Source: Paenibacillus xylanexedens
Lineage (GTDB): Bacteria; Bacillota; Bacilli; Paenibacillales; Paenibacillaceae
NCBI RefSeq assembly: GCF_017874615.1
Contig: NZ_JAGIKV010000004.1
Coordinates: 186,001 to 250,000, forward strand
DNA: 64,000 nt
Direction of reading: 5' to 3'
In this document: positions 1 to 64,000 of the stretch, piece after piece
How positions within the stretch are numbered: position 1 is the first letter of the stretch
Layout: each line of letters starts with the position of its first letter
Translations under genes and position numbers: made by a program
Notes under the pieces: model-generated
Databases searched by the model: none
What the model saw: only the letters and a program-made list of their open reading frames with translations
What the model was told of the DNA's origin: nothing

Positions 1-1567
1 ATAAATAACGAATCCCCAGGCTCAAACTCCCTGATTTCAGATCATGGGCTACCTCGGTTGCAGCAACATGGTCACCGGACACAATATGTCTGCGCAGCGC
101 CTCAATTTTGCCAGGTGTATCGGTACGATACATGTCCAACAACATACCAAGGAGTGTACGATCGCCATCGGTGTTTAATTCCGCAATCTCATGTACGATG
201 CTCATATTTAGTACCTCGGTCGGTTCGGAGGATTGCTGCCACTTCTCGATCATCTTACTCAAAATTTCCAGCGTGAAGGGTTTGCCAATAAAGTCATTCA
301 TCCCGGCTTCCATACACTTGTCTTTCTCTCCCTGCATGACATTACCTGTCATTGCAATAATTGGTGTGGTATGGCGCATTTCATCCATTTCTATCGAGCG
401 GATTTTGCGTGTTGCCTCCAAACCGTCCATCACTGGCATCATATAATCCATGAGAATCAAACTGTATTTTTTGCTGAGAAAAGCAGCTATTGCCTCTTCC
501 CCATTCACTACAGCGTCCACTTGGGTTATTCCCAGTTTTTTGAGCTGCAACATAACAAGCTGCCGGTTGATGACATTATCATCGGCCAGCAATACAGATA
601 CAGAAGGAGCTTCATCATCCATATCCTGCCCCTGATGCTCTTGAGCGGAAGCAACAGACTGGTTACCGTCTTTCTTACCAAGTGTAAGTTCGAACCAGAA
701 TGTTGATCCTTCACCCTCCTGACTGTCTACTCCAATCTGACCTTCCATCAGTGTAACGAGCGACTTGCAGATCGATAATCCAAGGCCCGTTCCTCCATAC
801 TCACTTGAGCGTCCTCGTTCAGTCTGCACGTAGGGTTGAAATAACTGGTTCTGATCTTCTTCCGAGATACCAATCCCCGTGTCTTCGACTTCAAATCGGA
901 TCATTTGTGTAATCTCATCATCTTTCATAAGGGCGACTCGTATCCGCGCTGTACCTTCTGATGTGAATTTGTTCGCATTCTGAATTAGATTGATCAGTAT
1001 CTGTGTAATCCTCGTTGAATCCCCTTCAAGAAGGGTAGAGATTCTGGGGTCACAGTCTATCGATAACTGATTTCCGTTCTTTCTGACTTGGGGTTCGAGC
1101 AAACGAACAATATAGTTTATCGTCTCTTGCAGATCTACTTCTCCCAGTTCAAGTCGCATCTGCCCCGCCTCAAGTTTGGACAGATCCAGAAGATCCTGAA
1201 TCAGCTTAAGCAGCAGTTTGGCAGCATCCTGTATAACTGAAACGGAATTTTCCTGTTCTTCAGACAATGGAGACAGCTTCAGCATCTCAGCCATCCCCAA
1301 TATGCCATTTAATGGCGTACGAAAATCATGACTGATGCCTGCAATAAATGCGATTTTTGAATCACCTGCATCTACTGCTTGCTGACGTGCAGCTTCAAGA
1401 CTGTTATTGTTCTTTGCAAGTAGACGCTGAAGTGTCACCAGTTCATTATTCATATCCGAGAATTCCGTAAGTGTCCGTTCCTCTTGCTCTTTACTCCGGA
1501 TCATCCGATCTGATAACTGCTCAATCGTTCTGCGTAGCCTCTGTATCTCTCCGCTCTCATTAGACAT
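1..1567 (-). CDS. Soluble hybrid sensor histidine kinase (HisKA-HATPase-REC-HPt), truncated by window edge
   Basis: Reading the minus strand from ATG at 1567 gives an open frame to the left edge (at least 522 codons, no stop). The start follows AGGAGAGGG at 8 nt. Residues 1-65 are a charged, coiled-coil-like stretch with no membrane segment or PAS domain. The HisKA motif SHDFRTPLNG has its phospho-accepting His near residue 80; HATPase boxes include NLIQNANKF, DTGIGIS and GGTGLGLSI. A receiver domain starts near residue 325 (LLADDN; acceptor Asp in MDYMMP near 373). The C-terminal HPt motif AHDLKSGSLSLG has its His near 508 and is cut just after. The family runs a His-Asp-His phosphorelay in the cytoplasm. 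With no input domain of its own, it probably takes its signal from the upstream cobalamin-binding protein (66-bp gap); this is inference. Confidence 0.9.
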   Translation of the reverse strand, partial: MSNESGEIQRLRRTIEQLSDRMIRSKEQEERTLTEFSDMNNELVTLQRLLAKNNNSLEAARQQAVDAGDSKIAFIAGISHDFRTPLNGILGMAEMLKLSPLSEEQENSVSVIQDAAKLLLKLIQDLLDLSKLEAGQMRLELGEVDLQETINYIVRLLEPQVRKNGNQLSIDCDPRISTLLEGDSTRITQILINLIQNANKFTSEGTARIRVALMKDDEITQMIRFEVEDTGIGISEEDQNQLFQPYVQTERGRSSEYGGTGLGLSICKSLVTLMEGQIGVDSQEGEGSTFWFELTLGKKDGNQSVASAQEHQGQDMDDEAPSVSVLLADDNVINRQLVMLQLKKLGITQVDAVVNGEEAIAAFLSKKYSLILMDYMMPVMDGLEATRKIRSIEMDEMRHTTPIIAMTGNVMQGEKDKCMEAGMNDFIGKPFTLEILSKMIEKWQQSSEPTEVLNMSIVHEIAELNTDGDRTLLGMLLDMYRTDTPGKIEALRRHIVSGDHVAATEVAHDLKSGSLSLGIRYL

Positions 1568-1633
1568 CACAACATCCCTCTCCTAATCCCTAACCATATC
1601 AAGATAATTACATGTAGCTGGCTGAGCCAGTAA

Positions 1634-2377
1634 TTATTCTGCAACCGCAACTGCCTCATCGGCTCCCGGAGCATAACCGTCGGCTCCTATCGTTTTCCAC
1701 AACTCCTGATCAATATTAAAGGGATATCCCCCAACCATAATCTTCACATGTGCCGTTGCCGGATGATGACGAATCAGATGAATCAACTCTTTGGCCAGAT
1801 GAAGGTGATACGTCATCGTAACTGAAATCGCAACAACATCGCCCTGATGCCGCTCTATAGCCTCTATTACACTTCCATTGGGAACATTGGCCCCCAGATA
1901 GTGCGTATCCCAACCTTCCATCTCGAACACATCTGTGAGCATACGCAGTCCGATCTCATGTTGTTCACTGCCTACACAGGTAGCCACTAGTTTTTTATCC
2001 TGACCCGTATGAATCAGCCAGCGAGAATAAAGACGTGATATGAATGACTGGGTCGCTGCCGTACAAAAGTGTTCTTGCCCCACACTGATACGATGGCATT
2101 GCCACAATCGTCCAATTTCATATTGGGTGGGCTGAAAGATATATCGATAAATATCACGAATCGTCACCCCGGCTTCTAACTGGGCTTCAATGATCTCAAA
2201 GGCTTCATACCGTTTATTCTCAAGCAAGCACTGTAAGTACGATTGCGCGGTATCTCCATATGGCATGGATTCGTTGATGTAACCCGCTTGTGACTCCATA
2301 TGTGTTGTTCTATATATTCCCATCTCCAGATACTCAAGCAGAAGTGCCTTTGAAGGATGGTCAAATTCTTCTTCCAA
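1634..2377 (-). CDS. Cobalamin-binding sensor protein, CarH-like photoreceptor module without DNA-binding domain
   Basis: The 247-residue frame carries a B12-binding helical-bundle (cap) domain followed by a Rossmann-type B12-binding domain. W92 is followed after exactly nine residues by E102-H103, the Wx9EH signature of the CarH-type B12 photoreceptor cap. The lower-ligand motif is E-Q-H-E-I-G with His near 140 (ExHxxG), followed by SVT and GGY as expected for the cobalamin loop contacts. No MerR helix-turn-helix is present, so it should act through a partner, most likely the hybrid kinase downstream. The start is uncertain: this frame begins at a TTG with a weak ribosome site. Plausible coding sequence extends further upstream to an ATG at 2446 but is interrupted by TAG at 2429-2431. 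Domain call is firm; light sensing is inferred. Confidence 0.85.
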   Translation of the reverse strand: MEEEFDHPSKALLLEYLEMGIYRTTHMESQAGYINESMPYGDTAQSYLQCLLENKRYEAFEIIEAQLEAGVTIRDIYRYIFQPTQYEIGRLWQCHRISVGQEHFCTAATQSFISRLYSRWLIHTGQDKKLVATCVGSEQHEIGLRMLTDVFEMEGWDTHYLGANVPNGSVIEAIERHQGDVVAISVTMTYHLHLAKELIHLIRHHPATAHVKIMVGGYPFNIDQELWKTIGADGYAPGADEAVAVAE

Positions 2378-2595
2378 TGTCTCTTTGATCAGATTGAGAT
2401 TAATCGCCAGGTCTTCTGGTGATACCTTCTACTTGATCCAATCCATCCATTCCGCTCTTAATCGTTATGTTCCATTATACATGAACTTTCGATAATCATG
2501 TTTTACACACGATGAATGTATAGAACAATCTTCCTATATTATGGAGGGCCTTGCAAGTCAGTCAGCCAGTATATGCGTGTACTTTTCGAGTTCCA

Positions 2596-2635
2596 CAAAA
2601 AAAACTGACCTGCGTTATGAACGCAAGTCAGTTTT
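2596..2635 (-). terminator. Rho-independent terminator after the MarR gene
   Basis: Arms 2601-2615 and 2621-2635 pair with a single mismatch around the loop TATGA. Read on the minus strand the hairpin is followed by a run of T (A-run at 2597-2604 on plus). The stop codon of the MarR gene (2615-2617) lies inside the stem. Confidence 0.85.
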
Positions 2636-3076
2636 CCCTTCTGCCGCCAGTCCCAGCTTCTTCAACATCTTAATCGCAGCTACTTTCTCGGAAGGGTCAA
2701 GTCCTTCCAAAGCATCAATGATGACCTGATGGTGTTGAGGAAATATCTGTGTGAACAATTCTCTTCCTTCCTCGGTTAACTCAGCGTAAATGACACGCCG
2801 ATCTTCCTTGGAAGGTCGACGAAACAGCAGATTTTTATTTTGCAACTTATCTACAACATACGTAATATTACCACTGGACATTAACACCTTTTCACCAATC
2901 TTTTGCAATGCCTGTGGTCCCTTATGATATAACAAATCAAGTACACCAAATTCTGTCGTATTCAGTCCGTGACTCTGGATGTCCCGATTGGAACGTGAGG
3001 TCACAGAATTGTAGGCCCGAACAAGAACCACGAATAATTGTAAAGACAGTTCCCGGTTGTCCTCCGTGTTCAGCAT
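2615..3076 (-). CDS. MarR-family regulator, MhqR-like
   Basis: A 153-residue protein with a winged helix-turn-helix: recognition region around LMSSGNITYVVDKL and wing KEDRRVIYAELTEEG. From memory it resembles B. subtilis MhqR in the segments RDIQSHGLNTTEFGVLDLLYHKG (shown here in part) and SSGNITYVVDKL. MhqR represses quinone-detoxification genes and has no cofactor. The start follows GGAGG at about 10 nt. It is the last gene of an apparent rpiA-GNAT-marR operon, 15 bp after the acetyltransferase. No dioxygenase or nitroreductase target sits next to it, so the regulon must be elsewhere or differ. Family certain, MhqR orthology moderate. Confidence 0.85.
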   Translation of the reverse strand: MLNTEDNRELSLQLFVVLVRAYNSVTSRSNRDIQSHGLNTTEFGVLDLLYHKGPQALQKIGEKVLMSSGNITYVVDKLQNKNLLFRRPSKEDRRVIYAELTEEGRELFTQIFPQHHQVIIDALEGLDPSEKVAAIKMLKKLGLAAEGKTDLRS

Positions 3077-3091
3077 TTCAATAATCCTCCA

Positions 3092-3691
3092 TCAGTTGTT
3101 TACATTTCGGCTCGTATGAGAGGCCAGCTTCTGCTCCCACTCCTCACGGAGCATCCCCATACGAATTGAATCATAGTACTGCCCGCGAACGATACGACAC
3201 TTCCGCATTCGCCCCTCCACCTGTAATCCGGCTTTCACAGCCGCACGCATCATACGTTCATTACCAGACCAAGTAGTCAATCCAACCCGAACCAAAGGCA
3301 TATGTTCGAACAAATGACTTGACCACATGGTAAGTGAGCGTGTGCCAACCCCGCGTCCCCACTGGACAGATCTGTATATTACAATCCCCATTTCCAGCCA
3401 CATGGATAACTCATCTTCTATGTAATAGCTGATTGTACCCACAATTTGTCTGTCGGATTCAATAATACGGATTGGTACGGGTCTGGAATCGCCTGGATCT
3501 ACGTCCATACTTTTGAGCATACCTTGTTCAAAACTTTCATAACTTTCGTGTTTAAGTGGGTAATAGGGTGCATCCCATTGCTTCCATTCAGGTACATCAT
3601 CACTGTAGATCAATTCATAGAGTTCTTTCAGATCCTGTTTCTCCACACACCTGAGTACAAGTTCCCCATCAACGATTGGCAGTTCTTTCAT
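3092..3691 (-). CDS. GNAT-family N-acetyltransferase
   Basis: A GNAT-fold protein of about 199 residues. The acetyl-CoA motif is QWGRGVGTRSL, followed by the usual NERMMRAAVKAGLQVEGRMRKC, which resembles RimJ/RimL-type acetyltransferases acting on proteins or small amines. The open frame extends upstream into rpiA, but ATG at 3691 is preferred because GAGGGTGA lies 10 nt upstream; an alternative ATG at 3715 overlaps the rpiA stop and has no ribosome site. The gene sits between rpiA and the MarR gene in one operon, giving translational coupling with rpiA. The substrate cannot be read from the sequence. Confidence 0.8.
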   Translation of the reverse strand: MKELPIVDGELVLRCVEKQDLKELYELIYSDDVPEWKQWDAPYYPLKHESYESFEQGMLKSMDVDPGDSRPVPIRIIESDRQIVGTISYYIEDELSMWLEMGIVIYRSVQWGRGVGTRSLTMWSSHLFEHMPLVRVGLTTWSGNERMMRAAVKAGLQVEGRMRKCRIVRGQYYDSIRMGMLREEWEQKLASHTSRNVNN

Positions 3692-3716
3692 ACGATGAAA
3701 ATCACCCTCTTCCATA

Positions 3717-4388
3717 TTAAGAACGATGAAGCTCTTCGATACTTCCGTCCGCATTGGCAAGAATGACTGTACTAGCCATATCCACAAATAGTCCGTTATC
3801 AACAACACCTGGTAACATGTTCAATTGAACATTAAGGTCCGCAGCGTGATCAATCGCCTCCAAGTGGCAATCTGCTATCAGGTTTCCGTTGTCTGTCAGA
3901 TAACGTTGCTGTCCATCCATCCGCCACTGTGGTTGACACCCCAATTTTTCGAGCGCCTGGAAGGTCCACTCAGAAGCAAATGGAACCACCTCAACTGGAA
4001 GCGGGAATTTCCCCAACTTTTGCACGGCTTTGCTGCCATCCGCTACAATAATCAATTTGTCACTATTGGCCGCCACGATTTTCTCACGCAAAAGAGCCCC
4101 GCCCCCCCCTTTAATCAGGTTAAATTCGGGATCTACTTCATCAGCGCCATCAATGGTCAGATCCAGACGTCCAATCTGGTCAAATGGGACGATGGGAATC
4201 CCCCATTCACGGGCAAGCTTGTCCGAAGCCTCTGAAGTGGCAACCGCTTGAATGTTCAATCCATCACGTACCCGCTCACCGATCCGGCAGATGGCATAAT
4301 AAGCTGTTGAACCTGTACCCAATCCAACCTTCATTCCATCTTCAACATATTCTGCCGCACGCTCTGCTGCTATCTGTTTAAGATTCAT
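3717..4388 (-). CDS. rpiA: Ribose-5-phosphate isomerase A
   Basis: The 223-residue protein interconverts ribose 5-phosphate and ribulose 5-phosphate in the non-oxidative pentose phosphate pathway, in the cytosol. Diagnostic segments are GLGTGSTAYYAI (phosphate binding), DGADEVDPEFNLIKGGGGALLREKI (active-site loop, catalytic Asp/Glu/Lys) and the late PGVVDNGLFVDMA. Length is typical of RpiA. ATG at 4388 follows a GGGGG tract at 7 nt. It is the first gene of the rpiA-GNAT-marR cluster. Confidence 0.95.
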   Translation of the reverse strand: MNLKQIAAERAAEYVEDGMKVGLGTGSTAYYAICRIGERVRDGLNIQAVATSEASDKLAREWGIPIVPFDQIGRLDLTIDGADEVDPEFNLIKGGGGALLREKIVAANSDKLIIVADGSKAVQKLGKFPLPVEVVPFASEWTFQALEKLGCQPQWRMDGQQRYLTDNGNLIADCHLEAIDHAADLNVQLNMLPGVVDNGLFVDMASTVILANADGSIEELHRS

Positions 4389-4873
4389 CTATAAACCCCC
4401 GCTGCTCATAATTTGAGAAATGCATATGTAGTTATTATAGATAAAACCGCTTCCGATGTATATCCGTGCCTTCTGTTGCATCTCTGCCATCATATTTTTG
4501 TTTGTTGAAGGATGTATTTTTACCCACCATGTTATAGAATACAGAATGAAGCTAAAAAATGGGAAATTTTAAAATAAACAGTTCTAAATACCTATAAACC
4601 ATCTGATATGTCCATAAATACGTAAAATATTAAAAAAAATTTAACGATACTATTCAATTTAACGACATTTTATACGACATATTAATTATAGATGTGTTTT
4701 AATAATTAGACACCTATGGTTCATACGGTACATAAGTCTCTACGAAAGCGACTGATAAACCAAGACCATGGTCGCATAAATTTCCTTTGGAGGGGATCAC
4801 GGAATGATCTAGTTCACTGTACCAATGCAACCCTAAAGTTTCTTAATTTAAAGAAGATCAGGAGTGGAGTTTA
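4389..4873. other. Divergent intergenic region between rpiA and the chemoreceptor
   Basis: A 485-bp AT-rich gap between divergent genes, holding promoters for both and no convincing gene. On the minus strand a TATAAT-like box lies about 50 nt upstream of rpiA. On the plus strand TAAA at 4585 and TCTGATAT at 4602 weakly resemble a SigD (motility) promoter, but the spacer is 13 rather than about 15. Several short complementary segments near 4710-4800 hint at a structured leader, but no known riboswitch consensus fits. Confidence 0.4.
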
Positions 4874-6640
4874 GTGAAATCATTAAGTTGGAAAAGCATG
4901 TCGTTTTTCTCCAAAAATTTGTTACTCTCATTTACTAATATCGTTATCATCGGGGTAGCACTTATCGCAAGCAGTTACTATTTTCAAAAAACAGTTCTTG
5001 TTGATCAACTGCATGGACAGGTGGAACAAATTACCAAAAAGTGGGCTGAAGATATCAATCCTACCGAGGTACAAGCTGCTATTGCGGAAGGTAGCTATGA
5101 TGGAGCAACACAAACGAAATTACGAGCGTATTTCGATGAGATGCAAGAATATTATCCTAACATTGCACAAGCCTACATCTTCGGTGTTGAGCTCGGTGGC
5201 GATAACAAGAGATTAACTTCCCTTGTAGCGATGCCGACCAATCTAAGAGAAGCTTTTCAAAGTGAGAACGTTAATATTGGTGACATGTATGAGCAACCGG
5301 TCGTTGTAGCCAATGCACTGAAAGAAATGCTTAATACGGATCGCCCAACATTCACAACATTTTATTCCGATGATTTCGGAACATGGACAACCATTGCATA
5401 TCCAATCAAAGACAGCAACGGTAAGATTTTCTCATATTTTGCCGTTGATGCAGATGCATCAGCCGTACCCGCAGGACTGAACTCCTTGCTCAAAAACGGA
5501 ATTATCATCCTTGTGGCCTTCTTGCTGTTATTCCTGATTATCCAATACCTTGTAGTTAAAAACACACTTTCCCCTATCCGTCACTTGATCAAAGGAATTG
5601 ATGACGTCAGTCGGGGTAATTTGAATGTCAACATTCCGACAGGCAAAGACGATCTGGGACTCGTTAACGAAAAGTTCAACACCATGGTTCGAAAAATCAA
5701 CGATACTATCGTTAAAGTGCAAATCACATCACAAGAAGTAAATCAGTCTGCCAAAGAGCTATATGAAGTTTCCGAACGCAACAGTGAGAATGCAGATTCT
5801 ATCAATAATAATGTAACTCAAATCACTTCCAACATTCGTTCACAGGAACAGGCAACCCGGGATAGTGCACGTGCCATGTCCGAGATGGCTACCGTAATCC
5901 AGACCATTGCCAGCAGCTCCGCAAGTGTAGCGGATGAAGCCTATGAGATGGAACGTCGTTCACAACAAGGTAACAGCGTTGTCCGTCAGGTATCCGAACA
6001 GATGAATCTGATTACGGAATCGGTTAAGAATACCGCTTCTGCCATTGAGGTTCTGGAGAGTCGTTCACAGGAAATCGGCGATATTCTCAATATCATCTCG
6101 GGAATCTCCAGCCAGACTAACTTGCTTGCTCTTAATGCATCCATTGAAGCAGCTCGTGTTGGTGAAGAAGGAAGAGGATTTGCAGTTGTTGCAGGTGAAG
6201 TACGCAAACTTGCCGAGCAGTCTGAACAAGCAACCAGCCAGGTTGGTGTATTGATCCAAGAGATTCAAGCTGGAATTAAACAAGCTGTACGTGCTATGGA
6301 ACAAGGCACGTCAGAAGTAGATACAGGCCTCAGCGTAGCCGATCAAACAGGACAACTGTTCGAAGATATTTTAGAAGCAGCGAAAAAAGTATCTAATCAG
6401 ATTCAGGAAGTATCAAGCGCGACGGAAGAAATCTCTGCGGGTACGGAGGAAATGACCGCTACAGCAGACGACTTGTCTTCAAGCGTAAGCAAGACAGCAA
6501 ACAGCAGTGAACAAATTTCCTCATCTGTTGATGAGCAAAAAGCATCTTTGATTACACTGGTAGACTCCTCCACACGCCTTAACAGCATGTCTGAGGAACT
6601 CCAAGAACTGATCTCTCATTTCAATGTAAGCAAACAATAA
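4874..6640 (+). CDS. Methyl-accepting chemotaxis protein
   Basis: A 588-residue transmembrane chemoreceptor that would signal to CheA/CheW. It has a membrane segment at about 15-36, an extracellular sensing domain of roughly 165 residues (dCache/single-Cache-like by size), a second membrane segment at about 207-228, a HAMP domain ([19 protein letters not shown]), then a long coiled-coil signalling domain. The CheA/CheW-binding hairpin tip [20 protein letters not shown] lies at about 430. The start is GTG, 4 nt after a GGAGTGGAG ribosome site. No che or flagellar genes are nearby. It ends 46 bp before the NRPS-like gene, close enough for co-transcription. Confidence 0.93.
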
Positions 6641-6686
6641 TTCGAATCCACAAACATTCGGTTTGAACCAAGGAGGAATAACTGAA

Positions 6687-9600
6687 GTGATTGAAAACCA
6701 ACCATCTTCTTCCCATTCCATGGAATCTAGCTTGCCAGTTCTGCAGATTCCACTGGATTTTGGGCGACGTCAACAATCATTCTCTTATCAGTCTGCTCAA
6801 ATCACATTACATGCTTCTCTGAGTCGTGAACTTAAACAGAAGTATGGAGAACAGATGGTGTACCCGGTACTCCTCTCAGCTTATGCAGCCTTGTTATTCC
6901 GATTGTCAGCTGAACAGGAACTTGCCATCGGTATACTTGCACCCGATCAGGCAGCTTCCTATCTTTCATTACAGATTCAGGGGAAATTGACCTTCAGCCA
7001 ACTGTGTCATCAGGTTTCAGAGCAGCTCAAGATTGAATACACGTTGCAAAACGGTGGATACCCTGAAACGTTTTTTATGCTGAATAGTGTACAGTTGCCT
7101 CAAGCTCCTCAAATATTAAATTGGAACGTTCGAGATGATCAGAATATGCTCATCCTCGATCTGTTCTATGATAGTTCACTGTTGAAAGAGTCTACCGTGC
7201 TGAGATATGCAGAATATTATCAGACTCTTCTACTCGCCCTCTTGCGTGACGGTGAGAAAGCAATCGGTACGGTGGATATTCTCTCCGCTTCAGATCGATT
7301 GCTTTACCGTGAAATGAATGATACTTCCGTTCTCGAACCAGAGAATCAGACGGTTCATGGTTGGTTCGAAGCAACGGCAGCAGCATATCCGGATTCACCG
7401 GCGATAACATCGCCATCCAAAAGTTATACGTACAGGGAATTGAATGAACGAGCTAACCAGGTTGCACGTGTTCTGTTATCCAATGGATTGCAGAAAGGTG
7501 AATTCGTCAGTATCTTTATGGATCGAAGTCTGGAGACCATCATCTCCCTGCTTGGTATTCTGAAGGCAGGTGGTGCATATGTTCCGATCGACCCTGAGCA
7601 TCCACAAGAACGTAACAGTTATATCGTGGAAGATACGGCGTCCTCCTTCGTGCTGACAACGGAGGCTTCTTATGCCCAAGCTTCCAGCTTGTTCTCCAGT
7701 ATAGCTACGGTCCGTCAGATTCTCGCTGTGGATGGTCGTTTGGCCGGATTTGCAGCAAGTAACCCCAATCTGGATATTCAGCCCGATGATCTTGCGTATA
7801 TTATCTACACGTCAGGGTCGACCGGTAAACCCAAAGGTGCACTGATTGCCCACCGGGGTGTAACCAATCTTGGCAGTGTGGTTCAGCGTGATTGTGACAT
7901 TCAACCAGGAGATGTATTAACCCAGTTTGCTACATACAGCTTTGATGCATCCGTGTGGGATACCATCGGCGCCTTGTTCTATGGAGCAGAGTTATATCTG
8001 TTGTCTGCGGAAGAACGTGTATCCGTTGAAGAATTCGCAAGTGCAATTGAACGGACAGGAACAACCATCATTACGATACTGCCTACGATTTTCTTCAATC
8101 AGCTTGCTTCCTACTTATCCGATGAAGGTTTCCACAAGCTGGCCAAAGTCAGAATCATTACTGTAGCCGGAGAAGCGCTCTATGGTGAACAAGTTCGTGC
8201 CTTCCAGCGCAAATTCGGAAACCAGATTGATATTGTTAATGTGTACGGTCCTACCGAATGTACAGTAGCCACAACTACTCACCGCATCAGTGAGCAGGTT
8301 CCCGAACATGTGGTGAACATCCCTATCGGTAAACCGATTCATAACTACAAAGTATACATTGTGAATGAAGAACAACAGCTCTGTCCGGCAGGTGTACCTG
8401 GTGAGGTATATATTGCTACCCCTGCATTGGCCAAAGGTTACCTGAATCAGCCAGAACGCACAGAGCAAGCATTCATTGAGAACCCGTTTGCGATAGGTGA
8501 GAAAATCTACAAGTCTGGCGATATTGCCAAATTGCTGGATACCGGGTTGCTGGAATATGTCGGTCGCAGTGACTCACAGCTAAAAATTCGTGGTCACCGG
8601 ATTGAGATCGGGGAGATTGAAGATCACTTTGCACGGCTTGATCAGATCCAGAACGTTGCCGTCATTCCGAAGAAAGAATCCGATGGACAAAATATGCTAG
8701 TTGGTTACTTTACATCGAAAGATGGCAGTACCCTCTCTGTTTCGAACATCAAGGCAGAACTGACAGAGAAACTTCCTTCTTATTTTGTACCGAAGTGGAT
8801 CTGTCAACTGGATGAAATGCCGATTGCACCAACTGGAAAAATCAATCGCAAAGCGATGGTATCCCTGTCTCATGTGGAACGACATGAAGATCGCCCTGAT
8901 CGGGTCATGCCTGAGACGGAGACGGAATCCATTATCCTGGACGCATGGAAAGAAATCCTTCAGCATGATGACTTCGGTGTCGAAGACAGTTTCTTCAATA
9001 TCGGTGGTGATTCACTCCGGGTCATTCATGTACTGGTCATTCTGAAGCCACATTATCCGCAACTGAAAATTGCCGACTTCTTTGCCGAAAAAACAGTCCG
9101 CGCTCTCGCGCGTCGTGTGGAAGTATTGTCTCTCAGTGCAGCAGTAGTTACGGATTCAGTGGTGACCGACGGTATGATTACACAATTATCCGAACACCCT
9201 GTGGAGCTAACATCCCAGTTGGGGTATCCGCTCATTCGTGAACCTGAGCATGTGTTGCTGACTGGAGCAACAGGTTATCTGGGCTCTCATGTGCTGCAAC
9301 AGTTAATTCTGAATTCCAGTACACGGATCTACACCCTTGTTCGTCGACCATCCAATGGAATAACTGCAATGGAACGTTTGACTAACGTGTTGGAAGGTTA
9401 TTTCGGCAAACAACTGACTGACCAAATCTCCACTCGCGTGGAGATTATTGAAGGGGATCTCGAACAACCTAATCTCGGCCTGTCCGCTGAACAAAGGGCT
9501 TATGTTCAGGATCGAATTGACCGTGTCATCCACTGCGCTGCAGACGTCCGTCATTTTGGCGATGCCGATCAGTTCGCCAGAACAAACGTGGAAGGAACGG

Positions 9601-10394
9601 TGGCTTTACTGGATCTGATTCGCAGCAAACCTGGGGCCTCCTTCCACCATGTATCCACGATGGGTATTCCGGAAGATCTGGCACTCAGCGGACAATGGGA
9701 ATCTTCCCTGCAATATGATCGGTTCCCGGCTGACTTGCATGTGGACAACCTGTATTCGGACAGCAAGCTTGAAGCCGAGAAAGTGCTCATGATTGCCGCC
9801 GAGCAAGGTGTACCTGTGAGCATCTATCGTGCAGGTAATCTCACTTGCCACTCTGAAACTGGACGCTTCCAGTCCAATATTGATAGCAACGCCTTTTATC
9901 GTATGATCAAAGCGATGTTATTGCTCGGCAAGGCTCCTGCGGCTGACTGGATGGTTGATTTTACACCGATCAACTATGCAAGTGAAGCTATCGTTCATCT
10001 GGCCTTACGTCAGGATACCGCCGGTCGTGTATTCCACATCTGTAATCCGGAGCCCATCCGTTATGACGAGCTGATCCGTTCTGTGAATCGGGCTGGTTAC
10101 GAAGTCGAGACGCTACCATTCGCGGATTACACACGTTGGTTGTTCGATGCCAGCATCAGCAAAGAGCCGGAAGCTCTTCAGTTGGCTATTGCACAGCTTG
10201 AAGGCGACGGTGCGAAGGATTCAGCATATGTCTATGCTTGCCCTGTCACCACGGCTTATGTGGAACCTGCCGGAATCTCATGTGCAAAAACAGATGATCG
10301 CTTCATCTCCGCCATGTTAGACTACGCCGTTCAGATTGGATATTTCCCGTCTGCAATCCGGCACCATAACGGCACTTCTACAGCAATGGAGTAA
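6687..10394 (+). CDS. NRPS-like protein: partial condensation - adenylation - carrier - thioester reductase
   Basis: About 1235 residues. Residues 15-225 resemble the C-terminal half of a condensation domain and lack HHxxxDG. The adenylation domain has TSGSTGKPKGA near 375, NVYGPTECT, GEVYIA, KSGDIAK and PTGKINRKAM. The carrier site is NIGGDSLRV near residue 772. The C-terminal NAD(P)H-dependent reductase has TGATGYLGSHVL near 858 and a YSDSKLEAEK active site. Such proteins activate an acid, load it on phosphopantetheine and release it reductively as an aldehyde or alcohol. By-eye alignment with GrsA gives pocket residues D-A-W-T-T-A-V-V-A-K, compatible with a hydrophobic or aromatic amino acid but not diagnostic. 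GTG at 6687 is chosen because AAGGAGG lies 10 nt upstream; an earlier in-frame TTG has no such site. No PPTase or other biosynthesis gene is adjacent. Confidence 0.9.
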   Translation: MIENQPSSSHSMESSLPVLQIPLDFGRRQQSFSYQSAQITLHASLSRELKQKYGEQMVYPVLLSAYAALLFRLSAEQELAIGILAPDQAASYLSLQIQGKLTFSQLCHQVSEQLKIEYTLQNGGYPETFFMLNSVQLPQAPQILNWNVRDDQNMLILDLFYDSSLLKESTVLRYAEYYQTLLLALLRDGEKAIGTVDILSASDRLLYREMNDTSVLEPENQTVHGWFEATAAAYPDSPAITSPSKSYTYRELNERANQVARVLLSNGLQKGEFVSIFMDRSLETIISLLGILKAGGAYVPIDPEHPQERNSYIVEDTASSFVLTTEASYAQASSLFSSIATVRQILAVDGRLAGFAASNPNLDIQPDDLAYIIYTSGSTGKPKGALIAHRGVTNLGSVVQRDCDIQPGDVLTQFATYSFDASVWDTIGALFYGAELYLLSAEERVSVEEFASAIERTGTTIITILPTIFFNQLASYLSDEGFHKLAKVRIITVAGEALYGEQVRAFQRKFGNQIDIVNVYGPTECTVATTTHRISEQVPEHVVNIPIGKPIHNYKVYIVNEEQQLCPAGVPGEVYIATPALAKGYLNQPERTEQAFIENPFAIGEKIYKSGDIAKLLDTGLLEYVGRSDSQLKIRGHRIEIGEIEDHFARLDQIQNVAVIPKKESDGQNMLVGYFTSKDGSTLSVSNIKAELTEKLPSYFVPKWICQLDEMPIAPTGKINRKAMVSLSHVERHEDRPDRVMPETETESIILDAWKEILQHDDFGVEDSFFNIGGDSLRVIHVLVILKPHYPQLKIADFFAEKTVRALARRVEVLSLSAAVVTDSVVTDGMITQLSEHPVELTSQLGYPLIREPEHVLLTGATGYLGSHVLQQLILNSSTRIYTLVRRPSNGITAMERLTNVLEGYFGKQLTDQISTRVEIIEGDLEQPNLGLSAEQRAYVQDRIDRVIHCAADVRHFGDADQFARTNVEGTVALLDLIRSKPGASFHHVSTMGIPEDLALSGQWESSLQYDRFPADLHVDNLYSDSKLEAEKVLMIAAEQGVPVSIYRAGNLTCHSETGRFQSNIDSNAFYRMIKAMLLLGKAPAADWMVDFTPINYASEAIVHLALRQDTAGRVFHICNPEPIRYDELIRSVNRAGYEVETLPFADYTRWLFDASISKEPEALQLAIAQLEGDGAKDSAYVYACPVTTAYVEPAGISCAKTDDRFISAMLDYAVQIGYFPSAIRHHNGTSTAME

Positions 10395-10442
10395 GTTCAC
10401 TTTATCATTAGCATTTAATTAATAAATAAGGTCACAAGAAAG

Positions 10443-10489
10443 GAAGCCATCTATCGTCATTCACTGACGATAAGATGGCTTCTTTTCTT
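10443..10489. terminator. Bidirectional terminator
   Basis: Arms 10443-10459 and 10465-10482 pair with one bulged base and are followed by TTTTCTTC. It separates the convergent NRPS-like gene (plus) and traX-like gene (minus). Confidence 0.85.
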
Positions 10490-10508
10490 CGCATTTTCGG
10501 ATCATTTT

Positions 10509-11129
10509 TTAGACCCATCGGATAATTGCAATGATGGCAAGATGAGCTGGATAGAAATAACGCCAGACCCAACGTGGCCCCTTCATACGGAAACCCGCCT
10601 GGTAATACTGAGCAATAGCAATGCCGGCGGTTGCCAGCACACTATACATTTGCACAGAGCTGTTATGCAGCAGAAGATATAGTGCATTTAACAAGACATG
10701 TGCCACGACAAGTACAGGACCCTGGAAATAACGGAATAACAGAACCAATAACAACCCGTACATCCCGTAATCCATTTGGCTAATTTCCATGAACCACCCT
10801 GCTCCAATTACAATCGGAATCCCTAGTAGTTTGGATGGCAATTTATCGATAACGAATAATACCAACAGGGCTGACCACAATGTCCACACCACGTTCAGAG
10901 AATAATGATTAAACGCAGCCATGAACGGCACCTGTGATATGATCGCAATCCAGAACAGCCGCCATATGTATTTTTGTACGTCTCGTGTATGTTTATAACC
11001 GATATACACTGCAAAAGCATAGATTGGAAAAGCGATACGACCTATGATCCTGAGTTCTATAATATGTGGAAAAAAGACAGCCCCTATATGATCAATTAAC
11101 ATCGTGATCATGGCAATCCACTGCATCAT
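10509..11129 (-). CDS. TraX-family integral membrane protein
   Basis: About 206 residues, nearly all hydrophobic helices (six to eight predicted by eye). It begins MMQWIAMITMLIDHIGAVFFP, the conserved opening of TraX/acyltransferase-like proteins, with the MLIDHIG histidine and an early RIIGRIAFPIYAFAV. Plasmid F TraX acetylates pilin; chromosomal Firmicute members are uncharacterised and no conjugation gene is nearby. ATG at 11129 is preferred since GGGAGGGGA lies 8 nt upstream; an in-frame ATG 48 nt earlier lacks a site. Confidence 0.8.
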   Translation of the reverse strand: MMQWIAMITMLIDHIGAVFFPHIIELRIIGRIAFPIYAFAVYIGYKHTRDVQKYIWRLFWIAIISQVPFMAAFNHYSLNVVWTLWSALLVLFVIDKLPSKLLGIPIVIGAGWFMEISQMDYGMYGLLLVLLFRYFQGPVLVVAHVLLNALYLLLHNSSVQMYSVLATAGIAIAQYYQAGFRMKGPRWVWRYFYPAHLAIIAIIRWV

Positions 11130-11206
11130 GTTGCGACTCCCCTCCCTTGTTGCCGACGACACGAGTGTGCCATTCATTCATATAGTGCGTCTTTTTGAGC
11201 AACCTC

Positions 11207-11668
11207 TTATACATTAAGTTCATAATACATGAATTTGGTATCCTGTGCATATCCTTCGGATTCATATAAAGCTTGGGCTTGCTTGTTACTTAACTCAGTT
11301 GAGAGTGATATACGAAGAACTCCTCGCTCAGATGCCAATTGCTTGGCTGCTTGCAAGAGCTTCCTGGCAATGCCTTGCTGACGATAATCCGTATGCACAT
11401 ATAGATCATTAAGCACCCAGACAGGCCCCATCGATACCGAACTGAAACTGGGATACAGTTGAACGAATCCGGTGCAAATTAAGCCATTCGAGAGTGGATC
11501 CGGTTCTGCTACCAAAATCACCGATTCATGGCGTTCCATTCGTTCTCTAATATACTGACGTGCTGCTTCAATGTCAGCATTTTGGCTGTAGAACATCCTG
11601 TACTCATTGAACAATTGTCCCACTTCGTTACTATCAGGAAGACCCGCTTGTCTGATTTGGTGCTGCAT
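11207..11668 (-). CDS. GNAT-family N-acetyltransferase
   Basis: About 153 residues from ATG 11668 (GAGGAG 9 nt upstream). The GNAT core is clear: VWVLNDLYVHTDYRQQGIARKLLQAAKQLA (quoted across strand and P-loop) with the CoA motif RQQGIA, then ALYESEGY near the C-terminus. The segment QLFNEYRMFYSQ is typical of small-molecule GNATs. The open frame continues 47 codons upstream to 11809, but that part reads as low-complexity and lacks family similarity. Substrate unknown. Confidence 0.75.
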   Translation of the reverse strand: MQHQIRQAGLPDSNEVGQLFNEYRMFYSQNADIEAARQYIRERMERHESVILVAEPDPLSNGLICTGFVQLYPSFSSVSMGPVWVLNDLYVHTDYRQQGIARKLLQAAKQLASERGVLRISLSTELSNKQAQALYESEGYAQDTKFMYYELNV

Positions 11669-11891
11669 TTCACTCAACTCCTCTGGGATGAAGACCATCG
11701 TCTCTTCGTTTGTATTTCTTTCAATTGTAAAACAGTCCTTTCCTTTTCCCCATTCATCATCTGCATCAAAGTTTGTAGTATCTTGAGCAGTGAGCTGACA
11801 TTCGTTCATGCGCGCTTCCAGATTGCATCCTGCTTATCTAGTCCATACCAATTCTGTACGTTTTGTTATATTTACTTCGTATTGGCAAAAA

Positions 11892-11927
11892 TAAAAAGGC
11901 GACCAAAGCATCCACTGCTCCGTCGCC
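11892..11927 (-). terminator. Terminator after the FucU-like gene
   Basis: GGCGAC at 11898-11903 pairs with GTCGCC at 11922-11927, with an inner AGCA/TGCT pairing. An A-run on the plus side gives a T-tail on the minus transcript. Confidence 0.7.
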
Positions 11928-11935
11928 GTAATTAT

Positions 11936-12409
11936 TCAGTTCGATTCAGCATTCTGCTGTTCCTGACCAGGATCAGCATCGGGGAAAATGACGCCTTTCT
12001 TCAAAATCAGATTGGCATATTGGGCGCGCTCACCAGTTGCAACAATCACATAGGCATTCAAAGCGCGTTTATAAAAATCAAATCGCTCTTCATGATCAAA
12101 AGCATCCGTGATGCCTTCATATTCTTCAATCAACCGGCGATAGTCTTCCCATATGATCGGGATCACCTGATCCCCTTTCACAACCTGCATGACAGCAGCG
12201 GGACGCTCAGCATAGGTATCCAGTGGATATAATTGCAGGATGGCATCCAGCAGTTCAACGACTCCCAGTGCATCACAGCGTACCAGTCGCTTGGCATGAC
12301 TGGCTGCGGGGAAATTGCCATCCGCCAGAACCAACTCGTCTCCATGGCCCATTTCAGACATGATTTTGAGTAACTCTGGAGGTATTATTGCGGGTATATT
12401 CTTTAGCAT
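11936..12409 (-). CDS. RbsD/FucU-family sugar mutarotase
   Basis: About 157 residues. The opening MLKNIPAIIPPELLKIMSEM and the catalytic GHGDELVLADGNFPAASHAK are hallmarks of L-fucose mutarotase (FucU) and RbsD, which interconvert sugar anomers as decameric enzymes. ATG at 12409 follows AAGGAGAG at about 7 nt; the longer frame from 12472 adds 21 unrelated residues. No fucose or ribose catabolic or transport gene is adjacent, so the sugar cannot be inferred from context. Confidence 0.85.
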   Translation of the reverse strand: MLKNIPAIIPPELLKIMSEMGHGDELVLADGNFPAASHAKRLVRCDALGVVELLDAILQLYPLDTYAERPAAVMQVVKGDQVIPIIWEDYRRLIEEYEGITDAFDHEERFDFYKRALNAYVIVATGERAQYANLILKKGVIFPDADPGQEQQNAESN

Positions 12410-12577
12410 ACACAGCTCTCCTTGTTCATCTCCAACATCAGTTAGAGCAAATTGGTTTTCTCCATTCTTCAAGCATGCTAGACATGGATTCTATAAAAGC
12501 GGTTTCATCACAATTCTAACAGTATTTTTGGATCATTGCACAGCATACACGTAAGTTCGATATGAGAATATTTCATT

Positions 12578-12620
12578 TTGACAAAAATACTTGTTTGACA
12601 TATAGTTGTTGTAACAACTA
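12578..12620 (+). promoter_or_regulatory. SigA promoter with overlapping palindromic operator for the MarR-MFS operon
   Basis: TTGACA at 12578-12583, a 17-nt spacer, then TATAGT at 12601-12606. A perfect inverted repeat TAGTTGTT-GT-AACAACTA (12603-12620) overlaps the -10 box. Such palindromes are typical MarR dimer sites, so autorepression is likely. A second TTGACA at 12595 lacks a good -10. Confidence 0.8.
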
Positions 12621-12664
12621 ATTAATTGGGACATTTTATTATGAAAGCGAGGTCTGGCAATTAC

Positions 12665-13087
12665 ATGGACTATACACTGGAGCAATCTGTTGGATTCATG
12701 CTGGGTTTCACACATCGTAAAGCTGTAGCTTTACTTGCAACGCGGTTCAAACCTTATGATATTACGACAGAGCAATTTTCTGTTCTCTTTAATGTTGACC
12801 GCGGTGAAGGTGTGAATCAGAAGGAGCTCGCCGCACGTGTCTTCAAAGACCAACCTACCACTGCGCGGATTATTGATCTGCTTGAGAAAAAAGGCTGGGT
12901 AGAACGCCGGACCAGCGAACAGGATCGCAGAGCCTATCTGTTATATCTCACCACGGAAGGCAAAGCGTTAATTGATATCCTCGTTCCGATTGAAAGAGAA
13001 ATGAATAAAGAACTTGCTGAAGGTATATCCGAAGACCAGATGGAAGCATTTAAACATACTCTTTCCCTCATTAACCGCAACTTGTAA
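12665..13087 (+). CDS. MarR-family repressor of the adjacent MFS pump
   Basis: About 140 residues with a winged helix-turn-helix: KELAARVFKDQPTTARIIDL (helices) and the wing SEQDRRAYLLYLTTEG. MarR dimers typically release DNA on binding phenolic or lipophilic ligands. ATG 12665 is preferred (GAGG about 12 nt upstream); ATG 12641 and the 12626 start lack sites. It lies 30 bp upstream of the MFS gene, forming a two-gene operon behind the palindrome-bearing promoter. The inferred role is local control of the exporter. Confidence 0.88.
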   Translation: MDYTLEQSVGFMLGFTHRKAVALLATRFKPYDITTEQFSVLFNVDRGEGVNQKELAARVFKDQPTTARIIDLLEKKGWVERRTSEQDRRAYLLYLTTEGKALIDILVPIEREMNKELAEGISEDQMEAFKHTLSLINRNL

Positions 13088-13117
13088 TGAATCACAACTC
13101 AGGGGGAATACATCATC

Positions 13118-14458
13118 ATGAAAGAACAATCTACACAAGTTAGACTATGGACTACCGATTTTATTCTGCTGATGCTGTGCAACTTCTTGTTGTTCTTGCA
13201 ACTGCACATGATCGTCTCTCCGCTTCCGTCCTACGTTCAGGAGCGATTTCACGCCAATGCATTTGAAGTAAGTTTATTCACCTGTCTGTTTGCACTAAGT
13301 GCCATAGCAGCCCGTCTCTATTCCGCGAAAGCACTGGAGAAGGGTCTTCGTAACGCCATGATCTATATCGGCCTGTCCGTAGCCCTGCTGGCAACGCTCG
13401 GCTATTATTTTGCTGCCGGTATAGCTGTGCTCTTGTTGCTCAGAATGTTGTTTGGTATCGGGTTTGGTATGAGCAGTACCGCTTTTCCAACGATGGCCTC
13501 GGACATTGTACCCGTCAAACGAATGGGTGAAGGTATGGGTTACTTTGGTCTATCAACTAGTCTGGCTATGTCTATGGGGCCAATCATTGGGGTTACTCTG
13601 CTCCAGGGTGCTGGATTTGTAACCCTGATGTTATGTACTGCGGGTGTTCTCGCTGTGATCTATCCACTGAGTTATTCGCTGACACGCAAAAAAGCAGTCC
13701 GAACCGATAACAGTACAACCATCATGCCACAAGCCACAACAAGTGCTTCAGGGTCCAACCCAAAACAGAAGATACCTTTCAACCGCAAGCTGATTCTACC
13801 CAGTGTGCTGAACTGCCTGTTATCCATCACCTATGGTGGGCTTGTCGGATTCATCGTTTTGTATGGTAAGGAAGCCAATCTGGCCAATCCTGCGCTGTTC
13901 TTTTTGTTCAATGCACTCGCCGTGTTATTGGTTAGACCATTTGCAGGACGGATCTATGATAATAAAGGTCCAAAAGCACTGCTCATTCCAGGGGCAATAT
14001 TCGTTGCTGTCGGCCTCATTCTGCTCTCGTATGCAACCTCCATGTCCTTCCTGTTCATCGCTGCCTTTATCTACGGAATCGGTTATGGTTCCATGCAGTC
14101 GTCTCTGCAGACCTGGATGATTCAAGTTGTATCTCCTACTCAACGGGGTATGGCTAACGGTATGTTTTTGAACTCGCTGGATCTGGGTATTGCGACCGGT
14201 GCCCTTCTTCTTGGCGCCATTGCGGCCATAACCAGTTATACCGATATGTATCGATATTCCGTGATGTTTATGATTCTGTTCTTGCTTATATATCTGATTC
14301 AGGGAAAACGAAGCGGCAGCTTCTCCATTGAACCTCATGCTCTGCTCGCTCATACTCATATCACTGCGACGGAACCACCTCAAGATCAATCCAAGAATTC
14401 AGAATCTGGAGCCGGCAACACCGAAACTGGCCAGTCGAATAAAAGCAAACACGATTGA
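13118..14458 (+). CDS. MFS drug/metabolite exporter (DHA-type)
   Basis: 446 residues, about 12 membrane helices by hydropathy, with a cytoplasmic loop rich in Thr/Ser/Gln near 190-225. The motif between helices 2 and 3 (ARLYSAKALEKG) is a degenerate MFS motif A; the motif-C-like GLSTSLAMSMGPIIGVTL is characteristic of drug/H+ antiporters. A polar, Ser/Asn-rich tail follows the last helix. It follows the MarR gene with a GGGGGAA ribosome site. Substrate unknown. Confidence 0.87.
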   Translation: MKEQSTQVRLWTTDFILLMLCNFLLFLQLHMIVSPLPSYVQERFHANAFEVSLFTCLFALSAIAARLYSAKALEKGLRNAMIYIGLSVALLATLGYYFAAGIAVLLLLRMLFGIGFGMSSTAFPTMASDIVPVKRMGEGMGYFGLSTSLAMSMGPIIGVTLLQGAGFVTLMLCTAGVLAVIYPLSYSLTRKKAVRTDNSTTIMPQATTSASGSNPKQKIPFNRKLILPSVLNCLLSITYGGLVGFIVLYGKEANLANPALFFLFNALAVLLVRPFAGRIYDNKGPKALLIPGAIFVAVGLILLSYATSMSFLFIAAFIYGIGYGSMQSSLQTWMIQVVSPTQRGMANGMFLNSLDLGIATGALLLGAIAAITSYTDMYRYSVMFMILFLLIYLIQGKRSGSFSIEPHALLAHTHITATEPPQDQSKNSESGAGNTETGQSNKSKHD

Positions 14459-14490
14459 TTGGTTAAGGTCATTCTGAACATAGAAACGAG

Positions 14491-14547
14491 AAACGCGTTT
14501 ACACCGAGAAAGCAAATTCATTCGCTTTCTTAGGCGTAAACGCGTTT
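14491..14547. terminator. Bidirectional terminator between convergent MFS genes
   Basis: Arms AAACGCGTTTA (14491-14501) and TAAACGCGTTT (14537-14547) pair perfectly, with an inner GAAAGC/GCTTTC stem. A and T tracts flank it modestly. Confidence 0.75.
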
Positions 14548-14618
14548 ATTATTGGAACAGATCTGAATGTTAAACTTAAGACAGCATGGAAATGAATGTA
14601 GCATTCAGCACCGTCTAT

Positions 14619-15920
14619 CTAAAATGGACTTTTCTTGCGACCTATGGGAGCATACCCTCTACTCGTCCCGATCACATCCATAGATGTTTCATCCTGTTTC
14701 TGCTTGCTTCCCGAAGTAGGTTGGTCTCCCTTATCCGGCTTAACTGCGAATAAGGTGAGCAATCCGCCCACTGCGCCAGACGCGGCGAGCACACCAAAAA
14801 GCAAGAAATGATGAGAACCGATCAGCAAAGAAACGACAGGTGGGCCGAGAGATACCCCAATGAATCGCATGCTGCTGAACAGAGCCGTGATTGTGCCCCG
14901 CTGTTTTTTGTCCACGCCTTCTGTAATCAAGGCATCCAGACATGGTAACGTTGCACCTATTCCGGCACTTCCCAATGTGAAAAGACCTACTACAACATAT
15001 ATATTATCAAATAAACCTATAACGCCCAGCGATACCGTCAGAAGCGAAAGTCCTGCGAAGCCAAGCCATTTCATTCGCGTTTTGTTCTTCCCAATCCACT
15101 TCCCTGCCAGGAAAGAAGACAGACATAACGCTGCCAGCGGGATGGCAAGGACAAGTCCTTTAAGAACACCTTTCAGGGCGAATTCGCTCTCCAGTGTTTC
15201 GGATAGATAATATAACACACCAAAGATGACAAACATGCAAATACCGCCGATTGCAAACGACGCATACAACCAGCGTCCCTTTTCTTTTAATACGTCACGA
15301 ATGGATGCCACAAATTCCGTAAAGGTGGGAGGCTTTTCTTTTTTCCGGGGAGTCTTCACCAGGAAAATAACAAGGATCAGCGAAAGCACACAAAGGATAG
15401 GAATAGCCATGAATGGCGCATACCAAAACCAGACTGCCAGCGCTGCACCCAGAATCGGACTTATGACTTTACCAAACGTATTCGAGGTCTCAATGATACC
15501 CAGACTTTTGCTTACTTCATTCTCATCATTGAACATGTCCCCAACCAACGGGATAACAATAGGAAATGCGCCCGCAGCACCTATTCCCTGCAATAACCTG
15601 CCACCCAGAATGGTCCAGTAGGCTATGTTTCCGTTCAGCATCCATGCTGCCACACCAGCGACAGCACCTCCGACGGCTGCAATAACGAGGCTGGGAATGA
15701 TAACTGCTTTTCTGCCAAAACGATCCGACAAGTACCCTGCAAGAGGAATAAGCAGGATGGCAACTACAGCGTAGACTGTAATGAGCATACTGACCTTAAA
15801 TGCAGATACCTTCAACTCACGTTCAATCTGTGGCAGGATCGGTATTAGCATGGAATTACCCAAGGTCATAATTAAAGGGATGGAAGCAAGTGCGACGAGG
15901 TCCCACTTTTTATCGTTCAT
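14619..15920 (-). CDS. MFS multidrug-type exporter
   Basis: About 433 residues, 12 predicted helices. Clear MFS motif A GYLSDRFGRKAVIIP between helices 2 and 3, and an opening LASIPLIMTLGNSMLIPILP typical of the DHA1 drug antiporters. A charged C-terminal tail of some 45 residues follows the last helix. ATG 15920 is chosen because AAAGGTGG lies 8 nt upstream; the frame extends 10 codons further with no site. Convergent with the MarR-regulated MFS gene; no dedicated regulator is adjacent. Substrate unknown. Confidence 0.87.
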   Translation of the reverse strand: MNDKKWDLVALASIPLIMTLGNSMLIPILPQIERELKVSAFKVSMLITVYAVVAILLIPLAGYLSDRFGRKAVIIPSLVIAAVGGAVAGVAAWMLNGNIAYWTILGGRLLQGIGAAGAFPIVIPLVGDMFNDENEVSKSLGIIETSNTFGKVISPILGAALAVWFWYAPFMAIPILCVLSLILVIFLVKTPRKKEKPPTFTEFVASIRDVLKEKGRWLYASFAIGGICMFVIFGVLYYLSETLESEFALKGVLKGLVLAIPLAALCLSSFLAGKWIGKNKTRMKWLGFAGLSLLTVSLGVIGLFDNIYVVVGLFTLGSAGIGATLPCLDALITEGVDKKQRGTITALFSSMRFIGVSLGPPVVSLLIGSHHFLLFGVLAASGAVGGLLTLFAVKPDKGDQPTSGSKQKQDETSMDVIGTSRGYAPIGRKKSPF

Positions 15921-16023
15921 ACCACAACCACCTTTACAGATTCTACACACAACAGCATTATTGTGCTTGTTTCGGAGGTTGATTATTCAGGACATGCTGG
16001 ATGTTACCGCTTGCACACAAAGA

Positions 16024-16054
16024 AGCTGCCTGCACGCATTCGTGCAAGACAGCT
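16024..16054 (-). terminator. Probable terminator after the APH-family gene
   Basis: Stem AGCTG..TGCACG / CGTGCA..CAGCT around loop CATT. The T-tail on the minus strand is weak, so this is a tentative call. Confidence 0.45.
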
Positions 16055-16080
16055 CATTCACCTTATTGGGCACCTGCGAA

Positions 16081-17091
16081 TTAGTTAATTCCAAGTTGCT
16101 TCCATTGCTCTAGTAAATCCAGCGTACGCTGGCGATACTTCTGACCATCTTCAGGTTGATTGACCTGATGTTCATGAACGTAGGCATTAAAATACGAAGA
16201 CAGTATTCGATAGGCAAGCCTGCGTGCCTGTCCTTCAGCGGATGAGTCCAGTGGACGATTATATCCTTCATGAAAAGCCACCGATTCTGACGACAATATG
16301 GCTTCAAACTCCCTGTCGGCAAACATGGAACGATCTCCGTCAATGATGGCCGCAATGTTCAGCTCACCATTTTCCTCATGAACAAGTACATTCGCTTCCC
16401 AGAGGTCATTATGAACGAGTACCGGGCGGGTCACTTGATCAAATAAGTCTTTATTTTTGATGAAAATAGCAGCGATATCTTCTCCCACACCTGACATATA
16501 ATCGACTTGTGCCGCTTTAAGTGCCGTTTCTTCTGCAAAAGAGTGCAGCACCTCGGACCATTGATCCGAGCCTTTAATTGAACCGTCCCCTTGCGGCCAA
16601 CCAAACGAAGCACCCTCGACCTGATGCATGATGGCGGTATAGGCGCCTAGCTGATGGTACAATCGCTCTTTGTCTATATCTGAAATCGATGCGTGATCCA
16701 GCTGCTTACTCGGGATAAACTCCATAAACATGTACGTTCTTGGAATAATCGATCCGCTGTCATCACAAGCGATAATGTTGGGAGCAGGAATGCCTGCCTT
16801 ACGGTAATATTCATACACAATTGGTTCAGCCGCCATCATTGTGCGTTCAAACGAAAATAGGGGATCACTCGCAGAACCGGCCGCCATCTCTCCCCGCTCT
16901 GGAGCCAAACGTAAAATTACATCCGTATAGGATGTATGTTCAAGTTGAATCCGATAGGTTGTATTAAAAAGTCCACCTTGCAGGAGACCAAACTGCTTCA
17001 CTTTGGTATCGCTTCCAAAATGAATCTCTACCAGTTGATGCAGCATCTCTGCTGATATCGTGCAGTGCAAACCGGAATTCATTGTACTCAT
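16081..17091 (-). CDS. Aminoglycoside phosphotransferase-family kinase
   Basis: About 336 residues with the APH/choline-kinase fold: a nucleotide loop GLLQGGLFNTTYRI, the catalytic loop LVHNDLWEANVLV (HxDxxxxN, catalytic Asp) and the metal site AIIDGDRSMFADREFE. Family members phosphorylate aminoglycosides, sugars, choline or amino-sugar substrates; the D-R-S variant after the metal Asp and no close resistance signature argue for a metabolic substrate. ATG at 17091 is preferred, with AGGAG 10 nt upstream; a TTG three codons earlier is possible. Located downstream of the GH31 gene but behind a terminator. Confidence 0.82.
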   Translation of the reverse strand: MSTMNSGLHCTISAEMLHQLVEIHFGSDTKVKQFGLLQGGLFNTTYRIQLEHTSYTDVILRLAPERGEMAAGSASDPLFSFERTMMAAEPIVYEYYRKAGIPAPNIIACDDSGSIIPRTYMFMEFIPSKQLDHASISDIDKERLYHQLGAYTAIMHQVEGASFGWPQGDGSIKGSDQWSEVLHSFAEETALKAAQVDYMSGVGEDIAAIFIKNKDLFDQVTRPVLVHNDLWEANVLVHEENGELNIAAIIDGDRSMFADREFEAILSSESVAFHEGYNRPLDSSAEGQARRLAYRILSSYFNAYVHEHQVNQPEDGQKYRQRTLDLLEQWKQLGIN

Positions 17092-17123
17092 TTCATTCAA
17101 TCTCCTATCATCGTAGACAAACA

Positions 17124-17145
17124 GACGGCACCTTTCGGCGCCGTC
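17124..17145 (-). terminator. Terminator after the GH31 gene
   Basis: GACGGCACC (17124-17132) pairs with GGCGCCGTC (17137-17145) around TTTC with one mismatch. T-rich sequence lies on both sides. Confidence 0.7.
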
Positions 17146-17166
17146 CTTTTCTTTTACTATATCATT

Positions 17167-19485
17167 TTACAGTTGGATTGTAAGCGCGCTTGCGCCTGTT
17201 GCTGCTGTAACGACAACACCATTTGCACCAGACACTTGGGAACCACCTTCAACGCTGGATACACTGTCAATACCGCGAAGCACCAAGTTCCATGGTTTGC
17301 CTGCACCTTCAGCACGAACTTCCAGCACTGAACCATTACGTGTAACGTTGACTGTCAGCTCCTGCTCTGCCGCTTGGTTCACAACGACCGCTTGAGCCGT
17401 TTGACCATCAGCCAGTTCGAACAAGTGCAAGGACACATCATTTGCAAAGTCATAATCCGGTTTACTATCCACAGCACCCACAGCGATCAGACTGTTTGGC
17501 TTAATCATCATTGGTAGTGTTTTAAAGTCATGGTTTTCACTGATCCAGCGTCCACCTTGTACTTTCGCTCCTGTCAGATAGTTCGTCCAAGTTCCTTCAG
17601 GCAGGTAATAACGCACATCACCTTCCTTGTTGAAGATTGGAGCCACCAGAATCGAGTCACCAAACATATATTGCGTATCCAAGCTGTATGTTGTTGGGTC
17701 CTCTGGGAAGTCCAGCAGCATAGCGCGCATCATCGGAATACCTTTTACCGTTGACTCCACCGCAGAATTGTACAGGTACGGCATCAGGCTGATTTTGAGT
17801 TTGGTAAAGTCACGAACAACGTCCACGGATTCCTCGTCAAACAACCAAGGCACACGATACGAAGTGCTTCCGTGCAGGCGACTGTGTGAAGATAACAGTC
17901 CGAATTGTACCCAGCGTTTGTATACGTCAGGGCTCGCTGTGCTTTCAAAACCACTGATATCATGGCTCCAGAATCCGAAACCGGAAAGTCCCAGTGAGAG
18001 GCCACCGCGAAGCGATTCAGCCATGGATTCATACGTGGAAGAACAGTCTCCGCCCCAGTGAACCGGGAACTGTTGCCCACCTGCTGTTGCAGAGCGTGCA
18101 AACAGGGCAGCTTCGTTTTTGCCAATCTTCTCTTCGAGCAATTCAAATACAGCTTTGTTATAGAGCTGTGTATAATAGTTGTGCATTTTAACCGGATCAG
18201 AACCATCGAAGTACACAACATCGGTCGGAATTCTTTCGCCAAAGTCAGTCTTGAAGGAATCTACACCTTGATCCAGCAGGACTTCCAGCTTGCTCTTATA
18301 CCAGTTCACAGCATCCGGATTCGTGAAATCAACCAGAGCCATACCTGCTTGCCACATATCCCATTGCCATACACTGCCATCCGCTGTTTTGACCAGATAA
18401 CCGTTCTCCAACCCTTCATCGAACAAGTATGATTTTTCTGCAATATATGGATTAATCCAAGCACAGATTTTAAGGCCCTTCTCTTTCAGACGTGCAAGCA
18501 TGCCTTCCGGATCCGGGAACATCGCTTCATCCCATACAAAATCAGACCATTGGTATTCCTTCATCCAGAAGCAGTCAAAATGGAATACAGACAGCGGAAG
18601 ATCACGTTCAGCCATGCCATCTACAAAATGGTTAACCGTTGCTTCGTCGTAATCCGTTGTGAATGAAGTTGTCAGCCACAGACCAAAAGTCCATGCCGGT
18701 GGAAGCGATGGTTTACCTGTTAATTTCGTATAATTATCAAGTACATCCTTAGGATTGTCACCGCCGATAATGAAGTATTCCAACGTCTCGCCTTCTACGC
18801 TGAACTGAACTTTAGATACATTCTCGGATGCAATCTCGTATGATACGCGTTCAGGATGATTTACAAATACGCCATATCCTTTGTTGGAGAGGTAGAACGG
18901 AATGTTTTTATAGGACTGCTCACTGCTTGTACCGCCGTCCTCATTCCAGGTATCGACGATTTGGCCATTCTTAACAAACGGTGTGAAGCGCTCACCGAGT
19001 CCGTAAACGTATTCACCAATACCGAGATCAAGCTGCTCGCGGAAGTACGCTTCCTTGCTTGGACCTGTAATATAACCAGCCGCTCTTTGACCGCTACCTG
19101 TAATGCGTTTTCCTCCATATAGGAAGCTAACGTCCCAACCGTTTGTTTTGTCGATTTGAACTTCCAGATTGCCACTTTTCAAAACAGCACCTTGTTCATT
19201 TTTTGAGATCTCAACGTTGGCTTCTTGTGTGTTAAGCTCAAATACAGGCCCTTTTTTCAATCCGCCCTTATGGTGATTCAAGGTTACACGAATAACGTTA
19301 GGCATTGGTGAGCTGTACGTTGCTTTCAGCAATGTACCGTTCAACGTGTCGCCTTTGCTGCGAATATATTTAGTTGCCGCATATACGGTCACAGAATTCT
19401 CTTTTTGCACAATATCACGAATGTCAGTCGGGTTTTGAATCTGGTACCCTTCACGAGTCATCCAGAATCCATCAGTAAATTTCAT
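17167..19485 (-). CDS. yicI: GH31 alpha-xylosidase (YicI type)
   Basis: 772 residues, full GH31 length. It should release alpha-linked xylose from xyloglucan oligosaccharides such as isoprimeverose. The nucleophile motif FKTDFGERIP has Asp near 414, and the acid/base is Asp near 480 in HWGGD, both as in E. coli YicI. The N-terminal galactose-mutarotase-like beta-sandwich and the opening MKFTDGFWMTREGY are also YicI-like. No signal peptide, so it is intracellular and works on imported oligosaccharides. ATG follows AAAGGGGGAAAG. It diverges from an AraC-type regulator, its probable activator; a CcpA-type site lies in the shared region. Confidence 0.93.
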   Translation of the reverse strand: MKFTDGFWMTREGYQIQNPTDIRDIVQKENSVTVYAATKYIRSKGDTLNGTLLKATYSSPMPNVIRVTLNHHKGGLKKGPVFELNTQEANVEISKNEQGAVLKSGNLEVQIDKTNGWDVSFLYGGKRITGSGQRAAGYITGPSKEAYFREQLDLGIGEYVYGLGERFTPFVKNGQIVDTWNEDGGTSSEQSYKNIPFYLSNKGYGVFVNHPERVSYEIASENVSKVQFSVEGETLEYFIIGGDNPKDVLDNYTKLTGKPSLPPAWTFGLWLTTSFTTDYDEATVNHFVDGMAERDLPLSVFHFDCFWMKEYQWSDFVWDEAMFPDPEGMLARLKEKGLKICAWINPYIAEKSYLFDEGLENGYLVKTADGSVWQWDMWQAGMALVDFTNPDAVNWYKSKLEVLLDQGVDSFKTDFGERIPTDVVYFDGSDPVKMHNYYTQLYNKAVFELLEEKIGKNEAALFARSATAGGQQFPVHWGGDCSSTYESMAESLRGGLSLGLSGFGFWSHDISGFESTASPDVYKRWVQFGLLSSHSRLHGSTSYRVPWLFDEESVDVVRDFTKLKISLMPYLYNSAVESTVKGIPMMRAMLLDFPEDPTTYSLDTQYMFGDSILVAPIFNKEGDVRYYLPEGTWTNYLTGAKVQGGRWISENHDFKTLPMMIKPNSLIAVGAVDSKPDYDFANDVSLHLFELADGQTAQAVVVNQAAEQELTVNVTRNGSVLEVRAEGAGKPWNLVLRGIDSVSSVEGGSQVSGANGVVVTAATGASALTIQL

Positions 19486-19614
19486 GTTTTCTTTCCCCCT
19501 TTGGTTATATTATAATAATATTGATATTAATAACGAATTTCTTCTCTTATTTTGACCAAATATATCACTATTTTGATAATAACTACCCGATTCTTGAACA
19601 TCACCACCAATCTA

Positions 19615-19628
19615 TGGAAACGATTACA
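19615..19628 (+). promoter_or_regulatory. Candidate cre (CcpA) site in the yicI/araC-type intergenic region
   Basis: TGGAAACGATTACA matches 13 of 14 positions of the consensus TGWAANCGNTNWCA. It lies 30 bp upstream of the AraC-type gene and about 130 bp upstream of yicI, so glucose repression of alpha-xylosidase use is plausible. Confidence 0.6.
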
Positions 19629-19657
19629 TTAATAATGATACAAAAGGAGAATCTGAT

Positions 19658-20578
19658 ATGGAACGTGAACGATTACGGGAAGACCGGATTCACGGCAATG
19701 CCATGTATCCAGTCAGTGTGTACCCGGATATTCAACAACTGAACGGGGATAGCATTCTCGATTGCCACTGGCATGATGAGATGGAGTTCACTATGGTTAC
19801 CAAAGGCCGCGCGGTCTTTCAGATTGATATGAACACCGTTGAAGTTCAAGCTGGAGAAGCGATTTTCATCAATCGAGGTGAGATTCATGCGGGCTATCTG
19901 AAGGGTGATGTTCCCTGTGTATTCTCTTCCATTGTATTTAATCCCGAGCTGCTTGGCAGCCGTACCTTCGATACGGTCCAAGAGAAATTCATCGGTCCAC
20001 TGGTACGCAAAACGGTGATTCCCCCCAGTCATATCAAGGCAGATGAAGATTGGGGACAAGAAATTCTGGATCTCCTGAAACGTATATTTGCAGACCATGC
20101 TACCCGAACCGCAACGTGTGAAATGTCAACAAAAGCGTACCTGTACCTCATATTTACCCGAATGTTCGAACATATGAGACCTGCTCCGCTCAAAGGCACT
20201 GTGGCTACAGGGAGTCATGACAAGGTAGAGCGCCTGAAATCCGTGCTCAGTTATATTCACAAACGGTATCCTGAACCATTAAAGCTGAAAGAACTGGCCG
20301 ATGAGGCCAATATGAGTGAAGGACACTTCTGTCGTTTCTTCAAACAAATGGTGCAGAAAACACCTGTTGATTACATTAACTATTACCGTGTTCAGCAGGC
20401 CTGCGTTCAGCTTGAGAATACGGATCACAAAATTGTTGATATCGCCATGGATGTGGGTTTCGAGCATCTAAGCTACTTCATCACTACATTTAAAAAGCAT
20501 AAAGCCACTACACCTTCACAGTATCGCAAAATGTTCTATGAGAACGTAGGAGTGGAGTCTGCCCTGGTACAGGTGTAA
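19658..20578 (+). CDS. AraC-family transcriptional regulator (cupin plus HTH)
   Basis: 306 residues. The N-terminal cupin sugar-sensing domain includes HWHDEMEFTMVTKGRAVFQI and EAIFINRGEIHAGYL. The C-terminal double helix-turn-helix (about 200-300) has LKELADEANMSEGHFCRFFK and the signature VDIAMDVGFEHLSYFITTFKK with TPSQYR. This layout is that of intracellular-sugar-responsive activators. The ATG follows AAGGAG. It is divergent from yicI, which is the most likely target. Confidence 0.9.
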   Translation: MERERLREDRIHGNAMYPVSVYPDIQQLNGDSILDCHWHDEMEFTMVTKGRAVFQIDMNTVEVQAGEAIFINRGEIHAGYLKGDVPCVFSSIVFNPELLGSRTFDTVQEKFIGPLVRKTVIPPSHIKADEDWGQEILDLLKRIFADHATRTATCEMSTKAYLYLIFTRMFEHMRPAPLKGTVATGSHDKVERLKSVLSYIHKRYPEPLKLKELADEANMSEGHFCRFFKQMVQKTPVDYINYYRVQQACVQLENTDHKIVDIAMDVGFEHLSYFITTFKKHKATTPSQYRKMFYENVGVESALVQV

Positions 20579-20592
20579 AAGGGTGTAAAAGA

Positions 20593-20633
20593 AGAAGGTG
20601 CTCACAGCTATTCAGCTGCAAACACCTTCTTTA
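20593..20633 (+). terminator. Terminator after the AraC-type gene
   Basis: AGAAGGTG (20593-20600) pairs with CACCTTCT (20623-20630), with an inner AGCT/AGCT pairing, followed by a short T-rich stretch. Confidence 0.75.
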
Positions 20634-20762
20634 TCTACTTTATCAACTTTCCTGGGAACGAGTGAGGTAACGATCTGATCTGAGCCACATTGTCTCAGTT
20701 AGAACTCATTTCATTCGCTGCTATCAGCCTTACGCTCTGAAGCTTAACAGTTTCTCAGTTTC

Positions 20763-21683
20763 TCACTTTTTCAGCGTCTTCCATGAAGTGTACTCATGTA
20801 CGGAGAAACCGTTAAAGGACGCATGTACTGAAGCCATTTTTTCGACCAACTTCAATTGTGCTTCCATATAAGCAGATCCCTCTTCATAAAAAGTAATGAA
20901 GTCGCCTTCCTTGCTTTGCTTTGTTTCCACGGCGATCGAGATCGTCTTGCCAAGCAGAGCTGCTTCTGCAAGTTCATCCTTCGCTACACTATAGATTGCA
21001 GCAGCTGTATCGCGGTAAGCCATAATGGTGATGGAATCAAACTTGCGAATCATCCAACTGCTTACGGCCATCGTGGAACCCGGAATCTTGTAGTTATCAA
21101 GCCAGAAAGGCAGATCAGCCGCTACTGGCATCTTCATCCGTGATGCTCGCTCAACAATGTACTCCACATTGCCTTGCCACTGTGTAATCACACTGGCTTG
21201 ATTGATTTTCCATTGCGGATGCACATGTGGCTCAATATCCAGATGAATACCAGCAAACTTCTCATTAGGCAACGCCTGCGCCTGATATACCTCGATCCAG
21301 TCCAGGAAAGATGCAATCTGCTCCCGACTTTCCGTCAGCCCCCAGGCTGATCTTCCATCCATGACGTCAACCGCGATGTTCTTGGCTCTCGCCTGACGGA
21401 TAAAACTTTTATAATCAGGAATTTTCACATCCCGGTTCATCTGCAGATAGATCGTATTGATCTTGTTCGCTGTAGCGTAATTTAACACCTCTTGAGGATT
21501 ACTTCGGATCTGGGTGGTATCCCACACCCATGTCGCTCTCACCGGCACATCAAGTTTTCCATGAATCGTTGCATAACTGTCGACTGAACCATCCGCAATG
21601 GCTTTGGAAGAACAGGCTGTACTTGCACACAGGATCAAACAACTCAGTAATAAGATAAAACGGTAACCCCTTTTGCTTTTCAT
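20763..21683 (-). CDS. Predicted lipoprotein with a TIM-barrel, glycosidase-like fold; function unknown
   Basis: 306 residues. A lipoprotein signal peptide ends at CASTAC, with the acylated Cys near 23, so it should be anchored on the outer face of the membrane. The mature part reads as an alpha/beta barrel: strand-like ATWVWDT, NTIYLQMN, IAVDVMDG, FAGIHLDIEPH, PVAADLPFW, SITIMAYRD. The GIHLDIEPH segment with paired Asp/Glu at a strand end resembles glycoside hydrolase active sites. It is a single gene with AGAGGGAGTG upstream and no informative neighbour. Not recognised as a characterised enzyme. Confidence 0.7.
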   Translation of the reverse strand: MKSKRGYRFILLLSCLILCASTACSSKAIADGSVDSYATIHGKLDVPVRATWVWDTTQIRSNPQEVLNYATANKINTIYLQMNRDVKIPDYKSFIRQARAKNIAVDVMDGRSAWGLTESREQIASFLDWIEVYQAQALPNEKFAGIHLDIEPHVHPQWKINQASVITQWQGNVEYIVERASRMKMPVAADLPFWLDNYKIPGSTMAVSSWMIRKFDSITIMAYRDTAAAIYSVAKDELAEAALLGKTISIAVETKQSKEGDFITFYEEGSAYMEAQLKLVEKMASVHASFNGFSVHEYTSWKTLKK

Positions 21684-22002
21684 ATTTGTACACTCCCTCT
21701 GAAGTTATCAGCTCTGACGTGCAAATCTGGATGAAATTGTGTCGTTTCATATTCATTTAATGGATACTTATTAGGTACGACGAATTCGGATTGCTTCTAT
21801 ATGCAATATCATCTTTAAGACTTACGACGAAAGAATCATATAACTATATTTCGGGAATTCGTAGTTCTGTATGTATAGTTCAAAAGTCGCAATTATTTAC
21901 TATTTTCTAAATTAACCCTACTTTCTTCATGACTTCAGTCATTATTGCCATATGTACACCAAGCTCCAGAAGACCTAGAAAGCGTTTTCTCCAGAAACGC
22001 AC
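21684..22002. other. Non-coding gap upstream of the lipoprotein gene
   Basis: A 319-bp AT-rich stretch, presumably holding the lipoprotein promoter on the minus strand. It contains two copies of an EcoRI-type GAATTC core about 70 bp apart in imperfect inverted context, with no clear function. No gene seen. Confidence 0.35.
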
Positions 22003-22025
22003 AAAAAAAACCGCCCTAAGGCGGC
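22003..22025 (-). terminator. Terminator after adenine deaminase
   Basis: CCGCC (22011-22015), loop CTAA, GGCGG (22020-22024). On the minus strand the stem is followed by eight T (A-run at 22003-22010). Confidence 0.85.
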
Positions 22026-22077
22026 TTTGCATGTATCTTAACTTAATGATGCTCTTGCTCTAATAGACGTTTCCGGT

Positions 22078-23937
22078 TCATTCATTACCCGATGGAGCTA
22101 CCGGTGTATTGTCAACCACTTCATCGAAAAGAGACACCAGTTCAATACCTTCTGCCGAGATCCGCACAAGCCCCTTGTCAGACAAACGCAATTCTGGAAT
22201 CACAACCAGCGCCAACAAGGAAAGTGTCATAAATGCATTATTCAACGTACATCCTGCGGACTGTAAGGCCTCACTGACTGCTGCTGATTGGGCTGCAACC
22301 ACTTCGAAAGACTCCGTTGACATCAAACCTGCTATCCGCAGCGGGAATTCGGTTACACCTGTAGCCGTTACCACGGCTACCCCTCCTTGCATGCGAATGA
22401 CACGATTACCTGCTTCGGCCATCAGAGCATCATCATTACCGATAATCAACAGGTTGTGACTATCATGAGCAACCGTCATCGCAATCGCTGCAGGTGATGT
22501 GAAGCCGATGCCTCCAACAAGCGCTACCGCTCGATTCCCGGTTTGTTTGTGACGCTCCAATACCGCAATTTTGCATACTTCCCCTGAAGTTGAAACCACA
22601 ACCTTGCCGTTCTCTACGGTAACAGGCAGATGTTTCTCCTTTGTATCCACATGGTTCTCTGTCACATGAATGATTTTGGCACCAATCGTACCCTCTGCAA
22701 TCGGTGCAGCCAACTCCAGATCTTCTGGCTGAATATTAGCTTCCAACTTCACCGTGTTCAGCGCTTCCTCCGGGTACGTGAAGCTGTCCCAGACCGCCGT
22801 CATTTTCCCATTCTCGGCTACAACTTGCCCGGCAGCAATCGTCATGCCCACATGTACATCCGCCAACCGGCCGTCCAGCAGAATAATATCGGCTATATTG
22901 CCCGGAATGACCGCACCAATGTCGCGCGCAACTCCGAAGCGCTCAGCCGTGTTAATGGTTGCCATCTGAAAAGCCGTAACCGGCTTCACCCCTTGAGAAA
23001 TTGCGAGACGAACAACAAAATCCATATGTCCTTCTTTGAGCAGCGATTCAGAGCTTCGGTCATCGGTCACCAGCATCATCCGGCGTGTATCCAGACCAAG
23101 CTCAGTGCAGGCTTTGATCGTCTCAGCCACATCATGCCATGCCGAACCTTGACGCATCTTCGCGTACATTCCGAGTCGCAGACGTTCAACCACATCTTCC
23201 TTGGTGACACATTCATGATCCCCTGTAACGCCACTCGCTGCATACGCTGGCAGACGCCAGTCGTCTGCAGCCCAGGTGAAATGACCGTCTGCCACTTTAC
23301 CTGCCCGGAGCGTTGCCTGTATCTCACCAATCATCGTCTCATCCCCATAGACCACCCCAGGAAAGTTCATCACTTCACCAAGACCAATCATGTCCGGACC
23401 CCAGGAAAGAGCCTCAGCTACCTCTTCAGGCCCGATATAAGCACCTGTTGTCTCTAGTCCCGGATGAGTGGAAGGCACACAGGAAGCCACCTGCATATAA
23501 GCAGCCATCGGTGTGGTCCGTGCTTCATCCAGCATCAGTCTCAGACCTTTGAGACCAAGCACGTTAGAGATCTCATGTGGGTCAAAGAAACCTCCGGTTG
23601 TGCCTGAAGGCAATACCGCTCTCGCAAACTCGGTTACTTTCATCTGTGTACTTTCGATATGGCAGTGTCCATCCAGCAGACCAGGAGCGATATACTTACC
23701 GTTCGCTTCAATAATCCGGGTATGTTCTCCGATAGTGTGGCTTACATCTTTACCGACATAAGCGATTCGAGCTCCCTGTACAGCTATGGACATCTCAGGC
23801 AAAATCTCACCCGATATCACGTTTACCAGCGTACCTCCCCGAATGACCAAAGTCGCCGGCAAATCTCCCCGTGCTGTAGCGACCAGATCAGGTACACAAT
23901 CGGCCATAAGTGGCCGTTCAAAAGATGATTTGTTCAT
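22078..23937 (-). CDS. ade: Adenine deaminase
   Basis: 619 residues. Converts adenine to hypoxanthine plus ammonia in purine salvage; a cytosolic metal-dependent amidohydrolase. The metal-binding GLLDGHCHIESTQM begins the barrel, with FFDPHEISNVLG following; LVTDDRSSESLL holds a later metal/catalytic Asp, and the C-terminal adenine-deaminase-specific domain includes ALVGGIGFTSPAAIAMTVAHDSHNL. Length matches bacterial Ade. ATG 23937 follows AAAGGAGG. Single gene with its own promoter and terminator; no purine riboswitch was recognised in the short leader. Confidence 0.95.
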   Translation of the reverse strand: MNKSSFERPLMADCVPDLVATARGDLPATLVIRGGTLVNVISGEILPEMSIAVQGARIAYVGKDVSHTIGEHTRIIEANGKYIAPGLLDGHCHIESTQMKVTEFARAVLPSGTTGGFFDPHEISNVLGLKGLRLMLDEARTTPMAAYMQVASCVPSTHPGLETTGAYIGPEEVAEALSWGPDMIGLGEVMNFPGVVYGDETMIGEIQATLRAGKVADGHFTWAADDWRLPAYAASGVTGDHECVTKEDVVERLRLGMYAKMRQGSAWHDVAETIKACTELGLDTRRMMLVTDDRSSESLLKEGHMDFVVRLAISQGVKPVTAFQMATINTAERFGVARDIGAVIPGNIADIILLDGRLADVHVGMTIAAGQVVAENGKMTAVWDSFTYPEEALNTVKLEANIQPEDLELAAPIAEGTIGAKIIHVTENHVDTKEKHLPVTVENGKVVVSTSGEVCKIAVLERHKQTGNRAVALVGGIGFTSPAAIAMTVAHDSHNLLIIGNDDALMAEAGNRVIRMQGGVAVVTATGVTEFPLRIAGLMSTESFEVVAAQSAAVSEALQSAGCTLNNAFMTLSLLALVVIPELRLSDKGLVRISAEGIELVSLFDEVVDNTPVAPSGNE

Positions 23938-23984
23938 TTTGTTGCCTCCTTTAATAAACGATCCAAAAAAAATATATTGTTACG

Positions 23985-24013
23985 ATTATATGAGTCTGGA
24001 CCTCATGTGTAAA
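23985..24013 (-). promoter_or_regulatory. ade: SigA-type promoter for ade
   Basis: On the minus strand TTTACA (24008-24013), a 17-nt spacer and TATAAT (23985-23990). Transcription would begin near 23978, giving a leader of roughly 40 nt. Confidence 0.75.
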
Positions 24014-24194
24014 GAAAAATCACATCCATTGTGCCTCAATACAAATTATGAAGTCATATTTATCCACGGAACCCAATCCTTACGAATTCACGTCAAGTTT
24101 TTTGTTCAATCCGATCACCTATACCTGAATGCAACCTCATCACGTATACTTCCCTCGCTAAGCTAGCTTCTTCCCGATATATGTATCATATACA

Positions 24195-24220
24195 GAAAAA
24201 CTCCCGTTCCATTGAACGGA
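24195..24220 (-). terminator. Terminator after helD
   Basis: CCGTTC (24204-24209), loop CATT, GAACGG (24214-24219). The minus strand continues GAG then five T. Confidence 0.75.
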
Positions 24221-24249
24221 AGCCTTCTTCATGCATATGAAGTGTTATG

Positions 24250-26625
24250 TCAGTCCACTTGCGCAGCAGACACCTTGCCAAGATCATACTTTTCTTCCGA
24301 CTGGGCGGTAATGAACGGACTAAGTGTGCCCACGCAGTAAACGTGCAGCAGATGCATCGCTCGTGTGCAAGCCGTATAGAACAACTTGCGTTCATGCTCC
24401 TGAGCATACTGCTCCGCAGAGCCGTCATAGATCAGGACTGCATCGAATTCCACACCTTTGGCCAGATACGCTGGGATGACATGAACACCCTGCTCAAAAG
24501 CCAGCGTCGTTTTTTTGATTAACTTCGGTGCTGTGGGCAGCGCCTTACTCAATGTAGCATGTACGTCTCTGCTCTCTTCGGCGGTTTTGCAGATAACTGC
24601 AACCGATTCGTACCCTTCCTTAATCAAGTGCTTGAGGTCTGTTGTGATGACATTCATATGACGCTCTGAATCAGAAGAAACGATCACTTTAGGTTTCTCA
24701 CCGCTTCGGTTAAATGGAATAATCTCTTCCCCACCAGGCACCATGCCCCGTGTAAACTCCACGATCTCCCGGGTAGATCGATAACTTCTGGTCAGCTCAA
24801 TGACCTCTGTATTGTCTGGACCGTACAGGTTAGTCAAAGGTCCTGTTCCGCTAAGTACTGAAGAGTGGGCATAGATTGCCTGATTAAAGTCACCAAGTGC
24901 TGTTATTTTCGCCCGTGGGAACAATCTCTTCATGAATGCCAACTGAAACGCAGAATAGTCCTGGGCTTCATCAATGATGACATGGCGAATATTGGAGTTA
25001 ATATGGAATCCAAGCATAAGCTCACGCAAGTACAAGTATGGCGTAATATCTTCATATGCCAACTCCTGAAGCTTCAATCTGCGTAACGTCATCTTACAGA
25101 TTTCATCCCATTGAGCAGGCAGCGCTTCGTCACCCAGCAATCGCTCCATCTGAGCCTGATCGTTGAATAGATGTGCATATAATTGTCTTATATCAACGAA
25201 TCGTAAGGACTTGATCCATTTCCGCAACGGTTTGAGTCGGTCACTGACCACCATACGTGCCAGAATTTCTCTTTCCTGCTCGAAGTCATTGAACGTATGG
25301 GTCTTTCCTTTTTGCTTGCGTTTCAAGCGTTGATAAGCACGTTGCAGATCCTCCGGCTCCATCAGATCAAGTTGCTGATCAACCCAAGGCGCATCCAGTT
25401 CACCTTTACCAAAGGCAGACAGTTCTTTCAGCATCCATTCCCGTAACATCTCCAGTCGGCTCACCAGCTTAACGGACGACTCGAAGCTGTAGAATTTCTC
25501 AGCCATAGCCTCTGACGTGACAATTGCTCGGCCATGGAAGCGAACCGGCTTGAATTTCATGCCACCTGACAACATACTTTCCTTATAACGTGTAATCACC
25601 TTGAGGAACGTTTCGGACGACTTGAAGCGAATGCTGGACATGCGAACATCGTAATCGGGATCTTCCGTCCCCGTAAGTACATATTCGAGTTGAATAAACG
25701 GATCTTCCAGTTGATATTCACGACCCAAACGGCGCTCCAGATACTCCTGGAAGGTCGTTTGCAACATGTTTTCCTCCCCAAGCTCAGGCAGTACCGTGGA
25801 GACATAACTGTTGAACATTGGATTCGGTGAAAAAAGAACCATCTGATCCGCTTGCAGATGCTCGCGGTATTTATAGAGAAGATATGCCACACGCTGGAGC
25901 GCCGCGGATGTTTTGCCACTGCCTGCCGCGCCTTGCACAATGAGCATGCGTGTTCGGTCATTACGGATAATCCGGTTTTGCTCCTTCTGAATGGTCGCTA
26001 CAATACTCTTCATCTGTGCATCCGAAGTTCGACTGAGCACGGCCTGCAACAACTCATCACCAATCGTAACCCCTGTGTCAAACATAAACCGGATACGACC
26101 ATCCCGAATGACAAACTGTCGCTTCATCTCTATATCACCGCTGATCTCCCCACTGGGTGTATGATACGTGATTGGACCCGGTGCTCCGTCATAATACAGG
26201 TTGGAGATTGGCGCACGCCAGTCGTAGACCAGAAAAGATTCTTCCTTCTCATCCAGCAACGATGCAATGCCCAGATAAATGCGTTCTGCATTTGGATATC
26301 CGTCTTCTTTAAAATCAATCCGGCCAAAATACGGTGAATGATGCAGTCGTTTCATTTTATCCAACGCAGCCGCTGTATTGAGATGACTACGCTCCCGATC
26401 GGACAATACCTGTGACTGCTGCCGCATGCTGGTTGAAGTCTCCCCGACATCATCCGCTTCGCTAAAGTTCATCGTGACTTCGTCCCAGAAGTCTTTTCTC
26501 ATGCCAACCACTTCGTCACGGAAGGAACCAACTTCATCTTCCAGCGTTGTGATCTTGCGTTCAATCTGATCGGTCACGGTGTTGACCCGTTGTTGTTCCT
26601 CATTCCATTGCTGATCTGTACTCAT
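24250..26625 (-). CDS. helD: RNA polymerase recycling motor HelD (UvrD-like ATPase)
   Basis: 791 residues. HelD is an SF1-type ATPase that binds RNA polymerase and frees stalled complexes. An N-terminal coiled coil (about 5-90) is followed by a split helicase core: Walker A VQGAAGSGKTSAALQRVAYL near 232, Walker B HVIIDEAQDYSAFQ, motif III LGDFNQAIYAH, motif IV-like ELTRSYRSTREIVEF and motif VI YTACTRAMHLLHVY. The YDWRAPISNLYYD segment is diagnostic of HelD rather than UvrD/PcrA. ATG follows GAGGGG. A standalone gene with its own terminator. Confidence 0.93.
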   Translation of the reverse strand: MSTDQQWNEEQQRVNTVTDQIERKITTLEDEVGSFRDEVVGMRKDFWDEVTMNFSEADDVGETSTSMRQQSQVLSDRERSHLNTAAALDKMKRLHHSPYFGRIDFKEDGYPNAERIYLGIASLLDEKEESFLVYDWRAPISNLYYDGAPGPITYHTPSGEISGDIEMKRQFVIRDGRIRFMFDTGVTIGDELLQAVLSRTSDAQMKSIVATIQKEQNRIIRNDRTRMLIVQGAAGSGKTSAALQRVAYLLYKYREHLQADQMVLFSPNPMFNSYVSTVLPELGEENMLQTTFQEYLERRLGREYQLEDPFIQLEYVLTGTEDPDYDVRMSSIRFKSSETFLKVITRYKESMLSGGMKFKPVRFHGRAIVTSEAMAEKFYSFESSVKLVSRLEMLREWMLKELSAFGKGELDAPWVDQQLDLMEPEDLQRAYQRLKRKQKGKTHTFNDFEQEREILARMVVSDRLKPLRKWIKSLRFVDIRQLYAHLFNDQAQMERLLGDEALPAQWDEICKMTLRRLKLQELAYEDITPYLYLRELMLGFHINSNIRHVIIDEAQDYSAFQLAFMKRLFPRAKITALGDFNQAIYAHSSVLSGTGPLTNLYGPDNTEVIELTRSYRSTREIVEFTRGMVPGGEEIIPFNRSGEKPKVIVSSDSERHMNVITTDLKHLIKEGYESVAVICKTAEESRDVHATLSKALPTAPKLIKKTTLAFEQGVHVIPAYLAKGVEFDAVLIYDGSAEQYAQEHERKLFYTACTRAMHLLHVYCVGTLSPFITAQSEEKYDLGKVSAAQVD

Positions 26626-26671
26626 ATGTTAATAGCCCCTCTTTCCCCGGATTGTGTCCTCAAAATCCCAT

Positions 26672-26701
26672 TTGACAAGCCCGAAAAGGCAATGGTATAA
26701 T
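26672..26701 (+). promoter_or_regulatory. Consensus SigA promoter on the plus strand, no gene behind it
   Basis: TTGACA at 26672-26677, an 18-nt spacer and TATAAT at 26696-26701: both boxes are perfect. It points away from helD into a gap where both neighbouring genes are on the minus strand. Confidence 0.7.
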
Positions 26702-26707
26702 TATTAC

Positions 26708-26812
26708 AAAGTAAACATTTTAATTATATGTTAATTAGTTCTAATTTTCTGAAAACCATTTTTTATTGTACCAGTGACAACGTCCCGATGCAAGCGGAGG
26801 CGTTTTTTGTTG
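26708..26812 (+). ncRNA. Candidate small RNA (promoter to terminator, about 105 nt)
   Basis: Behind the promoter at 26672-26701 an AT-rich stretch runs into a hairpin (about 26779-26802, AACGTC...GGCGTT) followed by TTTTTT and further T-rich sequence. No annotated gene lies between promoter and terminator. A 44-codon frame starting at ATG 26728 lacks a ribosome site and reads past the terminator, so a non-coding RNA is the simpler reading. It matches no family I recognise. Confidence 0.45.
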
Positions 26813-26872
26813 TTTTCTTCTTCTTCATTATTACCCAATCATCGGGTCCTCAACTGACTTAGCTACTCCTGT

Positions 26873-27364
26873 CTACTTTCGTAATTCTTCAATCGTCTCT
26901 TTCCAACGTGTAATTGCTCCAAGTTCATCTTTTAATTGAAAGGTTATCCCTGAAGTGATCTCCGCATATGGCGCCTGATCCACACGTACCTGAAGGACTT
27001 GTGCTTCAAAACGATCTCTCGGATGAACAGCCCTTCTAATCTCAGGTAACAGTTCTACTTCTATACGGATATGCAGCAATCGATGTCCTTGAACCGCAAT
27101 CAAGGTAGCCTTGCCTGTTTTGCTCATGTTCATACTGGTCTGTGTACCTTGCCAAAGAGCCAGTCTAAGCTGACGCGGATTTATCGCAATCACTTCCCCC
27201 ATACTGATCATCGCCTGATGCGGCCATTGATCCTCAGATACGGTTAGCAGTTGCATGGCTTCATGCTGTTTATGCTCCAGATTTGTCCCACTCAACCATT
27301 CCATTAGTTCAGCGTCCAATTCCTCTATAATCATGTCTCTATCCCTCAGTTCGTTAATATTCAT
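26873..27364 (-). CDS. Pyridoxamine-phosphate-oxidase-like split-barrel protein
   Basis: 163 residues. The order of strands, with ISMGEVIAINPRQLRLALWQ and TSMNMSKTGKATLIAV, matches the PNPOx-like FMN-binding split barrel, whose small members are flavin reductases, heme-degrading or F420/FMN-binding proteins. No catalytic role can be assigned. Two starts are possible: 27364 (AAGGG 5 nt upstream) and 27334 (GAGGGA 7 nt upstream). It lies downstream of the exporter-like gene but beyond its terminator. Confidence 0.65.
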   Translation of the reverse strand: MNINELRDRDMIIEELDAELMEWLSGTNLEHKQHEAMQLLTVSEDQWPHQAMISMGEVIAINPRQLRLALWQGTQTSMNMSKTGKATLIAVQGHRLLHIRIEVELLPEIRRAVHPRDRFEAQVLQVRVDQAPYAEITSGITFQLKDELGAITRWKETIEELRK

Positions 27365-27390
27365 TCATGCCCTTCAGCCGTATGTATGAC

Positions 27391-27416
27391 AAAACAACCC
27401 GGACACGTTTGTCCGG
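27391..27416 (-). terminator. Terminator after the ArAE-like gene
   Basis: CCCGGACA (27397-27404), loop CGTT, TGTCCGGG (27409-27416); the minus strand continues into TTGTTTTG. Confidence 0.85.
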
Positions 27417-27469
27417 GCTATGTTGTAACTACATTGTATATGATCGCCAAGCAGGTGCGCAATTCGTTA

Positions 27470-28537
27470 TCAAGGCCACTTAAGCCAATTCAAAATTTTG
27501 TCCTGTGATTCTTTGTCTTCACTGGCGCTATGCACATGTTCGGCAAGTCGATTCAAACGTTCCAACTGATATCCGTAATCATAAATTGCAGCAGCCACGA
27601 TGGACAATCGTAACATCCCTTCCTTGTCGATATCAAACTCAGTGATCGCCTGTTCCATGAATCGATCATTATCCAATACAAACTGTGCGGCCTCTTCCCC
27701 ATTAGGTTTCAGCTTATCCTCGAACTTGAGCAGTGCATGCTCATGGAATTTGATAACCAGTTCAAGATGTGAGTCAAAAAACTGATCCATGGCCGTTGTC
27801 CGCGGCGCCTGGAAATAGTGGCGTTCCACCGAATCCAGCACCTCATACCCTTTTTGCAGACTCAGCAGCATCTGTTTGTAAACCACCATCTGCCGGGTTT
27901 CGCTGAATGTTGAACGCTTCATCTTCTTCTGTTCCTCTTCGAACAAGTTATACTTGTCGGACAAAGACTTAATGGAACCGCCCAGGTTGTTTTTCTCCTC
28001 CCGAAACACAACTTCCTTGATCTCAGCCGAGATGGAGCTTCGCAGAAGCAACGACATCCCGCTGAAAACACTCTGGATCTGCTTCACGAACTGAACCTTG
28101 GGTTTCGGAGGAAATACCGTAATGTTGATGAGAAATGCCGATACAATACCAACCAGTGTCAACAGAAAACGATTGAGTGCAAAATGCCAGTCCCCCGAAG
28201 CTTCCATAATGGATACGACCGTGACCAATGTCAGGCCAACCGTCTCACCCATATTCAATTTAAGACAGATCATGATGACAAGTACAATAATTAATCCAAC
28301 AGCGATTGGCTCATTGGACAACACCATGCCTCCCACCAGGGCCACAATAGCTCCCAGCGTGGTCGTTTGCAACTGATCCAGGAAGTATTTCCAGGAACGA
28401 TAGATCGAAGGCTGCATGGCGAATATAGCCGCGATTGCGGCAGGCACAGGAGATTGCGGGTTCAAGAACAGGCTGCTTAGGTACAAGGCAAGCGTGACTG
28501 CGATCCCCGTCTTAAGTACACGTGCACCAAACGACAT
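27470..28537 (-). CDS. Aromatic acid exporter (ArAE/FUSC) family membrane protein
   Basis: 355 residues. The N-terminal half has about six membrane helices with ALYLSSLFLNPQSPVPAAIA and a Trp-containing SWKYFLDQLQTT, typical of the ArAE_1 family. The C-terminal half (about 150-355) is a soluble helical cytoplasmic domain, as in the ArAE C-terminal family. Homologues are proposed exporters of aromatic carboxylates, but few are tested. ATG follows GAGGAGGGG. Single gene with its own terminator. Confidence 0.8.
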   Translation of the reverse strand: MSFGARVLKTGIAVTLALYLSSLFLNPQSPVPAAIAAIFAMQPSIYRSWKYFLDQLQTTTLGAIVALVGGMVLSNEPIAVGLIIVLVIMICLKLNMGETVGLTLVTVVSIMEASGDWHFALNRFLLTLVGIVSAFLINITVFPPKPKVQFVKQIQSVFSGMSLLLRSSISAEIKEVVFREEKNNLGGSIKSLSDKYNLFEEEQKKMKRSTFSETRQMVVYKQMLLSLQKGYEVLDSVERHYFQAPRTTAMDQFFDSHLELVIKFHEHALLKFEDKLKPNGEEAAQFVLDNDRFMEQAITEFDIDKEGMLRLSIVAAAIYDYGYQLERLNRLAEHVHSASEDKESQDKILNWLKWP

Positions 28538-28739
28538 GGTGGTGACCCCTCCTCTTTACCGAACCTGAAATTTTACATTTGATGATCATGTTCATTATTA
28601 CCCCATATTTCTTTTTTTGCCTGAATTCATTCAGGAGAACGATTTATTGTACCATGTAAGGTCTTCCGTTGCCATGTCATAAGTCGGAGGTATTGTGAAA
28701 TTGATTTCTTTATGTATGTTAATACACATGATTAACCCA

Positions 28740-28787
28740 AAAAGAAGCAAATCTTCAAAATGGATTTTCGCCACTTCAAAGATTCGC
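28740..28787 (-). terminator. Terminator of the malic enzyme-HD operon
   Basis: GCAAATCTT (28747-28755) pairs with AAGATTCGC (28779-28787) with one mismatch over a long loop. The minus strand then reads TTCTTTTT. Confidence 0.6.
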
Positions 28788-28839
28788 CTCTGTTACATAT
28801 TATACCTCTGTGGAATGCTCATGCTTATTATGCCTGCCT

Positions 28840-29562
28840 CTAACGGTCTGTGCCCTCCCATTCCCTTTTGAACTGGTCCACGAACTGCACCATATAATCA
28901 TGACGCTGCTCCGCCAGCTCCTTGCCATAGGAGGTATTCATCAGGTCCTTGAGCTTGAACAACTTCTCGTAAAAGTGATTTATCGTTGTGCTGCGCCCAT
29001 TACGATATTCCTCACGGGTCATCTGCTCCCGTGGGGGAAGTGACGGATCATACATCTCGCGCCCTCTGGCGCCTGAAAAGGCAAAGGTTCGCGCGATCCC
29101 AATCGCACCCAGTGCATCCAGACGATCTGCATCCTGTACAACCTGTGCTTCAAGCGAACTGACCGCAGGACGCTGGCCTCCCGCATATGAGATGGTGCTA
29201 ATAATACCCACAACCTTGTTACGTATATCCGGGTCAAGAGGCTGGGTATCCAGCCAGTCATTCAGTTTTGTCATCCCGGCTTCCAAGCTCTCATTCAGCT
29301 TCTCATCCGGTACATCATGTAATAATGCAGCCAGTTCGCAGACAAATGGATCTGCACCCATGCGGTGAGCGAGTTCAACCGCAAGTGCGGTTACCCGTTC
29401 AATGTGCGGCCAGTCATGACCATCACTATGCTTGGATGAATCCCCTTGAACAAAGGATCGGGCGACGCGCAGAACAGCCTCTCCTGCCGTTATTCCATCT
29501 ATATTATGCATGTGCCCTAATTCTTGCAGATTCCCACCAGGTTGAAGAGGGTTCTCTGACAT
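28840..29562 (-). CDS. HD-domain phosphohydrolase (YedJ-like)
   Basis: About 240 residues. Metal-binding HD signature in order: SDGHDWPHIERV (His), LAALLHDVPDEKL (His-Asp) and VQDADRLDALGAIG (Asp), with GIART and the later YEKLFKLKDLMNT typical of YedJ-type small HD hydrolases. Likely a nucleotide or phosphate-ester hydrolase; no substrate is defined. ATG 29562 lies one base past the malic-enzyme stop with GGGGA 8 nt upstream, so the two are translationally coupled. Confidence 0.85.
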   Translation of the reverse strand: MSENPLQPGGNLQELGHMHNIDGITAGEAVLRVARSFVQGDSSKHSDGHDWPHIERVTALAVELAHRMGADPFVCELAALLHDVPDEKLNESLEAGMTKLNDWLDTQPLDPDIRNKVVGIISTISYAGGQRPAVSSLEAQVVQDADRLDALGAIGIARTFAFSGARGREMYDPSLPPREQMTREEYRNGRSTTINHFYEKLFKLKDLMNTSYGKELAEQRHDYMVQFVDQFKREWEGTDR

Positions 29563-29563
29563 C

Positions 29564-31003
29564 TTACGATTCCCCGCCTTCACGGGCCTGTTCACGCGGA
29601 ATACGCCGAGCTACACCCGTCTTAACAGCTGCTTCAATCACGCGACTGCGCATCGATTTGACTACTTTATCATTGAACACACTCGGAATAATGTAATAAC
29701 GTGTACGCTCTTCGTCCGTAATGGCCGAAGCAATCGCTTGAGCGGCTGCCAGCTTCATTTCTTCATTAATTTCGGTGGCTCGACAATCCAGAACTGCCCT
29801 GAAGATGCCCGGAAAACATAACACGTTGTTGATCTGATTCGGATAATCGGATCGTCCTGTTGCCATTACAGCCACAATGTCTTCCACCAATGCAGGCATA
29901 ATCTCAGGTACAGGGTTTGCCATCGCAAACACGATTGGATCTTCTGCCATGGTCTGTATGTCTTCACGAGTTAACAGATTCCCGCGGGACAGACCAATAA
30001 ACACATCGGCTCCACGAATGACATCACGCAGCGAGCCAGTTTCCAGTTCGGGGTTAGTACGAGCTGCATAATCACTCCAAACTTCATTCTCATAGGTTTG
30101 TGTCCGTACAATCGCACCCTCACGATCGACACCTATAAGCCGACTGGCTCCCGCAGACAATAATATATTGCTGCATGCTACACCTGCTGCACCGATACCA
30201 CAGACCACAATCTTCACATCTTCAATGGACTTGCCCACCAGTTTGAGCGCATTGATCAGGCCGGCATATAACACAACCGCTGTGCCATGCTGGTCATCAT
30301 GAAATACAGGAATGTCCAATTCCTCATTCAGACGACGTTCAATTTCGAAACAACGCGGTGACGAGATATCCTCCAGATTAATGCCGCCAAAACCAGGTGA
30401 TATCGCTTTCACAGTACGTATGATTTCCTCGGTATCCTGTGTGTCCAGGCAGATTGGGAAAGCATCCACACCAGCAAACTGTTTGAATAACATCGCTTTA
30501 CCTTCCATGACAGGCATCGCTGCACGAGGCCCAATATTACCAAGCCCAAGCACTGCACTGCCATCAGATACGACGGCCACTGTATTCCGTTTAATTGTCA
30601 ATGAGAAGGCTTTGCCGGGTTCTTCTGCAATAGCCGAACATACCCGAGCCACATCCGGGGTATACACACGCGACAGGTCTTCCCGATTCTGAATCGGGGT
30701 CTTTGGTGTAACTTCGATCTTGCCGCCCAAATGCAGCAAGAACGTTCGATCTGATACATTAATAATGGACACACCTTTGAGCTGGCGCACCCCTTCTATA
30801 ATTTTACTGTTATCTTGTGCATCTGTAACTGCGACCGTCAAGTCGCGCACGCTTACATCCTGATTGGTGGAAATCACGTCGATGGCAATGATGTCTCCCC
30901 CAGCTTCCGAGATGGCCGAAGCCACTTCGCCAAACTTGATATCCTTAGTTGTCATTTCCAGTCGAATAATAATGCTGTTACCATCCAGATTCCTTTGATT
31001 CAT
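29564..31003 (-). CDS. NAD(P)-dependent malic enzyme with N-terminal ACT domain
   Basis: About 479 residues. Decarboxylates malate to pyruvate. Residues 5-80 form an ACT-like regulatory domain (SIIIRLEMTTKDIKFGEVA...). The catalytic part has the Tyr in SRVYTPDVARVC, the Lys in the KRNTVAVVSDGSAVLGLGNIG region, the metal site EDISSPRCFEIE and FHDDQHGTA, and a dinucleotide fold VVCGIGAAGVACSNILL. ACT-containing malic enzymes suggest amino-acid or metabolite allostery. ATG 31003 is chosen because GGGAGG lies 7 nt upstream; the ATG two codons earlier is too close. Confidence 0.92.
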   Translation of the reverse strand: MNQRNLDGNSIIIRLEMTTKDIKFGEVASAISEAGGDIIAIDVISTNQDVSVRDLTVAVTDAQDNSKIIEGVRQLKGVSIINVSDRTFLLHLGGKIEVTPKTPIQNREDLSRVYTPDVARVCSAIAEEPGKAFSLTIKRNTVAVVSDGSAVLGLGNIGPRAAMPVMEGKAMLFKQFAGVDAFPICLDTQDTEEIIRTVKAISPGFGGINLEDISSPRCFEIERRLNEELDIPVFHDDQHGTAVVLYAGLINALKLVGKSIEDVKIVVCGIGAAGVACSNILLSAGASRLIGVDREGAIVRTQTYENEVWSDYAARTNPELETGSLRDVIRGADVFIGLSRGNLLTREDIQTMAEDPIVFAMANPVPEIMPALVEDIVAVMATGRSDYPNQINNVLCFPGIFRAVLDCRATEINEEMKLAAAQAIASAITDEERTRYYIIPSVFNDKVVKSMRSRVIEAAVKTGVARRIPREQAREGGES

Positions 31004-31123
31004 TTCCATTCCTCCCAGACTGAAAGTCTTGAGTTACATGTTACGTGTTTGTCTTCGCTACGCGGACACGTTTATCCTTTATCTTGTCCAGAAAAAGTGG
31101 TTCAACAGCCAACTGCATAAATT

Positions 31124-31165
31124 AAAAAAGATGCCCTGAACACCAATGCAGGCGTTCAAGGCACT
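31124..31165 (-). terminator. Terminator after the GH42 gene
   Basis: ATGCCCTGAACACC (31131-31144) pairs with GGCGTTCAAGGCACT (31151-31165) with mismatches; the minus strand continues into six T. Confidence 0.8.
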
Positions 31166-31213
31166 CTTTTCTTAATACTAACTTCATTTATTTAGTAGCA
31201 TATAAAATCTATA

Positions 31214-33286
31214 TTATTTCCGGGCAGCCGGTCTGCGCAGAACACAAATGTCGTATGGCTTCAAGCTGAGACTTGCTTCCACAGCATCACCACTGAGCAG
31301 ATCGGTATAGGATTGTCCATCTAGTTCAACCAGCTTCTCATCTGGTGTGTAGTTCTGTACAAACACATAATCAGCCGTACCATCTGTACGCGTATGTGCC
31401 GTTGTTCCGGCAGGCAGCTCGGTTTCAAGTCCACGCTCAATGTTCAGGTCAGCGATTAGTTTCGCATAGAAATCATCATAGAATGGTGCTTTCGGCCGTG
31501 TCGCTAGATAATATGCTTTTCCTGAACCTAACTGGTTAACCGTCAATGCCGGGCGTCCAGCATAGAAGTCAGAACGGTACGTAGCCAGGGACTTCGCGCC
31601 TTCCAGATGAATCAGATCACACAGTTCAATTGCATCATATGCTGTATTGAGCTGAAGCTCATTGCCCTTCTCCGGGATGATTCCGTTCAGATCACGATCA
31701 TGCAATCCGTCAATTTCCTCGGACCAGATGCCAAGTGTCTTACGCAGTGGGCCTGGGAATCCACCTAGGAAACACAGATCGTTTTCGTTAACAATACCAG
31801 ACCAGTAGGTTGCTACAAACGTACCACCTTGTTCTACAAACTTCTCAATGCGTTCCCCGACACCTTCACGTACCAGATAGAGCATTGGCGCAATCAGCAG
31901 CTTGTACTTGGACAGATCTGCATCCATATCAATAACGTCTACAGCGACTCCCTTTTTCCAAAACGCTTCATAATGCTCTTCCACCGTCTGCTCATACTTC
32001 ACACCGATATTGCGTGGACCTTGGGAATCATTAACGGCCCAGCGGTTTTCCCAATCAAAAATGATTGCAACTTCTGCCGGAACCGCTGTTCCTACAATGG
32101 CTTCCATGCCTTCAAGAGCCGTTCCTACGTCGGTGACATCTTGGAACACTCGAGTGTGTTCCGTTCCTACGTGGTCTACCACCGCACCATGAAGTTTCTC
32201 ACTGGACCCCCGGCTTTTTCTCCACTGGAAGTACTGAACACTATCGGAGCCGTGTGCCACAGCCTGGAGAGAAGAGAGCAGATGCATGCCAGGTTTTTTC
32301 AGCTTGCTGACATCTTGCCAATTCGTCGAACTTGGAGTACTCTCCATCAGCAAGAACGGCTGACCGCCTTTGATAGAACGAACGATATCATGCATCATGG
32401 CGATCCGGGATGCCTGTTTCGCGTCGTCATCTGCATCATGCCAAGTCGGATAACTGTCCCAAGAGAGGAAATCCAGAATATCAGCGAACTTCCAATAGTT
32501 CAGACCGCCATAGAATTCCATCAGGTTGGTTGTGACTGGCAGATCAGGATTCTGAGCTTTCAATGGTTTTGTTTCATGCACGATAAAATCAGCTGTCTGA
32601 TCCGTAACGAAACGGCGCCAATCCAGATTCATCGCGTGTACCTGTGTCTCACCGTGTGGAGCTGGAGATTCCACTTGACTCCAGTCTGTAACCGTATGGC
32701 TCCAGAATGTGGTCCACCACGAATGATTCAGTTCATCGAGTGTTTTATACTTCTTCTGAACCCAACCACGGAACGCTTCCTGACAATAATCACAATGACA
32801 GTCTCCGCCGAACTCGTTCGAGATATGCCAGCCGATTACAGCCGGATGATCCGAATAACGTTCTGCCAGTTTTGTGTTGATCGCAGTAACCTTCTCACGG
32901 TATACCGGGGAAGTATAACAATGGTTGTGACGGAAACCATGCAGATTGCGGACACGCTTCTCGGATACGCGGAGTACTTCCGGGTACTTCGCGGACATCC
33001 AGGCAGGTCTGGCACCACTTGGTGTAGCGAGGAATGCATAGATGCCGTTTGCTGCAAAACGATCCAAAACCTGATCCAACCATTCAAACGTGTATACACC
33101 CTCTTCCGGCTCAAGGGATACCCACGAGAAGATACCAATGGACATCACGTTACACTTGGCAAGCTTCATCAAGCGAATATCTTCTTCCAGAACTTCAGGG
33201 TAGCGGAGCCACTGCTCCGGGTTATAGTCTGCGCCATGCAACATGTGCGGGGCTTTGGAACTTACAGGTGGAAATTTGTATGTCAT
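31214..33286 (-). CDS. GH42 beta-galactosidase
   Basis: 690 residues. Cleaves terminal beta-galactosyl residues from galacto-oligosaccharides. Acid/base Glu near 158 in GWHISNEFGG and nucleophile Glu near 315 in LLMESTPS are both intact. The Cys cluster GGDCHCDYCQ with an earlier Cys near 45-125 fits the GH42 zinc site. No signal peptide, so it is cytosolic. It follows the GH53 gene and is the last gene of the galactan locus. ATG follows AAGGGAG. Confidence 0.94.
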   Translation of the reverse strand: MTYKFPPVSSKAPHMLHGADYNPEQWLRYPEVLEEDIRLMKLAKCNVMSIGIFSWVSLEPEEGVYTFEWLDQVLDRFAANGIYAFLATPSGARPAWMSAKYPEVLRVSEKRVRNLHGFRHNHCYTSPVYREKVTAINTKLAERYSDHPAVIGWHISNEFGGDCHCDYCQEAFRGWVQKKYKTLDELNHSWWTTFWSHTVTDWSQVESPAPHGETQVHAMNLDWRRFVTDQTADFIVHETKPLKAQNPDLPVTTNLMEFYGGLNYWKFADILDFLSWDSYPTWHDADDDAKQASRIAMMHDIVRSIKGGQPFLLMESTPSSTNWQDVSKLKKPGMHLLSSLQAVAHGSDSVQYFQWRKSRGSSEKLHGAVVDHVGTEHTRVFQDVTDVGTALEGMEAIVGTAVPAEVAIIFDWENRWAVNDSQGPRNIGVKYEQTVEEHYEAFWKKGVAVDVIDMDADLSKYKLLIAPMLYLVREGVGERIEKFVEQGGTFVATYWSGIVNENDLCFLGGFPGPLRKTLGIWSEEIDGLHDRDLNGIIPEKGNELQLNTAYDAIELCDLIHLEGAKSLATYRSDFYAGRPALTVNQLGSGKAYYLATRPKAPFYDDFYAKLIADLNIERGLETELPAGTTAHTRTDGTADYVFVQNYTPDEKLVELDGQSYTDLLSGDAVEASLSLKPYDICVLRRPAARK

Positions 33287-33336
33287 AAGGACAACTCCCT
33301 TGCATTAATTAATTACTGTTTTATTTAGTTTATATA

Positions 33337-33355
33337 CGATAACGATAACGATAAC
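33337..33355. repeat. Three tandem copies of CGATAA upstream of the GH42 gene
   Basis: CGATAA repeats three times (33337-33354) about 50 bp upstream of the GH42 start. It may be a regulator-binding array or simple slippage; it matches no operator I recognise. Confidence 0.5.
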
Positions 33356-33388
33356 AACGACTTCACAGACGATACATATTACGCTAGA

Positions 33389-34474
33389 TTACACGTATGT
33401 CACGACATCTGATTCTTCAACAGTAGCAAGTGCTGTAAACGATTCCAACTTGCGACCTTTAAAATCAAACATGGTGAGGTTGCCCCAGTTATTCGGATGA
33501 CCGACGGACCATTCTTCTTTACTTGGTATCCAGGCAGGTTCCCAATAATAGAATCCGTGCCCCAAACCACCAGGAACTTCGCGGATAATCTGCAATAGAT
33601 CCTTCAGATATTTGGTCTGTCCCTCTACACTTGCAGGGTATCCTGGTAACAACATATCTTCCTGATTCAAAATCCATTCAATGCCTTCCGGCTGCTCCAG
33701 CGTCCATGGATAAGCGGTTTCAACTACATTGATAGGTTTGCCATAACGCTCAGCGAGATCATGAAGATTGTCACGTAACGCATCAAGTGTGCCATGCCAC
33801 CAAGGGTAATACGAGAGACCAATGATATCAAACTCCACACCCAGTGCTTCAAAGCGATCGTAAAACTTGCGGCTCTCGGCGTTATCTCCACCACGATCAA
33901 TATGTATCATAATCTGAATATCCGCGTCAACGGATTTGACCGCAGCAATTCCGTACTTCACAAGGCCTGCAAAACGCTCCCACTGTTCATCCGTATCATG
34001 CTCTTCTCCACCAACACGTCCCTCATTCCATAACATGCCTGGTGTAATCTCGTTGCCCACCTGCACCATGTCCGGAAGCGCATCGTGTTCCTTCAACGTT
34101 CTCAGAACGTCAGCCGTATACATACATACAGCACGTTGAAGCTCTTCATAGGACAGATGCTCCCATGCTTTCGGCTTCCATTGATTGGCTGGATCAGCCC
34201 AGCGATCAGAATAATGGAAATCAAGCAGAAATTTCAATCCCTGTTCCTTGATCCGTTTGGCTATTTCCACCGTCCGCTCCAGATTGCAGAATCCACCAAC
34301 AGGATCATTCCAGATTCGAAGTCGTATCGCGTTAGCGTCATTAATCTTCAGGATGGACAGCAAATCTTGTTCCTTGCCATCCACATCACTATAACTCCCG
34401 CCATGCTGTTCGATTTCATCCATAAAGGACACATCCATTCCCAGAATGAATGTCTTTTCCGTCAAGTTGCTCAC
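33389..34474 (-). CDS. GH53 endo-beta-1,4-galactanase, apparently intracellular
   Basis: About 361 residues. Acid/base Glu in QVGNEITPG near 142 and nucleophile Glu in VVETAYPW near 252 are present, with the family segments RLRIWNDPVGG and LLDFHYSDRWADPANQ. GH53 enzymes cut beta-1,4-galactan of pectin. Unlike secreted GanB types it has no signal peptide, so it probably trims oligosaccharides after uptake. GTG at 34474 is favoured because GGAGG lies 8 nt upstream; the upstream ATG falls within that ribosome site. It sits between the permease gene and the GH42 gene. Confidence 0.92.
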   Translation of the reverse strand: MSNLTEKTFILGMDVSFMDEIEQHGGSYSDVDGKEQDLLSILKINDANAIRLRIWNDPVGGFCNLERTVEIAKRIKEQGLKFLLDFHYSDRWADPANQWKPKAWEHLSYEELQRAVCMYTADVLRTLKEHDALPDMVQVGNEITPGMLWNEGRVGGEEHDTDEQWERFAGLVKYGIAAVKSVDADIQIMIHIDRGGDNAESRKFYDRFEALGVEFDIIGLSYYPWWHGTLDALRDNLHDLAERYGKPINVVETAYPWTLEQPEGIEWILNQEDMLLPGYPASVEGQTKYLKDLLQIIREVPGGLGHGFYYWEPAWIPSKEEWSVGHPNNWGNLTMFDFKGRKLESFTALATVEESDVVTYV

Positions 34475-34506
34475 TGTATCAACCTCCATTAATTTGGGGT
34501 ACAGGC

Positions 34507-35385
34507 TCAGCCTTTAACTGAGCCCAACGTCATACCTTTGACAAAGAAACGTTGCAGGAAAGGATACACAATCAAGATTGGTGCACTTCCGATGAAGATC
34601 TGAGCTGCCCTTACCGTAGTTTGAGAGAGAGCTTCCATTTCTTTTGGATTCATGCTCATGCTACTCATATCACGTCCAATAATGACCGTTTGCATAAATG
34701 TAGCAAGTGGGTAATCCTTGGCGTTATTCATGTAGAGCAATCCATCAAACCAGGAATTCCAGTGGAACACCATACTGAACAATGCAATTGTTGCGATGGA
34801 CGGCATCGAAATGGGAAGGAATATCCTGAACAATGTTCTGAAATGGTTAGCTCCATCCATCAGCGCCGCTTCTTCCAGCTCTTTTGGAATACCGCGGAAG
34901 AAGTTCAGCATCAGAATGACAAGGAATGTGTTAACTGCTCCTGGGAGTACCAGTACCCAGAAGGAATCCATCAACCCGATCTTCTGGATAACCATGTAGA
35001 ACGGCACCAGTCCCCCGTTGAAAATCATACTGAATACAAAAATCCAGGAGTAGATCGTTCTGCCTTTGAATTCACTATTCTCTTTGGACAACGGATACGC
35101 CGCCAGGAACGTAATCAGCAATGTAATAGCTGTACCAATCACTGTACGTAGAAGTGAAATCCATAGCGAGTTCAAGAAAATTGGATTGTTCATCGTCTTT
35201 TTGTAAGCCTCAAGTGAAAATCCTACAGGCCAGAGATTGACCAGATTGGCGTCGGCAGCAGCCTTTGTACTAAAGGATACAGCCAGTACATGAACCATCG
35301 GTATGATACACATAATGGCGATCAAAATCAGAAAGCAGGTATTGACTATATTAAACACGCGATAAGGCAATGATTTATGATACAT
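34507..35385 (-). CDS. Sugar ABC transporter permease (YtcP-like)
   Basis: 292 residues, six predicted helices. EAA loop EEAALMDGANHFRTLFRIFLP binds the ATPase. The ending GSVKG and the ALSQTTVRAAQIFIGSAPIL region fit the YtcP/LplC group of CUT1 permeases, which handle oligosaccharides from plant polysaccharides. 29 bp after the companion permease, upstream of the GH53 gene. Confidence 0.9.
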   Translation of the reverse strand: MYHKSLPYRVFNIVNTCFLILIAIMCIIPMVHVLAVSFSTKAAADANLVNLWPVGFSLEAYKKTMNNPIFLNSLWISLLRTVIGTAITLLITFLAAYPLSKENSEFKGRTIYSWIFVFSMIFNGGLVPFYMVIQKIGLMDSFWVLVLPGAVNTFLVILMLNFFRGIPKELEEAALMDGANHFRTLFRIFLPISMPSIATIALFSMVFHWNSWFDGLLYMNNAKDYPLATFMQTVIIGRDMSSMSMNPKEMEALSQTTVRAAQIFIGSAPILIVYPFLQRFFVKGMTLGSVKG

Positions 35386-35414
35386 CGTGGTCCCTTCTTT
35401 CTCTGTTCATTCGT

Positions 35415-36305
35415 TTAGAATATGCGATATCCAGCGTACTTTTTGGCTAAGCTGTACGATACAAGAATCAAGATCATACTAATAACCGATTTGAACAATC
35501 CGATTGCGGTTGCAAAGCCCATCTCACCATTCTGCATTGCGGAACGATATACGAATGTATCAATGATGTCACCCGTTTGATATACGAGCGGGTTATACAA
35601 GTTGAATATCTGGTCAAATCCGGCATTCAGTACGTTACCAAGCGCCAGTGTTCCTACAACCATCAGCATCGGCACAAGCGAAGGAATTGTAATGTGCAGC
35701 GTCTGTTTCCAGCGTCCTGCTCCGTCAATTTCCGCTGCTTCGTACAATGCTGGATTAATTCCGGCAAGGGCAGCCAGAAAGACAATCATGTTATAGCCAA
35801 ATTCTTTCCACACATCTGTCAGAATGACCGTAGATCGGAACCAACTGTTGTCTCCAAGGAAGAAATATGGCCCGAGTCCGAAGGTTCCCAGAACCCGGTT
35901 AACCAAGCCGCCTGTTGACAACAGATCTATCAAAATCCCGCCCAGAATGACCCAGGACAAGAAGTGAGGTAAATATACGAGTGTTTGAATCGTTCGCTGT
36001 ACAGCCATCTTGCGAACCTCATTCAAAAGAATGGCAAAAACAAATGGAACAAATAAATTGAAAATCAGTTTAAGTACAGCAATAATCAATGTGTTCCAGA
36101 TGACCTGTAAGCTGTCTTCACGTTCAAACAGATATCTAAAGTTGTCCAGCCCAACCCATTCAGAACCGCTAATCCCAAGCCATGGCTTGTAGTTCTGGAA
36201 CGCCATAATGATTCCGCCCATAGGCACATAACTGAAGATAATCAGAAAGATAATGGCTGGCAACAGCATAACGTGGAATGGCCAAGTGCGTTTCAAAGTT
36301 CTCAT
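35415..36305 (-). CDS. Sugar ABC transporter permease (YteP/LplB-like)
   Basis: 296 residues, six predicted helices. EAA motif LYEAAEIDGAGRWKQTLHITIP. It opens with the usual CUT1 HVMLLPAIIFLIIFSYVPMGG. Pairs with the YtcP-like permease just downstream. No ATPase gene lies in the cluster; these transporters commonly share MsmX. ATG follows AGGGGGAG. Confidence 0.9.
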   Translation of the reverse strand: MRTLKRTWPFHVMLLPAIIFLIIFSYVPMGGIIMAFQNYKPWLGISGSEWVGLDNFRYLFEREDSLQVIWNTLIIAVLKLIFNLFVPFVFAILLNEVRKMAVQRTIQTLVYLPHFLSWVILGGILIDLLSTGGLVNRVLGTFGLGPYFFLGDNSWFRSTVILTDVWKEFGYNMIVFLAALAGINPALYEAAEIDGAGRWKQTLHITIPSLVPMLMVVGTLALGNVLNAGFDQIFNLYNPLVYQTGDIIDTFVYRSAMQNGEMGFATAIGLFKSVISMILILVSYSLAKKYAGYRIF

Positions 36306-36450
36306 GATTGCTCCCCCTGTATTTCTTCCTACTCAAGTACTCCCTGAGTGGCTTATAATGCGATTATATCAACCTTTTACGGGGTCCAAACAGCACATAA
36401 AAGCAATATAAATGGCACAAATTCAACCACTTTGCCTCAGCTTGAATAAA

Positions 36451-36487
36451 CAAAAAAAAGCGCCCAGACGTTAGTCGTCTGGGCGCT
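36451..36487 (-). terminator. Strong hairpin between binding-protein and permease genes
   Basis: Twelve-base perfect arms (36459-36470, 36476-36487) around TTAGT, followed on the minus strand by eight T. It lies inside the transporter gene set, so it probably trims readthrough and keeps binding protein in excess of permeases. Confidence 0.9.
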
Positions 36488-36495
36488 GCTTGTAA

Positions 36496-38181
36496 CTATT
36501 TTTTCACACTATCATACCATTCGTTAACCTCTTGCGTAATTTGGTCACCGCCACCGGATTTCCACGTTTGTACAAAAGTATCAAACGCATCAACCGGATT
36601 TTTGCCATAGATAATTTCGTTAAATGCCTGATTCTCGATTTTGTTCAGATAGTCCAGCTTGGATTTCATCGTCTTTGTTGTCGGACCTGTGAACATGTTC
36701 TTGAAGGAAATTTCTTCTTGGCTCAGCAACACTTTCGCTGCTGCTGGAGTTTCTTTACCGTAGTTGACAGCAACATCTTTTTCAAGCTTGGTTTCAGGCT
36801 CTTTGCCATTGGCCAAGTTCATCAGAGCTTTCATCTGTGCATCTGGAATACGAGCACCGTCACGAACAAGCAAATAACGTACAACGTTCACGTATCCGCC
36901 CTCGATCTCGTCAATCGGCATTTGTTTTCCATTTGCATCCAATTGATAGTCATAGCCTGCAAACAGACCGTTATCATAAGGGCTACCTGGTGCCGGGTCT
37001 GCATAATTGTCGAACAGGTAGTTCTGGTACGTAAAGAATGCTTCTGGGTGCGCCATATCTTTTTTGATCAACGTAACACCATTAACGAACTGTGTTCCGT
37101 GACGCATCGCTTTGCCTTCAGGGCCAGTTGGAATTTCAATCGGTTTCCAAACCGCACTCGGTACATTTTTCACTGTATCGAGAAGTGGCCATCCACTCAT
37201 CCAGTAAGGTCCTGGAATAATACCTGCAGTTCCTGCAACTGCTGGCTCTGCTGTTTTGTTCTCATCCCATAGAGCTGCTTCCTGCGGGATATATCCTTTT
37301 TTGAGCCATTCGCTCAATTTGTTCAGACCTTGTTTCATACCCGGATTGATGGAGCCATACTCCAGCTTGCCGTCTTCCCCCAGATTCCATTGGAACGGCA
37401 ATGTTCCATATGCTCCGAAGATCCAAGATGGGTCTCCCATCCATGTATTCATGGAAGTTTTGAAACCAATGCTGAGCGGAGTGACTTTATCAGGAGCCAA
37501 GCCGTCCGGATTATTGTTTTTGAATGCTTCCATAACAGTTTCTAGTTCGTCGATGGTTTTTGGTGCCTTCATGTTCAGCTTATCCAGCCAATCCTGACGA
37601 ATCCACAATAGATAATCATTGTTGTAGGCATAGTCCAGAACAGGGATACCCATTCTTTTGCCATCACGACTATATTGGTTCCAGACGTTTGGATCTTGTT
37701 CAATTGCTTTTTTCCATGTATCCGAAGCATACTTATCGAATAGTGGACCTACTTCTTGATACATTCCAGAATCAATCAGATCCTGAGCAAGCAGATTATC
37801 ACCCACGTTTACAATATCAGGCATTTCCTGTCCTGATGACATGGCAAGACGAAGCTTGGTTGCAAATGCTCCATTTGTGTCTGTTACTGACCACAACGAT
37901 TTGATTTCAATCCCGAATTGATCCTTGGCCCACTTGGTTGCCACGTTATTTTCCATGGATTCGCCATTTTTGAATTTCAGCTCTGGATCAATTCCCCAGG
38001 CTGTTGTAATCGTAACTGGCGGATCATACTTTTCTTTGTATTCGTTTTGGGTTCCAGATGTACTTGGTGTTGCACTATCTCCGCCCCCACTGCCTCCTGA
38101 ACATCCTGCAAGAACGACAGTTAGACTCAGCGTTGTAGCGAGAAGCGACAAGAATCTCTTTTTTGTTGATTGCGCTCTCAT
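36496..38181 (-). CDS. Extracellular sugar-binding lipoprotein of ABC transporter
   Basis: 561 residues. Signal peptide with lipobox LAGCSGGSGGG (Cys near 27). The rest is a type 1 extracellular solute-binding fold, with ITTAWGIDPELKFKNGE and WLKKGYIPQEAALWDEN as in LipO/YtcQ-type oligosaccharide binders. It sits between the response regulator and the permeases, so galacto-oligosaccharide capture is inferred. ATG follows AAGGGGGAAC. Confidence 0.9.
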   Translation of the reverse strand: MRAQSTKKRFLSLLATTLSLTVVLAGCSGGSGGGDSATPSTSGTQNEYKEKYDPPVTITTAWGIDPELKFKNGESMENNVATKWAKDQFGIEIKSLWSVTDTNGAFATKLRLAMSSGQEMPDIVNVGDNLLAQDLIDSGMYQEVGPLFDKYASDTWKKAIEQDPNVWNQYSRDGKRMGIPVLDYAYNNDYLLWIRQDWLDKLNMKAPKTIDELETVMEAFKNNNPDGLAPDKVTPLSIGFKTSMNTWMGDPSWIFGAYGTLPFQWNLGEDGKLEYGSINPGMKQGLNKLSEWLKKGYIPQEAALWDENKTAEPAVAGTAGIIPGPYWMSGWPLLDTVKNVPSAVWKPIEIPTGPEGKAMRHGTQFVNGVTLIKKDMAHPEAFFTYQNYLFDNYADPAPGSPYDNGLFAGYDYQLDANGKQMPIDEIEGGYVNVVRYLLVRDGARIPDAQMKALMNLANGKEPETKLEKDVAVNYGKETPAAAKVLLSQEEISFKNMFTGPTTKTMKSKLDYLNKIENQAFNEIIYGKNPVDAFDTFVQTWKSGGGDQITQEVNEWYDSVKK

Positions 38182-38304
38182 GTTGTTCCCCCTTAAATCG
38201 TTTTGGTTACCCTTTCATTATAGGCTGACCAGGCCTTTGAGCCTATGATACGAAATCAAGATTTCTGCACCTTTGCCAACCTATATTCTGGAATGTTGTT
38301 GTAA

Positions 38305-39933
38305 TTATGCCTGATCCCGAAATTCATTTGGTGTCATACCATAATGCTTTTTGAACATTTTGCTGAAATATTGCGGATTTTGATAGCCAAGCTCACTCGT
38401 AATCTCGTATATTTTTTTATTGCTATTCTTAAGCAGATACAGAGCACGCTCCATGCGCATACGAATCATGTAGTCCCCAAGACCTTCCCCAGTCTCTGCC
38501 TTGTAAATTTTCGATAGATATACAGGATGCAGATATACCTTGTCCGCAATCATCTTCACCGACAGATCCTGTCCTGTATCTCTTGTCACCAGCTCCTGAA
38601 CCTGCTTGATTACATGCCTACGGCTCTGCACACCTTCCTGATCGGACAACTCTTCCTGAAGCTTCGCCAGCATCTCGGTTGCCCAGCGCCGCAGCTTCTC
38701 GGGGGATTGAATCAACTGATGAGCAAGGAGCAGATCGAATCCCGCATGATCAATCTCATGCACCAGATGCCCCTGTTTATGGGCGATATACATAAATGCA
38801 TTGGTTACCGACAGATACATCTCATACACATGTTCTCTGGACAATCGAACCTGTTCTGCCGCGTCAAAGACCGCGTTCAGCTTACGCGCTGCCGCTTCCC
38901 ATTGCTTGGTCTCAAGCAATTGCGGAAGTACAGGCGGTTTGTACAGCTCTTCGAGCGCCTGCGTCGCATCATTCTCCGGTCTTTTGCTGAGTGCCTGATC
39001 CATGTCCATATATATAATCTTGTGTTCTTCCGGTCCTGAAAGGACAAGCGAACCCAGACTTTTTCGATAAGCTGCTGTCAGCTCATTAAAGGGAAATGAC
39101 GGTGTAACTACCATGGACAGATCTCCCTGCAAATATCGAATGACATGTTCACGGAAAGTTTCAGCTGAGATTCTCAACGTCTCCAAGTTCATCTGCGGAG
39201 CTTCGATCTGTTCTTGATTCTGCAAAAACATTACCAGACACTCATGGGGGCCGCGACCAAACCACACGTTAAATTGCTCTCCGAGTACTTCCTCTGCAAT
39301 ATTACCTACCGCAAAATCCATCAGATCCAAAGACTGCTGGTCCATTGATGAGAAGCGTCCTGTAAGGCGAATCAGCATCATTACAGCCGGTTGTTCCGGG
39401 TCAATATGAATCTCATATTGTTGCAGTTGTTCCCGAAGTGCCCGCGCCGTGATCTCACGTCCCAGCAGCAGATCATGCATGAGATTTTCCCGTAATATTT
39501 TATAGTCAGACTTCCGACTGTATAAAAGCCGGTGATATTTATCGAATTCATCCCACTCATCGCGAAGAGACGTAATGGCTGCCGACACCGATCCCATAAA
39601 CTCATCATCGTTTACGGGTTTCAGGATATAATCCGCTGCCTGCAATTGAATGGCTTTTTTAGCATAATCAAAATCACTGTGACCCGTTAGTAAAATACAA
39701 CGAATATGAGACCAGCGCTTGCTTACCTCTGCAATGAGTTCCAGTCCGGACATGCCAGGCATGCGAATATCGGTTACCACAATATCTACTGCATTTTCCT
39801 CCATAATCTCCAGCGCTTCTTTACCGGAAGCAGCACGAAGCACGGTCGTTACTCCAAGCTCTCCCCAAGGAATTGTAAGTTCCAGACTTTCTGTTACATA
39901 CGTTTCATCATCTACCAGCAGTATATCAATCAA
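38305..39933 (-). CDS. AraC-type response regulator (YesN-like)
   Basis: About 542 residues. The receiver domain begins IDILLVDDETYVTESLE with the acceptor Asp in VVTDIRMPGMSGLEL near 56, then a long linker, then a C-terminal AraC DNA-binding domain with YLSKIYKAETGEGLGDYMIR and YEITSELGYQNPQYFSKMFKK. TTG at 39933 fits the AGGGAGTG ribosome site; the in-frame GTG at 39942 lies within that site. Encoded 73 bp after its kinase. It likely activates the binding-protein gene in response to extracellular oligosaccharide. Confidence 0.92.
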   Translation of the reverse strand: MIDILLVDDETYVTESLELTIPWGELGVTTVLRAASGKEALEIMEENAVDIVVTDIRMPGMSGLELIAEVSKRWSHIRCILLTGHSDFDYAKKAIQLQAADYILKPVNDDEFMGSVSAAITSLRDEWDEFDKYHRLLYSRKSDYKILRENLMHDLLLGREITARALREQLQQYEIHIDPEQPAVMMLIRLTGRFSSMDQQSLDLMDFAVGNIAEEVLGEQFNVWFGRGPHECLVMFLQNQEQIEAPQMNLETLRISAETFREHVIRYLQGDLSMVVTPSFPFNELTAAYRKSLGSLVLSGPEEHKIIYMDMDQALSKRPENDATQALEELYKPPVLPQLLETKQWEAAARKLNAVFDAAEQVRLSREHVYEMYLSVTNAFMYIAHKQGHLVHEIDHAGFDLLLAHQLIQSPEKLRRWATEMLAKLQEELSDQEGVQSRRHVIKQVQELVTRDTGQDLSVKMIADKVYLHPVYLSKIYKAETGEGLGDYMIRMRMERALYLLKNSNKKIYEITSELGYQNPQYFSKMFKKHYGMTPNEFRDQA

Positions 39934-40006
39934 GTGATTCACTCCCTATTTCGTTCATTCTGCAATTGGATTCCATCGTTCATCTTGCGCTACACATTCC
40001 AAGTGC

Positions 40007-41761
40007 TTATCCTTCATTCTCCAGAAGAAACTCCTGCTCGGCAGGCCATGACAGCGTAACGCGTAATCCACCAAGTTCCGATTCCGTTACATCCAGCCCT
40101 GCCTGCTCCCCATATCGAAGCTGGAGTCTCTGATTCACATTCCACAGGCCACAGCCCATCTCCTGATCCATCGTTCCCCTGAGCTTATTCAGAAGCGCCT
40201 CACGTGCCTCCTGCGTCATGCCTTGCCCATCATCTTCAACCACAAGAACCATGACACCGCCCTGTTTTTCCCCGGATACTCTTATTTCTCCGGCTTCCGC
40301 GTCCGCTTCGATACCGTGAATCACCGCATTCTCCACTAGTGGTTGCACGATGAGTGGCGGTACTTCCTGTCTTAACATCTCATCAGACAGATCAATCTTG
40401 TAATGAATGCGGTCCATACGCATCCGTTGGATCTCCAGATAACAGCTGACAAATTCAATCTCTTCTGTCAACGGTACCACGTCCCGCTCCTGTCTTGTCG
40501 TATACCGATAATATCGCGATAGATTATGCGACATTGCTACAACAGCGTCCATACGCTTGAGTTTCGCCATACTCGTAATGAAGGAGAAACAATTATAGAA
40601 GAAGTGCGGGTTAATCTGCGATTGCAGCTGCTTCAACCGAGCTTCACGTACATGAATCTGTTCCAGGTAAACGTGTTCAAATAACTGCTGGATCTGCTCC
40701 ACCATCAAGTTGAAACGTTCGGACAGGAAACTGAATTCATTGCGGCCCTTTGGCTTAATCCTCACGGAATAATCCTCCTGCTTCAATCGCTGGAACCCAC
40801 GAATGAGTTGTTTCACTGGCACCTGCACCTGTACATAGAACAAGTACGCCACACCAAAACTCATCAGTAACAAACAAATCATGGAAGAATAGAACAGCAT
40901 ATTGGATTGGTGAATGGGCTTCAGAATATCTGACAGGGGCATGTAGTCCACCAAATACCAGCCTGTTGTACTGGATTTCACGGTATTGACCATGTAGGGC
41001 TCGTTCCCGATCACTACGGTACGGTTATCAACGTCCTGAAGTTTATGGATGGACAGTTCTTCCATCAACTGATTCGTTAATGAACGATCTGAAGTCCGGT
41101 TATAGATAACCCCCGTTTCTTCACGGAAATAGAAGGGGTCATGCCTGCCATCGTCTTTGAATTTGTCGAGCATATCCCGAATGTTGTCACTATCAAACTC
41201 CAGTTTAATAATCGTTTCTGCATTATTAGCCGGGTCTTTAATGCCGTAAGGGGATACCGTAATCCAGCTAAACATGAACCGATCATCTTCCCCATCCTGA
41301 ATTTTGCGTACATCCCAGCCGGAAATGATATTTTCCCTTAGCGCTTCTTTATCGTAAGAACGTGCGTCCCTTTCGGAAACCACCCTGCCCAGCGAAGGAG
41401 AATACAGATATAATTTCGTGGCCCAATTGGATGAGCTTTCCTGAATACTCAGCTTATTCTGAATACGTTTGACCAGGTTGATCGCATCCAGATCAAAGTA
41501 GTTACTGTCCGCATAGATTCGCCGGAAGCTGCCAATATCAGGATCATGTATGAGCAGATTAGGCCATGAGGATAACAGTTCGATGTGTGTGTTCACTTGA
41601 TTTTGGAAAAATTCAAGCTGGTTACTATTCGATCGATTCAACTCATCTCTGAGAACAGCTGTTGTTTTGTGATTGGAGTACCAGTACAAAAGCACTACAG
41701 GAATCAGCATAATCAGAATAAGAATGACCATTTTGGAAAACAGGTTTGTCCGATATGACAT
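40007..41761 (-). CDS. Sensor histidine kinase (YesM-like)
   Basis: 584 residues. Membrane segment at about 10-28, an extracellular dCache-like sensor domain, a second segment at about 290-312, HAMP (VPVKQLIRGFQRLKQEDYSVRI), then the His_kinase-type LQSQINPHFFYNCFSFI (phospho-His near 395) and HATPase GCGLWNVNQRLQLRYG. The non-canonical INPHF His motif defines the YesM/LytS kind. ATG follows AAGGTGAG. Two cre-like sites lie upstream. Confidence 0.92.
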   Translation of the reverse strand: MSYRTNLFSKMVILILIMLIPVVLLYWYSNHKTTAVLRDELNRSNSNQLEFFQNQVNTHIELLSSWPNLLIHDPDIGSFRRIYADSNYFDLDAINLVKRIQNKLSIQESSSNWATKLYLYSPSLGRVVSERDARSYDKEALRENIISGWDVRKIQDGEDDRFMFSWITVSPYGIKDPANNAETIIKLEFDSDNIRDMLDKFKDDGRHDPFYFREETGVIYNRTSDRSLTNQLMEELSIHKLQDVDNRTVVIGNEPYMVNTVKSSTTGWYLVDYMPLSDILKPIHQSNMLFYSSMICLLLMSFGVAYLFYVQVQVPVKQLIRGFQRLKQEDYSVRIKPKGRNEFSFLSERFNLMVEQIQQLFEHVYLEQIHVREARLKQLQSQINPHFFYNCFSFITSMAKLKRMDAVVAMSHNLSRYYRYTTRQERDVVPLTEEIEFVSCYLEIQRMRMDRIHYKIDLSDEMLRQEVPPLIVQPLVENAVIHGIEADAEAGEIRVSGEKQGGVMVLVVEDDGQGMTQEAREALLNKLRGTMDQEMGCGLWNVNQRLQLRYGEQAGLDVTESELGGLRVTLSWPAEQEFLLENEG

Positions 41762-41809
41762 TTTTTCATCTCACCTTGTCTTAATTTGTCGTGACATTAA
41801 TTGTAATGA

Positions 41810-41823
41810 TGTAAGCGCTAAAG
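41810..41823 (-). promoter_or_regulatory. Cre-like site upstream of the galactan kinase
   Basis: TGTAAGCGCTAAAG on the plus strand matches 12 of 14 positions of the cre consensus (last two differ). It lies about 50 bp upstream of the kinase start, suggesting CcpA control of the whole locus. Confidence 0.45.
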
Positions 41824-41862
41824 ACAAACTATTTTTTTGAGACAAACCGATTCATTATCTAG

Positions 41863-41876
41863 CGTAAGCGTTACCA
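41863..41876 (-). promoter_or_regulatory. Second cre-like site upstream of the galactan kinase
   Basis: CGTAAGCGTTACCA on the plus strand matches 12 of 14 cre positions and contains the near-palindrome GTAAGCGTTAC. Spacing to the first site is 53 bp, about five helical turns. Confidence 0.45.
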
Positions 41877-41934
41877 ATTCAAGGTGAAAGGAGATAAAAC
41901 CAATATTTCTGCACTAAATGCAACTTCCACGCAC

Positions 41935-41961
41935 AAAAAGAGCCAGCGATTAGCCAGCTCT
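41935..41961 (-). terminator. Terminator for the hypothetical membrane protein gene
   Basis: AGAGC (41939-41943) pairs with GCTCT (41957-41961), with further inner pairs; the minus strand then reads TTTTTG. Confidence 0.55.
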
Positions 41962-42060
41962 CTATCTAATTTCAGTATATATCTTTAATCGTTCTATTCA
42001 ACTCAAACTTTATTCCACTTCTGTTTATGTAATTATTCTTTTTTTCTATAAAAATATCAA

Positions 42061-42759
42061 CTATGGAATATCATAATCAAATACCGTATTCGCTCCATCC
42101 ACGCCTACATCCAGCACAATATCCATAAGTTTCCCATTGACGAACAGAGGGGATTCCGCTTTCCCGTAAAACTCCAACTTACCTGTAAACGTTCCATGGC
42201 GTTCAATCTCAACATGTACGGGCCTTAATTGGACAGACTGCAAGGCTTCCAATAGTGGATCGTCCTTAAACTTATAACTGCGTGCGAGATCAGGCAATAA
42301 CACGGCGGATACGGAATCTCTGCCGTAATTTTTGAGTGTCAGGTCACAGGTTGCTCGGGTCTCACCCGTTTTCAGCACATTAAAGGTACAAGAGCTTGCA
42401 TTCTGTACATAGGATACCGCATTAATGCCTGAAGCTCCCCACTTGGCTACATACATGAATTTATCCGTCATGTACGAATAACTGAGAACGATAGCGATAA
42501 CTACGATCCATAACCCTTTTGCAAGACCGGGGAATGATTTCCCAATCTCTTTGCGAGTAAGGTAGAATCCACACGCGAATATCCCCAATCCGAGGAAAAG
42601 TGTGATATGAACTCCACTCAAGTAAGATGTAGTATACGGTGATATACCTATTGCTGACAGCATGGTATCTCCAACAGAAAAACCAAGATGATGGTTAAAT
42701 GTAAAGATGATAGCAAATAGCAATAAAGCCCCTGAGAACACAAGTCTGGTTCTCGACAC
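42061..42759 (-). CDS. Membrane protein of unknown function
   Basis: 232 residues. Three predicted helices in the first 100 residues (LVFSGALLLFAIIFT, ITLFLGLGIFACGFYL, LWIVVIAIVLSYSYM), then about 120 residues forming a beta-rich domain likely outside the cell, with two cysteines (CTFNV, CDLTL) that could form a disulfide. The domain resembles a small immunoglobulin-like or CARDB-like sandwich by strand pattern only. GTG start after AGGGGGTG. Single gene between two transporter clusters. Confidence 0.65.
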   Translation of the reverse strand: MSRTRLVFSGALLLFAIIFTFNHHLGFSVGDTMLSAIGISPYTTSYLSGVHITLFLGLGIFACGFYLTRKEIGKSFPGLAKGLWIVVIAIVLSYSYMTDKFMYVAKWGASGINAVSYVQNASSCTFNVLKTGETRATCDLTLKNYGRDSVSAVLLPDLARSYKFKDDPLLEALQSVQLRPVHVEIERHGTFTGKLEFYGKAESPLFVNGKLMDIVLDVGVDGANTVFDYDIP

Positions 42760-42835
42760 ACGAACACCCCCTAATCAACCACCTTATTATATCATATTTT
42801 TCCTATTTATGATTAACAATCCAAATCAAAAAACA

Positions 42836-42876
42836 ACAATAAAAAGAACGCCTTCGGTTGTTCACCGAAAACGTCC
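42836..42876 (-). terminator. Terminator after the second binding-protein gene
   Basis: Left arm 42846-42858 and right arm 42864-42876 pair (core TTCGGT/ACCGAA); the minus strand continues into five T. Confidence 0.8.
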
Positions 42877-42940
42877 TCCATATTTGCCACCGACAAGAGC
42901 TTGTAGTAACACAGGTCTCTCTGTCATGGCTGACGATCAT

Positions 42941-44470
42941 TTATTGCTTAGCCAAGAATGCATCGAGTTGTTCCTGTTTGGCTGCAATAATTTTATCAAT
43001 TCCCGCTGCTTTCAATTTCTCCAGATATTTCGGAATCATCTCATTTGGGTCAACAGCGCCCGATGTCATACCCGGCTTGAACTGTTTGTTCACGTTGTTG
43101 ACCGCAGCAATTTCATTTTTGACAGATTGACTGTTGAACGTAAAGCCCAGTGCTGGCGACTTCACACCTTTGGCGTTAAACTCTTTGAACTTCTCCCATT
43201 TCTGTGGATCTTCATTATCCCAGAGGAAGTTCAGGAATTGGTTACCCAGTTGCCATTGTGCACCTGGATTGTAGGTACGACTGTTAGCATCTACGCCATC
43301 AGGGAGAGCAATGATATTATCCTGTCCGTCTTTTTTCACATAATGTGTACCTTCAATTCCGAAGTTTAGCAAGTTGTTAATTTCCTTGTCGGAATGCAGC
43401 AGGTTAATGACCTGCATCGCTTTCTCCGGTTGCTCTGAAGAACGGGAGATTGCAAGCATCGCTCCAGATGCATCACCCGTCGTGATTGTTGGCTGTGTCA
43501 TCTCAATCTGAGTGAGTGGGAAACCCACATACCCTTCTTCTTCTTTATCCTTGCCTGGCTTCATGCCATCTGTCCAGAGAAACGCTTTTCCAGCCTTCGC
43601 CTGGTCTTTCGGGAACACATTGGACGTAGCAGCATCACTGTTGATATATCCCGCTTGATACCACTTGCGAGCGAGTTCAGCCGCTTCTTTGAATTCTGGG
43701 GTCTCCACTTCATTCAGCACCGTTGTTCCGCCTGCTGTTTTGGAGATGACTCCAGGTACGGAAGCATCACCGAGATAATCCCAATCCAGATTCTCTAACA
43801 GCCCGTTACCGTTGGTATTGGACATATAGAATGGTGTGATGGCTGGCTCGTTTTCCTTGATTGTTTTGAGCAGAGGCTCCAGATCAGCCCAAGTTTTTAC
43901 AGCTGTCAGGTCCAGCTTATACTTGTCAGCCAGATCTTTACGTACCAACACACCACGTGTGGCAGCGAGTTCCTTATTCGTAGGAACGCCGTAATTCACG
44001 CCGTCCACCTGGGAACCTTCCAGAAAGGCAGGGTCCAGGTTTTTCTTAATATCCTGACCATGTGCATCAAGCAGATCATTCAAGGGCAAGAATGCGCCTT
44101 TAGCTACATTCACCGTGTAGTTCTGCCAAGCTGCTGTGAATATAATGTCTGATTTTTCACCTGAGGAAATCATGAGATTCAGCTTGTTATCCCACTGTCC
44201 CCAGTCAATTGCATTGATCTTAAGCGTGGCTCCGATCTTTGGTTCCATCTTTTTGTTAATCTCGGCTTCCACCAGAGCGACATCCTTCTGTGGTGTCCCT
44301 GGGTAGAACAGTGTCACTTCATAGGGTTTGCCCCCACCTTCACTTGCTCCTCCGCCTTCTGCGCCAGGTGTTGTTGTTCCACCCTTGTCTGATGAGCAAG
44401 CAGCCAGCACCAGGCTCAGCGCCATAACCGTTGCCATCATGCGTGACCATACCTTTAATGATCTAACCAA
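42941..44470 (-). CDS. Sugar-binding lipoprotein of a second ABC transporter
   Basis: About 509 residues. Lipoprotein signal ending LVLAACSSDKGG. Solute-binding type 1 fold with VTLFYPGTPQKDVALVEAE and INKKMEPKIGATLKI, of the same CUT1 group as YtcQ/LipO. TTG at 44470 is preferred with AGGAGGGG 5 nt upstream; the earlier ATG lies before that site. Last gene of the second kinase-regulator-permease set; its substrate is unknown because no enzyme is attached. Confidence 0.88.
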   Translation of the reverse strand: MVRSLKVWSRMMATVMALSLVLAACSSDKGGTTTPGAEGGGASEGGGKPYEVTLFYPGTPQKDVALVEAEINKKMEPKIGATLKINAIDWGQWDNKLNLMISSGEKSDIIFTAAWQNYTVNVAKGAFLPLNDLLDAHGQDIKKNLDPAFLEGSQVDGVNYGVPTNKELAATRGVLVRKDLADKYKLDLTAVKTWADLEPLLKTIKENEPAITPFYMSNTNGNGLLENLDWDYLGDASVPGVISKTAGGTTVLNEVETPEFKEAAELARKWYQAGYINSDAATSNVFPKDQAKAGKAFLWTDGMKPGKDKEEEGYVGFPLTQIEMTQPTITTGDASGAMLAISRSSEQPEKAMQVINLLHSDKEINNLLNFGIEGTHYVKKDGQDNIIALPDGVDANSRTYNPGAQWQLGNQFLNFLWDNEDPQKWEKFKEFNAKGVKSPALGFTFNSQSVKNEIAAVNNVNKQFKPGMTSGAVDPNEMIPKYLEKLKAAGIDKIIAAKQEQLDAFLAKQ

Positions 44471-44603
44471 TTGAACCCCTCCTGTCATGTGTTGAACCAT
44501 ACAACCGAATTCCCCAATTCACAAATAAACCGATAACTACTTCTGTATATGCCCTTTCAGTCCATCTTCATTTACCTTGCCCACTCCGCTAACCGGTTCA
44601 GAG

Positions 44604-45512
44604 TTATCCCTTCACAGCGCCAACCGTAAGACCTTTGATGAAATAACGCTGGAAGAACGGATATGCCAGTACAATTGGACCAATACCGACCACAGCCATC
44701 GCCATTTGCAGAGTTTTGTTAGGCAGATTCAGCAATCCACCCTGCGACGAAATCTGTGAAGAGACGTTGGAGTTGGTTGTTAAATATTGAATATCGAGCA
44801 GCGTCCGGTACATAAGGTACTGAAGGCTGATCGTCCGGTTATCTGATATAAAAATCATACTAAGGTACCAGTCATTCCAGTAATTCAATGTACTGAACAA
44901 CGCGACGGTTGCCATTACGGGGAGAGAGAGCGGAAGCACGATACGTGCAAACGTTCTCAATTCTCCCGCACCATCAATCCGAGCCGATTCCAGAATAGAC
45001 ACCGGAATGGAGTTCGCGAAGAATGTACGCATGACCAGTACAAAGAATGGGGATAGCAGTAGCGGCATAATGAGTGCCAGTAGGGAGTTTTTCAGATCCA
45101 ATACGTTGACATAGACCAGGTACCAAGGTACCAGCCCCCCATTGAACAACATTGTGAAGAAGATGAAAAAGGCGAACCAGCCCCGGTAAGGCAGATCTCT
45201 CCGTGAGAGCGGATACGCATACAATGCGGTCAGCGCAACACTTGTAATGGTACCTACAACGGTAACGATAAAGGATATACCATACGAGTGAATGATCTGA
45301 TCCATATCTCTGAACAGAAACTCATAAGCCGTCAGGCTGAATTTCTCTGGAATAAGCTTATATCCATTGGCAATTACTGTTGTCTCGTCCGAAAATGAGA
45401 TGGCGAAGACAAGCAGGATCGGCACGATACAGGCAATGGCATAGAATAGAAACATCGCATGAATAACGGATGCGGAACGCTTCGATACGGCTAGTGGATC
45501 ACGTGATTTCAC
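44604..45512 (-). CDS. Sugar ABC transporter permease (YtcP-like), second system
   Basis: About 302 residues, six helices. The EAA region is ILESARIDGAGELRTFARIVLP, followed by the characteristic FNGGLVPWYLVY and a GAVKG terminus. GTG 45512 is preferred, with AGGAGG 10 nt upstream; the frame opens seven codons earlier inside that site. It follows the other permease by 17 bp. Confidence 0.88.
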   Translation of the reverse strand: MKSRDPLAVSKRSASVIHAMFLFYAIACIVPILLVFAISFSDETTVIANGYKLIPEKFSLTAYEFLFRDMDQIIHSYGISFIVTVVGTITSVALTALYAYPLSRRDLPYRGWFAFFIFFTMLFNGGLVPWYLVYVNVLDLKNSLLALIMPLLLSPFFVLVMRTFFANSIPVSILESARIDGAGELRTFARIVLPLSLPVMATVALFSTLNYWNDWYLSMIFISDNRTISLQYLMYRTLLDIQYLTTNSNVSSQISSQGGLLNLPNKTLQMAMAVVGIGPIVLAYPFFQRYFIKGLTVGAVKG

Positions 45513-45529
45513 AGCTGACTTGCCTCCTC

Positions 45530-46516
45530 TCAAAATAATGCATTATCTTTATCTATTCGCCTTACGATGGTATTGGATACAAGCACCAGCACAAATCCAA
45601 CGATTGCTTGGTATAGACCGGCTGCTGATGACATCCCGATATCTCCACCGATAAGGAACGTACGATATACGTAGGTATCCAGTACATTCGTTACAGGGAA
45701 CAGCGCCCCCGATTCCAATGGAACCTGGTAGAACAGACTGAAGTCTGCATAGAATATACGGCCAATTTGCAATAACGTCATAATGACGATTAATGGGATG
45801 AGAAACGGAATGGTAATGAAACGGATCTGATGCCATTTGGTTGCGCCATCAAGCACAGCTGCTTCATAATATTCTTCATCGATACCCACGACAGCTGCCA
45901 GATAAATGACGGCATAATATCCAATATTTTTCCATGTGTTCACCAGTGGCAAAATATATGGCCAATACTTTGGCTCTGAATACCAGTCGATCGGCTGACC
46001 GCCGAACATCTGCAGAACCGTTGAGTTCATGAAGCCTGAATCCTTGCCCAGGAAAGCCAGTACCAGATAACTGACCACAATCATGGACAAGAAATACGGT
46101 AATAGCATAAGTGATTGATATAACTTGGACATTGCCTTGTTCTTCACTTCATTGAGCAGAATAGCAAGCCCGACACCTACTAAGAGATTCAGTGCAATGA
46201 ACACCGTGTTATACGCGAGTGTATTTCGGGTAATTTCCCATGCATCACTGGTTGAGAACAAATATTTAAAATTGTCCCATCCACTCCATGGGCTACCCCA
46301 AATACCATCAGCATAGTTTACATTTTTGAATGCGATCAGAACGCCGAACATCGGCATATAGTTGTTCACCAGCAGAAACAGGACACCTGGCAAGAACATG
46401 AGATACAGCACCTTGAATTTGCCAAGATTGTGCCACACAGACTTGCGCTTTCGGACTGTTTCTCCCGGTATTTCCGATATCCGTACTCCCTTACCCGCCT
46501 GGGGTTGTGTCTTCAT
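45530..46516 (-). CDS. Sugar ABC transporter permease (YteP/LplB-like), second system
   Basis: 328 residues with a 25-residue charged N-terminal tail, then six helices. Opening VLYLMFLPGVLFLLVNNYMP and EAA motif YYEAAVLDGATKWHQIRFITIP are typical of CUT1 permeases. First gene after the response regulator, behind a hairpin at 46661-46691. Confidence 0.9.
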   Translation of the reverse strand: MKTQPQAGKGVRISEIPGETVRKRKSVWHNLGKFKVLYLMFLPGVLFLLVNNYMPMFGVLIAFKNVNYADGIWGSPWSGWDNFKYLFSTSDAWEITRNTLAYNTVFIALNLLVGVGLAILLNEVKNKAMSKLYQSLMLLPYFLSMIVVSYLVLAFLGKDSGFMNSTVLQMFGGQPIDWYSEPKYWPYILPLVNTWKNIGYYAVIYLAAVVGIDEEYYEAAVLDGATKWHQIRFITIPFLIPLIVIMTLLQIGRIFYADFSLFYQVPLESGALFPVTNVLDTYVYRTFLIGGDIGMSSAAGLYQAIVGFVLVLVSNTIVRRIDKDNALF

Positions 46517-46660
46517 AACTTGTTCTCCCTCACTCCTCTTGAATTCTTCCTCAGGATGAAGCTCCGTTGCGGCTCCTGTGGTTCAAGTATACGGCGGGGC
46601 GAGTAAGACCTCTATCTGCTGTGGTGACCTGTTGACTTATCAAATTATGACTTTAGTACC

Positions 46661-46691
46661 AAAAAAAACAAAAGACGCAGCATGCTGCGCC
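46661..46691 (-). terminator. Hairpin terminator between regulator and permease genes
   Basis: ACGCAG-CATG-CTGCGC hairpin (46675-46690) followed on the minus strand by TTTTGTTTTTTTT. It separates the two-component genes from the transporter genes, implying a separate, regulated promoter for the latter. Confidence 0.8.
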
Positions 46692-46696
46692 CTGAA

Positions 46697-48310
46697 CTAT
46701 ACGGTACGTGACTGTTTTCGAAACTCCTGTGGCGTTATACCCGTGCACTTTTTGAACATTTTGGTGAAATGCGAGTAATTGTAGTACCCCACCTTGCCAG
46801 CGATATCCGTCACTTTGACGGTGGACTGGGACAACAATGTCTTCGCTTTGGCTACTCTGCCCTGCAGAATAAACTCAGATAGGGACATCCCCTTCTCTTT
46901 CCGAAACAGACGTGATAGATAAGCGGGATTGAATCCGGCAAAAGCTGCAAGTTCCTCTCGCATAAGTTCTTCACCAATATGAGTTTCAATATAAACGCAC
47001 AACTGATCCACAATGGTCATAGGGCTATGATCGTCCGGGTACAACACCGGGATAACACGATCAATCAGATCAGCAGTCCACTGCTTCAACTGCGGCAACG
47101 ACCTTGTCACCATACTCTCCTCCGGCTCCCGTTCACCCGGATACAGACTGCGTATTGACACGTTTTTCTGATGAAGCAGCGGATAGACCACATGCAGCAT
47201 GGCATGATAGTAGAGATGTAGCATTTCAGGAGATAAACCCTCTTGGGCAGCAAGCAACTCAAAAATCTCATCCACACGTTCTCGCAAATCTCCTACTTTA
47301 CCCGTCTCAAAAAGAATAGATAATTCCGAAAACCATGGAATAGGCAAAAAGCGATCTTCCTGATCTCTTCCCCGCTCATCATAGACAAAAACTTCTTCAA
47401 GCTCCTTAATATTGCGCCGCTCCATATCCATCAGTTCATTTAACATGCCTTGCAGCTCAGTCACAGCAACCGGGGCACCAACATAACAGGACAACCGACA
47501 GTAGAAATACGTACCACATTCCTGAATATATCCCTGACAACGTTGTGCCACTTCGCTCGCACTCGGAATGATGCCATCTTGCTCATAAGCAAGCACAATA
47601 TTTAATCCACTTTGATCCTGAAACACCTCACCGGGCTTGTCGCTAAGCAGCATCTCTTTGGCTGCATTACGAAGGGCATATTCCAATACCTCTTCGTCAC
47701 GCAAATCAAAATCACGCACCCATTCCTCTACTGAGATCACAATAGGTAACACACGAGCATGCGGATCAATCTCGGCACCATACAGTTCTGCGAGCTCTTG
47801 CAACCGTTGTTCGGTTAACGTGATACGCTGAGAGATGGCATCTTTCCAGAAGCGTTCCGTCAGCAGCGGTTTATGGGTTTTCCAGCGTTTGTATACGGTC
47901 TCATAAACTTCGTTGGTACGGGTACGCTGCTCTCCATCCTTGATCTTCTCCACCGCCTGGGTTACTACCTTAATCAATTGATCCGCTGGAGCCGGCTTCA
48001 ACACATAATCAAAGCTGCTTAGCTTAATGGCTGTCTGAGCATAATCGAATAAAGCATGCCCTGTCAGGAAAATGGTCAGTATGCCTGGATCATGTTTTAA
48101 CACCCAACTTTGCAGGTCAAGCCCTGTTTCACCAGGCATCTCGATATCACAGATCATGATATCAATAGCATTAGTCTTTAAGATCTTTCTTGCCTCTTCG
48201 GCATCACCAGCACTGTATACCTGGTCAATGCCTGCTGCTTGCCAATCGACTCCTTCCACCATTGCTTGTAATGCATACACTTCATCATCCACGATCAACA
48301 GGTTCCGCAT
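46697..48310 (-). CDS. AraC-type response regulator (YesN-like), second system
   Basis: About 537 residues. Receiver opening RNLLIVDDEVYALQAM, acceptor Asp in IMICDIEMPGETGLDLQ near 54, linker, then AraC DNA-binding domain (AFAGFNPAYLSRLFRKEKGM; DIAGKVGYYNYSHFTKMFKKCTG). ATG 48310 has AAGGGGGAG just upstream and lies inside the 3' end of the kinase gene (26-bp overlap), so the pair is translationally coupled. Predicted to activate the adjacent transporter. Confidence 0.92.
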   Translation of the reverse strand: MRNLLIVDDEVYALQAMVEGVDWQAAGIDQVYSAGDAEEARKILKTNAIDIMICDIEMPGETGLDLQSWVLKHDPGILTIFLTGHALFDYAQTAIKLSSFDYVLKPAPADQLIKVVTQAVEKIKDGEQRTRTNEVYETVYKRWKTHKPLLTERFWKDAISQRITLTEQRLQELAELYGAEIDPHARVLPIVISVEEWVRDFDLRDEEVLEYALRNAAKEMLLSDKPGEVFQDQSGLNIVLAYEQDGIIPSASEVAQRCQGYIQECGTYFYCRLSCYVGAPVAVTELQGMLNELMDMERRNIKELEEVFVYDERGRDQEDRFLPIPWFSELSILFETGKVGDLRERVDEIFELLAAQEGLSPEMLHLYYHAMLHVVYPLLHQKNVSIRSLYPGEREPEESMVTRSLPQLKQWTADLIDRVIPVLYPDDHSPMTIVDQLCVYIETHIGEELMREELAAFAGFNPAYLSRLFRKEKGMSLSEFILQGRVAKAKTLLSQSTVKVTDIAGKVGYYNYSHFTKMFKKCTGITPQEFRKQSRTV

Positions 48311-50084
48311 AGGCTCCCCCTTCTTCCTCTTCGGTCTGAGCGGGTAAATCAATGATGACTTTGGCGCCATGATCCACCTCATTGCCAAACTGCAAACTGG
48401 CTTGATCACCATACTTCACTAAAAGCCGATGAGCCACGTTCCATATACCGATATGCTGTCCACTCGGATCTTCAGCATATTGTCCATGTTGCAGACGCCC
48501 CAACAATTCCTCTTCAAATCCGACACCATTGTCCACAATCATCAGTTGAAGCACCGTCCCATCTACCTGACCGGACGACTTCTCACCGAGGCGCGCCACG
48601 ATCCGAATGACAAATGCTTGTGTCCGGCGCTGAAATCCATGAATAATGGCATTCTCCACAAAAGGCTGAATGGTTAATGGCGGAATCACATAATGTCCCA
48701 GATTCGGCTCAACATCCAGTTCAAAATCGAATCTGCTTGGAAACCTCAGCTTTTGAATTTCTAAGTAATGACGAATGTGCTCGAGCTCTTCATCCAGACG
48801 AATAACACGTTTGCCTGCACGCAGACTGAATCGAAAATAATCGGCCAGATGACCTGCCATCTGCTGCACCAACTCATGTTTTTGCAAGGAAGCCAGACTA
48901 TGAATAATATTGAGTGAATTCAGGTAAAAGTGAGGATTGATCTGCATCTGCAGTTGTTTGAACTCTGCCTCCCGCGTCCGCAACTGTTCCTCATACACAT
49001 CAATCTTCAGATGCCTGATCTCACTGGTCATTTGATTGAAACTTCGTGTCATAAATTCAAGCTCCGACGAAGATGGCGGGTCCAGCTTCACATCGAGATC
49101 TCCACGGCTGACCCTTCTCATGCCTCGGATTAACGCATTCATCGGGCGGAATAACAGATGCCGCAAAAAGATCAGTGCAGTAACCAGAATTACTGCCGCA
49201 CCAATGGGAAGCAGACGAATGATCTGCTGGAAAAACGGGAGGTTACGCATCATGTCTTCCTCAGGCAGCAGCACGATATAATTCATCTGGGACATGGCCG
49301 AGGCAGTACCCAACATCAAATATTGACGTGCTTCTCCCTTGTTCACAACTTCAGAGATCACCTGATACGGATTCTTCAGGCCGGGAAGATGCGCTGCAGC
49401 CAGCTGAATCTGTGCAGTATTTAATGTGGAATCCGATATTGCCCCACCGTCTGTTCCAACAATGACTGCACCTCCCCGATCTCCGGATTCAGTGAATTGT
49501 TGTGTATGATTCAGTGCATTCATATCAACAAGTGCACCTGCATAGAACTGCTGGTTGATTCGCACCGTTTTCACCAGCGCATTCCACGTCCCGCCACGCA
49601 CGATGCTCCATTCCGGCTTCTGGATATCCCCTTCCAATTGCTGCATCTGGACTGGCATACTCTCCTGCACAACCGACTTTTTGACATCATAATTGCCTGA
49701 AGTGGCGAGCAGCAAATCATCATTCACGGCATCATATAGAAAAAAAGAATCGATTAGATTATAAAAACCGATATCTGTCATGAATTTGTTCATAATCCGT
49801 TGCTTTGCAATGATATAATCGCCGCTGCCGTATTTCAGAAAAAACAGAGAGATAATATCCGGGTCCCGCTCGCCCAGACTATATAAATACCGATTCGTCT
49901 CCTGTAACACACGTTCATTCTGCTCCACACTCTTGGCGAGATGATTCATATTGGTGAGGGATACTTTGTCACGTACAACTTTCATGGCGTAGACGTTGTT
50001 GTAATAAAGCAGCATGAATAATGGCAGCATGATCAATGTAAGACCCACTATAAATTTAAAACGAAGTGAACGGATAAAATTCAT
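48285..50084 (-). CDS. Sensor histidine kinase (YesM-like), second system
   Basis: 599 residues. First helix at about 12-30, extracellular sensor domain, second helix at about 290-310, HAMP (RPMNALIRGMRRVSRGDLDVKL), then LQMQINPHFYLNSLNIIH with the phospho-His near 390, NAIIHGF in the N box and GIWNVAHRLLVKYG. Same type as the galactan kinase but clearly diverged in the sensor. ATG after AAAGGGCGGGA. Confidence 0.92.
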   Translation of the reverse strand: MNFIRSLRFKFIVGLTLIMLPLFMLLYYNNVYAMKVVRDKVSLTNMNHLAKSVEQNERVLQETNRYLYSLGERDPDIISLFFLKYGSGDYIIAKQRIMNKFMTDIGFYNLIDSFFLYDAVNDDLLLATSGNYDVKKSVVQESMPVQMQQLEGDIQKPEWSIVRGGTWNALVKTVRINQQFYAGALVDMNALNHTQQFTESGDRGGAVIVGTDGGAISDSTLNTAQIQLAAAHLPGLKNPYQVISEVVNKGEARQYLMLGTASAMSQMNYIVLLPEEDMMRNLPFFQQIIRLLPIGAAVILVTALIFLRHLLFRPMNALIRGMRRVSRGDLDVKLDPPSSSELEFMTRSFNQMTSEIRHLKIDVYEEQLRTREAEFKQLQMQINPHFYLNSLNIIHSLASLQKHELVQQMAGHLADYFRFSLRAGKRVIRLDEELEHIRHYLEIQKLRFPSRFDFELDVEPNLGHYVIPPLTIQPFVENAIIHGFQRRTQAFVIRIVARLGEKSSGQVDGTVLQLMIVDNGVGFEEELLGRLQHGQYAEDPSGQHIGIWNVAHRLLVKYGDQASLQFGNEVDHGAKVIIDLPAQTEEEEGGAYAEPVDRG

Positions 50085-50482
50085 GGATTATGGATTCCCG
50101 CCCTTTTAGAGGTAGTTCAAAAAGTCCGCTGTACTGAAACCAGACTTATTGAACACACACTTTATTTCAACATAGTTTTTTCTATTTTCTTCCTTATGAT
50201 GGCATGTTTATTGTAATCACCCCTGCTTGCCACTGTCTATGGGGTCCCGTGACCTTCACATATCAATTCTGGTGACTTCCATCCGCTCCAATTTCAAGAG
50301 TAACAAGCTTCATGTAGTAATAAATTCTCCAGTTGTAAATAAAATCCTTCATTATTACTCAGAAGCTTCTCCCTAAAAATAAATGCTGCGGCAAGCCCCG
50401 GACTCCACGAACGCCCGATCTTGACATGCATACGATATATCACTCCTCGGGTTAGTCACCAGGATGTAGGGAGGCCTGTTCG
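50085..50482. other. Divergent intergenic region, no gene seen
   Basis: 398 bp between the divergent second kinase and the transporter gene. It must hold promoters for both. A TTGACA near 50424 has no well-spaced -10. I see no tRNA, riboswitch or leader peptide. Confidence 0.35.
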
Positions 50483-51925
50483 ATGAATATTCAACTCACT
50501 GCGTTACACTATGTCTATCTGGCATTTATCGTCTTGATCATCGCAGTTATGATCCGGCGCAGGGACACCACGATCATCTGTGTTGCGGGTATTATGACCA
50601 TTGGACTTCTGGCAACCGAAACCTTAAGCGGGTCAGTTGCTGGGATCTTCAGCAGTTTTATCTATGCAACAAAAGAATTGCTAAGTACGATCTTTATCAT
50701 CTCGATTATTGTGGCAATGAGCCGTGTTCTAATCAGAACAGGCATTAATGGGGTCATGGTAACACCCGTCACCCGGTTTATCCGTTCTCCTCAGGTCGCG
50801 TATTGGGGTATCGGATTGATCATGATGGTAGTATCGCTATTTTTCTGGCCATCCCCAGCCGTAGCACTCGTTGGTGCAGTACTTCTTCCTGTAGCCGTGC
50901 GTGTAGGTCTTCCTCCGATTGGAGCTGCTATTGCGATGAACCTGTTTGGACATGGGATAGCACTGTCGGGAGATTACATTATTCAGGGGGCTCCCAAACT
51001 TACAGCCGATGCGGCGGGTATACCGGTTACTTCCGTCATGACGGCCAGCATTCCTTTGGTCATTGTCATGGGCACCGTATCTACACTTACAGCCTTCTGG
51101 ATGCTGCGCAAAGAGATGAAATCAGGTTCACCTGTTCATTCCCCGAACGTTATATCAGGTACCCTGAGCTCGGAACCTTCTTCTTCATCAGAGGCTGTGT
51201 CCACCTCCCTACCCGCTAATCAGCCTGTTCAACGTCAAGCCATGTCACCCCGTCTGCAAAAGGCGTTCGCTCTGCTTATCCCTCTGTTATTCGCAGTTGA
51301 TGTGATTCTGATGTTTATATTGAAGTTGCAAGGCGGTGACGCAACAGCTCTAATTGGCGGAACCGCTGTGGTTATACTGATAGGTGTCACCCTTGCCGCA
51401 CATCGACATGCGGGACCAGAGGAAACGACCAACTATTTAATAGAAGGATTTCAGTTTGGTTTCAAGGTGTTTGGACCGGTTATTCCCATAGCCGCATTTT
51501 TTTATCTGGGAGATGCTGCGATTACGGAGTTGTTCATCAACCCTCTTCCTGAAGGTTCACACGGGATTGTGAATGATCTCGGGGTCGCACTTGCTGGGCT
51601 GGTGCCATTAAATGATACGGTGGGCGCGATTACAATGACGGTAACCGGAGCAGTTACCGGAATGGATGGTTCGGGGTTCTCGGGGATATCCCTGGTTGGC
51701 TCGATTGCGTCCATGTTTGCAGGATCGGCAGATTCCGCACCTGTACTGACAGCATTAGGTCAGGTTGCAGCTATATGGGTAGGTGGCGGAACCTTGATTC
51801 CATGGGCATTGATTCCTGCTGCTGCTATCTGCGGAGTCAATCCTTTTGAACTTGCAAGACGCAACCTGAAGCCTGTACTGCTGGGACTCACGGTAACAAC
51901 AATTGTAGCCATCTTTCTAATCTGA
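50483..51925 (+). CDS. Ion-transporter-superfamily (DcuC/GntP-like) membrane transporter
   Basis: 480 residues, about 11-12 helices with a hydrophilic Ser/Pro/Gln-rich central loop near 215-255. Broken-helix segments such as WPSPAVALVGAVLLPVAVRV and LNDTVGAITMTVTGAVTG, repeated in each half, fit the IT superfamily (DcuC, GntP, NhaC-like). Such proteins carry carboxylates, gluconate or Na+. SGDYIIQGAPKLTADAAG is a conserved-looking loop near 168. ATG after AGGGAGG. Substrate unknown. Confidence 0.65.
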   Translation: MNIQLTALHYVYLAFIVLIIAVMIRRRDTTIICVAGIMTIGLLATETLSGSVAGIFSSFIYATKELLSTIFIISIIVAMSRVLIRTGINGVMVTPVTRFIRSPQVAYWGIGLIMMVVSLFFWPSPAVALVGAVLLPVAVRVGLPPIGAAIAMNLFGHGIALSGDYIIQGAPKLTADAAGIPVTSVMTASIPLVIVMGTVSTLTAFWMLRKEMKSGSPVHSPNVISGTLSSEPSSSSEAVSTSLPANQPVQRQAMSPRLQKAFALLIPLLFAVDVILMFILKLQGGDATALIGGTAVVILIGVTLAAHRHAGPEETTNYLIEGFQFGFKVFGPVIPIAAFFYLGDAAITELFINPLPEGSHGIVNDLGVALAGLVPLNDTVGAITMTVTGAVTGMDGSGFSGISLVGSIASMFAGSADSAPVLTALGQVAAIWVGGGTLIPWALIPAAAICGVNPFELARRNLKPVLLGLTVTTIVAIFLI

Positions 51926-51942
51926 CCAAAGGTCTAAACAGT

Positions 51943-52542
51943 TTAAAAAGACGTGCGTAAACGCGCCCAGTTCCAGAGATCTTCACGTTTCATCTCTGCC
52001 AGATGTAGCATGTCCACATATGGATCTCCCTCTAATCCAAGTACAGAAGCAAAAGCAGGCTCCGTCTTCCACCCTGCCTGTTTCAGTCTGCGGATCTCAC
52101 GGTGTCCCGCATCTCCCCACAGTTGCAACAATCTCCACTCTACGATCATATGTAGGTATGCATTCTGCCTGTAAACTGGCACGGATTGGGCAAAAATCTC
52201 CACAGGCCAATGTCCCACTTGCAAATTACAAGTCACATAAGGACGTTGGTCTGGAAGATCCCCACTACGTACACATTGAAACTCAGCAACGGCTCCGATT
52301 CGATTGTGTATCTCGGCTTCAAACACGTCCAGATCCTCTGCATAACACAGTAGATCCAGATCACTGCCCGGTATATCAATATCAATTGGTACCGTTCCTG
52401 CTGGATATGGGTGATAGTCAGCTAATATATCGAGCAATCCACTGCTCTGTAACACATGATAGGCGTCCTGCTGACGTGTATTACCCGAAGCCAGATGTGC
52501 CATTACTTTTGCGGTAGTACTCATCTCCCCGCCTTGGGCCAC
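51943..52542 (-). CDS. DUF4269-family protein, nucleotidyltransferase-like
   Basis: 199 residues. DIDIPGSDLDLLCYAEDLDVFE carries the G-S-D-x-D pattern of the pol-beta-type nucleotidyltransferase fold, and the C-terminal KTEPAFASVLGLEGDPYVDMLHL is typical of DUF4269. Such proteins are uncharacterised; related minimal nucleotidyltransferases modify RNA, antibiotics or proteins. The GTG at 52542 is used (GGAGG 12 nt upstream); a downstream ATG has its site too close. It follows ywbE by 2 bp in an operon. Confidence 0.75.
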   Translation of the reverse strand: MAQGGEMSTTAKVMAHLASGNTRQQDAYHVLQSSGLLDILADYHPYPAGTVPIDIDIPGSDLDLLCYAEDLDVFEAEIHNRIGAVAEFQCVRSGDLPDQRPYVTCNLQVGHWPVEIFAQSVPVYRQNAYLHMIVEWRLLQLWGDAGHREIRRLKQAGWKTEPAFASVLGLEGDPYVDMLHLAEMKREDLWNWARLRTSF

Positions 52543-52544
52543 AG

Positions 52545-52751
52545 TTAGTTCGAGCCTCCTGTAATGACCTGTTTCACACGTCCCACTTGACCACTCGTCA
52601 GTCGTACTTTGATTCCGTGTGGATGCGTAGATGATTTGGTTAACAGATCCTTCACAATGCCCCGTGTCAGCTTACCTGTAGCTTGATCCTGCTTCAGCAC
52701 AATGTCCACTTCCAGACCTGGCTTAATATTTACACGTTGTTGTCCATTCAT
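52545..52751 (-). CDS. ywbE: YwbE-family small protein
   Basis: About 68 residues. VNIKPGLEVDIVLKQDQATGKLTRGIVKDLLT and HGIKVRLTSGQVGRV (quoted in parts) match the YwbE family of small basic KOW/SH3-like proteins of unknown role. ATG 52751 has GAGGAGAG 8-9 nt upstream. Operon with the DUF4269 gene. Confidence 0.85.
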   Translation of the reverse strand: MNGQQRVNIKPGLEVDIVLKQDQATGKLTRGIVKDLLTKSSTHPHGIKVRLTSGQVGRVKQVITGGSN

Positions 52752-52910
52752 TATGTTCACTCTCCTCTATGTCGTAATTCATATCTTGTATACTATATAA
52801 CCCTTAAACACAAAGCTCCATCTATTGTAGACGTTTTGGTTTCAAAACAAAAGGGACACGGCAATAACCTCCTAAGGCTGGTTCCATGGTTGATATGAAG
52901 ACCAAGATAA

Positions 52911-52949
52911 AGAAACCGAAGGTCTCTTCATCTGAGACCTTCGGTTTCT
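52911..52949. terminator. Strong bidirectional hairpin
   Basis: Sixteen-base perfect arms 52911-52926 and 52934-52949 around TTCATCT. It lies just downstream of the polysaccharide deacetylase gene on the minus strand; T-tracts are short on both sides. Confidence 0.75.
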
Positions 52950-52966
52950 AATTGGATTAGCCATGT

Positions 52967-53755
52967 TCAGGGCTGCACATGCTTCAAAATAGATGAAGGC
53001 GAAGTTCCATCCTTCGCGGCTTCGCGTGCCTTTACAGCAAGTAGCTCAGACACCGTAACGAATTGGTACCCCTGCTGCTGTAACTTCGGCAGGATCGTTT
53101 TGAGTGCTGCTACCGTATGCGACTTGCCTTCCACCTTATCGTGAAAAAGTACAATATCCCCATTACGTGCGTTCTTCAACACTTTGTTAACGATAGCCGA
53201 TACACCTGGAGAAGCCCAGTCCCGTGTATCCTGATGCCAAGACCAGAGTACAATGGTATACCCTTTTTGTTTGGCAGCCTGGATGACCATGTCATTGTAA
53301 TAGCCGCCCGGTGGTCTGAACAACAGGGGGCGCTCCGCACCCGCTTCAATGATGGAACTTTCCGCTGCATTCATATCCTTCATGTACTTGTCCGCACGTG
53401 TTGATCGAACTGCATACGTGTGCGCATACGTATGGTTGGCGATTTCATGCCCTTCGAGCTGTTCCTGCTTAATCAGTTCAGGAAATTTATCTGCCCATTT
53501 GCCAAGTACAAAAAAAGTTCCTTTGGCATGATACTGCTGTAGCAAAGCCAGGATCTGCGGAGTCTGAATCGGATCTGGTCCATCATCAAAGGTAAGGGCG
53601 ATGAGTTTATCCTGTGTGGGAACTTCCCACACAATCTCTCCACGTTCCTCATAATACTGACGGTTCTTCTGTACAGGCTTCGCATAGGCAGTACTGCTAC
53701 CCAGCAAAATAATTAGCGTGAACATTCCGATGACTCGGGCTGCCTTCAGGTTCAT
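52967..53755 (-). CDS. Polysaccharide deacetylase, exported (NodB-fold)
   Basis: 262 residues. An N-terminal signal peptide (MFTLIILLGSSTAYA, cleavage after AYA) exports it. NodB motifs in order: TFDDGPDP, HEIANHTYAH (metal-binding HxxxH), RPPGGYYND and DIVLFHD with the catalytic His late. Family members deacetylate chitin oligomers or peptidoglycan N-acetylglucosamine/N-acetylmuramate. The PdaA/PdaB-like length suggests cell-wall or spore cortex remodelling, but the substrate is not shown. Confidence 0.88.
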   Translation of the reverse strand: MNLKAARVIGMFTLIILLGSSTAYAKPVQKNRQYYEERGEIVWEVPTQDKLIALTFDDGPDPIQTPQILALLQQYHAKGTFFVLGKWADKFPELIKQEQLEGHEIANHTYAHTYAVRSTRADKYMKDMNAAESSIIEAGAERPLLFRPPGGYYNDMVIQAAKQKGYTIVLWSWHQDTRDWASPGVSAIVNKVLKNARNGDIVLFHDKVEGKSHTVAALKTILPKLQQQGYQFVTVSELLAVKAREAAKDGTSPSSILKHVQP

Positions 53756-53821
53756 GTGGTGTCCTCACTTTGTCTTCATACGTAAACTCCCTGTTAGCAT
53801 TTCCCGATTCACCCGAACTCA

Positions 53822-54760
53822 TTAACGAAAGATCTGATCCACGACTGCAATTTCCTCAGCAGTTAATTCCACATTTAATGTTTGCAGATTGTTAATGACC
53901 TGCTCCGGTCGCTTGGCACCCGGAATCAATGCATCAATGGAAGGCTGAGTCAGGTACCAGGCCAGAACCAGATGCGCGACCTCAACATCTTTGGATTGTG
54001 CTATGCTGCGCAGTTGCTCAACTTTATCTAAATTTTCAATGAAAGCTTCACCTGTGAACAGCGGGTTCTTCGCCCGTCCATCCTGAAAGGTTGTATTGCG
54101 ATTATATTTACCGCCCAGCAGTCCCGCAGCCAGTGGGAAGTAGGGTACAAAAGAAATCTCATGCTCAGCCGTATATGGCAACAGCTCTTTCTCCGCTTCT
54201 CTTTTGAACAGATTATATTCAGATTGCAGTACGTCTACATGCCCGTCCTTGTTGGCTTCACGCAACTGATCAATGGAGAAATTAGATACGCCAATGGCAC
54301 GAATTTTACCAGCGACTTTTAATTGTTTTAACGCATCTACTGCTTCATCCTTAGGCGTATGTTCATCCGGAAAGTGGATGTAGAACAGATCAATGTAATC
54401 GGTTTGCAGACGTTTCAATGCCTCATCCACGGCTGTTTTCAGAAAAGCAGGTGAGTTATCTATGACAATCTTGCCATCCACTAATTTATGAGCTGCCTTG
54501 GTCGCAATGATGGTATTCTGCCGCTGACCCGTTTCCTTCAGTACTTCACCAATCAGTCGTTCGGAATGCTCCGGTCCATAGATGTATGCCGTATCCACAA
54601 AGTTAATGCCTTGTTTCAAAGCTGTACGAACGACTTCCTTACCTGTCTCATCATTCAGCATGTCCGGATAGATATTATGTCCACCTACTGCATTCGCACC
54701 CAGTCCAATGGGATTCACGATCAGATCCGTCTTGCCCAACCGAATTTGTTGTTCTGCCAT
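53822..54760 (-). CDS. iolS: Aldo/keto reductase, IolS-like
   Basis: 312 residues. From memory it is very close to B. subtilis Iol[63 protein letters not shown] tetrad: Asp in FVDTAYIYG, Tyr in YIYG, Lys in IATKAAH, His in FYIHFPDEH. An NADP-dependent carbonyl reductase; no inositol genes are nearby, so a myo-inositol role is not supported here. ATG after GGAGAG. Confidence 0.85.
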
Positions 54761-54869
54761 GTCTCATCTCTCCTTCACTGATCGAATAAGTATAATTTAG
54801 TTGTGACGTCTTTCTTGTTCCATATTATATCAGACCGTTTAGCATATTTAAAATATCGGATTTATCGGA

Positions 54870-56894
54870 TTAGGTGTTTTTCAGCGCAGTCGCTTCCACG
54901 TCGTTAATAAACCTGCGCAGCTTGGCAGCCACATCACGGGTGATTTCGCCGTTTTCATACAGTTGTTGCACTGTATTGCGCTGTTCCTGAATCGCCACCA
55001 TCTGTAACTCCAATTTCTCCTGATTAAACGGATCTTCGGTTTTACCCTGGTTCCAGGTTCGCAATTTGGCAATCACACGCTCATACTTGGCGATGACCGA
55101 CAGAGCTACAACTCGATTCCCATCGTTCATATGGGCACGTATAGCCTTAATTGCCGCTTCAGAGGTACGTAGCTTCACCTGACGGAACAGTTCTGCATTT
55201 TCAAGCATGAAAGGTTGACTCGGCTTCTGGGATCGATTGGCGAACAGATGACCCAGCACACGCCCGATCTCGCTGATTGATGTCATAATCTGAGTGTCTG
55301 CGCGATTGGCCAGCATCATTTCCTTGCGATCCAGCCAGCTGTCACATTTGAAGGCCGCATCAGAAGCAATTGCATTTTCGTCCAGCATCACTTCGATTTC
55401 TTTACGCTCCGCGCGGGTGGCAATCAGGTTAATAGCCGTTTCTTGTTTCTGAATATCTTTGCGTTTGCCGGCGGTAAGCTGACCTGCGGCCTGTCTGATG
55501 TACTTGGACAAGTCGGAGACAACCGCGAGTGCCGCAGCTTTGTTCTCATCGTTCATTTCGGATTTGACAGCTCGTATTGCCGCATTCAGCATAATGTCAT
55601 GTGCTTTTCGTTCTGACTTCTGCGGTGTTTCTTCTGTGGATTTCCCATCGTCCTTGGCCAGAACTGGAAGAAACACGCTCGCCGCAATCAGGGAGAAGAG
55701 GATAACTCCTGCCGCCAGGAAAATAATCAGATCCCGTTCAGGGAAAGGTGATCCATCCTGAAGCACATAAGGAATGGAGAACGCACCCGCCAATGTTACA
55801 GCCCCCCGCACCCCAGAGAGGGAAATAATCGTAATATCCTTGAATCTGGGCCGGCCAATAGAGGATTTGGTACGCAGCAATTCATTCCCTTGCCAGAACA
55901 GATAGATCCAGAGAAAACGCAGAACCAGCAGTAGCACGGAGATCAAGCCCACATATCCCAACACTTGCAAGTTATTAAACGAAACATTTTCAAATATGGT
56001 ACTCAACACATCCGGTACCTGTACACCCAAAATAACAAACACCAGACCATTGAGTATAAATAAAATGACTGACCATGTGCTCGCAGATACCACCTGCATT
56101 TTCAACTGAACCGATTCAGCGCGGTCACGCTCAATGGCGTGGATAATACCGCCTGCCACTACCGCAAGAATACCTGATACCCCAATTTCTTCACTCACCA
56201 GATAGATAATAAATGGCGTCAGGATTTGCAGCAGCATGTGAATGGTCACATCTTCCATGCCCAGTCTACGGATCCATACCCCTAGCCTGATTAACAGAAA
56301 AGATAACAATGCCCCGACAAGAAGTCCGCCAATCGCAATCAGAATAAAACTGAAGGTTGCATTCGCCAGGGAAAATACACCTGTAACTGTGGCTGCAATT
56401 GCGAATTTGAAGGCCACGAGGCCAGATGCATCATTCATTAATGCTTCACCCTCAAGAAGCCTATGTATGCCTTTGGGCAGATGTACCCGGCCCGCCATAG
56501 CGCCAACGGCCACAGCATCTGTCGGGGACAGTATAGCTGCAAGAGCAAAAGCAGCAGGTAACGGAATCGAAGGAATCAGCCAGTGAATGGCATATCCCGC
56601 CACAACCACCGTCACGAATACAAGCCCTAATGCAAGCAGAAGTATCGGTGCACGCAGATTCCATAATTCATTCCTTGGCGTTCGCTTACCATCGTTGTAT
56701 AACAAAGGTGCGATGAACAGTACAAAGAACAATTCCGGATTCAACGGCAGGTGAACACCTGCGGGAAGCAAAGCTATAGCTACACCAAGCACGATTTGAA
56801 TGAGCGGAATGGGAATAAAGGGTACAAACCGGTTTAAGATATTGGATAAACCAATCAGTACCAGTAACACAAGTACGGCAATAAATATTTCCAT
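54870..56894 (-). CDS. CPA1-family Na+(K+)/H+ antiporter (NhaK/YvgP-like)
   Basis: 674 residues. Twelve or so helices in the first 400 residues with the CPA1 signatures LSPTDAVAVGAMAG and GEALMNDASGLVAFK (ion-site Asp/Asn) and VRGAVTLAGAFSIP. A cytoplasmic tail of about 270 charged residues follows, coiled-coil-like, containing repeated ALSVIAKYERVI-type segments. The length matches B. subtilis NhaK. Exports Na+ or other monovalent cations for protons. Confidence 0.88.
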   Translation of the reverse strand: MEIFIAVLVLLVLIGLSNILNRFVPFIPIPLIQIVLGVAIALLPAGVHLPLNPELFFVLFIAPLLYNDGKRTPRNELWNLRAPILLLALGLVFVTVVVAGYAIHWLIPSIPLPAAFALAAILSPTDAVAVGAMAGRVHLPKGIHRLLEGEALMNDASGLVAFKFAIAATVTGVFSLANATFSFILIAIGGLLVGALLSFLLIRLGVWIRRLGMEDVTIHMLLQILTPFIIYLVSEEIGVSGILAVVAGGIIHAIERDRAESVQLKMQVVSASTWSVILFILNGLVFVILGVQVPDVLSTIFENVSFNNLQVLGYVGLISVLLLVLRFLWIYLFWQGNELLRTKSSIGRPRFKDITIISLSGVRGAVTLAGAFSIPYVLQDGSPFPERDLIIFLAAGVILFSLIAASVFLPVLAKDDGKSTEETPQKSERKAHDIMLNAAIRAVKSEMNDENKAAALAVVSDLSKYIRQAAGQLTAGKRKDIQKQETAINLIATRAERKEIEVMLDENAIASDAAFKCDSWLDRKEMMLANRADTQIMTSISEIGRVLGHLFANRSQKPSQPFMLENAELFRQVKLRTSEAAIKAIRAHMNDGNRVVALSVIAKYERVIAKLRTWNQGKTEDPFNQEKLELQMVAIQEQRNTVQQLYENGEITRDVAAKLRRFINDVEATALKNT

Positions 56895-57023
56895 GATGAC
56901 AATCCCTTTCCGCTATAGAAGTGGTGAAACCTTTGTTGTATAGGTTTATTTTAACATAATCCAACCTTTATTATAAAAATGTTGTCATATTCATATACCC
57001 ATTCAACTCGTCTCAGACCAGTT

Positions 57024-57216
57024 TATATAAGTGGAACTAATCATTTACACGACAACGGAGAGGACAGAAAAAACCTGAAAAAGCGAAGCGTTCGCCTTTA
57101 TCCCCGGATTTTCCCCTTCGGAAAAGGGAATCAAAAAATCTGGGGATAACAGCGATTGGAAGGTTATTCTGTCATCGTAGTGTCAGTGCAAATAATCTTT
57201 AGTGCAACTTATATAG
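57024..57216. repeat. Nested palindromic element, MITE-like or structured RNA
   Basis: A 193-bp element with imperfect terminal inverted repeats of about 45 bp (57024-57067 and 57169-57216; starts TATATAAGT, ends ACTTATATA). Inside are GACAG/CTGTC (57063, 57169), AACCT/AGGTT (57072, 57161), a small hairpin GCGAA-GCG-TTCGC (57083-57095), and a long stem TTATCCCC/GGGGATAA (57098-57105, 57142-57149) with GATTTT/AAAATC and CCCTT/AAGGG inside. It ends 82 bp before yneQ. No reading frame. I recall similar text in Paenibacillus intergenic DNA but cannot verify it here. Confidence 0.75.
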
Positions 57217-57298
57217 ATTAAAGAATTCTGATGGATTCTGTATATAAGATGTTACAATATGCTCAGGACAATACCCGTTTGGAAAGGAACTTGCATCT

Positions 57299-57598
57299 AT
57301 GGCATTTGGAATTAAACGACAGGAGCTTACTGCATGGAAGGAACAAGTGGCTCGGGGTGAGATTGCGTACCTCACTCATTTCTGGATTGACAACCGATTT
57401 CCCGGTATCACCAGTGTCACCAAAGTTGGCTGTGCAGATCTGGAACGTCTCGAGCGTTGGTGCAACGATCATGGGCTGGACCCGCGATACATTCATCGGC
57501 GGCAGCCCTTTCCCCACTTTGACCTGATGGGCAGCAAGCAAAAAGAAATTTTGACCCAAGAAGGCATGACAGATCATGTGGTTCGCTTTCATTTGTAA
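57299..57598 (+). CDS. yneQ: YneQ-family small protein
   Basis: 99 residues, length identical to B. subtilis YneQ as I recall it: AFGIKRQELTAWKEQVARGE, PGITSVTKVGCADLERLE, PHFDLMGSKQKEIL. Function unknown; conserved in Bacillales. ATG follows GGAAAGGAA. It lies just downstream of the palindromic element. Confidence 0.85.
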   Translation: MAFGIKRQELTAWKEQVARGEIAYLTHFWIDNRFPGITSVTKVGCADLERLERWCNDHGLDPRYIHRRQPFPHFDLMGSKQKEILTQEGMTDHVVRFHL

Positions 57599-57606
57599 AC
57601 CAACTC

Positions 57607-57668
57607 AAAAACGCCAGTCTTCAAGGTTCATCCCCCCGCAATTAGGGACGAACTCATGAGGACTGACG
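57607..57668 (-). terminator. Long hairpin between convergent yneQ and MarR genes
   Basis: CAGTC/GACTG, GTTC/GAAC and TCCC/GGGA arms stack from 57614 to 57665. The minus strand continues GGCGTTTTTGAG, so it terminates the MarR gene and possibly yneQ as well. Confidence 0.65.
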
Positions 57669-57696
57669 TCTTCAAGGAATCAAGTCATATTATGGA

Positions 57697-58179
57697 CTAC
57701 CGGTGGATCTGCTCAAACGACTTCATGTTCTCCAGCAGTTTCAGTTCAATTTTCTTCAGCATGCCAAACATCTGCTGTTGCTCTTCCTCGGAAAGTGCTT
57801 GCAACAATTCCCACGTCATTCGACCGCGATTCGCATTAAGTGTCTTGGCAAGCTGCGCGCCTTCATCCGTTAGGGACAGCCACACAATTCTCCGATCTTC
57901 TTCACTGCGCTCCCGTTGGATCAACCCTTCCGTCTCCAGTTGGTTCAGAACAATGGTGGTTGCACCGGAAGACAAACTGAGTTGTCTGGCCACATCAACC
58001 GCCATGCAGCGTTTTTCACGTAAAATCATGCCCAATATATGACTTTTTGTCGGATTCAGTTTACAGTTGGTTTCGTTCTTCTGCTGCTGATCCAATACTT
58101 TATTTTTATATCTGAAGAAGGCCTCCAACAATTGATCCACATTTGCCAATTGAGAGTTTCGCTCCGTATCCGGGCTCAT
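57697..58179 (-). CDS. MarR-family repressor divergent from FAD monooxygenase
   Basis: About 160 residues. Winged helix core DVARQLSLSSGATTIVLNQLE and wing SEEDRRIVWLSLTDEGAQ. ATG 58179 is preferred since GGAGG lies 7 nt upstream; the frame opens 8 codons earlier. It is divergent from the FAD monooxygenase gene (270 bp between starts), the standard arrangement for a MarR regulator and its target. Confidence 0.87.
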   Translation of the reverse strand: MSPDTERNSQLANVDQLLEAFFRYKNKVLDQQQKNETNCKLNPTKSHILGMILREKRCMAVDVARQLSLSSGATTIVLNQLETEGLIQRERSEEDRRIVWLSLTDEGAQLAKTLNANRGRMTWELLQALSEEEQQQMFGMLKKIELKLLENMKSFEQIHR

Positions 58180-58360
58180 AAACGTTCCTCCGCCTTTCAT
58201 CATAACCTACCTTATATTGTAACATATTTACACTATGATGTTTGTGAAAAATGCGCTTGTATCCGACACTCTATCGTTGACTGCAATACTCTTGTTTTAT
58301 TTCGGGTTTCACCTATTGCATTATGGCAACGGGTTTGTTTATAATAACCTATATCTTTAA

Positions 58361-58378
58361 AGTTACTTTTAGTTACTT
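58361..58378. promoter_or_regulatory. Direct repeat, candidate operator in the marR/monooxygenase region
   Basis: AGTTACTT occurs at 58361-58368 and again at 58371-58378, a 10-bp period. The first copy lies within the odd palindrome AAAGTTACTTT. It sits about 70 bp upstream of the monooxygenase start and may be bound by the MarR protein. Confidence 0.4.
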
Positions 58379-58449
58379 AATGATTTTAATAAATCTGTTG
58401 TTATAAAGTAAATAAAGCGTCACCATTATAATGCAAGGGACTTATGCAC

Positions 58450-59565
58450 ATGAATCAGAATACACAATCACAACTCAAAACGGATGTTTGCATCGTCGGC
58501 GCGGGACCTGGCGGGGCTTTGCTTTCTTACTTACTGAATCAAAAAGGAATCTCCACGATGCTCATTGAGCGGCAGCCGCACCTGCACAAGTCGTTTCGCG
58601 GGGAGTTGATCAATGTGGACGGCGAAGCCATTTTGAATAAACACGGCCTCTATTCCCTCATCCAGGAACGCGGAGCGCTGCTCTTGGAACAGATTCAGTA
58701 TTGGGAAAATGGGCAAATTATTCATACGGTATCACCAAGCAATGGAGAATCTCATGTTGGTATTCATGTACCCCAAGATCATCTCCTGGAGGCCATCGTA
58801 TCACACGCTCAGCAGCATAGTTCATATGAACAAGTACACTTCAATACGATTATGACCGGTTTGTTACGAGACAAGAACGGCCAGGTCGTGGGTATTAACA
58901 TTCGGCAGAACGGCGTTCCTGCCTCCATTGAAGCATCTGTTATTGTGGGTGCTGATGGCAGATACTCTGCTGTACGCAAACATTCCGGTATGACCCCGGA
59001 GATTCGCAAGCACGGGTATGATTTGCTCTGGGCACGCATTCCGGCACCCGTAGGTTGGGAACCCGCTGTTCGGATGGCCAGCATGGATGGTCAACAGCTC
59101 GCACTGTTCTCACAGTTCGGCGGTTATGTTCAGATTGGATGGAACATTCCCGAAGGAGCTTACTCCAAGCTGCGAGAGCAGCCGATTGCTCCTTTTGTAG
59201 ATAAACTTGTATCTGCTTTTCCTTGCCTGTCTGATTCTGTAGCTGCCAACATTCAGAGCTGGAGTGATTTTGTTCTGTTATCTGTCGAAAGCAGCTATTG
59301 CCCGTCGTGGGCACAGGACAATGTTGTACTCATCGGTGATGCCGCTCATACCATGACACCAACCGGTGCGTTTGGACTTAATGCCGCGCTCGAAGATGCG
59401 GATGTGCTCTCCGAATTACTTGTCCAAATGGCTGCAGATCAATTCAGTTCCACTGCACAACTTCAGAAACTTCAGACGATTCGCGGTGCAAAGGTACAGC
59501 AGCAACTTGCACGACAAGTGGAGATGGAATCCTCTTTCCAACAGCGGTATGAATCCTTTCTCTAA
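58450..59565 (+). CDS. FAD-dependent monooxygenase (PHBH fold)
   Basis: About 371 residues. FAD motifs: CIVGAGPGGALLSYLLNQKG (GxGxxG), VGADGRYSAVRK (DG motif) and LIGDAAHTMTPTGAFGLNAALEDA (GD motif). This is the class A aromatic hydroxylase group, which includes TetX-like antibiotic-inactivating enzymes and aromatic-ring hydroxylases. ATG 58450 is favoured because AAGGGA lies 9 nt upstream; the ATG at 58444 is too near. Divergent from a MarR repressor, so induction by its aromatic substrate is plausible. Confidence 0.88.
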   Translation: MNQNTQSQLKTDVCIVGAGPGGALLSYLLNQKGISTMLIERQPHLHKSFRGELINVDGEAILNKHGLYSLIQERGALLLEQIQYWENGQIIHTVSPSNGESHVGIHVPQDHLLEAIVSHAQQHSSYEQVHFNTIMTGLLRDKNGQVVGINIRQNGVPASIEASVIVGADGRYSAVRKHSGMTPEIRKHGYDLLWARIPAPVGWEPAVRMASMDGQQLALFSQFGGYVQIGWNIPEGAYSKLREQPIAPFVDKLVSAFPCLSDSVAANIQSWSDFVLLSVESSYCPSWAQDNVVLIGDAAHTMTPTGAFGLNAALEDADVLSELLVQMAADQFSSTAQLQKLQTIRGAKVQQQLARQVEMESSFQQRYESFL

Positions 59566-59597
59566 ACCCAGTTAATACAGATAAAATGCCTATATGC

Positions 59598-59657
59598 CCA
59601 AACAGCCGATCACTTCCTCATAGAGAAAAATCGGCTGTTTGGCTTGTTGGTTTATCT
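59598..59657 (+). terminator. Terminator after the FAD monooxygenase
   Basis: CCAAACAGCCGAT (59598-59610) pairs perfectly with ATCGGCTGTTTGG (59630-59642); T-rich sequence follows on the plus strand. Confidence 0.75.
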
Positions 59658-59682
59658 TTTTTATGTAATTCCGTATCCTTGT

Positions 59683-59913
59683 TCATTTTCGTTTGCGTGG
59701 AGCAAACGTGTCTTCTCTGGGTGCTCCTTCTTGTACAATATCAACGTCCTTCGGATAGGATGAGATGTTATCTTTTTCATATACTGCTTTCTCCAGATTG
59801 CTTAAGCGACGCAATACTTGTTTGCTTTTAAGAACGATATATACAATACCAATAATCAGCAGGATCAACATCAGAATAAATATAACCATCCCCGGATAAA
59901 AGACAAATGACAT
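59683..59913 (-). CDS. Small single-pass membrane protein
   Basis: About 76 residues. One strong helix at about 8-30 (MVIFILMLILLIIGIVYIVL) and a basic, then acidic tail ending in KRK. ATG 59913 is chosen because AAGGAGGTGG lies just upstream; the frame runs 37 codons further into non-coding-like sequence. The tail has a short charged helix resembling small DUF4083-like anchors, but no family is claimed. A cre-like site overlaps its leader. Confidence 0.65.
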   Translation of the reverse strand: MSFVFYPGMVIFILMLILLIIGIVYIVLKSKQVLRRLSNLEKAVYEKDNISSYPKDVDIVQEGAPREDTFAPRKRK

Positions 59914-59928
59914 GAATCCACCTCCTTT

Positions 59929-59942
59929 TGAAAACGATTTCT
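59929..59942 (-). promoter_or_regulatory. Candidate cre site upstream of the small membrane protein
   Basis: TGAAAACGATTTCT on the plus strand matches 13 of 14 positions of the CcpA consensus. It lies only 15 bp upstream of the start codon, suiting a roadblock-type repression. Confidence 0.5.
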
Positions 59943-60053
59943 TTATCATTCTAACCCGAATGTGCCAAGATGTGAACCCGATTGGAAGTTTCGCTTGTGG
60001 AATAAGGACAACACCACCTGACACAACGACAGGAACTCACCCTGCTGCAAAAG

Positions 60054-60090
60054 TAAAAAAGGTGGCATCCCTGATCAGGATTACCACCTT
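60054..60090 (-). terminator. Terminator after beta-mannosidase
   Basis: AAGGTGG (60059-60065) pairs with CCACCTT (60084-60090), with inner ATCC/GGAT and CTGATCAG pairing; the minus strand runs into six T. Confidence 0.85.
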
Positions 60091-60124
60091 GAACCTCGAA
60101 TAAGATTCGAATTCTATTATTATT

Positions 60125-62701
60125 TTATCCTTCTCTGCCGTTCATGGCACTAACTCGAAGTTCCGTCAGAGGCAGAGACGTTTGCTCTGGATGACGTAGT
60201 CTCACTGTTCGGCTCTCACCGGGGAGCAGATCGAAATAATTGTCACTGAATCGGACACGCCCAAGGGGAAGCTCCAGCTTCACCAATCGTGCAATCGCAC
60301 CACTGGCCGTAACCGTAACAGACTGCTCCTCCTCGTTCACATGTACGCTCAATTGCGACTCTGGCAACTTCACATCCTTAGGATCACGCAAGAAGTATCG
60401 ATTACTCGGTGCCGCAAATCCTTCGGATACCAACTCAACCATTACTTCCTCCGCGCGTCTACCCTGTAACACCTGTACTTCAGTTAATTCAGCAATACAC
60501 CGTGAGGATTGGGATGTTACCTCAACAACATGTGAGCTGGAGTAGATCTTCTCTCCATTCAATGCATAGACATTGAGTCGAAGCTCCCCTTTCAAGACGT
60601 CACGTGTATCGTTCACAACCCACAACGTAAGCGGCTCCCCCGGCTCATGCTCCAGTGACAACAGGATAGGATGAAAGAATATTTTCCCATAATAAAAAGA
60701 TGCCTTCGGCAGCAGTTCATAATCAATCATGGACCAGCTTGTTCCTGGCCAACTGTCATTCAATTGCCATACAAGCGCACCGCTGTTACGGTGATTGATG
60801 CGCCGGAAATGCTCAATTCCATATCGCAGCCCTTCTGCTTGAGTAAGCATGGAGTAGTTCATATACTCTTCTATATTTTGCGGAATGCCTGTGTAACCCT
60901 CCATTAGCAGAATACCTTTCTGGTGATTGGTATCTTTGTTACGATAGGCCATCTCCGGACTGCCCCAGTAAAACTGACCAGCGGGCATATTTTTCTCCAG
61001 TGTGTAACGATTTGCCGAGGCGTGCATACCAAATTCACTGCTGAACAGCGCATGATCCTTTTTATAATTTTTGAACGTTACACCTTCAATACTGTAGTCC
61101 AGCAGCGGCGGCTCTCCATGCTTCCTTGGATAGACCGAACCATGCCATACCTGCCAATTGTGGCGATCCCCCACATCCGGGTCATTCGCATCCTGACCGT
61201 TACTGTCGCCGAACGGCGAAGAAGGCCAGTACGGACGAGACAGATCCAATCGCTCCAGCACTTCAGGGATCAGCTCATGATAGATAAGTTCGCCGTAGAA
61301 CGGGCTGGTAATATCTCCACTTGCAGACTTCATATCATAGAGCCAATCTATTTCATTATTCCCACACCAGAGGGCAAGCGAGGCACGGTTACGCAGACGT
61401 AAGACATTGTTTTCTACCTCTTGCCGTACATTATCCATGAAATCACGATTGAAATCCGGGAATAATGCGTTTGCAAATGCAAAATCCTGCCACACCAACA
61501 CCCCTTGCCGATCACACTCATCGTAGAAGACATCCTTCTCATATATACCACCAGCCCAGACACGCAGCATGTTCATATGCCCTTCCACCGACAGCTCGAC
61601 AAGCTCACGATACCGAGAGTTTGGGATGGCGCCAATCAGATGATCGGCCGGGATCCAGTTGGCACCCTTGGCATATACTTTGACTCCGTTCAGAATAAAA
61701 GTAAATGCATCTTCACCCCGTTCATTGTGAAGAGCCAGCTCAATCGTTCGTAACCCATAAGGCTCGCTATAACGATCCACCTCAACGCCATCGGCGAATA
61801 ATGTAACCTCCAGCGTATACAGATACGGCTCACCCAGATCATGAGTCCACCATAACTGAGGTGACGTAACGTTTAGTGTGGTATCTGCTATACCACCCTC
61901 TACGGGTAGTTCAGTGACACCTGCCACCTCGTGTCCACTGCGATCCAACAGACGAACATTACAGGTCGCAACCACAGCCTGCTCACGTTTCTGTCTGTTA
62001 CGGTAAGACAAGACCGACTTCACATCCGCTGTGACATGTAAGACTGCCAACTCTGAACTGACTGATTCCGTACGAGCATACATATTTTCCAGCTTAGCGA
62101 TTGTTCGTTTTTCCAGCCTTACCGTACCCCAGATCCCTACCGTAACCATGCGTGGACCCCAGTCCCAGCCAAAGTTCATCGCTGCTTTGCGCAACCATGG
62201 CCGTTCCTTCGTATACGAGGACCAGTCAAAGGTTTCTTTGTCCCGGTGATGCAGGTGAAGCGGATCAAACTTGACAGCAATCGCATTCCAACCGCTGCGT
62301 ACCAGAGACGTTACATCAAATGCATGTGACATAAGCATATTGGCCGTTTTCCCGACTTCATGGCCGTTGACATATATCGTTGCAAACGTATCCAATCCTT
62401 CGAACACCAATTCAAAGTGCTCCTCCGTCTCTGCATCTCTCACCAGATTGAAGGTTGTGCGATACCACCATTCCTTTTGCTCAATCCAGCGACTTTTGGC
62501 ATCATTATGTCCGTAATAGGGCGGATCAATGATACTGCGCTCAACCAGTGCGGCGTGTACATCGCCAGGGACTTCAGCCCCGATCCAGAAACGGTCATCC
62601 AGCGCAGCTGCTGCCACATCCATTGCCCGCTTCTCTCCAACTTCAAAATGCTGTATCTTCCATTGTCCCGATAAATCCTGACTTGAACTATGGGTCTTCA
62701 T
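60125..62701 (-). CDS. GH2 beta-mannosidase
   Basis: About 858 residues, full length for the family. Sugar-binding domain opening SGQWKIQHFEVGE, then AEVPGDVHAAL, the PLHLHHRD and NFGWDWGPRMVTVGIWG segments typical of mannosidases, the acid/base Glu in LWCGNNEIDW and the nucleophile Glu in LFSSEFGMHA. It removes terminal beta-mannose from manno-oligosaccharides and N-glycan cores. No signal peptide, so cytosolic. ATG 62701 has GAGGG 7 nt upstream; the frame extends 7 codons earlier. It follows the response regulator at the right edge. Confidence 0.92.
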   Translation of the reverse strand: MKTHSSSQDLSGQWKIQHFEVGEKRAMDVAAAALDDRFWIGAEVPGDVHAALVERSIIDPPYYGHNDAKSRWIEQKEWWYRTTFNLVRDAETEEHFELVFEGLDTFATIYVNGHEVGKTANMLMSHAFDVTSLVRSGWNAIAVKFDPLHLHHRDKETFDWSSYTKERPWLRKAAMNFGWDWGPRMVTVGIWGTVRLEKRTIAKLENMYARTESVSSELAVLHVTADVKSVLSYRNRQKREQAVVATCNVRLLDRSGHEVAGVTELPVEGGIADTTLNVTSPQLWWTHDLGEPYLYTLEVTLFADGVEVDRYSEPYGLRTIELALHNERGEDAFTFILNGVKVYAKGANWIPADHLIGAIPNSRYRELVELSVEGHMNMLRVWAGGIYEKDVFYDECDRQGVLVWQDFAFANALFPDFNRDFMDNVRQEVENNVLRLRNRASLALWCGNNEIDWLYDMKSASGDITSPFYGELIYHELIPEVLERLDLSRPYWPSSPFGDSNGQDANDPDVGDRHNWQVWHGSVYPRKHGEPPLLDYSIEGVTFKNYKKDHALFSSEFGMHASANRYTLEKNMPAGQFYWGSPEMAYRNKDTNHQKGILLMEGYTGIPQNIEEYMNYSMLTQAEGLRYGIEHFRRINHRNSGALVWQLNDSWPGTSWSMIDYELLPKASFYYGKIFFHPILLSLEHEPGEPLTLWVVNDTRDVLKGELRLNVYALNGEKIYSSSHVVEVTSQSSRCIAELTEVQVLQGRRAEEVMVELVSEGFAAPSNRYFLRDPKDVKLPESQLSVHVNEEEQSVTVTASGAIARLVKLELPLGRVRFSDNYFDLLPGESRTVRLRHPEQTSLPLTELRVSAMNGREG

Positions 62702-62743
62702 CCGTATGCCCTCACTCTCCAATAACCCTGAGTAATACCATAT

Positions 62744-62757
62744 CGAAAACGTTTGCA
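62744..62757 (-). promoter_or_regulatory. Cre-like site upstream of beta-mannosidase
   Basis: CGAAAACGTTTGCA (plus strand) matches 12 of 14 positions of the CcpA consensus and lies 43 bp upstream of the mannosidase start, between it and the regulator gene. Confidence 0.45.
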
Positions 62758-62791
62758 GAAAGGCAAGACATGTTTCCTAATCTGCTCATTT

Positions 62792-64000
62792 CTAACTTCC
62801 CGAAGGTTTGAACAACAACGCCTCTTCGCGATATTCACTCGGGGTTTTACCCGTATGTTTTTTGAACAGTCTGCTAAAATATTTCACGTCCTCGTAGCCG
62901 CTGATGGCAGCGACTTCACTGACCTTCGCTGGAGACACCGCGAGCATATCCATCGCTCTTCGTATACGCATATCGGTGACAAAATCTCCGAAGGTCACAC
63001 CCATTTCTTTTTTAAACAGCTCACTGAGGTGACCCGGATGCAAATGAACATGTCCAGCTACCTGCTGCAGATTAATATCCTGCGCCAATGAAGATTCAAT
63101 ATAACCGATAGCCTTCTGCACATGGGCAGCCTGTCCCTGACCCATTCGGCTATGATAGACATGCATCAGACCATACAGATGATGGAACAGCATATCCCCG
63201 AGCTCCGCAGCTTCGGCATTCGGTTCCGGCAACCAGGGCTCGAGCCTTGCGGGTTCTTCACGCCCTGTAGCTCGCATTGTGCGAGTCAGCCAGCGATGAC
63301 CTGCAATGACAGCCGAGTGTAAACAAGCATTGAACGATTCTGGTGTGACCTCCGGTTCTGTAATCAGATTAGTCACAAGTTCCCGCGTCCATGTCGTTAA
63401 AGTGACTGAATCATTATCCAGCAATATTGTACCAAGTCTGGTCTCCTCTTCGTGCGTAAGTACAGTTTTACCACCTTGTCGATCCTGAACGTGCTCATAA
63501 TGCCATACTTTATAATCCATCAACCCCCGATATCGGAAGGCAGCTGAAGCAGTTCTATAGCTTTCGTGCAGATCTGCATATCCACGCATAGGCAGACCTA
63601 CCGCTGCGCGCAGGGTGCACTTCAGTAATTGCTCCACCCGACGTAATGCACTCTCCAGCCTGAACGTAGTTTCATGTTCCACAGGCGGCCATGAAACTAC
63701 ACAGATAATTTGCTGTTTCTCTACATGAGCAATGGCACCAGGTAACATATCCTCCAGGGTATTCTGCACCGCAAATCGTAATAGCGCATCCGAGGATCGA
63801 TCCCAACCCTCTGCTCGAAGAATAATGACTTGTCTGAGAATCTGTTCATCATCAAGGCCAACAACCCCTGCCTCTTTTCCAGCATCAGATCGCAAGAATG
63901 AAGGAAAATGGCCCGAAGCGGTGTCACCATCAATGATCCACCCGGCAAATAACCGCTCTCGATTCTCCCGCATAAGCTGGCCCTCTCTGGACTTCTCTGC
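62792..64000 (-). CDS. AraC-type response regulator (YesN-like), truncated by window edge
   Basis: The open frame continues to the last base of the window with no stop (ending AEKSREGQL before the internal Met), so the start lies outside. The linker LRENRERLFAGW-like region, the middle domain and the C-terminal AraC HTH (HLHPGHLSELFKKEMGVTFG; EVAAISGYEDVKYFSRLFKKHTGKTPSEYR) match YesN-type regulators, whose receiver would be upstream of the edge. 42 bp after its stop begins the promoter region of the beta-mannosidase gene, its likely target. Confidence 0.85.
   Translation of the reverse strand, partial: AEKSREGQLMRENRERLFAGWIIDGDTASGHFPSFLRSDAGKEAGVVGLDDEQILRQVIILRAEGWDRSSDALLRFAVQNTLEDMLPGAIAHVEKQQIICVVSWPPVEHETTFRLESALRRVEQLLKCTLRAAVGLPMRGYADLHESYRTASAAFRYRGLMDYKVWHYEHVQDRQGGKTVLTHEEETRLGTILLDNDSVTLTTWTRELVTNLITEPEVTPESFNACLHSAVIAGHRWLTRTMRATGREEPARLEPWLPEPNAEAAELGDMLFHHLYGLMHVYHSRMGQGQAAHVQKAIGYIESSLAQDINLQQVAGHVHLHPGHLSELFKKEMGVTFGDFVTDMRIRRAMDMLAVSPAKVSEVAAISGYEDVKYFSRLFKKHTGKTPSEYREEALLFKPSGS

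Follow-up and report, generated by a model that had tools for sequence, protein, structure and literature searches.

Gene organization and lesions at the locus

The locus lies at the beginning of the window, i.e. the entire stretch of 64,000 nucleotides of Paenibacillus xylanexedens DNA that was analyzed, and comprises two genes on the minus strand. The first is the probable remnant of a photocobilin-like sensor gene (1634..2377), recognized by ORF and Pfam analysis and by comparison with intact relatives. The second, located downstream, codes for a soluble hybrid histidine kinase (1..1570; ORF and Pfam analysis) and continues past the window edge to G000:C4:185870. The kinase gene is complete (G000:C4 complement 185870-187570), starts with GTG at 1570 or ATG at 1567, has retained the ribosome-binding-site-like sequence AGGAGAGG ahead of its start, and encodes 566 amino acids. 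The protein is composed of a coiled-coil linker followed by HisKA, HATPase_c, REC and HPt domains, all four of which scored above their Pfam cut-offs; no Pfam sensor domain was detected in it. This agrees with the original prediction, which had described the neighboring gene as encoding a cytoplasmic hybrid kinase with these four domains and no sensor domain. In its catalytic core and phosphorelay domains the kinase resembles hybrid kinases of the TorS/BarA/ArcB kind (HisKA-HATPase-REC-HPt). In contrast to these, it has neither a membrane nor a Pfam sensor domain; its coiled-coil linker is short, and its neighbor is a B12 protein. The N-terminal coiled-coil-like linker (kinase residues 8-71; 1358..1549, minus strand) includes MNNELVTLQRLLAK and is the proposed site of sensor action, in view of its conservation and its relaxation after sensor loss (see below).

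Upstream of the sensor gene, synteny revealed a conserved MarR-type regulator gene (2615..3076, minus strand), which is at most a candidate member of the system. A promoter scan near the locus yielded matches at chance level. Elsewhere in the window, an ORF of 1243 amino acids (6663-10394, plus strand) reads like a single NRPS-type module with adenylation, carrier and terminal reductase parts; it sits just downstream of a gene for a methyl-accepting chemotaxis-like protein (4874-6640).

The longest ORF with a usable start codon (TTG) in the sensor gene (2377..1634, minus strand) encodes 247 amino acids that form a four-helix cap (Pfam B12-binding_2, E 6e-12) and a B12 Rossmann domain (Pfam B12-binding, E 4e-27). 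As had been noted, it contains the motifs W92-x9-E102-H103 (Wx9EH) and E138-x-H140-x-x-G143 (ExHxxG), and Pfam detected no MerR domain in it. The assumption that this ORF represents a whole protein did not hold, however, because its TTG start is internal to the coding sequence of the relatives' gene. The closest intact relatives, 91-98% identical, have a frame longer by some 100 codons, and their B12 gene encodes a protein of about 362 amino acids that begins with MSHQEAGERLL and has about 98 additional residues at its N terminus; the window ORF is equivalent to residues 99-345 of the 362-residue intact protein. The kinase ORF does adjoin the B12 ORF, at a distance of 63 bp and not the 66 bp given initially, whereas the usual gap in close relatives is 12 bp.

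DNA alignment with the intact relatives revealed a clean deletion between GGATCAAGTAG and AAGGTATCACC (junction at 2426..2431, minus strand). Identical flanking words are separated by 365 bp in the intact gene and by 22 bp in the window. The missing 343 bp comprise 100 bp of leader and codons 1-81, the start codon among them, and thereby globin helices 1-3 including both invariant sites (Q46-D47 and W73). Codons 82-98, which encode the end of the deleted globin domain, are still in frame (2378..2428, minus strand) and contain no ATG, GTG or TTG; the first such codon of the remnant frame is the TTG at codon 99, and an in-frame TAG is located ahead of residue 82. The second lesion is a premature stop, Q346*, caused by a change of codon 346 from CAA to TAA (1634..1636, minus strand). 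It is present in the window and absent from the sister genome G069 and the intact relatives, and it removes no more than the terminal part of the final helix plus a tail modelled at low confidence. By comparison with relatives, the region between remnant and kinase (1571..1633, minus strand) consists of the former last 16 codons and stop codon of the sensor gene, followed by the 12-bp spacer. A search of the window genome found no second copy of the bilin-globin domain elsewhere.

As the genome is a draft assembly in 56 contigs, both lesions might be assembly or sequencing errors in a gene that is in fact intact. However, the identical junction is found in G069, a separate genome, on a 7-Mb contig, and it displays ordinary microhomology (3-bp AAG). 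The deletion is thus real and inherited, an assembly error was rejected as its cause, and an intact gene hidden behind such errors is scarcely conceivable.

It might also be that the truncated ORF still works, the TTG at 2377 giving rise to a cap-and-B12 protein without globin that senses green light only, or cobalamin status, and acts on the kinase. In line with this, cap and B12 domain are complete with their ligand motifs retained, the deletion shared with G069 has lasted through some divergence, the remnant frame is open apart from Q346*, and the remnant has a low overall dN/dS with no excess of amino-acid changes. The low dN/dS could nevertheless come from exchange with intact alleles, as some G069 segments are nearer to G056 than to the window, and given this possible recombination and substitution counts too small to decide, the selection test on the remnant allows no conclusion. 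Moreover, the remnant has neither its leader nor its original start codon and follows an in-frame TAG, what is left of the globin helices would lack support, Q346* arose after the deletion, and other lineages proceeded to full loss at this locus. A functional truncated sensor is therefore considered unlikely, and the sensor gene of the window is most probably a pseudogene.

Domain architecture of the intact sensor

When an intact copy was compared with the PDB, the best solved matches were the photocobilins 8J2W/8J2X (E 5e-24) and 8J2Y (E 8e-18); 1Y80 and 3EZX were also among the matches. Pfam had no name for the N-terminal domain, whose identity emerged from profile comparison with the PDB and from fold matching. 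The profile of this domain alone retrieved photocobilin chains only, namely 8J2W/8J2X through their globin part (E 6e-4) and, with a weak score, 8J2Y (E 0.31). The full-length AlphaFold model (pLDDT 87.6) matched the B12 domains of CarH and photocobilin. That search aligned the B12 half alone, perhaps due to the swapped globin order relative to 8J2W, and the globin was then modelled separately. Residues 1-125 were predicted to adopt a five-helix fold (pLDDT 95) whose best Foldseek matches were allophycocyanin, phycocyanin and the biliverdin-binding protein smURFP (TM about 0.8).

Intact relatives thus carry a phycobiliprotein-like (bilin-type) globin within the same protein as a CarH-type cap and B12 Rossmann domain with the Wx9EH and E/DxH motifs. 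As judged from these profile and model comparisons, the intact protein is photocobilin/photoglobin-like and not a CarH without MerR. The window copy has lost most of its globin along with residues 1-81 and the start codon, no other copy exists in the genome, and it is hence a broken former member of the photocobilin/photoglobin-B12 class. Its appearance as a CarH-like protein without MerR thus results, on the sequence comparison, from the damage suffered by a globin-B12 protein in which MerR was absent from the outset. The original idea of a CarH cap reused by a kinase had missed the bilin-globin, and the nearest kind is photocobilin/photoglobin.

The Wx9EH and [ED]xHxxG motifs were present in 80 of 80 relatives and are therefore not due to chance. 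The xQD motif (Q46 D47) and W73 were invariant across the aligned intact copies, and photoglobins have been described with a CXQD motif (PMC10151467). A simple pattern search found no QD motif in 29 of the 80 copies, so bilin binding may not be universal. From the published light signature, GxxW, EH and GxxxP were found, whereas GxxH (PMC11796333) deviates: its G is replaced by S in the window, and most Paenibacillus copies have S, N or Q and not G three residues ahead of the lower-ligand histidine.

This deviation, together with the fact that an adenosyl-pocket signature alone does not prove light sensing, would suit a pair that senses cobalamin or redox state, the kinase linking cofactor status to gene expression. 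Light is favored, however, by the fused bilin-type globin with its invariant xQD and by kinship to photocobilins with experimentally demonstrated light activity (PMC10979010), which makes cofactor or redox sensing a rather improbable function. By analogy with the photocobilins (PMC10979010), intact relatives would be expected to bind adenosylcobalamin and biliverdin and to respond to light.

The cap and B12 domains do score against methyltransferase corrinoid proteins: NCBIfam models of the MtbC/MtgC type outscored CarH, all of them far below their cut-offs (46-67 bits for the MtbC/MtgC type versus cut-offs of 215-370 bits), and 1Y80 and 3EZX point in the same direction. It is nonetheless very unlikely that the B12 protein is a methyl-carrying corrinoid protein of a methyltransferase system and not a sensor, considering Wx9EH in all relatives, the phycobiliprotein-like globin fused to the intact form, a histidine kinase as constant neighbor, and photocobilins as best PDB matches. 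No corrinoid methyltransferase was recognized among the immediate neighbors of the locus.

With the photocobilins SasPcob (8J2W/8J2X) and AbPcob (8J2Y; Zhang et al. 2024, PMC10979010) the intact relatives share the bilin-type globin, the CarH-type cap, the B12 domain and the W/EH and E/DxH motifs. They differ from SasPcob in that the globin is N-terminal and not C-terminal, and from the photocobilins in that the partner is a histidine kinase encoded by the next gene and not a diguanylate cyclase; in the window copy, most of the globin is additionally missing. A globin is likewise combined with a B12-binding domain in photoglobins (Schneider et al. 2022, PMC8717448), which, as far as they are portrayed in PMC10979010, PMC11796333 and PMC10151467, are predicted light-sensing bundles in signal transduction. 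The light-dependent repressors CarH/LitR (TtCarH 5C8D and others) share cap, B12 domain, Wx9EH and ExHxxG. Unlike these, however, the proteins described here have no MerR DNA-binding domain even in their intact form, a kinase as neighbor and likely output, no equivalent of H132 in most copies, and Q following W in 74 of 80. The class is known. Within it, proteins that have the globin first, are paired with a kinase and have repeatedly been lost make up an apparent variant, in a comparison that covered the photoglobins through these three later papers.

Sensor-kinase pairing and recurrent sensor loss

A search for the gene pair in relatives, proposed as a check with the original prediction, bore out the pairing; a lack of conserved pairing, which would have refuted that prediction, was clearly not what it showed. 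A histidine kinase gene is the downstream neighbor on the same strand in 76 of 80 related loci, with its start at a distance of up to 600 bp and mostly of no more than 60 bp. The 80 loci stem from Bacillota, Chloroflexota, Pseudomonadota, Bacteroidota, Thermodesulfobacteriota, Spirochaetota, Acidobacteriota, Coprothermobacterota and Vulcanimicrobiota. The Vulcanimicrobiota locus belongs to the four exceptions, so the paired loci span at least eight named phyla; one exception is located near a contig end. Just a few kinase genes were found upstream in the same loci, and the downstream pairing is therefore not a mere consequence of kinase abundance. Within the genus Paenibacillus the kinase gene adjoins 49 of 49 intact sensor genes, and thus none of the intact sensors observed lacks its kinase. 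The putative light-kinase pairing is thus a well-supported trait of the family, as far as gene neighborhood can tell. No description of a sensor-kinase pair was found in the literature on these B12 proteins with histidine kinases or Paenibacillus, and none of sensor decay or linker evidence in the literature searched, in which the photoglobins were represented by PMC10979010, PMC11796333 and PMC10151467.

The sensor is broken or absent while the kinase frame is whole in nine genomes (the window genome G000, G069, G005, G033, G018, G047, G031, G039 and G009); in three others (G029, G037 and G007) the kinase gene is damaged as well. On the kinase tree sensor loss requires 8 changes, at least 6 of them on well-supported branches. 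The sensor has thus been broken or lost at least six to eight times in the genus, in most cases next to an undamaged kinase. The simplest explanation is that the sensor needs the kinase to produce an output, and that the kinase is useful even where the sensor is missing. In G029 (L056, 5537-6447) a deletion starts in the sensor gene and ends in the kinase gene, and fragments are all that remains of the two.

Sensor-paired kinases have a conserved coiled-coil-like stretch before HisKA (MNNELVTLQRxLAK), which in the window genome was matched in this kinase only. Evolution of the linker was assessed on a tree built without it by comparing sensor-less branches with intact terminal branches. The ratio of linker to core substitutions was 36:63 on the former and 68:306 on the latter (Fisher p 2e-4, on the assumption of independent changes; branch permutation p=0.005). 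The older losses (G009, G031 and G039) account for most of the effect, recent losses alone giving p 0.32, and the pattern had first been noticed in pairwise comparisons of the same sequences on which it was then tested. The faster change of the linker relative to the core in sensor-less lineages suggests that the sensor acts on the kinase at the linker, and does not prove contact. In the kinase left in G039 after sensor loss (L062, 5050-6768), the coiled-coil linker shows a gap of 10 residues and an A-to-P change.

Distant kinases examined were mostly without REC and HPt and had a different N-terminal part, so the constant elements are sensor and HisKA kinase and not the full phosphorelay. Most photocobilin-paired kinases from distant phyla (L128-L158; e.g. 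L128:5569, L129:5550, L131:5550) contain an unnamed N-terminal region of about 170 amino acids (xLLCDxxGxIxxVxRDxLGL...), perhaps PAS-like, which is missing from most Paenibacillus kinases.

Proposed mode of action and biological significance

The original proposal of a B12-based light sensor coupled to a kinase finds good support at the level of the family, given the conserved pairing and the light-responsive photocobilins as closest solved proteins, but not for the window, where the sensor is left without start codon, most of the globin and its C-terminal end. The locus is likely to be a decayed light-sensing operon, the intact form of which would encode a photocobilin-like sensor acting on the linker of the kinase. 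In such a sensor, an N-terminal phycobiliprotein-like globin, probably holding a linear bilin (biliverdin), would be combined with the CarH-type four-helix cap and the cobalamin-binding Rossmann domain. Green light absorbed via adenosylcobalamin, and perhaps redder light via the bilin, would break the Co-C bond. The cap would then loosen, and the contact of the sensor with the kinase, whose gene begins 12 bp further on, would change at the coiled-coil linker. Autophosphorylation of the kinase would be altered, and phosphate would travel in a His-Asp-His relay via REC and HPt, reaching a response regulator encoded at an unlinked site. There is precedent for action in trans, as the standalone photocobilin SasPcob acts on a diguanylate cyclase in this way (PMC10979010).

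The window genome encodes a heme oxygenase and contains two cobalamin riboswitches. A separate CarH-like MerR regulator gene (G000:C16:116293-116718; L004:919-1902; NCBIfam CarH E 1e-39, below cut-off) adjoins a phytoene desaturase-like gene. The cofactors are hence plausible in this organism, and carotenoid control would be possible without the present locus. In the lineage of the window, the 343-bp deletion and then the nonsense mutation would have disabled the sensor and left the kinase intact, so the kinase probably runs without light input.

More generally, we give equal weight for and against the proposal that, in many bacterial phyla, a two-gene system with two chromophores (bilin and B12) uses a conserved coiled-coil linker (NNELVxxQRxLxK) to control, in trans, a soluble kinase dedicated to it, giving a light-driven phosphorelay, and that repeated sensor loss in Paenibacillus has left the kinase free to work independently of light. 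The locus illustrates that a fresh deletion can make a known architecture pass for a new one. The sensor losses in Paenibacillus are natural knock-outs, and the effect of the sensor on the kinase is directly testable.

Regulation of DNA binding by B12 photoreceptors is established. Control of a diguanylate cyclase by such receptors has also been demonstrated (PMC10979010). With a kinase as partner, retained across many phyla, phosphorelay signalling would join these outputs, and the pairing would give non-photosynthetic soil bacteria a broad-spectrum light sense.
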